DNA from: Pirellulales bacterium
Lineage (GTDB): Bacteria; Planctomycetota; Planctomycetia; Pirellulales; S012-138
Direction of reading: 5' to 3'
Assembly: GCA_028066245.1 (NCBI GenBank)
Contig: JALCBR010000033.1
Location: 1 to 43,030, forward strand
DNA: 43,030 nt
Shown here: positions 1 to 43,030 of the stretch, one piece after another
Layout of the letters: the number at the start of each line of letters is the position of its first letter
How positions within the stretch are numbered: the first letter of the stretch is position 1
Program-made: the position numbers and the translations under genes
Notes under the pieces: generated by a model
What the model saw: only the letters and a program-made list of their open reading frames with translations
The model's database searches: none
What the model was told of the DNA's origin: nothing

Positions 1-131
1 ACTACCTCCAAGACGCGCCTGCTCCTGTCTGGCTCACCGAAGGTGTTCCCGGCAAAGACAAGGGCAAGACGCTAGGATTGGAGTTGATTGAAGACAAGAA
101 CACCGCAGATCAGTCCAAGTCCAAGCGCTGA
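1..131 (+). CDS. C-terminal fragment of an unidentified protein
   Basis: An open frame enters from the left edge (first full codon at base 3) and ends with TGA at 129-131, giving 42 residues. The tail is hydrophilic, rich in Lys and Asp, and ends QSKSKR. It contains no recognisable motif. A strong terminator follows 23 bp later in the same direction, which supports this being the real end of a plus-strand gene. The fragment is too short to assign a function. Confidence 0.6.
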   Translation, partial: YLQDAPAPVWLTEGVPGKDKGKTLGLELIEDKNTADQSKSKR

Positions 132-154
132 TTCTGTTCAAGTCTTTCAAAGAG

Positions 155-193
155 AAAGCCGTGAGGACGATTTGAAGTCCTCACGGCTTTTTT
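155..193 (+). terminator. Rho-independent terminator of the leftmost gene
   Basis: A perfect 13-bp stem (155-167 pairing with 178-190) closes a 10-nt loop and runs into a T-rich tail. It starts 23 bp after the stop codon at 129-131. Confidence 0.9.
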
Positions 194-636
194 ATTGCGG
201 CACAAAGAGGTTACCCGTGGCGACGTCAAATCCAGGCTTCTCATTGTTGCCGGGACACTGACCAGTCACGCCGCGTTGTTAAATCGATCCAGTTTGATTC
301 TTGGAGTGTTGTGGGCGACGTCTTCGTTGACTTTACTCAAACTCGGCGCATCGCACAGACGAATGAGCCGCATACGCGGCAAAGTTTACCTGGCTGACTT
401 GAGATTTTCTTGCGGAGATGACTCTCTACGGCCCATGCGTTTCGTCGGGGAAACGCCACTGGCGCCGGTCATGCCAGAAGACGGCGTGACGCTGGAGCAG
501 ATTCTTAGCACGCGTCGATGCGTCAATTGCCATGCCTAGCTTGGGGTGCATCCGCGCGCACGGTGCGTGCACGTGTGAGGAGACTCACCGCCAGTGCGTC
601 CCATGAGGCCGCTTTTCGCAGGACGCGAGAAAAGTC
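194..636. other. Gene-poor stretch upstream of the cytochrome gene
   Basis: This 440-bp stretch lies between the terminator and the hexaheme cytochrome gene. It holds a TTG-initiated plus-strand frame (195-539) with no ribosome site and no family resemblance, except that its last residues read RRCVNCHA. That is a c-type heme motif one residue before a TAG stop. It may be a chance match or the relic of a cytochrome gene. The promoter of the cytochrome/beta-barrel operon should also lie here, but no convincing -35/-10 pair was found. Confidence 0.4.
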
Positions 637-2697
637 ATGGAGATGGGGATGGATACCGAATTGCTCCCAGCCGAGCCTGTGGTGCAGTCCGCTGCCAAAG
701 ACGACGAAGGCGCACAAGGCGCAACATGCCGGTCATCGCGGCGCCAGCGCCGATTTGTCATCTGCGGCCTGGCTCTCTTGCTGGCAGCTTGGTTGTTGGC
801 GGCATTTGACGAGGATGTCGATGCGCAGTCGCATGTGATCAGTCCCAACGTCGCCCATCCATTTGATCCCGATTGGCTGGAAGTCCGCTGGATCATGAAT
901 ACCAAGTGCGTGGCGTGCCATCGTGCGAACAGCGAGCGTGCGGATTTTTCGACGCATGCGGCACTCATGGCGGAGCGAGACGGAATGCCGCTCATCAAAC
1001 CGGGCGAACCCGAGGAATCCTGGATATGGCAGTACTGTGCATGGAACGTCCGGGCAGAGTTGGACTCTCCACACGCGGATACGCCCATGATGCCGCCTCA
1101 AGAAGACGAGTGGCTCAGCGACGGGCAGTTGGAAGTGCTCTCCCGCTGGATTGCTCGCGGCGCTCCCGAATACAAGTCGCCCGCCTATGGTCCGGCCACC
1201 GAGCGACCTTTACTGGAGATTGATTTTCCGTCCGCGCGGGAGTGCAAGACATGTCATCCCAAGCAATATGAAGAATGGTCGCGTTCCATGCACGCCTATG
1301 CGATGCAGAGTCCCGCCATGGAAGCTTTCAACCTGACACTCGTGGAGCGCACGGAGGGAACCGTCGGCACGTTTTGCACCCGCTGCCACACGCCACTGGG
1401 AACGGCGATCGGAGAAGACGGGACGTTGAACACCATCCACCGCTCACAACTTTCTCAAGAAGGCGTCACTTGCGTGGTCTGCCACCGCGTGCAGCAGCCG
1501 TATTTCAAGGCGAATACGCGGCATGCCATTCAGCCCGGCGGCGTGTTCGAAGGTTGCATGTTCGGGCCGTTTGATGATCACGTTTCAGCTCAGGAAGGCG
1601 CGCATGATTCGTCCGGTCGTCCCTTTCTCAAGCGTTCCGAGTTTTGCGGTTCTTGCCATGACGTTACCAACCCCGCTGGCGTTCGACTGGAGGAAGCGTT
1701 CAGCGAGTGGCGGAATAGCCCGGCCGCTACGGACGGTGTCACCTGCCAGGCATGCCATATGGGTCCGGTCGCTGGTAAACCGATTCCAGACGACCACCGG
1801 CCGCTGGGCAGGGCGGCGGTTGTCCCAGGTGTTGATCCGGAGCGGATTCCGTTGCGACATCTTTCCGACCATACATTTGCCGGTCCGGACTATTCTCTAC
1901 TCCCGGACACAGAGTTTCCCCACAAGCTCGACTGGATGTATGAAGTCGATTACCGCAACTTCGAAAGTTTAACGCCCTACCAACAAAAGACGCTGATCGA
2001 TTTGCGTAAGAAGAATCGCAAGCAGCTGGAGATTGCCGACGCCAAGCGCTACGAACTACTCCGTAATGGAGCACGGCTGAGCGTCGCCGCGCCGCGCGAT
2101 ATCGCCTGCGGAGACAGCGTTCCTGTCCGCGCAACCGTGCAAAGCACATTTGCAGGCCACAACTATCCGACGGGGTTCTCCGCTGAACGGCAACTTTGGG
2201 TGCAGGTGATTGTCCGCGATCAAAATGGGCGGACGATCTATGCATCGGGTGACCTGGACAGCAACGGCGATCTGCGTGACGACCACAGCTATGAAGTGCA
2301 AACCGGTGCTGCGCGGCATGACCGCGACCTGATGAACTTCCAGAGCAAGTTCATCGCCCTGACGAATCGCGGTACGGAGAGGTCGGTTGTGCTGGCAGTC
2401 AATCGTCACTTGACGCCAATCAGTCTCTTCCGACCGGCCACCGATGCAGCGGCTTCGTTTGGTCGGCCGGGAAGTTTTCGGATTCAGAAGTCCAGCTTGC
2501 CGCCATTTGGCAAAGCCAGCAACACGTATCGATTTGCTGTTCCCCAAGCCGGCGACTACCTTTTGCAGGTCAAGCTTCTCTTCCGGCACTTGCCGCCCAA
2601 GCTGTTGGACGAGATTGGCATTCCCCATCTGAAACCACAGTTGGAAGCGGTTGTCGTTGACGAGTTCGAATCGGTCATTCACGCGCGTCCACGCTAG
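637..2697 (+). CDS. Hexaheme c-type cytochrome, membrane-anchored or secreted
   Basis: This 686-residue protein is a probable extracytoplasmic electron carrier. An Arg-rich segment at 35-39 is followed by a hydrophobic stretch at 40-57, which could be a signal peptide or an uncleaved anchor. Six CXXCH heme sites start at Cys91, 203, 247, 279, 337 and 370. The first lies in a small domain like the cytochrome C domains common in planctomycetes (LIKPGEPEESWIW, then MPPQEDEWLSDGQ). The other five belong to a cytochrome c554-like multiheme module that opens ECKTCHPKQYEEW. From about 480 onward the chain is heme-free and beta-rich, with HNYPTGF, a motif often seen in such cytochromes. ATGs at 643 and 649 are alternative starts, the latter just after a GGGG. 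A beta-barrel gene follows after 26 bp, so an operon is likely. The redox partner is unknown; a nitrogen- or sulfur-cycle role cannot be excluded. Confidence 0.88.
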   Translation: MEMGMDTELLPAEPVVQSAAKDDEGAQGATCRSSRRQRRFVICGLALLLAAWLLAAFDEDVDAQSHVISPNVAHPFDPDWLEVRWIMNTKCVACHRANSERADFSTHAALMAERDGMPLIKPGEPEESWIWQYCAWNVRAELDSPHADTPMMPPQEDEWLSDGQLEVLSRWIARGAPEYKSPAYGPATERPLLEIDFPSARECKTCHPKQYEEWSRSMHAYAMQSPAMEAFNLTLVERTEGTVGTFCTRCHTPLGTAIGEDGTLNTIHRSQLSQEGVTCVVCHRVQQPYFKANTRHAIQPGGVFEGCMFGPFDDHVSAQEGAHDSSGRPFLKRSEFCGSCHDVTNPAGVRLEEAFSEWRNSPAATDGVTCQACHMGPVAGKPIPDDHRPLGRAAVVPGVDPERIPLRHLSDHTFAGPDYSLLPDTEFPHKLDWMYEVDYRNFESLTPYQQKTLIDLRKKNRKQLEIADAKRYELLRNGARLSVAAPRDIACGDSVPVRATVQSTFAGHNYPTGFSAERQLWVQVIVRDQNGRTIYASGDLDSNGDLRDDHSYEVQTGAARHDRDLMNFQSKFIALTNRGTERSVVLAVNRHLTPISLFRPATDAAASFGRPGSFRIQKSSLPPFGKASNTYRFAVPQAGDYLLQVKLLFRHLPPKLLDEIGIPHLKPQLEAVVVDEFESVIHARPR

Positions 2698-2723
2698 CCA
2701 TTACCGGCAGCCGGGGATCCTCT

Positions 2724-4721
2724 ATGCGGAAAACGGGAATCATCGTTGCGTCCATCACCATCTCAGCAGTCTTGGCGCTTGCTGGGCTGGCGGATGATGT
2801 GCGCAATCTGATTTCTGCTTCTGGAGAAAGTTCTTCCAGGCTGTCGCCTGTCGCTCCGATTGCCAGATTGCCGCAAGCACCGAGCTCAACCGTCGCCTCC
2901 CCCAGCCAGCTGCGCCCACTTGACCCGTCGCCGCTCTCCTCAGCGGCCGAAGTCCACTGGTTGCCTTCACCTCGCCAGGTTACGCGGCACAAGCGACAGG
3001 CCCCGGCGCGCAATTCCCATCCGCTGCAATCATCGGGTCCACAGATTAGCCGCCTGGCACGCTTGCCAGAGCTTCCGCAAGCACCAGCGGGCGAAGTCCT
3101 GCAGATCAACCCCCCACTCCCGGTGGAATCTCAAGTCCGTGAACCGGCAAGTGATACTGTGGCACCGTTGCCATCCGTGGACGAACCATTGAACGGCATG
3201 CCTCGCACTGATCCAACCATTAACGTTCCACTGCCCAGTGCATCCGCAGAGTTGCACCCTTCACCCAAAGACAACTCTTCAGATTCTGACCGTCCCGCCA
3301 ATGGAACTGCATTTCCGTCCCGGCCGCCTGCGCCCGGCGAGGAAGGGCAAGCTGACCAGGCGCTGCCTCCGTTGGAGTGGGAACTCGCCCAGCATGGCGG
3401 ATCATCCATGTACGAGACAGAGGATCAGCGGGCTCAGTTGGCGGATCAATTCGGAAAACACAATACGCGACTGCGATTGCCAGAGGGCTCCCGTGGTCCG
3501 CAGCCGTTCACACTCTTTACCAGCTTCTTGGGGCCAGGCCCGATTGATCCTTGGCCAGGACTAACATGGTTGGGGCCCGACGGATATCAAATGGAGCCCC
3601 GTTTCGTAGGCCACGGAAGCTACGAGGTCTTTGGCATCGCTTTCGAGCAGAATCGTCGCCGGGCCGACGTCATCGGACATCAACTACTGCTCGACCTGGA
3701 TCTGCGACTGACCGGAACGGAACGGTTTCACGTTCAATACCGACCAATTGGTGAGCGGAACACGGGCGGTAGCTATTACATGTTCAATACGCTGTCAGGC
3801 TACGTCGACAACTCGACAGCAATTCCTGATCGATATTGGTTTGAGTTCTCGTTGGATAGCGTATTTGGCGGACCGCTGGGCAACACTCGTGTGCCGCTGG
3901 ATTATCAACTGACGCTCGGCAAGCTACCGCTGGCTTTGCACAACAACTTACTTATCAACGATGAAGTCTTGGGGATTATTGTTTCCAAAAACACAATCCT
4001 GGTTTCCCCGCTTTCGAACCTCAACGTGCAAGCGTTTTGGCTTCCCGATGATGTGGATGCATTCACGGACGGCGCGGCTGACGTCTTCGGTGCTCACATA
4101 CAGGCGGACTACCAAGGATCTTTTGCCGAGCTGACCTACGCGTACGTCGATCACCGCCGACTGGCGAACCGCAGCGTTCACTACGCCGCAGCTAGCTACA
4201 CCGAGTTCTTAGGCCCGCTTTCATTGGCAGGAAGAGCGCTGCTCAAAATGGGAGATCAAGCCGGACGCGGCAACGGAGAACTCTTCGTGCTGGAAAGCAA
4301 CTACACGCGTGTTGTTGCCAGGGGACCACTGTGTGAGCTGGGTGTTGAAGAAGCTGTGTATTACGTCAACGGGTTTGCCGCCACGTCGGGCTGGAACTCC
4401 ATCTCCGGTGGAAACTTCAATCGATTGACAACGTCATTTGCAGTCAATCCACTGGTGGCGATCTCGGCCTCGCCAGTCGTCGATGATCGCTACGGCGCGG
4501 CAGCCGGCGTGCAGTTGTTCCGGCACCATCAGGATGAAAGTGTTGTTCCAGAGATTGCGTATGAGCGGGCCGATGGTTCGGACGTCTACGGTATCGGGCT
4601 CCAGTACTTGCTCAAGCTGAGCTCGCGAACCTATCTCGATGTGCGTGGCGTGGCTGGGTTTTCCAGCGATCCTCGATTTCGGCGGGAAGGCGCATTCGTT
4701 TCCTATCTGTTCAATTTCTGA
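2724..4721 (+). CDS. Putative outer-membrane beta-barrel protein with Pro-rich N-terminal region
   Basis: This 665-residue protein has a clear signal peptide (1 to about 23, ending ALAGLA). A Pro/Ser-rich low-complexity stretch reaches about residue 225. The rest is rich in alternating hydrophobic/polar strands and aromatic residues and ends YLFNF. A terminal Phe in an amphipathic strand is the classic BAM recognition signal of outer-membrane barrels. A GGGGA ribosome site lies a few bases upstream of the ATG. It sits 26 bp behind the hexaheme cytochrome, so the two are probably co-transcribed. That arrangement recalls porin-cytochrome conduits such as MtrAB, but no sequence identity to MtrB was recognised. 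The Pro-rich segment could span the periplasm or bind another component. The alternative is a general porin or structural barrel unrelated to electron transfer. Confidence 0.7.
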   Translation: MRKTGIIVASITISAVLALAGLADDVRNLISASGESSSRLSPVAPIARLPQAPSSTVASPSQLRPLDPSPLSSAAEVHWLPSPRQVTRHKRQAPARNSHPLQSSGPQISRLARLPELPQAPAGEVLQINPPLPVESQVREPASDTVAPLPSVDEPLNGMPRTDPTINVPLPSASAELHPSPKDNSSDSDRPANGTAFPSRPPAPGEEGQADQALPPLEWELAQHGGSSMYETEDQRAQLADQFGKHNTRLRLPEGSRGPQPFTLFTSFLGPGPIDPWPGLTWLGPDGYQMEPRFVGHGSYEVFGIAFEQNRRRADVIGHQLLLDLDLRLTGTERFHVQYRPIGERNTGGSYYMFNTLSGYVDNSTAIPDRYWFEFSLDSVFGGPLGNTRVPLDYQLTLGKLPLALHNNLLINDEVLGIIVSKNTILVSPLSNLNVQAFWLPDDVDAFTDGAADVFGAHIQADYQGSFAELTYAYVDHRRLANRSVHYAAASYTEFLGPLSLAGRALLKMGDQAGRGNGELFVLESNYTRVVARGPLCELGVEEAVYYVNGFAATSGWNSISGGNFNRLTTSFAVNPLVAISASPVVDDRYGAAAGVQLFRHHQDESVVPEIAYERADGSDVYGIGLQYLLKLSSRTYLDVRGVAGFSSDPRFRREGAFVSYLFNF

Positions 4722-4771
4722 TCGAGCGCGGACTCGAGGACGCTTGTCTTGTTGACCTTCCGCCGCTCCAT

Positions 4772-5086
4772 GCTCTCAGGCGTACGGGCGAAATTGACAT
4801 TGGTCAAATTTTTCCCGCCTCCAGAAGGGTGGCGCAAACGCTTCATGCCCAGCAATTAACCAGCAACGGGACCGCCAACATCACCGACAACCTTGACGTT
4901 ACGTTCAGTAGCATGGCTGCCGTCAACCTCCTATGGCGCTCGCCAGCGCGCGTGTCGGCCGAAAACATCCCCAAATTTGACTAATGTCAATTTCGCCCGT
5001 ACGCCTGAGAGCGGGGTGTGGGCCACCATCCTCAGGATGACTTGACCGCGTTCGTCCAGACGAGCGGAACAGCAATCGGACAGGCG
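4772..5086 (+). repeat. Structured repeat copy 1: 241-bp TIR element plus about 75-bp hairpin tail
   Basis: The core element runs 4772-5012. Its ends are near-perfect inverted repeats of about 40 bp: the left end begins GCTCTCAGGCGTACGGGCG, and the right end is its complement with one mismatch inside the AT-rich part. Homology to copy 2 (23691-24002, opposite orientation) continues for about 75 bp past the right end, to about 5086, and includes a hairpin at 5049-5066. The internal core 4828-4942 is identical in the two copies. No clear target-site duplication is visible. The element fills the gap between the convergent beta-barrel and serA genes. It carries no transposase. A MITE-like non-autonomous element or a conserved structured RNA or terminator element are both possible. 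Confidence 0.9.
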
Positions 5087-5089
5087 TTT

Positions 5090-6721
5090 CTAGCCCGCAC
5101 CTAGCCAACTCGGCAACTCATCCCAAGCCGGGAGCGTGACGACGCGAACATCCCGCAGCGCGTCCAAAGCTCCAATGCGCTCGACTGCGTCACGACTGGG
5201 GGGATCATCCAGGTTCAGCACGCCAATCGCGTCACCGCCACGGGCAGCGCTGGCACGGCCCACAGCCATCTGGGCGATATTCACATTCTCTTCCCCCAGA
5301 ATCTTCCCTACCGCGCCGATGATGCCAGGCACGTCACGGTGTTGAAACATCAGCAAGCAGCCGTCCAGATAGGCTTCCAATCGAAATCCGTTCAGTTGGA
5401 CTAAACGATACATATCATTGCCAAACGTTGTGCCAGCCGCGCGGAGTGTTTCATCGCCTGCAGTGACTTCCGCCATAATCAACGAGCGAAACGTGCCTGG
5501 CTCATCGCTCAACTCGGTGGCCAATTCGATACCCCGTTCTCGCAGCAGCAACTCCGCGTTGATAAGATTCACATCCTGTTCCAACGCTTGCTCAAGCAGC
5601 CCTGCGGCAAACGCAGCGGTGACTAACTTTGTGTCCTTGCCGGAAACATCCCCGCGGTAACGGAGGCGGCAGCGGCTGGGAGCTGTTCGTGGCCATTGTG
5701 CCATCAGCCGTCCCAATCGATGTGAAACGTTCAGGAATCCCGCAATGCCGGTCAAACGTTCCGCGTCGAAAGCAGGAACATTCACGGCGCAGCGAATGCC
5801 TCCGGTGGTCAGGAATTCTGTCAACAACTCGGCAGCTTCCTTAGCAACTTCAGCTTGCGCTTCCTCAGTACTAGCGCCCAGATGTGGTGTTGCCAGCACG
5901 CCCGGCATTTGGAACAGCGGGCTGTCCGTGCACGGCTCCTGTGCGAAAACATCCAGCGCCACGCCGCCGATCCGTCCACTCTTCAAGCCGTCAACCAGCG
6001 CAGCCTCATCATAGATGCCGCCACGTGCGCAGTTGATCAACCGCACACCCGGCTTAAGTTGCTCGATCTGTTCGACGCTAATCAAGTCACGTGTTTCATC
6101 CGTCAGCGGCGTATGCACGGTCAAGTAGTCCGCGCGGGGCAGCATTTCAGCAACGGTTTCCGCTGGTTCAATTCCCAATTCCCGCGCGCGGTCTTCTGCA
6201 AGGAAGGGATCATACCCAAGGATTCTCATCTCCAACGCCTGGGCTCGACGCGCGACCGCCTGGCCGATTCTGCCCAGCCCGACAATTCCCAGCGTTTTTC
6301 CGGCCAACTGCGATCCTTGAAACTTACCACGATCCCAGCGCCCTTCTTTCAAACTGGCGAACGCGGGTCCCACGTTTCGACTGAGCGCCAAGATGAGCGC
6401 GATCGTATGTTCGGCCGTACTGACCGTATTGCCCGAAGGTGTGTTCATCACCACCACGCCCGCTCGCGTTGCCGCAGCGAGATCGATGTTATCGGTCCCC
6501 ACCCCGGCACGAACAATCGCCTTGAGCCGACCTGCGTTGACGAGACATTCCGGCGTGATCGTGACGCCACTCCGGCAGACGGCGCCATCATAATCCGCCA
6601 GCGCCTTGCCCAGTTCTTCTCCTGCCAATCCAGTGCGGACATCGACCTCGAAAGCGGGATTGTCTTGCAGCAGCTGTAATCCAACGGGCGCCAGCTTGTC
6701 CAGAATGATGATGCGATGCAT
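5090..6721 (-). CDS. serA: D-3-phosphoglycerate dehydrogenase
   Basis: This enzyme oxidises 3-phosphoglycerate to 3-phosphohydroxypyruvate with NAD, the first step of serine synthesis in the cytoplasm. The 543 residues fit the long form of the family: a catalytic/NAD-binding D-2-hydroxyacid dehydrogenase core (about 1-315), an intervening domain, and a C-terminal ACT domain (about 455-540) that normally binds serine for feedback control. The Rossmann motif GLGRIG is at 148-153. The catalytic triad is Arg233 (NCARGG), Glu262 (AQEP) and His280 (TPHLGAS). The length is usual. No Shine-Dalgarno sequence is obvious before the ATG. The stop codon lies at the end of repeat copy 1, so the transcript may read into the repeat. 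Confidence 0.97.
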   Translation of the reverse strand: MHRIIILDKLAPVGLQLLQDNPAFEVDVRTGLAGEELGKALADYDGAVCRSGVTITPECLVNAGRLKAIVRAGVGTDNIDLAAATRAGVVVMNTPSGNTVSTAEHTIALILALSRNVGPAFASLKEGRWDRGKFQGSQLAGKTLGIVGLGRIGQAVARRAQALEMRILGYDPFLAEDRARELGIEPAETVAEMLPRADYLTVHTPLTDETRDLISVEQIEQLKPGVRLINCARGGIYDEAALVDGLKSGRIGGVALDVFAQEPCTDSPLFQMPGVLATPHLGASTEEAQAEVAKEAAELLTEFLTTGGIRCAVNVPAFDAERLTGIAGFLNVSHRLGRLMAQWPRTAPSRCRLRYRGDVSGKDTKLVTAAFAAGLLEQALEQDVNLINAELLLRERGIELATELSDEPGTFRSLIMAEVTAGDETLRAAGTTFGNDMYRLVQLNGFRLEAYLDGCLLMFQHRDVPGIIGAVGKILGEENVNIAQMAVGRASAARGGDAIGVLNLDDPPSRDAVERIGALDALRDVRVVTLPAWDELPSWLGAG

Positions 6722-6855
6722 TCGAGTAGCCAGAGTGCTAAGGGGCGACGCATTTTCGCCGCCACGCGACGAGAGAGACGTCGATCATACGATTTTGGGG
6801 ACGATCATTAAATGACTGCATCCGTACGGGTGCGGCCACACCGCAGGTGCACGAG

Positions 6856-7872
6856 CTATCCATTGACCGCGGACGGCTGGTGGCGCCGATTCCGTCTGGA
6901 ATTTCCCACGGACGCGGTCTGTTCGGCCTCCGAAGGTTGTTTGCGTTCCAGGACCCGTCGTACTAACCACGGTGAGACAAACGCTAAGTTCCCCACAATC
7001 ATGATGTAGCCGAAAGTGATCATCCCCATGAATGCCGCGATTCCTATGTGCAGCGGAAATGCCAGCGCGATCAGAATCGGTCGTGTGATTCGCGGCCAGA
7101 CGAGGACGCAATACGACATTTCCCACCACACGGAAACATGCGTCAACACGGCCAGCGTGATCGGCCAATTCGCCAACCAGGTCATATCCATCGATTGGTA
7201 TTCGTAGCTGGCGACGGAAAGCCACATCGCCTCGCCATTCCACCAGGTGAGCCCAGACTTGCCGATCCCGGCGAACAGGTAGATCACGCACATGTGCAAT
7301 TGGATCAGGCGAATGCCGACGTTTGCCCCAACACTTGGCAGAACATCCATTTGGGGTTTCCCACGCCAGCGGGTGATCAGCCGATCGACTGAATAGCGCG
7401 CTCCACTGGGACCAACAACCAGATAGATCGCCAGTAACGCGTTGATTTGGTCCAGTCCGAACGTCGCTCCAGGAATACGATTGGCATATTGCAAGGTAAA
7501 GAAGGCCGAAAGGATGGCCGCCGGGCGGCTGAACAGTCCGACCGTCAAGCAAGCCATGCAGACCAGCGCGAAGATGTGGATCCCCCACAACAGTCCGGTC
7601 GAATGGATCAACTCAAAGTAGCTGCCGTTGTAGCTTGCTTCCACCTCGGTCACGTCCGGAGTCAACCAGGCATGATCGCCAAAGAAGTCTTCCAGCCCGA
7701 TCCCCCACACCAGGTGCGTATAAAACAGCATCCACCCCGCGAGAATGCGGATCAGGCTGTAGGTCGCCGGGTCGGTCGGTGTGAACCAAAATCGATCCCA
7801 GCCGCGCACGATGGCCCGTCCCAGGTCACGAAAGTAGTTCACCACCAAGTCAATAACACTGCCGTTGGTCAT
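6856..7872 (-). CDS. HTTM-domain integral membrane protein (vitamin K-dependent carboxylase-like)
   Basis: This 338-residue protein has several hydrophobic helices between about 35 and 310. Features recognised from the HTTM (horizontally transferred transmembrane) family include the early stretch YSLIRILAGWMLFYTH, the loop YANRIPGATFGLDQ and the helix HMCVIYLFAGIGKSG. HTTM is the membrane part of gamma-glutamyl carboxylase, but most bacterial members have no known substrate. The C-terminus (about 310-338) is a basic cytoplasmic tail. Its ATG overlaps the stop region of the upstream gene by 4 bp (7869-7872), a typical ATGA coupling, so the two products are probably made in fixed ratio and work together. 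Confidence 0.85.
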   Translation of the reverse strand: MTNGSVIDLVVNYFRDLGRAIVRGWDRFWFTPTDPATYSLIRILAGWMLFYTHLVWGIGLEDFFGDHAWLTPDVTEVEASYNGSYFELIHSTGLLWGIHIFALVCMACLTVGLFSRPAAILSAFFTLQYANRIPGATFGLDQINALLAIYLVVGPSGARYSVDRLITRWRGKPQMDVLPSVGANVGIRLIQLHMCVIYLFAGIGKSGLTWWNGEAMWLSVASYEYQSMDMTWLANWPITLAVLTHVSVWWEMSYCVLVWPRITRPILIALAFPLHIGIAAFMGMITFGYIMIVGNLAFVSPWLVRRVLERKQPSEAEQTASVGNSRRNRRHQPSAVNG

Positions 7873-8639
7873 GACGCCTCCCCCGGCAAGTCAATCAGCA
7901 ACGATTGACGGTAAGACCGCGGGTCAACCAAGCTCACGCCTTGATCAAGAAAGAGTTGCATCGGCGGGACACCGTGCTCAAGCAGATACAACCGGACACG
8001 TGTGGCGTTGTGTTTGTGGCGGAGATGTTTGGCGTACGATTCCACATACCGGCGTGCATCAAGCCGGTCTCGGGGTTCAAGGTCTAGCGGGTTCGGATCG
8101 GTCGGAGGATCGATGGCATACTCGGCATCAGAGATCTCATCGACGTTCTCAAACTCGCCGTTGCGGACACGTGCGGTCATCAACCACGCGCCAAAAGTCC
8201 CGTCGTTTCGCAACGGCTTGTTGTTTCCCCAGCCAAAGTCTCGACTGTTATAGCCCAGTGATTGCAGACGAGAACTAAGCATCAAGTAGCGGTGATAATA
8301 AAGCCGCGGCCAGAAATCTTCTTTGTTGGGAAAGATTCCGGAAAGCGCTTCACCGTTCGGCAATTCCACTTCGTACCGGATCACCATACTCACATCCGGC
8401 GGATCAGGACTAAAGAAGCGGTAGCCGTTTTGGAGGCGCAGCGGACCGGTATACCAATCGATCGATTCCCTAACGGGCGCTGTCGCAGCGCTGGGAATGA
8501 CCGCCAACGGCGGAAGGAATACTGCGAACAGATGGAACACCAGGCCAACGCTGATCAACAACTTGACCCACGGTGTCAACCGGGAGTGTGCACCTGGGGA
8601 CGTATCTCTTGGGGATTGTTGTGCCACAGAACATTCCAC
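7869..8639 (-). CDS. Single-pass membrane protein, probable partner of the HTTM protein
   Basis: This 256-residue protein has one hydrophobic segment at about 24-50, followed by a soluble domain containing GYRFFSPDPPDVSM and a charged C-terminal half. An aromatic segment followed by F-x-P-x-P is often found in the C-terminal part of longer HTTM proteins or in their neighbours, so this looks like the split-off companion of the HTTM gene. The start is GTG at 8639 (a second GTG lies four codons in); no good ribosome site is visible. It is translationally coupled to the downstream HTTM gene by a 4-bp overlap. The biochemical function is unknown. A role in modifying or moving an extracytoplasmic substrate is inference only. 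Confidence 0.75.
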   Translation of the reverse strand: MECSVAQQSPRDTSPGAHSRLTPWVKLLISVGLVFHLFAVFLPPLAVIPSAATAPVRESIDWYTGPLRLQNGYRFFSPDPPDVSMVIRYEVELPNGEALSGIFPNKEDFWPRLYYHRYLMLSSRLQSLGYNSRDFGWGNNKPLRNDGTFGAWLMTARVRNGEFENVDEISDAEYAIDPPTDPNPLDLEPRDRLDARRYVESYAKHLRHKHNATRVRLYLLEHGVPPMQLFLDQGVSLVDPRSYRQSLLIDLPGEAS

Positions 8640-8832
8640 GGGGGATTAGAGAACATCGTCGTTATCGGAAACCCTCTCACGCGCGGCAAGCTTTTCCCGG
8701 CACGGACACCTCATGCGGAATCCCGCTTCGCCCGGTATATTTGGCACAACGCACACCCGACATGCTAGCGCGTGCGACCTCGCCCGCCTGTACACCTCCC
8801 TGGCCGGATTTTCCGCAGATTCCGCGATTCTC

Positions 8833-10239
8833 ATGCGCGATTACACCCGCGATAGCCTGAGCCACGACCCGATCCACGGCTACATTCCGTTTTCCGCCAA
8901 GCCTGCCTCGGGCGATGACGAAGTCACCGAGCGCCAAATCATTGATCATCCTTGGGTCCAACGGCTGCGACAAATTCACCAGCTGCAGACCGCGTGGTAC
9001 GTCTTCCCCTCGGCGGAGCATCGACGGTTCCAGCATGTGTTGGGGGCCATGCACCTGGCCAGCCGAGCGATTGACCGGTTGTATGAAAGCTTGCGGGAAG
9101 TATGCCCGGACGTTCCCAGCCGCGCATGTGTGGAGAGCCTCACTCGTCTGGCTGCGCTACTGCACGATGTCGGGCACGGCCCTTTTGGTCACTTCTTTGA
9201 CGACCAGTACCTGCGCGACTTTGGCCTAACGCACGAAACGCTCGGCCAGAAGATCATCATTGACGAGCTAGGCGACTTGCTGCGGCGCGTCCGTCGCAAT
9301 CCCACTGGCGAGATGCGCTCTGACGAAGTGATCGACCCAGAACAGATTGCGTTCTTGATCGCTCGGCCCAAGGACAAGGAAAAGGATGGGGAATCTCCGC
9401 GCTGGCTCGTCTTGCTCCGCGCTTTGTTCTGCGGAATCTACACGGTCGACAACATGGACTTCGTACTGCGGGATGCCTACATGTCCGGCTACAGCGCGCA
9501 GTCGTTCGACCTGGATCGACTGTTGCACTACAGCTTCTTTTCTTCCCAAGGGCTAACGATTCACAGCCGAGGGCTGCCGGCTTTGGTGCGATTCATTAGC
9601 GTCCGGGCGGAACTGTTTCGTACCATCTATTTCCATCGCACCGTGCGGGGAATTGACCTCTCGCTCCAGAGTCTCTTTGCCGATAGCAAGCCCTACCTGT
9701 TTCCCGGCAATCCACTGGAACACTTGGAAGCATACCAGGGCTTCACGGATATCTCCCTGCTGGTGGATGTCGCCCGGTGGCCGCAAAGCGAGGACCCGCA
9801 ACAACGCGAACTGGGCGAAGCTTGGCGGAAGTTGCTTGTCAAACGCAAGTTGAAATGGCGCATGGCGTGCGAGCGAACGCTCTTTTTTGATCCACACAAG
9901 AAGGAAACCAGCAGCATCTTCAGTCAGGAGCAGTTCGTGGAACAAAGTCTAAGAGACCTGTTGCCGGCGAACTTGCGGGAAATGCCGCTCCGCGTGGACT
10001 TGGCTCGCCACGTCCACCGACCGTTCACGTTTGGCCCAACAGCCGGGCAGAACTTCTTGTATGAGGTGGCCAGCGACCGCATTCGCCCCCTTGATGACAA
10101 TGAACTGGTGCAACGGATTCCACTGAGCTATCGCATCTGCCGCGTGTACGCGGAAACAGACGATGCCAATCCGCAACTTGCCTCGGCGTTGGACCAATTG
10201 GTCGGAGGACAGGGTGAAGACAGCTTAACGAATATGTAA
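8833..10239 (+). CDS. HD-superfamily phosphohydrolase (COG1078-like)
   Basis: This 468-residue cytoplasmic protein is a probable metal-dependent (d)NTP or nucleotide phosphohydrolase. It shows the family signature HPWVQRLRQIHQL, then metal ligands His68 (FQHVLG), His111-Asp112 (LLHDVGHGPFGH) and a downstream Asp206 (VDNMDFVLRDA). This is the layout of SAMHD1/dGTPase-like HD proteins. The frame extends 40 codons further upstream to 8713, but that part has no family character. ATG 8833 (MRDYTRDSLSHDPIHGYI) is therefore taken as the start, since the phrase DPIHGYI is where homologues normally begin. The C-terminal third is family-specific. The exact substrate cannot be read from sequence. Confidence 0.88.
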   Translation: MRDYTRDSLSHDPIHGYIPFSAKPASGDDEVTERQIIDHPWVQRLRQIHQLQTAWYVFPSAEHRRFQHVLGAMHLASRAIDRLYESLREVCPDVPSRACVESLTRLAALLHDVGHGPFGHFFDDQYLRDFGLTHETLGQKIIIDELGDLLRRVRRNPTGEMRSDEVIDPEQIAFLIARPKDKEKDGESPRWLVLLRALFCGIYTVDNMDFVLRDAYMSGYSAQSFDLDRLLHYSFFSSQGLTIHSRGLPALVRFISVRAELFRTIYFHRTVRGIDLSLQSLFADSKPYLFPGNPLEHLEAYQGFTDISLLVDVARWPQSEDPQQRELGEAWRKLLVKRKLKWRMACERTLFFDPHKKETSSIFSQEQFVEQSLRDLLPANLREMPLRVDLARHVHRPFTFGPTAGQNFLYEVASDRIRPLDDNELVQRIPLSYRICRVYAETDDANPQLASALDQLVGGQGEDSLTNM

Positions 10240-10413
10240 CTTCGCTGACAAAACCTTCATGTTGTAGGGAAACGTCAGGCTGCCTGTGAACTTCCTCACG
10301 CTCGCGCGTATGCTTGGCCAAATCTCCACTGGCCCGTTGCACTTGCTGTGCGTAACATGGCTGAGTCACACGATTTGCCCAAGATCTAATTCACACTCGG
10401 AGCCAAGACGATC

Positions 10414-10995
10414 ATGCAACGGAATCCTGACATAAGGCCAAGGCCGACAGTGGCCATCGCCGCATTGACTTTGTTGCTGACGACCGCGTCCTGCGGTTCG
10501 GCACAGGAGCACAAACCCGGCATTAAAGTCGGCGATGTAGCGCCGGCAATCGAATTGAAAGACCAAAACGGCAAGGTCATCACGCTCAAGGCCTTGATTG
10601 CGGAAAAGCCCACGGCATTGGTCTTCCACCGTTCAGCCAGTTGGTGACCATACTGCCAAAGGCAACTCGTGCAGTTGCAAAAGGATCAGCAGGCGATCAG
10701 TGACGCGGGCATTCAGGTAGTGGCAATCAGCTATGACTCTGTCGAAATATTGCAGAAGTTTGCTGAACAAAAGGAAGTGAAGTTTCCGCTGCTTTCCGAC
10801 AGCGAAAGCACGGTGATCAAGGCCTATGGAATTCTCAACGAAGGTGCTGGCGGCAGGCAATCCGGCATCCCTCACCCGTGTACATTCATTGTCGGCAAAG
10901 ATGGCAAGGTGAAAGCTTACCTGCCTGGCACAGTGAGAGACCGCCATTCCACTGCGGCACTCCTGGAAGCGGCCAAGAAACTCACTGGCAATTGA
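10414..10995 (+). CDS. Thioredoxin-fold AhpC/TSA-like selenoprotein (UGA at codon 78 read as Sec)
   Basis: A single frame of 194 codons is interrupted only by TGA at 10645-10647. Around it the protein reads FHRSASW-U-PYCQRQL. In cysteine homologues of this AhpC/TSA-related family the pattern is W-C-P-Y-C, so the UGA falls exactly on the first active-site Cys and leaves Cys81 to form U-x-x-C. The rest of the fold is intact on both sides: GDVAPAIELKDQNGK at about 40-54, VVAISYDS, FPLLSDSES, then GIPHPCTFIVGKDGKV. The N-terminus is a signal peptide with a weak lipobox (TASC), so export as a periplasmic or lipid-anchored redox protein is likely. A GGAG lies 11 bp before the ATG. A SECIS-like hairpin follows the UGA and a strong terminator follows the gene. 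The alternative is a nonsense mutation or sequencing error. Confidence 0.85.
10648..10680 (+). promoter_or_regulatory. Candidate bacterial SECIS element
   Basis: Directly downstream of the in-frame UGA, bases 10662-10667 (GCAACT) pair perfectly with 10673-10678 (AGTTGC) around the 5-nt loop CGTGC. The loop begins 21 nt after the UGA, and its second base is G. Both match the general rules for bacterial SECIS hairpins bound by SelB: apical loop about 16-37 nt from UGA, with G among the first two loop bases. The hairpin lies inside the coding sequence, as is normal in bacteria. A competing 4-bp hairpin (TGCC/GGCA) overlaps its left side. Confidence 0.65.
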
Positions 10996-11031
10996 ATTAC
11001 ACAAGCCGGAAAATCGTCTAATCGGTCGTTC

Positions 11032-11063
11032 AAGCGCCCCGCTTTCGCGGGGCGCTTTTGTTT
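11032..11063 (+). terminator. Rho-independent terminator of the selenoprotein gene
   Basis: A perfect 11-bp GC-rich stem (11032-11042 with 11047-11057) with a TTTC loop is followed by TTGTTT. It begins 36 bp after the stop codon of the selenoprotein frame. This confirms that transcription continues past the UGA to the distal stop. Confidence 0.92.
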
Positions 11064-11146
11064 CGGCACGTCGCACTCCTCAATGCCCGCGCTGCAACCA
11101 CTACAACTTCGAAGGGATGGTTGTGCGATCTTCCCGGCGCGAGTGA

Positions 11147-12568
11147 CTATCGGGAACTCTGCTCTACAAGACTGGCAAAAGGATTCACCTCGGCAGATTC
11201 GCCCATGCTGACGGTGAGCGAGATGACACCATTGATTATCGTACCGGCAGTCGTTTGGGGGGTTTGCTCCGGCGTTTTTTGCCCAGCCTGGAGTGTCAGG
11301 ATGTTTGCCGCCGGGGCTGCCGTGGGCGCTTGTGCTCCCTTGCTTTCGGCGGTCTCACTTGCTTCAAAGATGCAAATCCAACGGCGGTCCTTGGCCAAGG
11401 CGTGGTTTCGCAGCACGAGCGCAAATTCAGGCGAGATGCGTTCTCGTGTGCCGAGGATTAGCTCGCCGATCTTGCGGGCGGTTGGTTCCAACCGGGCAGA
11501 GACCAGTTGCAATGCCTGCTGCGATTCGGGCGTTGACCAGTTGCGTTTAAAGGTCGCTCTTAGGCTGTCACGCTCAATCACAACCTCGCGAATGATGCTG
11601 CCGAAGATCCGTTGGAGTTCCGGGTCATCGAGCATCAATGAGAGGTTTTTGCGCAACGCCTGACGAACTTTGGCGTTTTTACCGACATCACGAAGGACAT
11701 TCTTGGTGACGTGGACGAGGTCGTCCGTGTGTGTTTCCAGAATGGGGACGATTTCGCTGTCGACAAACCGCCGCCACTCCTTTTGCGTGTAATTTCGTGT
11801 TGGCAGCAAGGGCGTCTTGTCGTAGACCATTCGCCAGCCGAATCGCCAAAGTGAAACGCGTTCCCAGACTTCCTGACCGATCTGATTGGCCATTGGTTCT
11901 CCGCGGGCGCGAACGATGGGCCAAACCTCTTCCCGCACCAGCGGGATGACGTCTTGAGCGATGATCTCCTGTTGGTACCGGGCGCCAACGGCTCGCAATT
12001 CTTCGCGGTGCTTAGCGAACGCGAACGCGAGTTCGGTCTCCAACGTACGCATGGTCTCTTTGAGCGTGGCGTGTACGATGGGCCAAAGCTCCTGGGCAAC
12101 CTCTTGGTTATGTTCCCGATACGCAGCAACGATGAGTTGTGAAATTTCTTGCCTTTTCTCGTCCGGAAGCATCGTTCTCAACGTGCCGATCAATGACTGA
12201 TCGGCCGAGTAGTATTCAGCGCGGGCAATCGTACCCATCGCAGGCGCGCGCGGATAGAACATGGCATCCGCCGTCTTGACCCAACCACGTCGGCTAGGCT
12301 GCTGGTTCTGAGTCAGGCTCGTGACTTCGCCGATACGGGTGACTTCACCGGATGCGTTGATGTAGAAAATCGGATCGCCGACACCCAGGTCAACCTGTTG
12401 CGGCAGGTTGAGCCGGACCTGTTGGTAGTCGCCGGTGTAATAAGTCCAAATTTCTGAAGCCACACGCTGCGGCTTGGCACTCGCCTGCTCTTTGTTCCAG
12501 GCAGTGAGCAGGCCGAGTACGAGAAGCAGCCAAATGGCGACGCCGGAAAAAATTCTTAGTCCGCGCAT
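11147..12568 (-). CDS. Membrane-anchored helical protein of unknown function
   Basis: This 473-residue protein starts at the ATG at 12568, which has AAGAGAAA just upstream; an upstream frame extension to 12604 is unlikely. One hydrophobic segment at about 5-24 anchors it or serves as a signal peptide. Residues about 35-95 form a small beta-rich domain with LGVGDPIFYINASGEVTRIGEV, which faintly resembles the MCE/MlaD barrel repeat; this is a guess. From about 110 to 400 it is mostly long charged helices, with repeated WPIV segments (ELWPIVHAT, EVWPIVRAR). The C-terminal tail is Ala/Thr/Gln-rich. Gene neighbours give no clue to function. Confidence 0.75.
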   Translation of the reverse strand: MRGLRIFSGVAIWLLLVLGLLTAWNKEQASAKPQRVASEIWTYYTGDYQQVRLNLPQQVDLGVGDPIFYINASGEVTRIGEVTSLTQNQQPSRRGWVKTADAMFYPRAPAMGTIARAEYYSADQSLIGTLRTMLPDEKRQEISQLIVAAYREHNQEVAQELWPIVHATLKETMRTLETELAFAFAKHREELRAVGARYQQEIIAQDVIPLVREEVWPIVRARGEPMANQIGQEVWERVSLWRFGWRMVYDKTPLLPTRNYTQKEWRRFVDSEIVPILETHTDDLVHVTKNVLRDVGKNAKVRQALRKNLSLMLDDPELQRIFGSIIREVVIERDSLRATFKRNWSTPESQQALQLVSARLEPTARKIGELILGTRERISPEFALVLRNHALAKDRRWICIFEASETAESKGAQAPTAAPAANILTLQAGQKTPEQTPQTTAGTIINGVISLTVSMGESAEVNPFASLVEQSSR

Positions 12569-12604
12569 TAGCGTTTCTCTTGAGGGTGTTCGATGGGCGT
12601 ACAA

Positions 12605-13184
12605 TCGAGATTCAGTTGGCGGCTGACACTCGTTCTCACTTTGTGTTCATTCGTAGTTCAGGCATGCAGGTGGCGAAGTATTTCAAGACTTGAGGAACAA
12701 AATGCTCGAAGGAGCGTCAAGTGTCCGCATAGAGGGATTTTGAGCGACCGCAATTGTTCGGCACAACGTCGAGTTGTGATCCACGATACCGTCGCTAGCG
12801 ATGCTGGAATCACCCGTGGCGTATTCGCGGGAATTGTAGAAGAGAAGCGGAACTCAGACCACGAATTGTCATGCCGTGTACTTGGCTTTCTGCGAAAAAC
12901 AGCAAGCCCTTTTTCGGTGGTAAATCGCTTATGTGACAGGGACTTCGGAGGAGAAAATGCTTTGCAGATGAACCTAATGGATAACTTGAGCGTCAAAACA
13001 GCCAATAAGTGAGCATCAATTTTGATCGACTTCGGCAAGAAATCGGAACGTTTCGGCAACCATCGGGGTATACAGCTTAGCGACACTGCCCTACTCCCTC
13101 TGCGGGGATTCTACAAACGCTTGCATCTCAAGCTGTTTGTGGTTGTGAATCTGGGATTTTCCCGAGAATTCCGTTGAGTCACCG
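12605..13184. other. 580-bp stretch without a supported gene
   Basis: Base composition is lower in GC than the neighbouring genes. Long open frames exist on both strands over the same bases (12593-13012 plus, 12658-13086 minus). Neither has family resemblance or convincing codon bias, and the plus frame would run head-on through the start of the anchored protein gene. No tRNA, repeat or strong terminator was seen. Confidence 0.5.
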
Positions 13185-13412
13185 TTAACGAGTCAGTAGA
13201 GTGACGGGTGGGGCATACCCCCCAATCGGGGAAGTCGCTGAAGTGCCAAACCAGCCGTTGAATTTGCCCTGCATTTCACTGGCTGTAACCAAAACACGCA
13301 CGCCATCGCTTCCCTCCTGAAAGAAACCGAACCTGACTTGTCTCGGGTCGCAATAAATCCTGGTCTCAAGCGAAGCGTCCATAGGCTGCTTTGCTTTGAT
13401 CGTCGGATTCAT
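13185..13412 (-). CDS. Possible small protein of unknown function
   Basis: A 75-codon frame starts at ATG 13412 (MNPTIKAKQPMD), with GAGG about 7-8 bp upstream, and ends at TGA at 13185. The product is soluble-looking, with an aromatic-rich middle (RFGFFQEGSDGVRV) and the end GGYAPPVTLLTR. No domain was recognised. It is divergent from the zinc-ribbon gene, and an 8-bp inverted repeat sits immediately upstream of its start. It may be a genuine small gene or the remnant of a longer one. Confidence 0.35.
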   Translation of the reverse strand: MNPTIKAKQPMDASLETRIYCDPRQVRFGFFQEGSDGVRVLVTASEMQGKFNGWFGTSATSPIGGYAPPVTLLTR

Positions 13413-13413
13413 G

Positions 13414-13439
13414 TTGAAGCCTCGAAGTATTGGCTTCAA
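13414..13439. promoter_or_regulatory. Perfect inverted repeat in a divergent intergenic region
   Basis: TTGAAGCC (13414-13421) is mirrored by GGCTTCAA (13432-13439) with a 10-bp spacer. The spacing puts the half-site centres about 18 bp apart, compatible with a dimeric repressor operator. The left arm lies one base from the start codon of the small minus-strand frame. An RNA hairpin is the alternative reading. Confidence 0.4.
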
Positions 13440-13603
13440 CTGAAATGCGACTCTACGCGGACGAGGCTCGCGTGAGACCGGGATCGATGACTGACGCCGC
13501 GTTCAAGCGAGAGCAGCGTCAGCAGCCCGAACGGCTCATCGAGCTTGAGATCCAAAGAAGAGGTTTGGTGATGGATGGGGGATACAAGACCAGGGGAACA
13601 GTC

Positions 13604-14134
13604 ATGAACATCCACGTGACTTGTCCGAATGGCCATAAGCTCAAGGTCAACCGGAAACTCGCCGGCAAGTCCGGTCGATGCCCTTCGTGTAAAATCATCG
13701 TTAAGATCCCAGAGCTCTCTAAGCAAGACACAGAAGAAGAACAGATTATGGACATCTTGGCGTCCCGGGGGTCCATGCCCGTGACGTCAGATCTCAGCGC
13801 CGCAGAATTTCCAGCCATGGGGCAAGGTGAACTGCCTGTCCACCAGGAAGCTCGTCACCAGCAAAGTGAAGAGACGCGTGAGTTTTCTGCTGACGAGTCC
13901 AATTCAGGCGGCAGCGGATCATCCTTGATGCGACGCGCCACCCGGAGATGTTCTGGATGCGGGCACCGCGTGTCTGCCAACTATAACGTCTGCCCTCACT
14001 GCAAACGTTACATGACAGAAACGCCAGAAGCTGGCGACCGCGAATCCGTGAACTGCCCAAGCTGTGGAGTTCCCAGCTTTCCGGGAGCGGATGTCTGCAT
14101 GAACTGCGGCTTGCAATTACTGCTGCGAGATTGA
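13604..14134 (+). CDS. Multi-zinc-ribbon protein
   Basis: This 176-residue cytoplasmic protein has three putative zinc-binding modules. The N-terminal one is typical of planctomycete proteins: C7-P-N-G-H11, then C26-P-S-C29 (GRCPSCK). Two C-terminal zinc ribbons follow a low-complexity linker: CSGCGHRV with CPHCKRY, and CPSCGVPSF with CMNCGLQ. ATG 13604 is chosen over the upstream frame start at 13430 because AGGGGA lies about 8 bp before it and the conserved part begins at once. No enzymatic domain is present, so nucleic-acid or protein binding is the likely role. The partner is unknown. A strong terminator follows. Confidence 0.8.
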   Translation: MNIHVTCPNGHKLKVNRKLAGKSGRCPSCKIIVKIPELSKQDTEEEQIMDILASRGSMPVTSDLSAAEFPAMGQGELPVHQEARHQQSEETREFSADESNSGGSGSSLMRRATRRCSGCGHRVSANYNVCPHCKRYMTETPEAGDRESVNCPSCGVPSFPGADVCMNCGLQLLLRD

Positions 14135-14164
14135 GCGGGAACACGCTCCTTTAAACATGCTCAC

Positions 14165-14203
14165 AAAACTGTCGGCTCTTTTGGGAGACCGACAGTTTTT
14201 TTG
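14165..14203 (+). terminator. Rho-independent terminator after the zinc-ribbon gene
   Basis: The 10-bp stem AAACTGTCGG / CCGACAGTTT closes a 13-nt loop and runs into seven T. It begins about 30 bp past the stop codon. Confidence 0.93.
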
Positions 14204-14624
14204 TGCTTGGAATTGCCTTAGGCAGAGCTTCACTTGAACCCTCAAGCCAACACGGAGCGAATCGTGTTGAAACTTAACGGATGTCCGATATCGAGGAGCT
14301 AATTTGGCGCGAGAGAAAAGAAGCGCCGCTTATTTTTTTGCCGACCGAGAACGTGTTCAAATTGGAATAATGCAAGCATCCTTTGCCCACTGATCTATTT
14401 TCGGGTGATTTTGACGCCGGTTGCTCTGCTGGACGATGGTCTGCTGCTCCGCTTGTCGTGCATCCTATTCAACCGTTACCGGGCAATCGGATGGATACGC
14501 CAAGGGGCCCATCGGGTTGGTTTGTGCAGCTTTCTTGGGCTAAAAACCGAAGCTTGGTAACCTGCCAGGTGCAACTCCAACCCAATTGCAGCATGGTCTG
14601 GCGAAATTCCATTTCCCATAATGT
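14204..14624. other. Intergenic stretch with a second terminator-like hairpin
   Basis: No protein gene is supported here. A 5-bp GC stem (14306-14310 with 14323-14327) precedes a run of seven T (14333-14339), resembling a weak terminator. It lies about 100 bp after the previous terminator with no gene between. An imperfect AACACG/CGTGTT dyad sits at about 14250-14270. A small RNA between the two terminators is possible. The rest, 14340-14620, shows nothing clear. Confidence 0.4.
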
Positions 14625-14636
14625 GGAGGCAGAATT

Positions 14637-15311
14637 GTGGATCAAAAGGAACAGATCGAAGTCGCCATTGACGAGATCACGGGCAAGTCATTTGAACTCG
14701 TCCCTGAAGACAGGGTCGCGACCATCGCCGCAAGCATCAGCGCGGGCTATCTCTTGTGCTTTCTGCTCGTGTTTCTTTGGTTCACAGTGGACCTGTTCAG
14801 TGAGCGCTACACGTTCTTCATATGGCTGAACCCGAACTGGGTGACGCCTCAGATTAGTGTTGGCGGCGAGGCTCACCCGGTCGAGATTTTGATCTACATG
14901 GCCGTTGCGGCTTCAGCATTCACGGGAGGCGCGCTCGGCGGAATTATCAACGAATTCCGCAGCTTGATTGTCTGGCATGCCGAACGTAAAGCGTTCGGGG
15001 CACGGTTCCTATGGAAAGGCATCATCGCGCCATGGATCGGAGGAGTGCTGGGCATTTTCACGTTTGCAGTCCTCAACACCGGCATCGTGGCGATGGGCGC
15101 GGCCATTGATACCTCAGAAGCATCGCCGGGGCGCAGTGCGTTTTTTGCGTTTGCGCTTGGATCGCTAGCTGGCTTTGGTTCGCACAAAGTCACAAAATGG
15201 TTTGACGTGCAAGTCGCGCGATTATTCAACAGCGAACAAGCGAAACAGAATGATGGCGAAAAGTCAGCAACGGAAGAGTCCGCAAAGAACGAGAACAAAG
15301 GGGATACGTAG
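14637..15311 (+). CDS. Polytopic membrane protein of unknown function
   Basis: This 224-residue protein starts at GTG 14637, which has a near-perfect GGAGG at 14625-14629, 7 bp upstream. About four transmembrane segments are visible at roughly 34-55, 83-108, 122-150 and 165-180. The loops contain a conserved-looking Gly-rich run (GGALGGIINEFRS). The C-terminus from about 195 is a charged Lys/Glu/Asn tail in the cytoplasm or periplasm. No family was recognised. It stands alone: the next gene is convergent and separated by a bidirectional hairpin. Confidence 0.8.
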   Translation: MDQKEQIEVAIDEITGKSFELVPEDRVATIAASISAGYLLCFLLVFLWFTVDLFSERYTFFIWLNPNWVTPQISVGGEAHPVEILIYMAVAASAFTGGALGGIINEFRSLIVWHAERKAFGARFLWKGIIAPWIGGVLGIFTFAVLNTGIVAMGAAIDTSEASPGRSAFFAFALGSLAGFGSHKVTKWFDVQVARLFNSEQAKQNDGEKSATEESAKNENKGDT

Positions 15312-15333
15312 TCGGCGAACTTTGGGCGACCAC

Positions 15334-15369
15334 TAAACAAACCCCCGCCGGTCGCGCCGGCAGGGGGTG
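15334..15369 (-). terminator. Bidirectional hairpin terminator between convergent genes
   Basis: ACCCCCGCCGG at 15341-15351 pairs with CCGGC-A-GGGGGT at 15358-15368 around a short loop, with one bulge. On the minus strand the stem is followed by TTTGTTT, so it best serves the Cys-rich protein gene that ends at 15412. It may also halt the plus-strand membrane-protein transcript. Confidence 0.8.
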
Positions 15370-15411
15370 AAGTCAGTTCGTGGTGGTGCGGGGATTCCTT
15401 CGCGGCAGTCC

Positions 15412-16104
15412 TCAAATGCCGTTCTTGTCGGCAGGCAGTGGCAAATCGGTGCCCGGCAGCGGCTGTGGCGGAGTCACGAGCGTGCCATCAATCTGGTGTC
15501 CATCCTGAAAATAGGATTCACCGTACGGTGCGTAGCCTTGGCTATGGCCACAAGTATTGCAGCTGTGGTTGCAGCGGCGACCAAAGTTGAACAATGAGGG
15601 AAGCTTCCAGAAACCGCAACCGCAGTTGGGAGCCGGTTCGCAGCAGCTTTGCTCATAGTGGCAGTCACGCCGTGCACCACAGCTAAAGAGCCGATCCAAC
15701 CAGCCGCGCTTCGCGCAGGGATCGCACGTATCGCAAACTGGCTCACAGCAGCTGCTCTTGCGGAACAGGCTGCCGGAGAACAGGCGAAAGCTCTTTCGTC
15801 CACCACAGCAAGGCGATGGTTCGCAACCGTGGTTGTAGGAATTGCAGCCGCAGCCATAGCTGCCATGAAATTCCGGGGGTCCACTGTGATGCCCATCAAC
15901 GATCGTAGCGCCTTCAGGCAACACCAGTTCGCCAGATCCCGTTGCGGGCGTGGGAGCTGGGGGATCCTGCGGTGCCAGGAAGCCAGCCTGAAGGATCTCC
16001 GGTTGCCATAGCTTGGGCATGCGTTCAAACAGTTGGGCCGAAGCGGAACTTGCGAATAGCGTTAACACGGCAACGCTGGCCAGGGAAAATTTCATGAGTC
16101 TCAT
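15412..16104 (-). CDS. Secreted cysteine-rich protein
   Basis: This 230-residue protein starts at ATG 16104, preceded by GGAG about 7-8 bp upstream. The signal peptide is clear (MRLMKFSLASVAVLTLF, cleaved after ASSASA). A Pro/Gly-rich stretch leads to a central region (about 80-195) with about 19 cysteines, many as CC, CxC or CxxC, mixed with Arg, Gly and aromatics (for example SSCCEPVCDTCDPC). The C-terminus is Pro-rich. Such proteins may be disulfide-linked surface or wall components; this is inference from composition. The open frame continues 450 bp upstream to 16554, but the signal peptide and ribosome site fix the start at 16104. Confidence 0.8.
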   Translation of the reverse strand: MRLMKFSLASVAVLTLFASSASAQLFERMPKLWQPEILQAGFLAPQDPPAPTPATGSGELVLPEGATIVDGHHSGPPEFHGSYGCGCNSYNHGCEPSPCCGGRKSFRLFSGSLFRKSSCCEPVCDTCDPCAKRGWLDRLFSCGARRDCHYEQSCCEPAPNCGCGFWKLPSLFNFGRRCNHSCNTCGHSQGYAPYGESYFQDGHQIDGTLVTPPQPLPGTDLPLPADKNGI

Positions 16105-16543
16105 CCGTCTACTCCAAAAACGTTCCAAGGGGGAATGGGCCTTGGCCATTGGTCCAAGGCAGGTTGGGGAGGAACAGGAACGCAGGCAAAGCGCATCGCC
16201 TGGAATCACCTGATGATGGTTGTTCCAAGCGTCGTAGTGTGCACGCGGAACCTGCTGGATATCCCATCGGCGATCGGGAGGTGGCGCGTCTTGGGTGTCT
16301 TCGCCGGACTTCGCAATGCGACTTTTCATCGCGAACCAGACAGCCCCGGCGACTGTGACCAACGCTCCAATCCGAACCGCGATCGACCAAGAAGGTGCGT
16401 GAGAGCGACAGTTCTCGGGGTCATACCAATGAACTGAATTGACGCGGTCAGGGGAATGGGATTCAATGGATAGAGTGCGCCAGATTGGCAGATGGCCGCT
16501 GGACTGAACGAAGGCAATCGGTACGATCGCCAGGCAGTCTCCC
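16105..16543. other. Divergent intergenic stretch that stays open in the frame of the Cys-rich gene
   Basis: The 439 bp between the divergent Cys-rich and DUF5658-like genes should hold both promoters, though none was convincingly identified. On the minus strand the frame of the Cys-rich gene remains open throughout and encodes a hydrophobic segment (AVRIGALVTVAGAVWFAMK). This could be a small overlooked membrane protein or chance. Confidence 0.4.
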
Positions 16544-16921
16544 ATGGAAGACATTCAACAGGATCCCCCCAACGATGATGCCGAGCCGCAGCTGAGTTCA
16601 TTGCTAACCAGCAAGCGGCTACCTTTCGCGTTGGAAACGTTGTTGCTGATTGTGCTCGCCGCCGCGGATGTCATCTTGACCAACAGCTTGATCAACGGCG
16701 GACGCCACGTCGAAGCCAACCCGATCGCCGCCTGGATACTTGTCACGGCGGGAGCACGAGGGATGGCGATCTACAAGTTTGTTCTGATCGCCATTATTTG
16801 CACGCTCGCCCAGATCATCGCCATCTATCGCGCTCGGGCGGGCCTGTTTGTGATGTGGTTTGGTGTCATCGCGCACGCTCTGGTCGTCATGTACTCCGTC
16901 TTTCAAGTGATCGGCAACTGA
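16544..16921 (+). CDS. DUF5658-like small membrane protein
   Basis: This 125-residue protein has three transmembrane helices at about 28-50, 63-88 and 98-122. The first helix carries AAADVILTNSLINGGRHVEANP. The spacing of Asp, Thr, Gly and EANP is what I recall for the DUF5658 family, small membrane proteins with no known function. The N-terminus is acidic and cytoplasmic (MEDIQQDPPNDD). It stands alone, divergent from the Cys-rich protein gene. Confidence 0.7.
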   Translation: MEDIQQDPPNDDAEPQLSSLLTSKRLPFALETLLLIVLAAADVILTNSLINGGRHVEANPIAAWILVTAGARGMAIYKFVLIAIICTLAQIIAIYRARAGLFVMWFGVIAHALVVMYSVFQVIGN

Positions 16922-17043
16922 CTGATCGAAGCAATCACGGCGGAACGTTTCGGAACGGCATCACAGCAACGATTCCCGAATCAGCGGCCCAATAGTTTTT
17001 GTTGGCAACGAGTGTAACTTTCTGTGGCCCTGTCAAAAATCAA

Positions 17044-18039
17044 ATGAAAGCCGTCTGCTTCAGCCGTTACGGTTCGCCGGACGTGCTCGAACTTCGCACC
17101 CTGGAACCGCCACGCCCCAAGGATGATGATGTTCTGATTCGCATCCATGCGGCAACTGTCACGCCAGGGGACTGCGAAGTGCGCAGCTTCAAGTTTCCCT
17201 TCTGGGTGTGGATCCCGCTGCGTTTGTACATGGGCATCTTCAGGCCGCGCCGTCCGATCATTGGCATGGAGTTTTCCGGCGTCGTCGAAGAGGTCGGCAA
17301 AAACGTCACACAGTTCAAGCCTGGAGATGAGGTCTTTGCCGGAACGGGTCCGCGATTCGGAACCTATGCCGAGTACCGTTGCCAATCGCAACACTCGGCC
17401 ATCGCACGGAAACCACCCACCGTGAACCATGGGGACGCAGCCACCATCAGCGTCGGCGGGCTGAACGCACTGCACTACCTGCGGAGCGGGAGCGTCCAGG
17501 CAGGCGATGAATTGTTGATTGTGGGTGGCGCGGGATGCTTTGGCACGTACGCCATTCAATTGGCCAAACACATGGGCGCCACAGTTACCGCCATCGATAG
17601 CACAGACAAGCTTGATGCCATGCGGGAGTTGGGCGCGGATCGCGTGATTGACTACACGAGGGAAGATTTCACAATGCGCAAGGAACGCTATGACGTGATC
17701 CTGGAGATCGCTGGCAAATCGTCATATTCGCGTTGCCTGCGCGTACTCACGCCGAAGGGACGGCTGATACTGGCCAATCCCAAGTGCCTCCAGATGCTTC
17801 GCGCAGGATGGACTTCGCGCTTTACGAGCAAGACGGTCTCCTTTGCGTTTTCCAAAGACAAGACGGAAGACTTAGAGCACGTTGCGCAACTGATCCAAGA
17901 TGGGACGATCAAGGTCGTCATCGACCGCGTCTATCCGCTAGAGCAACTTGTGGAGGCACATCGATACGTTGAGACCGGCGCTAAGATTGGACAAGTTGTG
18001 ATCCAAGTCGCCCACGAAGCTGACGATACGGCAGATTGA
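17044..18039 (+). CDS. NAD(P)H-dependent zinc-free MDR oxidoreductase (quinone oxidoreductase-like)
   Basis: This 331-residue cytoplasmic enzyme belongs to the medium-chain dehydrogenase/reductase superfamily. The N-terminal GroES-like domain (about 1-125) includes GMEFSGVVEEVGKNV and FKPGDEVFA. A Rossmann domain (about 126-265) carries LLIVGGAGCFGTYAIQLAK. Structural zinc cysteines are lacking, as in quinone oxidoreductases and related enoyl reductases. The start is placed at ATG 17044 (MKAVCFSRYG), the usual family start, rather than at 16999. The substrate is unknown. The gene converges on pheT with a 43-bp gap. Confidence 0.88.
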   Translation: MKAVCFSRYGSPDVLELRTLEPPRPKDDDVLIRIHAATVTPGDCEVRSFKFPFWVWIPLRLYMGIFRPRRPIIGMEFSGVVEEVGKNVTQFKPGDEVFAGTGPRFGTYAEYRCQSQHSAIARKPPTVNHGDAATISVGGLNALHYLRSGSVQAGDELLIVGGAGCFGTYAIQLAKHMGATVTAIDSTDKLDAMRELGADRVIDYTREDFTMRKERYDVILEIAGKSSYSRCLRVLTPKGRLILANPKCLQMLRAGWTSRFTSKTVSFAFSKDKTEDLEHVAQLIQDGTIKVVIDRVYPLEQLVEAHRYVETGAKIGQVVIQVAHEADDTAD

Positions 18040-18082
18040 CACTGTCGAGGCGACAACTCTGACTCAATCCGCCAGCACCTTC

Positions 18083-20092
18083 CTATCCCAACTCAGCGTT
18101 GAGCTTGTTTCGACAAGCAGCCACAATTCGTCCGTGTACGGCGTTGGCCTCTTCGTGTGTCAGTGTTTCGGTTGTGCTGCGGAAGGAGACTTGAAACAAC
18201 ACCTTTTTCTTGCCGGCATCAGCCAATTTTTGATCTCGATAGATCTCACGGAACTCAACATCCTCGACAATCTCGCCACCGTTGCTCAACGTCAGTTCCC
18301 GGATCACATCCCAAGTGACATCATCCCCGACGATCAGGTTGATGTCGTAGGCCATCGCTGGAAATTCCGGCGGCTTGGAGTACTTGCGGACAGCAACAGC
18401 TTGCTCCATCAAAGGCAGCAAATGCAATTCGGCGACCGTTGCTGGCGTCCGCAAATCGAACTTCTTTAAGCCCGCTGGGCTGACTTCGCCCAGCACGCCA
18501 ATGTGCTTGTCATTCACATAGATGGCAGCGCAGCGTGATGTATAGAAATCGTCAGTCTGCGCGCGAAATTGCAGTCTCAACTTTGGATTCAACGATTGAG
18601 CGATCGAGTTCAGCACTCCTTTGATTCGGTAGAAGTCGCCGCCGGACGCGATCGTCAGTACCGTTCGCTCATCCGGGAGTTCGTCTGCGCTGGGTAAGTA
18701 AATGTGCGCGATTTCATACAGCTCAATCCGCGGGTTGGCGAGCGTCTCGTTGGTTCGCCGCGCGGTCAACAAGCTGGGAATCAACGTGCGGCGAAGCAAA
18801 TTCGCACGACCAATCACCGGCGCGGACGTGGCCAAAGGGGGGCCATCAGACCAAGGGCTGTACGCATGGGAGAGTTCTTCATTGACGGTGGAGATTGTCA
18901 TCGCTTCATCAATGCCCGCTGCCGAAAGGACATGGCGAATGGCTTCGACTTGAACGTCCTTTTCGCGTTTTGCCGATGCAGCCATGGGCACGCTGACATC
19001 TTCTGGGATCTTTTCGTAGCCGTAGATGCGAGCGACTTCTTCAATCAGGTCGGCCTCGCGCGTGAGATCAGATCGCCAACTAGGTGGAATCACCGTAATT
19101 TGTTTCTCGTCAGCCGATTGTTCCTTGCATCCAAGTGCTTTAAGGATTCGCCTGGCTTCGTCAGCCGGCACGTCGATTCCTAGCACACGAGGCAATTGCG
19201 GCAAGCGGAGGCTAACCGGTCCCGTTGGTTTGTGCTCTGCTCCAACATCAACAACGCCGGCGGCCAACTCGCCGCCTGCCACTTGAAGGATCAACTCGCA
19301 ACAGCGACGGCTGGCCCAATCCACGTTCTCCGGATCAACGCCCCGCTCAAAGCGGTACGACGCGGCACTATGCAGGTTGAGCTTGCGGGCGGTCCCGCGA
19401 ATGGAAACGGGAGAGAACCGCGCGGCCTCAATCAGGATATCGGTCGTACTTTCGTCCACTTCCGTCTCTGCTCCGCCCATCACTCCACCCAGCGCAACGG
19501 CCCGCTGACCGTCAGCGATCACGCACATTCCCGCTTCCAACTGATAGGTCTTGTGGTCGATCGCTTCCATCTTTTCGCCCGACTTGGGTTCGCGGACGAT
19601 GATCTTGTGATCGCGCAGCTTGGCATAGTTGAAGGCGTGTAACGGTTGCCCACACTCCATCATCACGTAGTTGGTAACATCAACCACGTTGTTAACTGAT
19701 GGCTGGCCAATGGCTTCCAGTCGCTTGCGAAGCCAGTCTGGGCTAGGGCCAATCTTGACGCCGCGGATGACCCGAGCCGTGAAGCGGTAGCAGAGCTCCG
19801 GACATTGAATGTTCACGGAAACCAACTCGTCCACAGGCGTCTTGCCCTCAGCCGGTTCCGCCGGTGGCAATGTTAGCGGAACATCAAACAGCACCGAGAC
19901 TTCCCTGGCGACACCAAGATGCCCCAGGCAATCCGGACGATTGCTGGTAACCTCTAGATCAATGACCTTGTCCCCCACGACGTCAGTCGTTTCTTCATGG
20001 TTGAGCCCTGACATCATTAACCGCGTTTCCAGGTCCGAAAGCGGCATCGAAAGCGGAACGTAGTCAGCAAGCCAATGGTGCGAAACGAGCAT
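18083..20092 (-). CDS. pheT: Phenylalanyl-tRNA synthetase beta subunit, short form
   Basis: This is the beta chain of the alpha2beta2 enzyme that charges tRNA-Phe. The 669 residues include the B1 region at the start (LADYVPLSMPLSDLE...SNRPDCLGHLGVARE), the B3/B4 editing domain, the B5 DNA-binding-like domain, the catalytic-like domain and a C-terminal FDX-ACB anticodon domain (from about 575, PEFPAMAYDINLIV). It is about 125 residues shorter than E. coli PheT because the EMAPII-like tRNA-binding insertion near the N-terminus is missing. ATG 20092 is preferred to TTG 20098. pheS, usually adjacent, is not in the window: the upstream gene encodes a secreted protein behind its own terminator. Confidence 0.96.
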   Translation of the reverse strand: MLVSHHWLADYVPLSMPLSDLETRLMMSGLNHEETTDVVGDKVIDLEVTSNRPDCLGHLGVAREVSVLFDVPLTLPPAEPAEGKTPVDELVSVNIQCPELCYRFTARVIRGVKIGPSPDWLRKRLEAIGQPSVNNVVDVTNYVMMECGQPLHAFNYAKLRDHKIIVREPKSGEKMEAIDHKTYQLEAGMCVIADGQRAVALGGVMGGAETEVDESTTDILIEAARFSPVSIRGTARKLNLHSAASYRFERGVDPENVDWASRRCCELILQVAGGELAAGVVDVGAEHKPTGPVSLRLPQLPRVLGIDVPADEARRILKALGCKEQSADEKQITVIPPSWRSDLTREADLIEEVARIYGYEKIPEDVSVPMAASAKREKDVQVEAIRHVLSAAGIDEAMTISTVNEELSHAYSPWSDGPPLATSAPVIGRANLLRRTLIPSLLTARRTNETLANPRIELYEIAHIYLPSADELPDERTVLTIASGGDFYRIKGVLNSIAQSLNPKLRLQFRAQTDDFYTSRCAAIYVNDKHIGVLGEVSPAGLKKFDLRTPATVAELHLLPLMEQAVAVRKYSKPPEFPAMAYDINLIVGDDVTWDVIRELTLSNGGEIVEDVEFREIYRDQKLADAGKKKVLFQVSFRSTTETLTHEEANAVHGRIVAACRNKLNAELG

Positions 20093-20233
20093 GGTCAAAC
20101 TAGTGCGGTTTGTTGATCGAGCGTAGCGTCGCTCTCACGGCGGAGCGAATCCCATAACCTACCGACAACCCGGCAGAAATGTAAGTTCGGTCGCGTTGGG
20201 GGGCCGGTCTGTACGCTGCCAGGGCAACCCACG

Positions 20234-20267
20234 AAAAAAACGGCCGCGCCATATATTGGCACGGCCA
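20234..20267 (-). terminator. Rho-independent terminator of the DUF1326-like gene
   Basis: On the minus strand, GGCCGTGCC and GGCGCGGCC form a 9-bp stem (one wobble-type mismatch) around an AT-rich loop, followed by GTTTTTTT. It lies about 57 bp after the stop at 20324 and separates this gene from pheT. Confidence 0.88.
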
Positions 20268-20323
20268 TCTGATGAATGAGTTACTTCCCCGCCAGCATCT
20301 CGTTACTTGTTGGGCAATGTCGC

Positions 20324-21004
20324 TTAATAAGCAAACGTCGCCAGGTATGTGCTGCGAGTGCCGAGATTGGACCATGTCACAGGAAGTCCCTTGCCTTGAA
20401 ATGACCCTTCCACGGTAAAAGCAGCGGCCGAGTTCGTCACATCGGCCAGCGGCGGATAATAGAGAACTTCATTGGTGCACACGCAATCTCCGTGTTTCAG
20501 CTTACGGCTGACCATCTGAACTTCTTCTCCGGCGGAAAGTGTGCTTTCCATCGAGATGTGGTTCAGGCTCATTTCGATCTCAACAGCATCCACCCGCTTG
20601 ACCGTGCCGGCGACCTTGCCTGCCTGTTGCTGAACAAACTCGGCCAAGGCGTCGCGCTGCTGCGGATTCGCTCGAGCATCAACTAAAATGACGGATTCGA
20701 TCGGCTCTGGCCGTGAGTACAGGCTGCCACCGAAGGAAAGCGTATCTGTCGCGCTGACAACAAGGACGACATTCAGTCCCGTCAAATCCACGCCTGCCTG
20801 CGTTCCGCGGTCAATTTTCCACGCCATGATCGCCTGCTTTCCCGCCAAGCTGATTTCCGCGTTGGCAAAGCACGGGCCGGTGTAGATATCGCACGTGCGC
20901 ATTTCCATGTAATCGCCCTCAATGGATGTGCCATCACCGGCAAAACACAGCGACCCCCAACAGAGGAGGCAGAGCGACAAGACAGAAATCATCAACTTGG
21001 ACAT
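20324..21004 (-). CDS. Secreted DUF1326-like protein
   Basis: This 226-residue protein has a signal peptide (MSKLMISVLSLCLLCWGSLCFA) with cleavage before GDG. The mature start, GDYMEMRTCDIYTGPCFANAE, and a following GLNVVLVVSATD resemble the DUF1326 pattern (a short beta-rich domain with paired Cys near its start), but the match is from memory. Two more Cys (CVC) lie at about 176-178. ATG 21004 is preferred over TTG 21010, with AAGGGA upstream. Its own terminator follows, and the sigma-factor gene lies upstream on the same strand, 317 bp away. Function is unknown. Confidence 0.65.
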   Translation of the reverse strand: MSKLMISVLSLCLLCWGSLCFAGDGTSIEGDYMEMRTCDIYTGPCFANAEISLAGKQAIMAWKIDRGTQAGVDLTGLNVVLVVSATDTLSFGGSLYSRPEPIESVILVDARANPQQRDALAEFVQQQAGKVAGTVKRVDAVEIEMSLNHISMESTLSAGEEVQMVSRKLKHGDCVCTNEVLYYPPLADVTNSAAAFTVEGSFQGKGLPVTWSNLGTRSTYLATFAY

Positions 21005-21321
21005 CGTCAAGTTCCCTTACAAATGGACTTTGTGGGTGGGCGATGGTGAGCGTTATCAATCACAGTGGCATAGGGCAATCTACGCCTGACTCCCATTGTA
21101 GAGCCAGTTCAAACGCGCGGAAAGAACATCAAGCCATTAACCGACAGGAGGCCAGCGGTTCGCATTCACACAGTTTGATCGCTCTGTCTTGCCAATTCCG
21201 ATTTTAAGGAAGCGAGGTACCCCAAGGAGGTATTCAGTTGCCAAAAGCGTGCTGCCGATTTGGCCCCAGGGCTGCACACTGAGCAACCCCTCTTGCAAAA
21301 AAAACATCCCTGGCGAAATTG
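21005..21321. other. Intergenic stretch upstream of the DUF1326-like gene
   Basis: This 317-bp stretch lies between two minus-strand genes and presumably contains the promoter of the secreted protein gene. A run of eight A lies near 21297-21304, read as T on the minus strand just past the sigma gene stop. No GC-rich stem was identified in front of it. No coding or RNA feature is supported. Confidence 0.4.
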
Positions 21322-21942
21322 TCAGACGGCGCTTTCTTTCGCTGTGCGGCGCATCTTACCCCTGGCTTTGGAGAGGAGCGGTCCGATGCTGTTTTCCGCC
21401 ATGCCGGTCTGTTCACTGATTTCGCGATAGGAGCGGCCCTCCATATGGTACATCCGCACGATATCCGCCTCGACGCCACCGAGTTCATCCATCAGTCGCT
21501 CGACTTCGTCTTGATCGGAAATCCGCTGCGGCGGTTCCGGCTCGCGACCGACCGGTGCCACGTCGCGCAGTCTTGTCGGTGACTTGCGATTCACCAGTTC
21601 GCGGACAACAACGCGTCGGGCGATGACCGTGAGATAGGTCGCCAGGCTCGACTGTTGACGAAACGCGCGCAGCACTTGGAAATCGCCTTTGATGATCTCA
21701 AGAAAGACCTGCGCGGCCAAGTCTTCGCGGTCTTCCTTGGAAATCCGCACAGAGCGAGCACGAGCAGAATGATTGATGGTATGAATCACCAAGCCCAGAA
21801 AGCGATCCACGAAGTCTTCCCAACTCCGCGGCTTGCGTGCCAAGCACCGCTCCAACAAGCTGCGATCAATTTCGGATAGGGCCACGACAGTGTCCTCTTC
21901 AGAAAGGACGTGTTCTTGGTTGCGGCGACAAGCAACGTCCAT
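21322..21942 (-). CDS. RNA polymerase sigma factor, sigma-70/ECF type
   Basis: This 206-residue regulator directs RNA polymerase to specific promoters. Region 2 spans about 40-110 (ARKPRSWEDFVDRFLGLV, then EDREDLAAQVFLEIIKGDF and SLATYLTVIARRVVVRE). Region 4, the -35-binding helix-turn-helix, spans about 145-200 (GVEADIVRMYHMEGRSYREISEQTGM). Regions 1 and 3 are absent, as in ECF sigma factors. The linker (about 115-143) is Pro/Arg-rich. No anti-sigma gene is adjacent: downstream is the secreted DUF1326-like gene, upstream the divergent ferredoxin. Confidence 0.9.
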   Translation of the reverse strand: MDVACRRNQEHVLSEEDTVVALSEIDRSLLERCLARKPRSWEDFVDRFLGLVIHTINHSARARSVRISKEDREDLAAQVFLEIIKGDFQVLRAFRQQSSLATYLTVIARRVVVRELVNRKSPTRLRDVAPVGREPEPPQRISDQDEVERLMDELGGVEADIVRMYHMEGRSYREISEQTGMAENSIGPLLSKARGKMRRTAKESAV

Positions 21943-22433
21943 CGGGCTGCGGCGGGCCTACCGCGTTTCGGGAAACGCTGGCCAACGCAAGCCGAACTAA
22001 GCCCCCAATGTAGCTTCCTTGCTGGAAAGGCGCGCGCGGATTCCCGCCGTCAGCGCGGAATTCTAGGACTGGAAGTGATTTGCGACAAGATCGACATTTT
22101 CCGCCCAGGCGGAGACTTCACGCTTGACAGCATTGCAAGCCTTCTAATACATTTCGCCAAAGGCGATTAATGAAACGTATCCAAGTGCTTCCCACGTAAT
22201 GACTTGGCGCGCAGCTCCGGCCTTCACCGCTGGTTTGCGTCTCGTCACCAATATGGTTGGCGGTCGTCACCAGGCGGTCAATGGTGTCTGTGGACTGTCA
22301 TCCCAGTCGTGGGTAAGAAAAACAAAAACAAGTTCATCTCATCATACCAGACTGCCGATGGTGATCGGCAACCAATCTCTCCGCGACCCTTATCTTCAGT
22401 GATTCCCGAACGGAACTAAGGAGCACGTTCTCC
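21943..22433. other. Divergent intergenic stretch, sigma factor / ferredoxin
   Basis: This 490-bp stretch should carry the promoters of both divergent genes. Only short spurious frames were seen. A ribosome site (AAGGAG) for the ferredoxin lies at its right end. No tRNA, repeat or strong hairpin was noticed. Confidence 0.4.
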
Positions 22434-22706
22434 ATGACTCATGTCGTTTGCGAACCTTGTTTTGGCTGCAAATACACTGACTGCGTCGTTGTATGTCCAG
22501 TCGAGTGCTTCTACGAAGGCGACAAAATTCTCTACATCCACCCGGATGAGTGCATTGACTGTGAAGCTTGCGTGCCTGAGTGCCCTGTGGAAGCCATCTT
22601 CCTTGATGAGAACGTGCCGGAAGAATGGACAGGATTCACGGAATTGAATGCGGAGATGGCCTCGCAGTGTGAAGTCATCACGGAGAAGAAAGATCCTATG
22701 TGCTGA
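22434..22706 (+). CDS. fdxA: Seven-iron ferredoxin [3Fe-4S][4Fe-4S]
   Basis: This 90-residue soluble electron carrier is very similar to Azotobacter ferredoxin I/FdxA. Ligands for the [3Fe-4S] cluster are Cys9, Cys17 and Cys50; those for the [4Fe-4S] cluster are Cys21, Cys40, Cys43 and Cys46. The diagnostic phrases [16 protein letters not shown] and [11 protein letters not shown] are all present. An additional Cys6 and a C-terminal Cys90 are not ligands in the standard scheme. AAGGAG lies 10 bp before the ATG, and a strong terminator follows, so the gene is monocistronic. The redox partner is unknown; FhcC next door is transcribed separately. Confidence 0.95.
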
Positions 22707-22728
22707 TCTTTAGCGCGCGATACTATTC

Positions 22729-22766
22729 AAAGCCGCTGACGCACGAATGGTGCGCGGCGGCTTTTT
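22729..22766 (+). terminator. Rho-independent terminator of fdxA
   Basis: AAAGCCGC pairs with GCGGCTTT, with an inner GCGCAC-like stem and loop. A T-run follows. It starts 22 bp after the ferredoxin stop codon. Confidence 0.9.
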
Positions 22767-22831
22767 CGTTGCGCGGTTTGTTTCGTCAGTCTCCATCGGT
22801 CAGACCCGCTGTTACAGTTTAATTGTGCGCC

Positions 22832-23650
22832 ATGCCCCTTACGCTTGAATTGACGAATTCGCCGGGTGTCCCACTGGAAGTGGAAGGGCTGACACCCCGC
22901 GCCGCCGCTGAATTCTCGTCGCAAGATCTCCGCAAGTTCCCCGTCCAACACGGCAATCGGAAGGCCGCTCTGGGCGACTTTTTTTCTATTTCGGGCAGCG
23001 TTAATGACCTGGAGCTGCGCTTTGTGGGCGATCTCTCTGGCGTCCATTGGATTGGCGCAGGAATGGACGAAGGGCGCGTCTTCGTTGAAGAGAATGCCGG
23101 CCGGCACGTCGGTAGCGAAATGACCGGCGGTCAAATCGAAGTTCGGGGAGACGTGGGGGACTGGTTGGGCGGAGAGATGCACGGCGGCGAAATCCTTGTG
23201 CATAAGAACGCCGGTCATCTCGTGGGTGCGGCGTATCGCGGCAGCCGCTGTGGTATGACCGGAGGAACCATAATCGTTCGCGGAGCCGCCGGAAACGAAA
23301 TCGGCCAAGCCATGCGCCGGGGCACAATCGCCATTGGAGGGCGATCCGGAGATATGCCTGGCTTCAACATGCTCGCCGGCAGCATTTACCTGTTGGGCGA
23401 ATGTGGCATTCGTCCCGGTGGGTCAATGAAGCGAGGAACGATTGCCTATCTAGGTTCCCATGCTCCTGAGTTGTTGCCGACGTTTCGCCGCGCAGGCACA
23501 GATCGGCCAGACTTTCTCCAACTTGTCTTCCGTGATCTGGCAGCTCGTGGGCTGGCGATTGATGATGAACTCGCCAACGCCCGCTTTACGCTCTATCACG
23601 GTGATTTGGTGGAGCTGGGCCGTGGGGAAATCCTTGTGCGGGAAACCTAG
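22832..23650 (+). CDS. fhcC: Formylmethanofuran dehydrogenase subunit C-like protein (FhcC/FwdC)
   Basis: In methylotrophs FhcC is part of the formyltransferase/hydrolase complex, which releases formate from the methanofuran-like carrier after H4MPT-dependent oxidation. The 272 residues show the expected right-handed beta-helix of Gly-rich repeats (ENAGRHVGSEMTGGQIEVRGDVGDWLG, then MHGGEILVHKNAGHLVGA, MTGGTIIVRG, MRRGTIAIGG), followed by an alpha/beta tail. The start is ATG 22832 (MPLTLELTNSPGV) rather than TTG 22823. Subunits A, B and D are normally adjacent, but here the neighbours are a ferredoxin and repeat copy 2. H4MPT/methanofuran genes are known from planctomycetes and support that assignment. 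Confidence 0.9.
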   Translation: MPLTLELTNSPGVPLEVEGLTPRAAAEFSSQDLRKFPVQHGNRKAALGDFFSISGSVNDLELRFVGDLSGVHWIGAGMDEGRVFVEENAGRHVGSEMTGGQIEVRGDVGDWLGGEMHGGEILVHKNAGHLVGAAYRGSRCGMTGGTIIVRGAAGNEIGQAMRRGTIAIGGRSGDMPGFNMLAGSIYLLGECGIRPGGSMKRGTIAYLGSHAPELLPTFRRAGTDRPDFLQLVFRDLAARGLAIDDELANARFTLYHGDLVELGRGEILVRET

Positions 23651-23690
23651 ACGCAATTCTCCGGCAACTCCTTGGTGATCGCTTAGAGCA

Positions 23691-24002
23691 CCAGTCCGAT
23701 TGTTGTTCGCTCGCCCGGGCGAACGCCGTCAAGTCATCCCGCAAATGGTGACACGCGCTCTGCTCTCACGCGTACGGCCGAAATTGACATTGGTCAAATT
23801 TGGGGATGTTTTCGGCCGACACGCGCGTTGCCGAGCGCCATAGGAGGTTGACGGCAGCCATGCTACTGAACGTAACGTCAAGGTTGTCGGTGATGTTGGC
23901 GGTCCCGTTGCTGGTTAATTGCTGGGCATGAAGCGTTTGCGCCACCTCCCTGGAAGATGGAAAAATTTGACCAATGTCAATTTCGCCCGTACGCCTAAAA
24001 GC
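23691..24002 (-). repeat. Structured repeat copy 2, inverted relative to copy 1
   Basis: The TIR-bounded core at 23762-24002 is 241 bp, exactly the length of copy 1 (4772-5012), and the hairpin tail extends left to about 23691. The two cores are identical over the stretch equivalent to 4828-4942; differences cluster just inside one TIR and in two bases near the other. The tail is less conserved but keeps the hairpin at 23708-23725. The left TIR has a few mismatches (GCTCTCACGCGTACGGCCG against GCTCTCAGGCGTACGGGCG). Like copy 1 it lies between convergent genes, here fhcC and the alpha/beta hydrolase gene. Confidence 0.9.
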
Positions 24003-24195
24003 AAGGCGCAAAGAACGCCACGGCAATTTGATCGCGCGTCCGCCAAGCGATGGAAACCGCCGACGAACAGAACACCGATCAAGAAGATGTTCTCGAACGC
24101 TTATTGATTCCTGTTACGCTCGCGGCCAGGTGCCGTCCAAGCTTCAGCAGTCTCTGAAGTCGTCAATGTTGGCGAAGATCAACAAGGAAAGCGTT

Positions 24196-25329
24196 CTAGA
24201 TTCCGGCAGGGAACAGCAGGGTTGGCCCCGTGGGCTGTTCAGTGGGGAGCGATGTTGGTCGCTTTGTATCTTCCTCAGCAAGGTCCGCTGCCGGTTCGTG
24301 TGGAGGTACGCTCATATTTGATTCGAGGAGGACATCCAAGAACAACGCTTCCTCAACGATTCGCGACATCACGGAGCTGGAGAAATAGCGGTGCCACTCG
24401 TGCTTAGGGCCAATGGCATTGGCGACATTCATCTGAGACATTTTCTCACCAAAAGGCCCGCCGTATCCTACAAATCCGCGGTGGCCGGCCGCCTTGGGTC
24501 CGCCGGCCCGCCATAGCAACGGGTAGAACCGGAGCACGATGTCGCGCGAATTATAAAGATTGACGATCCGCTGAGCGAAGGGGAGCGCGAAGCCTTGCTG
24601 TCCATTCGGCGCCAGCGCGAAGTTGTCCATCGCGGCGGAGAGGAAGATGCCACGCATCGGTCGTGGCGGCGCTTGTGAATCTTGCTCCAGATAACGGCCT
24701 CGCTGCGAGCCGCCGCCCAACAGATGCAGCACGCCCGCGTCAAGTCGGGCCCCGTAGCTGAATCCCAACAAGGAAACCGGCGCGCCCATAGGCAACTTGT
24801 CCACCAGCCAGGCCAGCGGATAGGCAAACTTGTCCGCACGGACGGCTTTGGTCTGAGCATCCTTGCGAATGTTGCCGGAACGGTCCGTCGGCCAGGACCA
24901 GATGATCAACCGAAACGGCGCTGGAGCGCCACACGACTTGAATCGCTCATAAACCTCCCAGCCCATAGTAGCGGCGCGGTCGTGCGAGACCCAATTGCCG
25001 TGCGTCCAGACGCACGTGGGAAGCGGCAAGCCGGAAGCAAGTTCTTCCAGTGAAGCGGGAACCCAAACGCCGGCCTCATACCGCCAGTAGGCCAGCCGTG
25101 GCTGATCTGCACAGGCGCCGCGCGTCCGAGCGCTGACAAGCCAGACCTCATTTTCAGAACCGGTCGCCGGGACATTCTCGGCCGGAAGTCTTAGTTCGTC
25201 GCCCGATGTGGCGTCCGCTTCAGGTGGCGGAACGACCGATTGTGACGGTTGCGCAGCGATTGCCTGAGTAGCATCTGCAAGACCAACCAATAACAAACAT
25301 AGGAGAAAACGAAACGCAGCTTTGCACAT
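24196..25329 (-). CDS. Secreted alpha/beta-hydrolase-like protein
   Basis: This 377-residue protein starts at ATG 25329 (MCKAAFRFLLCLLLVGLADA), with GAGAAG shortly upstream; a TTG extension to 25365 is less likely. The signal peptide ends near residue 30 and a low-complexity Pro/Ala linker follows. The hydrolase core (about 95-330) contains CVWTHGNWVSHD, the strand after which an oxyanion loop would lie, and LLGFSYGARL, a GxSxG nucleophile elbow with Ser as the candidate nucleophile. Late histidines (GPKHEWHRYF) could supply the catalytic His. The C-terminus is Pro/Glu-rich. The substrate is unknown. Confidence 0.75.
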   Translation of the reverse strand: MCKAAFRFLLCLLLVGLADATQAIAAQPSQSVVPPPEADATSGDELRLPAENVPATGSENEVWLVSARTRGACADQPRLAYWRYEAGVWVPASLEELASGLPLPTCVWTHGNWVSHDRAATMGWEVYERFKSCGAPAPFRLIIWSWPTDRSGNIRKDAQTKAVRADKFAYPLAWLVDKLPMGAPVSLLGFSYGARLDAGVLHLLGGGSQRGRYLEQDSQAPPRPMRGIFLSAAMDNFALAPNGQQGFALPFAQRIVNLYNSRDIVLRFYPLLWRAGGPKAAGHRGFVGYGGPFGEKMSQMNVANAIGPKHEWHRYFSSSVMSRIVEEALFLDVLLESNMSVPPHEPAADLAEEDTKRPTSLPTEQPTGPTLLFPAGI

Positions 25330-25755
25330 GCGGCTTCTCACTCTTTCATGAGACGGAAGACTCAAACAGACCGGTTGCTTGCGAATCCGTCACCGCAAAA
25401 AGCCCTTCGGTTGTGCCACTCGTCTCAACTCAAACGGCCGCTGGCAATCCCTGCCGACTATGTTGCATTTATGCAACAAGAAAATCTAACCCACAAAACG
25501 GGACATGCGAGTGAAAGCGGCGAGAGTTTCTTGGAAAAACATTTGTTGCGTTTGCACATCACTGAGCGCGATGTATGGTTGCTTGACCCACAGCCTCGCC
25601 AGCTTCCGCTTCGGCGGGTTGCGCTGTTTGAATTGATCGTGGCATGTGTCGCATGACGCCTGCCCTTCGTCCTCCCGGCGATGCGCTCAAGAGCACGCGC
25701 AGCACAAGCAACGTCCAATCTCCCAAGCAGAACATTGTTATCGAGGCTGAGTACT
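25330..25755. other. Divergent intergenic stretch, hydrolase / small lipoprotein
   Basis: This 426-bp stretch contains the palindrome at 25461-25478. A 102-codon plus-strand frame (25348-25656) runs through it, but it has no ribosome site or family resemblance and is treated as non-coding. Confidence 0.4.
25461..25478. promoter_or_regulatory. Perfect 18-bp palindromic operator-like site
   Basis: TGTTGCAT and ATGCAACA form a perfect 8+2+8 dyad centred at 25469.5. It lies 132 bp upstream of the minus-strand hydrolase start (25329) and about 280 bp upstream of the plus-strand lipoprotein gene. This is the size and symmetry expected for a dimeric repressor site. The cognate regulator is unknown. 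Confidence 0.5.
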
Positions 25756-25992
25756 ATGAAGAAACTCGCGATCTTGGCAGCCGCTGCGTTGTTCGCGGTC
25801 CCCAGCGTGGGTTGCCATCACTGCGGCGACTGGTGGGGAAGCAGCTGGTGGGGCGGTGGTGCATACGGTGCCAACTACTGCAACGATTGCTGCACGACGG
25901 TCGGATACGGCGGTTGCAACACTTGTGGAACAGTCACAGGAGATACCTACGCACCCGTCTTGCCTGCCCCGCAGACCTACCAAGGCGGCTGA
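25756..25992 (+). CDS. Small Cys/Gly/Trp-rich exported lipoprotein
   Basis: This 78-residue protein starts at ATG 25756 (MKKLAILAAAALFAVPSVGC), a textbook signal peptide with a plausible lipobox SVGC. The short mature part is dominated by Gly, Cys and Trp (WWGSSWWGGG, then NDCCTTVGYGGCNTCG) and ends in a Pro-rich tail. It is followed about 110 bp later by a very strong terminator, which supports real expression. Function is unknown. A surface or wall component is possible by analogy with the Cys-rich secreted protein at 15412-16104, but this is speculation. Confidence 0.75.
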   Translation: MKKLAILAAAALFAVPSVGCHHCGDWWGSSWWGGGAYGANYCNDCCTTVGYGGCNTCGTVTGDTYAPVLPAPQTYQGG

Positions 25993-26103
25993 TCCGGCTT
26001 AGCCATGTGCCGGGCGAGTCACGCGTGAGAGTTCATCGGTGGCAAACTCTTGCTGCGATCCGCGAGCCCTTTGGCAAGATTAAATTGCGCCTCCCGGCGA
26101 ACG

Positions 26104-26167
26104 ACGTCCCGGAAACGAAACGGCGGAGATCCTGACCGCCCTTCGTTTCGGGGACGTTTTTTTGCGC
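26104..26167 (+). terminator. Long, strong Rho-independent terminator
   Basis: ACGTCCC...GAAACGAAA...CGGCGG on the left pairs through about 20 positions, with small bulges, with CCGCCC...TTCGTTTC...GGGACGT on the right, followed by seven T. It lies about 110 bp after the small lipoprotein gene. Between the lipoprotein stop and this hairpin nothing else is seen. Confidence 0.85.
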
Positions 26168-26246
26168 TGTCTTTTGCGAGAGCCACCGCCTGCTCGTCGC
26201 CAAGCGTGCTCTCCCGTGGAATGTGCGCCGCTGAGAAGCTGTGCAC

Positions 26247-27365
26247 TTATCGTTCAGGCTGCTTGCAGACGAGCCTGGCAATCCGGCCTTCTGAACCGGC
26301 CAGCCAACCAACACCACCAGGTGACAGGCTGATCGCATGAAAGCCTGTGCCTGAGAATGCTGACCAGGTTTCTCCGCCATCACGCGAGATGTCAATGCCG
26401 TTGGGACCACAGGTGATGAGCCCACCGTCAGCCATGTGAGCCACCGCGGAGCGAAAGCCAGTGGGGCAAGACCTGCCGACAAGCTTCCAGCTTTTTCCGC
26501 CATCGGACGAGAGCATCGCCACGTCAATCGCAGCTTCGGGTTTTTGATAATCTCCACCGACTCCAATCACGCGCTGACTCTCGCCGCTACCCTCCACCAC
26601 ACAGAGCGAGAAGATGCCGGAAGACTGATCAGCCCGGATCGGACTTTCCATGGCAGTCCAACTTGCGCCATAGTCTTCACTCCGCATCAGGCGAGCCTGT
26701 CCGCCCGGAACGGCTCCCCCCAGTCCTATCAATGCAAGACCGTTCTTTCCCACCGCTAGGCATGTTCCACTGGCGGCAAAGCCTCCTTCACCCTCGACCG
26801 CGGGTGGGATCTTCGTACGGTCGACGTCCTGCCAGGTTTCACCGCCATCGGACGTGGTGATCAGCGCCAGCCGGCCATCGACCGGATCGCCAAAGGCAAC
26901 CCCGCGCTTCTGATCCCAAAAAGCGACAGCGTCAAAGAAGATCGCCGGATCATCATTGTGGTAGACCTCTGTCCAGCTTTGACCGCCGTCCTTCGTGAGG
27001 AAGAATCGCGCCGGTGACGCGATCCCCATCAGCAAGGCTTTGTCTTTGCTCCATGCATGCACATCGCGGAAGTCAATCTCGTCTGCGCCCGGGACGGTTA
27101 GTGATTCCCAAGATTGGCCGCCATCGATCGTTCGCAAACATATGCCCTGGGTGCCACTGGCCCAGCAGACGTTGCGGTTCACCGCACACACGCCTCGTAA
27201 GCTGGCGTTCACGCCGGAAGATTGTTTGGTCAACGTGACAGGCTCGCTTGAAGCGTCAGTCTGGTCCAGCGTGCCGTCGCCCTGTTGCTCGGCCGCTGCC
27301 ATAGATGACCAGAATGCCATCGCCAAGAAGGCAACCAACGTAGATCCCCCAAGCAGACGCATCAT
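26247..27365 (-). CDS. Secreted YCF48/BNR-repeat beta-propeller protein
   Basis: This 372-residue protein starts at the double ATG at 27365, with GGGGAG a few bases upstream; the open frame extends to 27770 but without support. A signal peptide (1 to about 26, ending SSMAAA) is followed by repeated blades marked by the Asp-box/BNR motif S/T-x-D-G-G-x-S/T-W: TIDGGQSWE, TKDGGQSWT, TSDGGETWQ, SEDYGASWT, SSDGGKSWK and SRDGGETWS. Six such boxes fit a sialidase- or YCF48-type propeller. YCF48 (HCF136) assists photosystem II assembly, but bacterial members elsewhere have other, mostly unknown, roles. The gene is divergent from the HtrA protease. Confidence 0.85.
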   Translation of the reverse strand: MMRLLGGSTLVAFLAMAFWSSMAAAEQQGDGTLDQTDASSEPVTLTKQSSGVNASLRGVCAVNRNVCWASGTQGICLRTIDGGQSWESLTVPGADEIDFRDVHAWSKDKALLMGIASPARFFLTKDGGQSWTEVYHNDDPAIFFDAVAFWDQKRGVAFGDPVDGRLALITTSDGGETWQDVDRTKIPPAVEGEGGFAASGTCLAVGKNGLALIGLGGAVPGGQARLMRSEDYGASWTAMESPIRADQSSGIFSLCVVEGSGESQRVIGVGGDYQKPEAAIDVAMLSSDGGKSWKLVGRSCPTGFRSAVAHMADGGLITCGPNGIDISRDGGETWSAFSGTGFHAISLSPGGVGWLAGSEGRIARLVCKQPER

Positions 27366-27751
27366 TGAACTCCCCATCAATTTGGCCGTCGTGTATCTTG
27401 AATGTGCCGGAAAGAATTCAGGTGGCATTGTACGCCTGATTTTGGTGCGTCGCAGCCCAGTCCCGGCCAAACTGTGGCGACTGCCGTGAAACCGGTCTGG
27501 TGTTTTTGACGTACAGGACATTGCATAGGCCAACGGATCGAGCCGAAACTTCCGGCAGCGTGGTGCCAAGAAATCTGTATCACGCAAGCGAATCAGTTTG
27601 CCCCGCGAGATATTTCTGGCGAAAGTCCGTTTTATTTCACCCGTGGCATTGCAGCCGCCATCGAACCATGCTCGCCGTAAGCACACGTCGTGCCTGAGGG
27701 GTTGGTCGGCGGCATACCTGATGCTGCAACCGAAACCTGGAGAATCAACCG
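27366..27751. other. Divergent intergenic stretch, propeller / HtrA
   Basis: This 386-bp stretch presumably holds the promoters of the propeller protein and the protease. Frames that cross it on both strands lack family resemblance. No RNA gene or inverted repeat was noticed. Confidence 0.4.
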
Positions 27752-29062
27752 ATGCACAAGTACTTAGCACTTTGCGTAGTCTCCGCCGTTTTTGGCGCGA
27801 TCGCCGCCGGGTTTTGGACGCAGAATTGGAATGTGAACTCTGACGAGAACGTCAACGCTGCTCCTGAGAATGATGGCAATGCGGCAGATTTGACGGCCAC
27901 GGCCAATTCCACGAACGGCGATACTTCCGTGCTACCTTGGCTCAACGCGACAGACAGCGCACTGAGTCTCGGTTCCGAAATCTCCTTGGCGCACCAGCAA
28001 GGAACGGGCGGAAGGACCATCGGCGACCGTGGACTGGACCCGGAGTTTGAGGAGGTCTTGCGGGGATTACTTCCTGAGGAACGCCCTGCGGCACGAGTGT
28101 ACGAGTTTGCCAACCGCGCGGTCGTCAACATCAACACGCAGAGTTCGCGAGTCGATCCGTTCTGGGGTCTTGAGATTCCCCAGGATGGCGCTGGCAGTGG
28201 AATCATCATTTCCAACGCGGGACATATCCTCACAAATCACCACGTCATCGATGGCGCTCGGGAGATTAAGGTGACGCTCGTTGACGGGAGCAGTACGCCC
28301 GCCAGTCTGGTCGGCGTCGATCCGAACAACGATATCGCCGTGATCAAAGTCGAGGTGCCTGCCGAGGAGCTGTCTCCGGTGACAATGGGCGACAGCAACA
28401 ACCTGGTGGTTGGGCAGAACGCCTACGCAATTGGTAATCCCTTTGGACTGGAGCGAACATTCACGACTGGAGTGATCTCCAGCTTGAACCGTTCGATGCG
28501 AAGCCGTAACCGGCGCCTCATCAAGGGCATCATTCAAATTGACGCGGCCATCAACCCCGGCAACTCTGGCGGCCCTTTGTTGAACAGCCGTGGCGAAATG
28601 ATCGGCATGAACACCGCCATTGCTCACGCTGGTGCGGAGCAAAGTGCAGGTGTCGGCTTCGCCATTCCCGTCAACACCATCAAACGGATTGTGCCGCAGT
28701 TGATCGAGCATGGGCGGATTATTCGCGCTGACTTGGGCTTGGCTCGGGTTTATCAAACTGAGCGGGGACTGTTGATCGCCCAACTTGTGGATGACGGTCC
28801 TGCGGCAGCAGCCGGCTTGCAAGGGATGTTCGTCGCCGAACGTCGTGGTGGATTCTATGTCGAGTACATGCGGCGAGAAGCGGCCGATCTCATTGTGGCC
28901 ATCGATGACGAACCCGTGAAGACAGCCGACCGATTGATGGAAATCCTTGACAAGAAGAAGCCTGGTGATGTCATCCGATTGACCGTGCAACGTAAAGGGG
29001 GGACCGGCGAAGAAGCCATCATTCCCGTCACGCTGGGAGACGCCGGTGCTTCCGGACAATAG
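27752..29062 (+). CDS. HtrA/DegP-like periplasmic serine protease
   Basis: This 436-residue protein has an N-terminal hydrophobic signal or anchor (4-23) and a low-complexity linker to about 95. The trypsin-like domain (about 115-320) has a complete catalytic triad: His164 (TNHHVI), Asp194 (NNDIAVIKV) and Ser272 (GNSGGPLL). One C-terminal PDZ domain (about 325-428) follows, so the layout is DegS-like rather than the two-PDZ DegP. Such proteases degrade or sense misfolded envelope proteins. GGAG lies 9 bp before the ATG. Compared with known members, the PDZ domain carries an insert (MFVAERRGGFYVEYMRREA). Confidence 0.93.
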   Translation: MHKYLALCVVSAVFGAIAAGFWTQNWNVNSDENVNAAPENDGNAADLTATANSTNGDTSVLPWLNATDSALSLGSEISLAHQQGTGGRTIGDRGLDPEFEEVLRGLLPEERPAARVYEFANRAVVNINTQSSRVDPFWGLEIPQDGAGSGIIISNAGHILTNHHVIDGAREIKVTLVDGSSTPASLVGVDPNNDIAVIKVEVPAEELSPVTMGDSNNLVVGQNAYAIGNPFGLERTFTTGVISSLNRSMRSRNRRLIKGIIQIDAAINPGNSGGPLLNSRGEMIGMNTAIAHAGAEQSAGVGFAIPVNTIKRIVPQLIEHGRIIRADLGLARVYQTERGLLIAQLVDDGPAAAAGLQGMFVAERRGGFYVEYMRREAADLIVAIDDEPVKTADRLMEILDKKKPGDVIRLTVQRKGGTGEEAIIPVTLGDAGASGQ

Positions 29063-29398
29063 ACATCGCCAAGGAAGATCCTGGCTTATGCCGGGAGATA
29101 TTCGGAGATCTTCCGCGCAAGCAGTTCATGGTGCGCGCTGGTTTGCTGCTCGTTCTTGAATGATGGAAAGCCGTGTCGCGTGGGCGTTTGCTCTTGATTG
29201 GGCCGAGTCCTTCGCTTGAGTCTATGTGCGGTCTGGTCGCATATCATGGTTTACTCTGCGCTGAAAACGCACGCTTAGCTTACTTGCTGGTTCCTCCGCC
29301 GTGCCATTAAGCGCGATTTCACACGCATGGGCGCAAACGGCGCACAATTTGCCAGACTTGGACCTTGTTGAAAGAACTTAATTCATGAGGTCGAAGCC
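29063..29398. other. Intergenic stretch with a possible 3' hairpin
   Basis: GGAAGATC (29073-29080) and GATCTTCC (29107-29114) form a perfect 8-bp outer stem. A smaller CCTGGC/GCCGGG stem with a TTAT loop is nested inside. It starts just after the protease stop but lacks a T-run, so termination is uncertain. The remaining 280 bp upstream of the CBS gene show no clear feature. Confidence 0.35.
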
Positions 29399-29887
29399 AT
29401 GTCCAAAACGTTGTTCAACCTGCGTGTCGGCGATGTCTCGCAACGGGACGTTGTCTCTGTGAGCAAAGAAGACACTGTGTCATTTGCGCTGGGGCTCATG
29501 GTTCAAAATCGGACGGCAGCATTGCCGGTTGTCAACTCCACTGGGGGCATTGTCGGAATGTTCTCCGCTAGCGATATCGTGGGACTCGTGCATGATCTGG
29601 ACGAAGAAATGCGCGACCCGGCTGAACCGGCACCTCAATGGCTGATGACGAAACTGCGAGATCACGACTTGGAACGTCAAAGCGTTGCGGATTTGATGAG
29701 CACGGATGTCGCCACGATCGCCCGCGACAACAGCCTGCGAGACGCCGCAGCGACAATGTTGCGGAATCGCGTTCACCGATTACCTGTTGTCGAAAAAGAC
29801 GACCGGGTCATCGGCATCGTTTCGACGACAGACATCCTTGAAGCGTTCGTCGAACACTGCCCTGAGGAGTTGCCTGCGGAAGCGTGA
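29399..29887 (+). CDS. Tandem CBS-domain protein
   Basis: This 162-residue cytoplasmic protein consists of two CBS motifs that form one Bateman module: VGDVSQRDVVSVSKEDTVSFALGLM to GGIVGMFSASDIV (about 10-64), and VADLMSTDVATIARDNSLRDAAATM to DRVIGIVSTTDILEAF (about 96-154). An acidic linker (about 65-90) separates them. Such modules bind adenosine nucleotides and regulate other proteins. No effector domain is fused here, so the target is unknown. GAGG lies about 9 bp upstream of the ATG. Confidence 0.92.
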   Translation: MSKTLFNLRVGDVSQRDVVSVSKEDTVSFALGLMVQNRTAALPVVNSTGGIVGMFSASDIVGLVHDLDEEMRDPAEPAPQWLMTKLRDHDLERQSVADLMSTDVATIARDNSLRDAAATMLRNRVHRLPVVEKDDRVIGIVSTTDILEAFVEHCPEELPAEA

Positions 29888-30282
29888 CAGGGCAGCTTGA
29901 TTCCGCACACGAGATTTCGTCTTGCACACCAAGACAACCTGGCGCTGGAACGTCTGTATCAAACCACGTAGTAACGCTGGTCACAACTTACCGTGAACAG
30001 AGGGCCTCCTCGTCAGGTTCCGGGGAGGGCATGTCCGCAACACCTGCCAGACTGTTCTTCTCGTTTTCTCAGAGGACAACGGCGGGAAATTCCAGCTCGG
30101 AATAGATCCAAGGCAGATCTCGTCACTTTAGATCAATGTTGTGGCGGGCTACTAGCGCCCACTCTATACTCTCTTCAGTCTGCAAACCGAGCGGTCGAGC
30201 GGACTTCGAGAACCCGCCCAATACATCCGCCGTTCTGCAACCCGCTAAAGGCTTGTCTCGCAGAACTCCCAAGAGGTTGAAC
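29888..30282. other. Intergenic stretch between CBS and isomerase-like genes
   Basis: This 395-bp stretch has only spurious short frames, including an upstream extension of the isomerase frame (from 30136) with no ribosome site. No tRNA, terminator or repeat was recognised. Confidence 0.4.
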
Positions 30283-31284
30283 ATGAATTCGCATTCGTCA
30301 ATCAAGACGTCAACATCTGCTCGATCAGGGGCCAAGAACTTCGCTTCCAACGTAAGCCGCCGAAATTTCCTTCAAGCCGCAGGGCTTTGCGTCGCTGCCG
30401 GTTCGCTGAGCGCCTCGCCGGTTGGGATCTTGGCCCGCACGCATGATGTGGGGCAGACGCCCATTTTTCGTATCTCCTTGGCGCAATGGTCGCTGCATCG
30501 CGCTTTAAATCGAGGCAAGCGAGACAACCTCGATTTCGCCAAGGCAGCCAAGGAAGAGTTTGGCATTGAGGCCATCGAGTACGTCAATCAATTCTTCAAG
30601 AGCAAGGCGAAGGACAAGGCGTACCTCGATCAGATGAAGACTCGAGCCCAAGATCATGGCGTGAAGAGCTTGCTGATCATGGTTGATGGCGAAGGGCAAC
30701 TGGGCGCAGCGGAAGAATCCGCACGACAAAAGACTGTTGACAACCACAAACGGTGGGTGGAAGCGGCCAAACACTTGGGCTGTCATTCTATTCGCGTCAA
30801 TGCGTCCAGTTCCGGTAGCTTCCAAGAGCAACAAGAGCGAGCTGCGGACGGGCTGCGGCGACTGTCAGAGTTTGCCGCCGGGATGGAGATAAACGTCATC
30901 GTGGAGAATCACGGTGGACTTTCTTCCAACGGGGAGTGGCTCGTCGGCGTGATAAAACGTGTTGACCTTCCCAACTGTGGAACGTTGCCAGACTTTGGCA
31001 ACTTCAACGTCGGTCGTGGCAAGCAATATGATCGCTATAAAGGTGTAACCGAGTTGATGCCGTTTGCCAAAGCGGTGAGCGCCAAGAGCCATGTCTTTGA
31101 TGAAAACGGCAACGAAAAGCGCACTGATTATGAGAAGATGATGCGGATTGTGCTGGACGCTGGCTACCGTGGTTACGTGGGTGTTGAGTACGAAGGTTCC
31201 AACCTGCCCGAGCCAGAAGGCATCCTCGCCACAAAGAAATTGCTGGAACGAGTGCGTGAGAAACTTACCGCGGAGTATTCCTAG
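30283..31284 (+). CDS. TAT-exported sugar phosphate isomerase/epimerase-like TIM-barrel protein
   Basis: This 333-residue protein carries a twin-arginine signal ([18 protein letters not shown] at about 25-42), which implies export in folded form. The mature part (about 55-330) is a xylose-isomerase-like (AP endonuclease family 2) TIM barrel: [48 protein letters not shown] (with Glu/His metal-ligand candidates), LPDFGNFN and [13 protein letters not shown], then GYVGVEYEG. Planctomycetes encode many such secreted members, presumably acting on sugars or sugar acids, but this substrate is unknown. ATG 30283 has AAGAGG upstream. The gene stands alone. Confidence 0.9.
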
Positions 31285-31471
31285 CAGGCGTTGAAAACCG
31301 CCATCGTGGTGTTTTTTCACCCCCAGCCAAGTGCAGGCGTGCCCCACTGGAGTTCATGCAGGCTATTGAGAAATCGACAGCCTGCTTAGACGCACTGCCG
31401 CATCCGCAAACTCATTTGCTTTTCCTACTTGACTACGCAACTTGCGACCGGCGGTGACACGGAATTCCGAA

Positions 31472-32776
31472 ATGCACGCGGATGTCATCGTCATTGGTGC
31501 TGGCGCGGCCGGATTAATGGCCGCAACAGTAGCTGCCGAACGTGGTCGGCGCGTACTGTTGCTTGAGAAGAATCGCAAACCGGGCGCAAAGATCCTGATG
31601 TCCGGCGGCACCCGCTGCAACATCACGCAAGCCGTGGATGTTCGAGGAATCGTTGCCGCATTCGGTCGCAAAGGAAAGTTCTTGCACTCGGCTTTGGCTG
31701 CGCTTTCGCCAGACGATTTGGTTGCCATGATCGAATCTGAAGGCGTGCCGACAAAGATTGAATCCACCGGCAAGATTTTCCCGGCTAGCAATAGGTCAGT
31801 CGACGTGCTGCAAGCCTTCCTTGCAAAGTTGCAGCGCAGCGGAGCAGAACTTCGTGCCAATACGGGTGTGACCCAATTTGACGCCAGCCAGGAGCGTCAG
31901 GGAGATGTTTCTTTGCCCCGGTTTGCTGTTCGCACAGACCAGCAAAACTACGCCGCTAGTAGCGTGATCCTCACAACCGGCGGGCAGTCATACCCCGGCT
32001 GTGGAACGACCGGTGATGGCTATGCCTGGGCGAAGCGGTTGGGGCACTGCATCGTCCCGCCGAGACCCGCGTTGGTTCCGTTAACAACATCAGCGGCATG
32101 GATTTCTTCGCTGCAGGGAATGACGGTATCAGATGTCGAGATCAGCTTGCTGGAACAACAGTCGGCAGAGCCAACCGCGGCACAGATCAGCGCTCCTTGT
32201 GAATCGCACACGTTGGAGAAGCTGCTTGATCGCCGCCGTGGTTCGCTGTTGTTCGCACACTTTGGGTTGTCCGGACCAGTCGTGCTTGATATCAGTTCGC
32301 AATACACGGGCCACCCACGGCGAGATGCGCTGGTCTTGCGATGTGACTTCCTGCCCGAAGTTGCCGCGGCCCAACTCGATCAACAGCTCAGGTCACTGGC
32401 GGCACAGGCGGGAAGCCAAACCATCATCTCTAGTTTGGCAGAGAAGCTACCCAAACGACTGGTTGCGACACTCTTCAACCAGGCGAAGGTTCCGATGGAT
32501 CGTCGCGCGGCTGAACTCCGCTCCACGGAGCGGACGGCGCTGGTCAACGCGATCAAAGGGACAGTGACTGCCTTGGCCGGAACGCTTGGCTTTAAGAAGG
32601 CCGAAGTGACCGCCGGAGGAGTTGACCTCGCCGAGGTTGACTCACGCACGTTGGAGAGCAAACTCTGTCCAGGATTGTTCCTGGCAGGTGAAATCCTCGA
32701 CCTGGACGGTCCCATCGGCGGCTACAACTTCCAGGCGGCCTTCAGTACGGGGTTTCTGGCGGGAAGAAGCGTGTAG
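31472..32776 (+). CDS. HI0933/BaiN-like FAD-dependent oxidoreductase
   Basis: This 434-residue flavoprotein has the N-terminal dinucleotide-binding motif VIGAGAAGLMAATVAAERG (about 7-25). It also has the family signature KPGAKILMSGGTRCNITQ, a substrate-side cap domain in the middle, and the C-terminal FAD motif GLFLAGEILDLDGPIGGYNFQAAFSTG. These phrases are diagnostic for the HI0933 family, also called YhiN or BaiN-like. Most members have no firmly established substrate; BaiN was linked to bile-acid dehydroxylation. ATG 31472 (MHADVIVIG) is preferred over the upstream frame start at 31442. Confidence 0.93.
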   Translation: MHADVIVIGAGAAGLMAATVAAERGRRVLLLEKNRKPGAKILMSGGTRCNITQAVDVRGIVAAFGRKGKFLHSALAALSPDDLVAMIESEGVPTKIESTGKIFPASNRSVDVLQAFLAKLQRSGAELRANTGVTQFDASQERQGDVSLPRFAVRTDQQNYAASSVILTTGGQSYPGCGTTGDGYAWAKRLGHCIVPPRPALVPLTTSAAWISSLQGMTVSDVEISLLEQQSAEPTAAQISAPCESHTLEKLLDRRRGSLLFAHFGLSGPVVLDISSQYTGHPRRDALVLRCDFLPEVAAAQLDQQLRSLAAQAGSQTIISSLAEKLPKRLVATLFNQAKVPMDRRAAELRSTERTALVNAIKGTVTALAGTLGFKKAEVTAGGVDLAEVDSRTLESKLCPGLFLAGEILDLDGPIGGYNFQAAFSTGFLAGRSV

Positions 32777-32832
32777 GAACTACGCCCACAGGCGATGACA
32801 ACTCTCGCCCGAGCGCAAGCGGTGTTCTCCTA

Positions 32833-33393
32833 TCAACTTTCAAAGATCAACGTCAGCACTGCTCCAATGGGAGCCAGTACCATCGCGACGATCACGGCGT
32901 ACAAGATCCATTTGATTATTTTCGTGGCGTTAACTGTACTTTGTTCACTGCGAGACACCGCCAAGGCAATACCCCCGATGACGGCAACCACGAGACCGCA
33001 CCCCATGGCGGCGCCCGGAGTAAACGCTTCACCAAACCGCCTGGGCGTGAAGCCGAGCGCCCCGAGGACGGCCATCGTCAAGCCGGAAAGGAGCATGCTG
33101 ACCCCGAAGGCATACGCTTTCTTTGCCTCGCCTTGGTCGGCATTTGTTGTGGATGGATCTGCTTCGGGCAGCGCCGACTGGACGACCTCGGCCCTTTGCT
33201 TCCTTTCTCGGAACCACTTGGCAAACAACATCACCAGGCAGAGCAGGAACAAAACACTGAATGCGATGGCGAGAACTCCCACGCCAGCGCCTCCGCCCGG
33301 CAGGATATCTCCGGCAACCACCGACGCATAACCACAGGCAATCGCGCCGGAGAGCGCAACAACAGCAATCGCAATTCTCGTAAAGTAGCTCAC
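32833..33393 (-). CDS. Polytopic membrane protein of unknown function
   Basis: This 186-residue protein starts at GTG 33393, with GGAGGG a few bases upstream. That is much better than the 39-codon upstream extension. Five hydrophobic helices are visible at about 5-27, 37-60, 93-113, 122-143 and 157-184. A charged cytoplasmic-looking loop (about 61-90, ending TNADQGEAKKAY) lies between helices 2 and 3. No family was recognised. It lies downstream of ispH on the same strand with a 141-bp gap and converges on the flavoprotein gene. Confidence 0.75.
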   Translation of the reverse strand: MSYFTRIAIAVVALSGAIACGYASVVAGDILPGGGAGVGVLAIAFSVLFLLCLVMLFAKWFRERKQRAEVVQSALPEADPSTTNADQGEAKKAYAFGVSMLLSGLTMAVLGALGFTPRRFGEAFTPGAAMGCGLVVAVIGGIALAVSRSEQSTVNATKIIKWILYAVIVAMVLAPIGAVLTLIFES

Positions 33394-33534
33394 GCACCCT
33401 CCAGCGGACCGATTGTCTTGCTTGATCGCGTTATGAAATGTCCGGCGCGTACGTTCTACCAATCTCCTGTCATTATTTGCCGTGCACCTAGGCAATGGAC
33501 GATGCCGCAACCAGAACCTGTTGTGACTCCCATC

Positions 33535-34488
33535 TCACTCCACAACTGAAGGCGTCGGTCCTCGATCTTTTCGCAATTCGCGCGGAAGGGGGAAGTGAAC
33601 ATCTTCTTCACGGACGATGTGTTCTTCCATTGTCGCGCCATAGCGTTGCTCAAGGTGTTTCAAGCAATCTTGGACGACTTGTTCTGGAGCGCTGGCGCCG
33701 GCAGTCACCAAAACAGTCTCATCGCCTTGGAGCCAATCGTCAGCAATGTCCGTGGCTTCATCAATCAGGTAGGCCCTCACGCCACACTCTTCGCCGAGTT
33801 CTCGCAGCCGTTGGCTGTTGGAGGAATTCTGGCTCCCCAGCACGAGCACGACATCCGCGCCTTTGGCCAAGAGCTTGACGGCTTCCTGCCTGTTCTGCGT
33901 CGCGTAGCAGATATCGTCCTTGGGCGGGTTGGCGATTTGCGGAAACTTCGCCCGCAGTCGGGAAATAATCCGGTTGGCGTCATCCACGGAAAGCGTGGTT
34001 TGCGTCAGATAGACGACGCGAGCGGGATCAGCCACCTGTAAATGCTCAACATCTTCCGGAGTCTGCACCAAGATGATGGCTTCCGGCGCTTCGCCCATTG
34101 TGCCGATGACTTCGTCATGGCCTTCATGACCGATGAGAAAGATGGTATAGCCAGCCTTGGCGTAGCGAATGGCTTCCAGATGTACCTTGGTGACCAGCGG
34201 ACAGGTAGCGTCAATGGTCTTCAGCTTCCGCTGAGCAGCAACCTGGCGCACTTCTGGTGAAACACCATGCGCGGAGAACATCAGGTGCGCCCCCTCGGGC
34301 ACGTCATTTAAGTTTTCGACAAAGATTGCTCCGGATCGCTGGAAGCGCTCCACCACATACTTGTTGTGCACGATCTCGTGGTAGACATAGATCGGCGTGC
34401 CGTGCAACTCGATAGCCAAGTCGAGCGCGTCGATGGCCATGTTGACTCCGGCGCAAAACCCGCGCGGGCTGGCGAGGCGAATCTTCAT
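33535..34488 (-). CDS. ispH: 4-hydroxy-3-methylbut-2-enyl diphosphate reductase
   Basis: IspH reduces HMBPP to IPP and DMAPP, the last step of the MEP isoprenoid pathway. The 317 residues carry the three conserved Cys that hold the [4Fe-4S] cluster: Cys12 (RGFCAGV), Cys96 (DATCPLV) and Cys194 (DDICYATQNRQ). His41, His74 and His124, with Glu126 (EGHDEV), bind the substrate diphosphate, and so does the S-S-N-S motif at 222-225. The length is normal. No strong ribosome site precedes the ATG. No other MEP gene is in the window. The electron donor could be a ferredoxin such as the FdxA encoded here, which is speculation. Confidence 0.97.
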   Translation of the reverse strand: MKIRLASPRGFCAGVNMAIDALDLAIELHGTPIYVYHEIVHNKYVVERFQRSGAIFVENLNDVPEGAHLMFSAHGVSPEVRQVAAQRKLKTIDATCPLVTKVHLEAIRYAKAGYTIFLIGHEGHDEVIGTMGEAPEAIILVQTPEDVEHLQVADPARVVYLTQTTLSVDDANRIISRLRAKFPQIANPPKDDICYATQNRQEAVKLLAKGADVVLVLGSQNSSNSQRLRELGEECGVRAYLIDEATDIADDWLQGDETVLVTAGASAPEQVVQDCLKHLEQRYGATMEEHIVREEDVHFPLPRELRKDRGPTPSVVE

Positions 34489-34847
34489 GCGTGAAATGGG
34501 GTTGGTTTGTTGGTTCTTGCCGGGTGGCCACGATCATACCGCGATGGCGACGCCACATGCGGCATTGTAAGCCGACGGTCGGGCGGGGAATAGGATGCAG
34601 AACATGACCCGCACCTCAAGTGATCGCCTGAGGTTCCAACCGCAGCTCCCCGGTAAATGGTAACTCTCGCGGGCCACCGTCAGCCGTGTTTGTTCGGCAT
34701 AATCAGCACAATCGTCTGTCCTGCTCCCTGAGGCTCCAGAGGAAGGGAATTGCCGTAATTCGGGGAGTGGCAATGCAGTTCTCCGTCACTCTGGCAACCT
34801 ATGTTTGCAAGTTAGCCCTCTGGCCATAACGTGCAGGCAGCAAACTG
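34489..34847. other. Divergent intergenic stretch, ispH / YfhO
   Basis: This 359-bp stretch should hold the promoters of both genes. Only unsupported short frames were found. No RNA gene or repeat was recognised. Confidence 0.4.
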
Positions 34848-37193
34848 ATGCTTTCGGGCGATTCGCTGATTTCCCGTTCCCCACCGCGAGAAATGTGCGC
34901 TCCCGCTGCGCACCCTGCCAAGCTGAATAACGACTCGGTCCCTCACAACACAGGCGCTGCAACAGCCATTCGGAATCGTTCCGCTTGGATTTTGCTGGCG
35001 AGCATCTTGCTCTTCGCCGCGATGGCCACACCACACTTCCTCGGCATGATTTACGCCGCGGACGATCTGTGGGCGTTTCACTTGCCGGTGCGGGCTTTCT
35101 ACGCGGACTGTTTGGAACGTGGCGTCGCTTTCGATTGGATGCCGCAGCTTTACTCTGGGTTCTACGTGACCGGCGAAGGGCAAGGCGGCTTCTATCATCC
35201 ACTGCACTGGCTACTATACCGCACATTGCCGCTCCGCTCCGCTTTCAACTTGGAGATCCTGCTGCCGTATCCTCTGCTGTTCGCCGGCATGTTCTGTTGG
35301 TTGCGGCGACGGATTCTTCGGATCGATGCGGCGCTCTTCGGAGCGTTGTGCTTCACATTTGGAAGCTTCAGCCTGCTGCATTTCGTACATCCCAACGCGA
35401 TGGCGATTGTCGCGCATTTGCCTTGGTGTTTGTGGGCAGTCGATGTCGCGTTCACCGCAAAGTCTCACAGCAAACGTTCACTCGCCGGAGGAGGACTCGC
35501 GCTGCTGACCGCATCACAGTTGCTGTTGGGTTATCCGCAGTACGTGTGGTTCAGCTTGCTGGCCACCGGCTGCTATGCGTTGTGGTTAGCGATGCGCCCG
35601 ACGACAATCCGGCGATGGCGAACGTTGGCGTGGACGATCGCATTTCTCAGCTTGGGAGCGGTGGCCGGCGCAGTTCAATTGCTGCCGACCTTTGACGCAC
35701 TTGCTCATTCCACACGCAATGCGGCCGATTCCGAATTCGCGAACTCTGGCGCTCTGCACATTGCAAACCTCGCGCAAGTTGTTGCTCCCTACGCGCTACA
35801 AACGCGAGTCTTTGGCAACAACACACATGAGCTGGGATGCTACTTGGGCGCTGTTCCGTTAGTGCTTCTACTGTGGCTGGCCACACATCAAAAACAACTG
35901 CCGCGTCGCTACCGACGTTTGGCCATCGTGGCGAGCACGTTCGCAGGTGTGTCGCTGTTGCTTTGCCTGGGGCAAGCTGGTGGGTTGTACACGCTGCAAA
36001 CCAAGCTGCCGATCATTGGTCGTTTTCGTTTGCCGGCACGGTATCTCGTGTTGGTCAATCTGGCCGTCAGCGTGTTGGGAGCAATTGCTTTCGCGAGCGT
36101 AACTCACCCACCACGAAAGACGCGCTCGCGCCAAGCCAACGTCAGTCACAGCTATCTTGGAGTCATTGCGGCAAGCTTGGTCACGTCGTTGGTGATCTTC
36201 GCAGTTTGGAGAACGGATCGCGCGGCCTCCGTTCCGCTCGTGCTGATTGGGCCAGCTTTGGTTGCCATGGCGGCGTGGTTGGTCTGTCGTGTCGAACTTC
36301 GCCGGCGAGTGGCCGTACCATTGCTGATTTTGTTCACGGCTCTTGACCTGGGTGTCTATGGCCTGACCTACGCAATTTGGCCTGGCACTGCGACTCCAAG
36401 GCAAGCTCAGGCGGCAGTCAAGGCGACATCGCCGACGCAAACAACCGGCCGAATCCTCGTTGATGATCACGGCTCAACCCGAGACCAACTTCGCACCGGC
36501 AATCAAGCAATTCTCTCCGGTGCGATGCTGGCCGATGGCTATGCCGGGCTGGAACCAGCCGACGCTTTGCCACTCGACAACAGCAGTGCTCTCCGCATCG
36601 CGGGAGTGAGCCTGATCTCCAACCAGCGCGGCAACGCGGACATCGTTGGACTGGAACAAACAGACGACGCAAGTTGGCTGGCCATTCCTCATCCGCTGCC
36701 CCGTGCACGTCTGGTTGGTCACAGTGTCGTCGCAGATGAAGCGGACGTTGCCACGGCACTCTCCGGAATTGATCCAGCGCACGTTGCCATTGTCGATCGG
36801 CAGATCTCCTTGGAAAGTAAATCTCCCCGCGACGAATCAGGAGTTGTAAACCGCAAGCTAGATGAGCCTGGACGAATCTGTCTAGCAGTCGCCGCTCCAG
36901 GGCGGCAGCTCTTGATCGTCAATGAAAGATTTCATCCCGGCTGGCAAGTCACCGTCAATGGGCAGGCGGTCGATGTCGTCCGCGTCTATGGGCAATACCT
37001 GGGCTGTGTCGTTGATCGCGATACCCATCAGGTCGAGTTCAGTTTCCGTCCGCGAAGCTTGCGGAGCGGAAAGTGGATCTCGCTCGGCGGGCTGGCACTG
37101 ATTCTTGCAGTGACGCTGGCGCGATTGCCGCGCCGTAAACGGCCGGACTTGAGATCCAACACCCCGGGAAACGACACACCACCACGCACATAA
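34848..37193 (+). CDS. YfhO-like multi-pass membrane protein
   Basis: This 781-residue protein has a GT-C-like architecture. After a short cytoplasmic tail, the first helix (about 46-65) is followed by the acidic loop MIYAADDLWAFHLPVRAFYADCLERG, which has the Asp-Asp and WMPQLYSGFY pattern of the YfhO family. About ten helices follow up to about 560. A large extracytoplasmic beta-rich domain (about 565-745, with VNERFHPGWQVTVNGQ) and a final helix (about 748-768) complete the family layout. YfhO proteins are thought to transfer sugars from polyprenyl phosphate to surface polymers. The glycosyltransferase 116 bp downstream would make that donor. ATG 34893 is an alternative start. Confidence 0.85.
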   Translation: MLSGDSLISRSPPREMCAPAAHPAKLNNDSVPHNTGAATAIRNRSAWILLASILLFAAMATPHFLGMIYAADDLWAFHLPVRAFYADCLERGVAFDWMPQLYSGFYVTGEGQGGFYHPLHWLLYRTLPLRSAFNLEILLPYPLLFAGMFCWLRRRILRIDAALFGALCFTFGSFSLLHFVHPNAMAIVAHLPWCLWAVDVAFTAKSHSKRSLAGGGLALLTASQLLLGYPQYVWFSLLATGCYALWLAMRPTTIRRWRTLAWTIAFLSLGAVAGAVQLLPTFDALAHSTRNAADSEFANSGALHIANLAQVVAPYALQTRVFGNNTHELGCYLGAVPLVLLLWLATHQKQLPRRYRRLAIVASTFAGVSLLLCLGQAGGLYTLQTKLPIIGRFRLPARYLVLVNLAVSVLGAIAFASVTHPPRKTRSRQANVSHSYLGVIAASLVTSLVIFAVWRTDRAASVPLVLIGPALVAMAAWLVCRVELRRRVAVPLLILFTALDLGVYGLTYAIWPGTATPRQAQAAVKATSPTQTTGRILVDDHGSTRDQLRTGNQAILSGAMLADGYAGLEPADALPLDNSSALRIAGVSLISNQRGNADIVGLEQTDDASWLAIPHPLPRARLVGHSVVADEADVATALSGIDPAHVAIVDRQISLESKSPRDESGVVNRKLDEPGRICLAVAAPGRQLLIVNERFHPGWQVTVNGQAVDVVRVYGQYLGCVVDRDTHQVEFSFRPRSLRSGKWISLGGLALILAVTLARLPRRKRPDLRSNTPGNDTPPRT

Positions 37194-37309
37194 CTCCAGA
37201 GGACTGCGCGGCTGCAAGAGAGAACAACTCATGCCGCGGCAGCAAACACTCACAAGCACAATCGCTCGTTCACGAGTCATCATCCTGCTTCGATTTCGGA
37301 AGGCTTATC

Positions 37310-38431
37310 ATGAACCAACTTCAACCCCGCGATGACCGCCCGGCCAATGAAATCACGCTGAGCGTTGTACTGCCTGTGTACAACGAGGTCCGCGTGCTGA
37401 AGTCGTTGGCAGATCAAATCGCTGCCTCGCTGGACGAACTTGACGTCAACTATGAGATGGTCTTTGTTAACGACGGCAGTTCCGACGGAAGCACTGACGT
37501 GCTCGATTTGATGGCCGAGCAGGACGCACGCATTCGTGTGCTGCACCTCTCGCGCAACTTTGGGCATCAGAACGCCGTTCACGCTGGCCTTTCGCACGCG
37601 ACTGGTGACGCCGTCGTGCTGATGGATTCCGACATGCAGGATTCCCCACAAGCGATCGCTCAGTTCTTCGCCAAATGGCGGGAAGGATATGACGTGGTCT
37701 ACGCGGTCCGTGCGAAACGGAAGGAGTCATGGATCAAGCGCACGTTATTCTCATCGTTCCACCGCCTGATGGGCGCCGTGGCCAAAGTCAAAATCCCCGT
37801 CGATGCCGGTAACTTCAGCCTGTTTGATCGGCGTGTCATCCGAGAGATTGTAGCTCTAGGTGAGCGCGACCGTTATCTGCCGGGTTTGCGTGGCTGGGTT
37901 GGTCATGCGCAGACGGGTGTCGTCGTCGAACGTCAAGCTCGCTATGACGGCAAGCCACGGGTTTCGCTGCGCGGGTTATTCCGCCTGGCCAAGACGGCAA
38001 TCTTTGGTTTCTCCACGTTCCCGCTGACTGTTTTTTATTGCATCGGCGTTTCCGCGTTGGCTTTGTTTGTCAGCCTGGCGGGATTCTCACTGTTCTGCAA
38101 ACTGTTCACAAACCTAGCGATTCCTGGCTGGACTTCTCACATTCTGAGCGCGAGCTTCTTTGGCGCGCTCAACGCGCTGGGCATCTGCATCTTGGGTGAG
38201 TATGTCGTGCGAATCTACGACCAAGTCCGTGGACGACCGATCTATCTGATCGATCGCACGCAAAATGTCACGCAATGCAACGAGAGGCAAGGCAAACCGG
38301 ACACCAAGACAACCGGCGACGTGCCTTATCAAGAATTGATGAACCAAACGATGAGCTTGCTCGCCAATGTCGGAAACTCGGAAAGTAAATCCGTAGGCGA
38401 TGAGCAGAAGCCAAAAGTCAAAGCGCGCTAA
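37310..38431 (+). CDS. Polyprenyl-phosphate glycosyltransferase (GT2; DPM1/GtrB/CsbB-like)
   Basis: This 373-residue enzyme transfers a sugar from a nucleotide sugar to undecaprenyl phosphate on the cytoplasmic face. The GT-A domain shows SVVLPVYNE (about 18-26), FVNDGSSDGS with Asp55, and the metal-binding D106-S-D108 (LMDSDMQDSP). VERQARYDGKPRVSLRGLFRLAKTAIFGFSTFPL leads into two transmembrane helices (about 235-265 and 275-300). ILGEYVVRIYDQVRGRPIYLI closes the conserved part, and a polar tail follows. GGAAGG lies a few bases upstream of the ATG. It pairs with the YfhO-like gene, as csbB does with yfhO in Firmicutes. Its stop overlaps the convergent DUF1569 gene stop by 4 bp. Confidence 0.93.
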   Translation: MNQLQPRDDRPANEITLSVVLPVYNEVRVLKSLADQIAASLDELDVNYEMVFVNDGSSDGSTDVLDLMAEQDARIRVLHLSRNFGHQNAVHAGLSHATGDAVVLMDSDMQDSPQAIAQFFAKWREGYDVVYAVRAKRKESWIKRTLFSSFHRLMGAVAKVKIPVDAGNFSLFDRRVIREIVALGERDRYLPGLRGWVGHAQTGVVVERQARYDGKPRVSLRGLFRLAKTAIFGFSTFPLTVFYCIGVSALALFVSLAGFSLFCKLFTNLAIPGWTSHILSASFFGALNALGICILGEYVVRIYDQVRGRPIYLIDRTQNVTQCNERQGKPDTKTTGDVPYQELMNQTMSLLANVGNSESKSVGDEQKPKVKAR

Positions 38432-38928
38432 GCTTTTGCCTTGAAGAAGCTGAAGTGCAGCTCCGAATGGCGGCAGTGCAACTTAATCCACTCTTCGTCA
38501 GTGAGGTGCCCAAACACGGGACTGGGGCTGCGCTTGCTTTCGTTCTTGAAACGATGGATGGCCTTTTCCAGCATCGCCACACCGTCCTCATCAGAGACGG
38601 GATCGCTGGTCTCCAATCGCAAAGAGATTGGACGCGGCGGTTTGAACCCTGCTGGAAACGGTTTGGAGAGCATCTTCTTCTTACGCAGTCCCACAATGAG
38701 CCGAATGAAGAACGGAGCTTTATAGTCCATACCGTCGATGCCTGCCTCGATCGTCTTGGCGATGTGGAAACACGCTTGACCGAAAGACCAGTTTCCCAAG
38801 ACTGTCCAGCCGGCGGTGGCCATTGCCTGGGCGTCATCGAGAATGTCATCTAGCGTTTCAAAACGCAGTTCGCGGCGTCCCTCAACAATCTTGGTTTGGA
38901 CAGCGGTTGCTGTGGTTGCTTGTGACAT
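38428..38928 (-). CDS. DUF1569 (DinB-like four-helix) protein
   Basis: This 166-residue protein has the layout of the DUF1569 branch of the DinB/YfiT-like fold. FETLDDILDDAQ is near the start. NWSFGQACFHIAKTIEAGIDG (about 45-65) holds a candidate metal His, and the C-terminal HLTDEEWIKLHCRHSELHFSFF holds the further histidines expected for a metal site. The start is ATG 38928 (MSQATTATAV), with AGGA upstream; the frame extends to 39210 without support. The function of DUF1569 is unknown. Its stop codon overlaps the convergent glycosyltransferase stop by 4 bp (CTAA), leaving no room for a terminator. Confidence 0.82.
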   Translation of the reverse strand: MSQATTATAVQTKIVEGRRELRFETLDDILDDAQAMATAGWTVLGNWSFGQACFHIAKTIEAGIDGMDYKAPFFIRLIVGLRKKKMLSKPFPAGFKPPRPISLRLETSDPVSDEDGVAMLEKAIHRFKNESKRSPSPVFGHLTDEEWIKLHCRHSELHFSFFKAKA

Positions 38929-39322
38929 AGCTGGTCCTGGTGGTTGCTGAGTGGGCTGCGAGCATTGAAAGCTCGCAAAGAAATACGTGGATGTTGTCTT
39001 CCACCGCGTGATGCTGATCGACGTGTAGGCCACCCTGAGCTGGATTTTGCATGCAGGCTGTCCGTCAGTCATTCTGCCAAATGGATCGATGGAATTCGAG
39101 CGGGGCGTTTGTGTGCGACTGAGCCATCTCCGGTACATGGAGATTTCAGCTTTCTTGGCAAAAGCCTGGATGCTGCCGGGCTCGAATCGAGAGGGCACCG
39201 TCCACGCCATGCCCTGGACGCGCAGGGCAAACTCGTTATACTGTCAAGGTTTACCGCCTACCCGCCGAAGATAAACTTCGCCGCAACGACCAAACCACTC
39301 TCACAGCAAGAAGGAGTTTCCG
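38929..39322. other. Divergent intergenic stretch, DUF1569 / rpsU
   Basis: This 394-bp stretch holds the promoters of DUF1569 and rpsU. AAGGAG near the right end belongs to rpsU. No further gene, RNA or repeat is supported. Confidence 0.4.
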
Positions 39323-39514
39323 TTGGTCAAGCTGACGTTACGTGACAACGAATCCGCACAGGAGGCCGTCAGGCGATTCCGCAAACTGGTTGAACGCAGC
39401 GGAATTAAGAAAGAGATGCGGCGTAAGGAATACTACGAGAAACCGAGCGAAACCCGCCGCCGTGCTCGGTTGCGTGCGGAACGCAGGAATCGTCGCGTGG
39501 TCACTTTCCGCTAG
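39323..39514 (+). CDS. rpsU: 30S ribosomal protein S21
   Basis: This 63-residue basic protein sits near the anti-Shine-Dalgarno end of 16S rRNA and helps initiation. It has the typical S21 pattern: [27 protein letters not shown], then [15 protein letters not shown] and a basic C-terminal helix. The start codon is TTG at 39323, supported by AAGGAG about 6 bp upstream and by homologous starts (M-V-K-L/V). A TTG start suggests lowered or regulated translation. The gene is alone, without the dnaG/rpoD neighbours seen in proteobacteria. Confidence 0.93.
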
Positions 39515-39762
39515 GCCAGACTGCGTGCTGTGCCAGGCAGAGGCAGGCCTGCTCGCCAGCCTAGATTATGGCAGGTTGTGTCTGTTCGGTGTGTTTTTGC
39601 CGGATGCGGTCCGGTCGTAAGTTATATAGCTCTCCGCAACTCAGGACGGCTGGGCGGCTCCAAGCAAACATTGCCTTAGTCGGGTCATGACATTTGAACG
39701 CCGGCTGGTAGGATAGGCGATCTCGCTGATTCCGACTCTTCCTCAGGGACTCTTTCCCTTCG

Positions 39763-40617
39763 ATGCCGCCCGTCCTCTCTCTGATCGTTTACTCCGTCTG
39801 CATTGTCGCTGCTTCGCTCGCAGGCGGCTGGGTCACCGTGTGGTTCAAATTGAGCCACACGCGACTACAGATTGTGATCAGCTTTGTGGCTGGCCTGATG
39901 TTGGGGATTGGCCTGCTGCACATGCTGCCACATTCGGTGGCCTACACGCACTCTCTGGATCGCACGCTGCTATTCGCGCTCTTTGGGCTGCTGGCGATGT
40001 TCTTCCTGATTCGGGTATTCGATTTTCACCATCACGGCGAAGCCGAACACGAGCACGAACATCACGGCGAAAGTTGCCGGGCAAGCCATCGTTTCAGTTG
40101 GGTGGGCGTTGCGATTGGCCTCTCGCTGCACACGGCGATTGACGGGATTGCCCTGGCAGCGGCCGTGATGACGGAATCCGGAGCAGTGGGGCACGATCAC
40201 GGTGGCATGGCCACGCTGGGCCTGGGAACGTTCCTGGTCATCTTGCTGCACAAGCCGTTGGATGCGCTTTCCATTACATCCCTGATGGCAGCCAGTGGCT
40301 GGTCGACTGCTGCCCGGCAAGCCACCAATGCAGGGTTCGCCATGATGTGCCCGCTGGGGGCATTGCTGTTTTTCTTCGGATTCTCCGGAAACCCCGAGAT
40401 CATTGGTGCTGCGCTGGCGTTCGCAGCGGGAACGTTTATCTGCATCTCACTGGCAGACCTGCTGCCAGAATTGCAGTTTCACACGCATGACCGCGGCAAG
40501 CTTTCTGTGGCTCTGCTGTTGGGAGTAGCCCTGGCCTACGGCATCGGCCTGTTGGAAGGTGAAAACCATGGTGGGATTCACCAGCATGGCGGTGAAGTGC
40601 ACGCGGAGGGTGAGTAG
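39763..40617 (+). CDS. ZIP-family metal transporter
   Basis: This 284-residue inner-membrane protein moves divalent metals such as Zn, Fe or Mn into the cytoplasm. About eight helices are visible. A His-rich loop follows helix 3 (HHHGEAEHEHEHHGES, about 89-104), and another His cluster ends the protein (HGGIHQHGGEVH). The helix-4 metal motif is H123-T-A-I-D127-G and the helix-5 motif is H163-K-P-L-D167. In well-studied ZIPs these positions are H-N-x-P-E and H-x-x-P/H-E, so Asp replaces Glu at both sites. The start ATG has no strong ribosome site. Neighbours are unrelated. Confidence 0.92.
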   Translation: MPPVLSLIVYSVCIVAASLAGGWVTVWFKLSHTRLQIVISFVAGLMLGIGLLHMLPHSVAYTHSLDRTLLFALFGLLAMFFLIRVFDFHHHGEAEHEHEHHGESCRASHRFSWVGVAIGLSLHTAIDGIALAAAVMTESGAVGHDHGGMATLGLGTFLVILLHKPLDALSITSLMAASGWSTAARQATNAGFAMMCPLGALLFFFGFSGNPEIIGAALAFAAGTFICISLADLLPELQFHTHDRGKLSVALLLGVALAYGIGLLEGENHGGIHQHGGEVHAEGE

Positions 40618-40740
40618 CCCGCGACTTCACGAAGCCCTTAGCCTCCTAAGGCGAGAGCCTTTTCTCCCTTCTCACGCGTGTTGCTACGCCGCTTGAGAGA
40701 AGCCTGTTGGGTCGCGTTCCCTATTCGAGCAGCTTTGCTG

Positions 40741-40774
40741 TTGATTCATGTAGTGTTTAGTATATACTACACAT
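40741..40774 (+). promoter_or_regulatory. Promoter with palindromic -10 region abutting the XRE start codon
   Basis: TTGATT (40741-40746) and TATACT (40763-40768) form a sigma-70-like pair with a 16-bp spacer. TATACT ends 6 bp before the ATG at 40775, so transcription would start at or within a base or two of the start codon (leaderless mRNA). The -10 lies in a perfect 12-bp palindrome, TAGTATATACTA (40758-40769), which is extended by GTG/CAC flanks. This fits an autorepressor operator for the XRE protein. Confidence 0.6.
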
Positions 40775-41131
40775 ATGGCCGCCGAATTTGGTGATTACGT
40801 TCGCAAGTGCCGAGAGAAGAAACGCGCTCAATCCGCCGACTTCTCGCTGAGAAAACTCGCCCAGCGTGTGGGGATTGAGCCGTCTTATCTCAGCAAGGTC
40901 GAACGCGGGCAGGAATCGCCGCCCTCGGAAGCCACGATATCGTCCCTTGCGAAGGAGCTTGATGAAGATCCGGATGTGCTGCTGGCTCTCGCCGGCAAAG
41001 TTTCCAGCGACCTGCAGAAAATCATCCGCAAACGGCCGAAGCTCTTCGCCCAACTGATCCGCGAAATGAAGAACATGCCGAACCATGCCGTTGTCCGCGT
41101 TGTCCGCGAAGTCCGGGATGGCGATTGGTGA
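40775..41131 (+). CDS. XRE-family helix-turn-helix regulator
   Basis: This 118-residue DNA-binding protein has the HTH at about 24-78: FSLRKLAQRVGIEPSYLSKVERGQESPPSEATISSLAKELDEDPD. It continues with LLALAGKVSSDLQKIIRKRP. That continuation is characteristic of a group of XRE regulators that, as I recall, is often encoded beside an ImmA/IrrE-type metalloprotease. No such partner is present here: the next gene is unrelated in sequence. The promoter overlaps a palindrome just before the ATG and no ribosome site exists, which suggests leaderless, self-regulated expression. Confidence 0.9.
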   Translation: MAAEFGDYVRKCREKKRAQSADFSLRKLAQRVGIEPSYLSKVERGQESPPSEATISSLAKELDEDPDVLLALAGKVSSDLQKIIRKRPKLFAQLIREMKNMPNHAVVRVVREVRDGDW

Positions 41132-41222
41132 GAAGGCCGAAACGAATCGCTTATGCGGCCAAAAGTGTAGGCCTCGTTTCCGCACCGCTAGAATGAGAAT
41201 TAGCAGACGAAAGGATTAGCCC

Positions 41223-42266
41223 ATGATCGAACTCAAACAGAATCGACTCAACTTCAGCTTCCCGGAAGTCAGCCCTGACGCTCGGTTGACGATTGAATTC
41301 CAGCGCACGCTGCGAATTCCCGATGACGATCAGACGTACCCGTTGCCGCCTGGGCTGGGGAAATTCCCGCTGGAGCACGTGGATGATTATGCCTCCCGTG
41401 TGCCCGAGCGTTGGGTGCAGCGCGGCGGCGTGATGCTGCCCATGTATCAAGCGGAGGCATTGTGGATCAACTTCAACTTTCATTACGTGCAGGACCGGGA
41501 ATCGCCGTATCCGTTTGCGGTCAAGATCTCCGCCGGAAAGATTGACGCCGTGACCGGCGAGAACTGGGATGAGCAGTTGCACAGGAAGCCGCAGGATTAT
41601 GTGGTGATTCCTCGTCAGCCGTGGCTGGACGGTTATTGCATTCGCCGCGGCGTCATCCGGCAATTCGTGGCGATGCCACTGGGCGCAGGCTATTCCGCCG
41701 AGGAGCAGATCACCGGCGAAGCCGAGCACGGTGGCCTGCAGATAAAAGTCTTTCCCATGCGGCGAAAGGCCTTTGAGCGAAGATTTCCGGTTGTGAGGAA
41801 GCGAAGAATGATGAGGAGTCGACGATGTTTTCCGGAAGAAGCACCCTTGGAAGCGCTATTCGCCCGCAAAGTAGACAGCATGGCACTCGCACCCGGCGGA
41901 CAGATGTCGCAAGAGATCTACGACGACGAGTTTCCTTTCCACGAGTGGTGTCACAAGACATCCAGCCGCTGCTTTGTGCACCTGGTCAACACGGAAGTGT
42001 GGCGGGGCATTACCGGCAAGAAGCCACCGACAAAGCCCCCCAAGGCGCGTGACTACACCAACGCGGGGCTCCCGTGGTTCGATTACTACGACGAACGGCC
42101 AGCCGTGCCTGGCCAGGAGAAGCTTTCCAACCTGCAAAGCGTAGCAGAGCTGGCGGAGGAGAAGCGTCAAAACGTGCTGCCGGAAAATGATCCCGTTGAT
42201 CCGCAGAACGTTGTCGGTCTGCGCAAGGGAATGCGACTAGGTCAGGTGCGGGAAGGCTGCTTCTAG
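41223..42266 (+). CDS. Conserved protein of unknown function
   Basis: This 347-residue soluble protein has no signal peptide or membrane helix. Highly patterned stretches such as FSFPEVSPDARLTIEFQRTLRIPDD, GVMLPMYQAEALWINF, KISAGKIDAVTGE, QPWLDGYCIRRGVIRQFVAMPLGAGYSAEEQITGEAEHGGLQI and AGLPWFDYYDE look like a conserved family. I believe similar proteins occur widely in bacteria, but I know no function. Residues about 175-225 (Arg-rich, RKRRMMRSRR) are less family-like and may be a variable insert. AAAGGA lies about 7 bp before the ATG. It sits 91 bp behind the XRE gene and could be co-transcribed. A 12-bp hairpin follows. Confidence 0.75.
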   Translation: MIELKQNRLNFSFPEVSPDARLTIEFQRTLRIPDDDQTYPLPPGLGKFPLEHVDDYASRVPERWVQRGGVMLPMYQAEALWINFNFHYVQDRESPYPFAVKISAGKIDAVTGENWDEQLHRKPQDYVVIPRQPWLDGYCIRRGVIRQFVAMPLGAGYSAEEQITGEAEHGGLQIKVFPMRRKAFERRFPVVRKRRMMRSRRCFPEEAPLEALFARKVDSMALAPGGQMSQEIYDDEFPFHEWCHKTSSRCFVHLVNTEVWRGITGKKPPTKPPKARDYTNAGLPWFDYYDERPAVPGQEKLSNLQSVAELAEEKRQNVLPENDPVDPQNVVGLRKGMRLGQVREGCF

Positions 42267-42316
42267 AGCGCGGAAACTTGATCCGCGCTTCAGCCGTTCC
42301 TGTCAATTACGAAATG

Positions 42317-42345
42317 GCCCTCTGCCGCATTGTGCGGAAGAGGGC
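42317..42345. terminator. Strong hairpin between convergent genes
   Basis: GCCCTCT-CCGCA pairs with TGCGG-AGAGGGC (12 bp, one opposed G/A pair) around a TTG loop. Neither side has a long T-run, so it may act as a weak bidirectional terminator or mRNA 3' end for the plus-strand unknown gene and the minus-strand fasciclin gene. Confidence 0.5.
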
Positions 42346-42434
42346 TGGTTTGGGAGCTTCTGCAAATCAAGCCAACGTCTGGCGCAGCAGATGCGCCGCC
42401 TCACGTGCAAAGCGAACGAAGGGCGTAGGCTCGG

Positions 42435-43007
42435 CTACAGATCAATCGGGCGAAGCACGCGGGTGATTGTGTGCACCTTCCCGTTTCCGGTGCTGACGTT
42501 GATGGGAAAGAAAAGGCCTGCGTTCGGCGAGTCCGGATCGTTATCGATCAACGTCAGAAAGCTTGGCTGGAACGATGGTCCCAACAATGTGAAGATTGGT
42601 TGACGAAAAATACCAGCGATCAACACGTCAGTTGCTGATAATTCCTCACCCACAACATGATATAGCAGGACGCTGGTCAGCAGCCCCGTGGGTACGTTTT
42701 GATCGAGAAAGTCCCAAGCACCGGCTTCACTGAAGCCGGAATAGCCCAGGTCACAAGCGAGCAGCACGAACGCCCAATCGTTGGGCGCAAACAAGGTCAG
42801 TTCGACATCTGGATTCGCGAGTGCGCCAACCAGATTCGCTTTGGAAGCCGCGGCGAGCAAGATATCGTAGTCGAGATAGTTAAGATCAAAGCCGTCTCCG
42901 CTGGACGACGAAACGTAAGCCGCGATGCTGTCCGAGTTTGCTTCGCAGTCCACCATGGGGGTCGCCACGAGCGTTAAGACAAACAGGGACGTCAGAAAGC
43001 CGCGCAT
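42435..43007 (-). CDS. Secreted fasciclin (FAS1)-domain protein
   Basis: This 190-residue protein starts at ATG 43007, with GGAGGA 7 bp upstream; the TTG two codons earlier is less likely. A signal peptide (about 1-22, VLTLVATPMVDCEA) precedes one FAS1 domain (about 35-188). The domain has the family landmarks LTLFAPNDWAFV (H1 region), LLTSVLLYHVVGEELSATDVL (the YH motif) and the closing NGKVHTITRVLRPIDL (H2 region). FAS1 domains usually mediate adhesion or matrix binding outside the cell. A Cys-containing insert (LACDLGYSGFSEAGAW) lies between the two halves. The upstream region is cut by the window edge. Confidence 0.9.
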   Translation of the reverse strand: MRGFLTSLFVLTLVATPMVDCEANSDSIAAYVSSSSGDGFDLNYLDYDILLAAASKANLVGALANPDVELTLFAPNDWAFVLLACDLGYSGFSEAGAWDFLDQNVPTGLLTSVLLYHVVGEELSATDVLIAGIFRQPIFTLLGPSFQPSFLTLIDNDPDSPNAGLFFPINVSTGNGKVHTITRVLRPIDL

Positions 43008-43030
43008 AGACAATTCCTCCGATACAGGAT

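Follow-up and report, generated by a model that had tools for sequence, protein, structure and literature searches.

We asked whether the single in-frame TGA of a redoxin-like gene in a Pirellulales bacterium encodes selenocysteine (Sec), or whether it marks a gene that is broken, misread or divided in two. The gene lies in a stretch of 43,030 nucleotides (hereafter the window) that belongs to a draft genome of 4.94 Mb in 186 contigs, 97.5% complete. As argued below from frame, conservation, RNA structure and host gene content, this UGA is very probably a genuine Sec codon in a peroxiredoxin-like redox protein, putatively exported.

An AhpC/TSA-fold gene with one internal TGA

The frame (10414-10992) comprises 193 codons followed by a terminal TGA, and is open, as a preliminary description of this DNA had stated, except for one internal TGA at codon 78 (Table 1). 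This codon takes the place of the first active-site Cys, between W77 and P79-Y80-C81, where more distant Cys homologues (from Alphaproteobacteria and others) read W-C-P-Y-C. In a profile search the protein matches AhpC-TSA (PF00578) with 115.7 bits (cut-off 26) over residues 39-168, and homology is therefore continuous through the TGA; a second domain match is to Redoxin (PF08534, 81.5 bits). By inspection, hydrophobic leaders also start most relatives of the protein, and its own hydrophobic N-terminus suggests export.

A 108-codon ORF starts at GTG 10669 according to the ORF list, and the locus might thus be read as encoding two proteins, one a peptide of 77 residues that stops at the UGA and the other translated from this GTG. 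Yet the Pfam domain crosses the break, relatives retain W-U-P-[YF]-C, and a start at 10669 would drop this active-site motif and fall within the loop of the SECIS hairpin described below. We reject two separate ORFs on conservation and hairpin, and hold this reading to be extremely unlikely. For a sound selenoprotein gene of this kind, automatic annotation would probably either split it or label it a pseudogene.

Table 1. Features of the candidate selenoprotein gene (window coordinates) and further genes with active-site TGA codons in the same genome (contigs).
Feature	Location	Strand	Basis or remark
Putative selenoprotein gene, predicted exported AhpC/TSA-fold UxxC oxidoreductase, 193 residues	10414..10995	+	Terminal TGA 10993-10995; frame, Pfam, alignment
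GGAG 11 nt upstream of ATG 10414, possible ribosome-binding site	10399..10402	+	Read from sequence
Signal-peptide-like N-terminal stretch MQRNPDIRPRPTVAIAALTLLLTTASCGSAQ; Cys27 possibly a lipoprotein Cys, with TASC as an atypical lipobox	10414..10506	+	Sequence inspection
Probable Sec codon UGA (U78), first UxxC residue	10645..10647	+	TGA in 25 genes; TGC/TGT in Cys homologues
C81 codon (TGC), second UxxC residue, at the peroxidatic-Cys position of AhpE/BCP	10654..10656	+	Alignment
Predicted bacterial SECIS hairpin: stem 10662-10667/10673-10678 (GCAACT/AGTTGC), loop 10668-10672 (CGUGC)	10662..10678	+	Folding, comparison, covariation
Terminator-like intrinsic hairpin and T-run, 3' of the gene, before convergent ORF 11147-12604	11032..11060	+	Folding
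Further active-site TGA gene	Contig C77 (L026/L087)		T-U-P-V-C, after HEAT-like region
Further active-site TGA genes, tandem pair	Contig C57 (L093, L096)		W-U-P-P-C and W-U-G-P-C
Further active-site TGA gene	Contig C156 (L098)		W-U-G-C
Further active-site TGA gene	Contig C14 (L101)		W-U-A-G-C
Two deiodinase-like genes with active-site TGA	Contigs C8 (L104) and C52 (L105)		T-U-P-P-F; named from motif alone

The strong terminator proposed after the gene is borne out by folding (11 bp, G+C-rich, -23.8 kcal/mol, z -5.4). The upstream neighbour is an HD-domain gene and the downstream one an ORF that matches no Pfam family; both are unrelated to the selenoprotein gene and give no operon clue. An Rfam search of the window returned no matches. 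Elsewhere in the window (637-2697) lies a gene for a multihaem cytochrome c, cytochrome c554/c7-like, whose match to a planctomycete cytochrome is weak.

Conservation of the UGA codon among relatives

Searching 398 genomes of the same class, we retrieved the window gene and 21 homologues at 44-59% identity, the next group lying at 40% or below. Twenty of the 21 carry a single TGA, at the U78 codon, within W-U-P-[YFHI]-C or a motif close to it, and the remaining one has TGC, which makes 21 of the 398 genomes TGA carriers, the window's included, and a Sec:Cys ratio of 21:1 for the close homologues that the class yielded. Four Acidobacteriota loci (L034, L035, L038, L039) also have TGA and read W-U-P-[FY]-C, for a total of 25 UGA genes and 24 genomes besides that of the window. 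The alignment of homologues, which the preliminary description had proposed as a check, shows that in the close ones position 78 is always Cys or Sec (UGA). No close homologue was found in the four other genomes of the window's family. Lower-scoring matches (29-38% identity) in four genomes (G334, G024, G056, G281) each have one TGA inside.

Family similarity is kept on both flanks of the codon, as had been claimed. Compared with the nearest relative (L055, 59% identical), pN is low both before (0.27) and after (0.24) the TGA, synonymous sites are saturated (pS 0.84 and 0.78, respectively), and the 113 codons downstream of the TGA align without gaps. This pattern indicates that purifying selection acts both before and after the UGA.

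These observations bear on the possibility that the TGA is a nonsense mutation or a sequencing error in a former Cys gene that would now be dead or mis-assembled. TGA is one base from TGC and TGT, the genome is a draft, and the in-frame TAG found off the active site in a PrxQ-like gene of the same genome suggests that broken or misread frames may occur. However, the identical TGA stands at the homologous codon in the 24 other genomes, which upholds the initial argument against chance nonsense, both flanks appear to be under purifying selection, and a covarying hairpin lies just downstream. Conservation of the TGA in practice refutes a pseudogene or sequencing error, which we regard as very unlikely.

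A SECIS-type hairpin downstream of the UGA

A conserved hairpin that was absent from the preliminary description provides independent support for the Sec reading. The bacterial SECIS model (PMC13188914, Fig. 2) specifies a loop of 3-9 nt with G within its first two positions, a stem of 4-16 bp, a distance of 16-37 nt from UGA to loop and a minimum free energy of at most -7.5 kcal/mol. The hairpin of the window starts 14 nt after the UGA and has a 6-bp stem and a 5-nt loop with G second, located 20 nt after the UGA. The minimum free energy fold contains this hairpin in stretches of 46 nt (-9.4 kcal/mol) and 62 nt (-14.2 kcal/mol), and takes another form at 40 nt (-7.2 kcal/mol) and 71 nt. Folded alone, the hairpin is as stable as its shuffles (z -0.05 to -0.43); as single-sequence folding thus gives no significant signal, we used comparative and synonymous-codon tests, and the case for a SECIS element rests on comparison.

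For these tests, amino acids were kept fixed and synonymous codons resampled in 2000 trials. All six pairs form in 24 of the 25 UGA genes (versus ∼3.3 expected, with a maximum of 9 over the 2000 trials), and 148 of 150 pairs are formed altogether (versus 109 ± 4.7 expected), while the 11 Cys homologues show no such excess (34 of 66 versus 33.2 expected); all these counts come from related sequences and do not represent independent events. Compensatory changes (G-C to A-U and C-G to U-A) are seen at two of the six base pairs (19 cells), any shift of the stem partner destroys the pairing in a sliding test, and RNAalifold recovers the same helix, one pair longer, from the alignment alone. The loop reads CGUGC in the window and not GGUUC, the more common form. 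The four Acidobacteriota loci have a 7-bp version with the loop GGU or GGC, and the hairpin thus reaches beyond one class.

Selenocysteine machinery of the host

The preliminary description had seen no sel genes in the window and made its reading depend on finding selB and selC elsewhere in the genome. Both parts stand: the contig of the window (C48) holds none of the best matches, which lie on contigs C97 (selA, 549 bits), C46 (selB, 397 bits), C8 (selD, 293 bits) and C63 (tRNA-Sec, 71.5 bits, also called by ARAGORN as tRNA-SeC with anticodon tca). The host carries every gene needed for Sec insertion. The selD frame (L020, 1396-3915 on the - strand of C8) also contains a pyridine-nucleotide-disulfide oxidoreductase domain and, judged by its domains, looks like the known NDH-SelD fusion (PMC2398784). 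PMC4807772 includes a report of Sec machinery and selenoproteins in planctomycetes.

The same association holds over the class. Genes for selA are found in all 21 UGA carriers (versus 216 of the 398 genomes overall; Fisher p 2.8e-6, a value inflated by the relatedness of the carriers and hence indicative), and selB is likewise present in 21 of 21. A tRNA-Sec was recognised in at least 17 of the 21 carriers, with none for the other four among the matches listed, for which incomplete assemblies may be one reason.

If UGA were reassigned throughout the genome to an ordinary amino acid (e.g., Trp or Gly), the frame would be left open as well. Against this, the present gene and two other window genes terminate in TGA, UGA occurs only at active-site positions in the redoxin genes examined, homologues have Cys at that position, and tRNA-Sec occurs together with SelA, SelB and SelD; moreover, neither a Trp or Gly tRNA with UCA anticodon nor scattered UGA was seen in the sequences examined. 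We reject reassignment on stop-codon use, conservation and hairpin, its probability being practically negligible.

For our main reading, an exported oxidoreductase of thioredoxin fold with a Sec nucleophile that is inserted at the UGA by way of the hairpin and SelB, we estimate a probability of roughly 95%. In the proposed course of events, a translating ribosome would arrive at the UGA while SelB, loaded with Sec-tRNA-Sec and GTP, attaches to the hairpin; Sec would be inserted without termination, giving the 193-residue product. SelA would make the Sec using selenophosphate from SelD.

Relation to known families

Selenoproteins with a UxxC motif and PF00578 or PF08534 have already been catalogued (PMC13188914, PMC9312934, PMC2398784, PMC1794560), as the preliminary description had anticipated, and the window protein, in which the motif reads U78-P-Y-C81, is thus a well-supported addition to a known kind. 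We found no description of this particular branch in the literature searched. Among NCBIfam models, the window protein falls below the cut-off of every one; other members of the family match the same models.

Judged by domain and motif, the nearest described families are the "Prx-like thiol:disulfide oxidoreductase" (PF00578, UxxC/UxxU; PMC13188914 Table 1, PMC1794560), itself listed as predicted (PMC13188914), and the "Redoxin family" (PF08534, UxxC; PMC13188914), which has the same domain as "Prx-like 3" of PMC2398784. With the former (representative WP_010940744.1, likened by domain and motif; compare "Prx-like 1", PMC2398784) the window protein shares the AhpC/TSA domain, UxxC at the same kind of site, a UGA with downstream hairpin and the existence of Cys homologues. 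The latter (representative HEU0032618.1, likened in the same way) is akin in its UxxC and through the Redoxin match, but PF00578 fits the window protein better.

Three further groups are more remote. The selenoprotein peroxiredoxin TxxU (PMC13188914) shares fold and domain, but its Sec replaces the peroxidatic Cys, whereas in the window protein Sec would occupy the Thr position three residues before this Cys, which is kept. SelL-related redox proteins (NF040769) belong to the same superfamily, and every member of our family alignment A2 matches this model with E ≤ 0.001, but the window protein scores 53.8 bits, below the cut-off of 120. ResA/TlpA CxxC oxidoreductases also have a redox pair spaced by two residues before the same helix, likely export, and Pro at the cis-Pro position; unlike in ResA (match of 63.9 bits, cut-off 170), Sec would replace the first Cys.

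Active site and candidate function

In the predicted model (pLDDT 88) a helix begins at residue 79 with U78 directly before it, a modelled placement that resembles thioredoxin-fold active sites. Among solved structures, the AhpE and BCP peroxiredoxins are nearest. On alignment to AhpE and BCP/PrxQ, C81 takes the peroxidatic-Cys position and U78, three residues earlier, that of the Thr of TxxC, where BCP-type chains have Thr or Ser. The UxxC motif and thioredoxin fold of the preliminary description thus stand, with the refinement that the peroxidatic position belongs to C81 and the Thr position to U78. Pro155, invariant throughout this protein family, stands opposite the Arg of AhpE in the alignment, and in the same genome TlpA-like proteins likewise have a proline there. 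The TxxC and catalytic Arg of canonical peroxiredoxins are thus both replaced, by Sec at the Thr and Pro155 at the Arg, and the protein seems closer to an oxidoreductase of the thioredoxin/TlpA type built on the scaffold of a peroxiredoxin than to a plain peroxiredoxin.

Since U78 occupies the Thr position and Pro155 replaces the AhpE Arg, we favour with moderate confidence a thiol-disulfide oxidoreductase working through a U78-C81 selenenylsulfide. The two residues would form this bond and then be reduced in turn by a redox partner, as in CxxC thioredoxin/TlpA proteins, and the likely task, which is a guess, would lie outside the cytoplasm, either in the exchange of thiols and disulfides or in detoxifying peroxides or oxidised thiols by reduction. 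A true selenoprotein acting instead as a peroxiredoxin, reducing peroxide by C81 or U78, would agree with the closest solved folds and with the alignment of C81 to the peroxidatic Cys, and Sec enzymes commonly have peroxidase activity. Yet this role has to accommodate both Sec in place of the TxxC Thr and a proline, as in TlpA-like proteins, where AhpE has its conserved Arg, and we consider it possible but rather unlikely.

Further TGA-containing genes and a Cys relative

The genome has 24 matches to PF00578, of which eight, this gene included, contain a single internal TGA, always at the active site; the further genes with active-site TGA are given in Table 1. For the gene on contig C77 a similar hairpin at the same distance is possible by eye, but the predicted lowest-energy fold differs. 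We also observed an in-frame TAG near the start of the PrxQ-like gene mentioned above (G000:C42:7830-8261, L084/L025; 153.8 bits to PF00578), for which possible reasons are an error in sequencing, disruption of the gene or a start codon farther downstream.

The sole close Cys homologue (L056, in genome G094) has TGC at locus position 1672. It keeps a perfect SECIS-type hairpin, which distant Cys homologues lack, and is placed inside the Sec group of the tree, and its genome still has selA, selB and tRNA-Sec. Since the hairpin is retained and the gene nested among Sec genes, L056 has most likely changed from Sec to Cys, and this hairpin-keeping relative offers a compact, testable case of such a change.

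With "selenoprotein-rich" defined as six or more selenoprotein genes (PMC5029168), the gene counts suggest that the window's genome is likely selenoprotein-rich. Whether the family extends to a class-wide exported UxxC redoxin subfamily with Sec as its standing state, in a genome that has eight or more selenoproteins of thioredoxin fold, seems to us an evenly balanced proposition. If true, the host would be selenoprotein-rich in the sense of PMC5029168, probably outside the three phyla named there, and the UxxC redoxin subfamily would be one that no NCBIfam model claims. The gene also indicates a lineage rich in selenoproteins that has numerous Sec redoxins.
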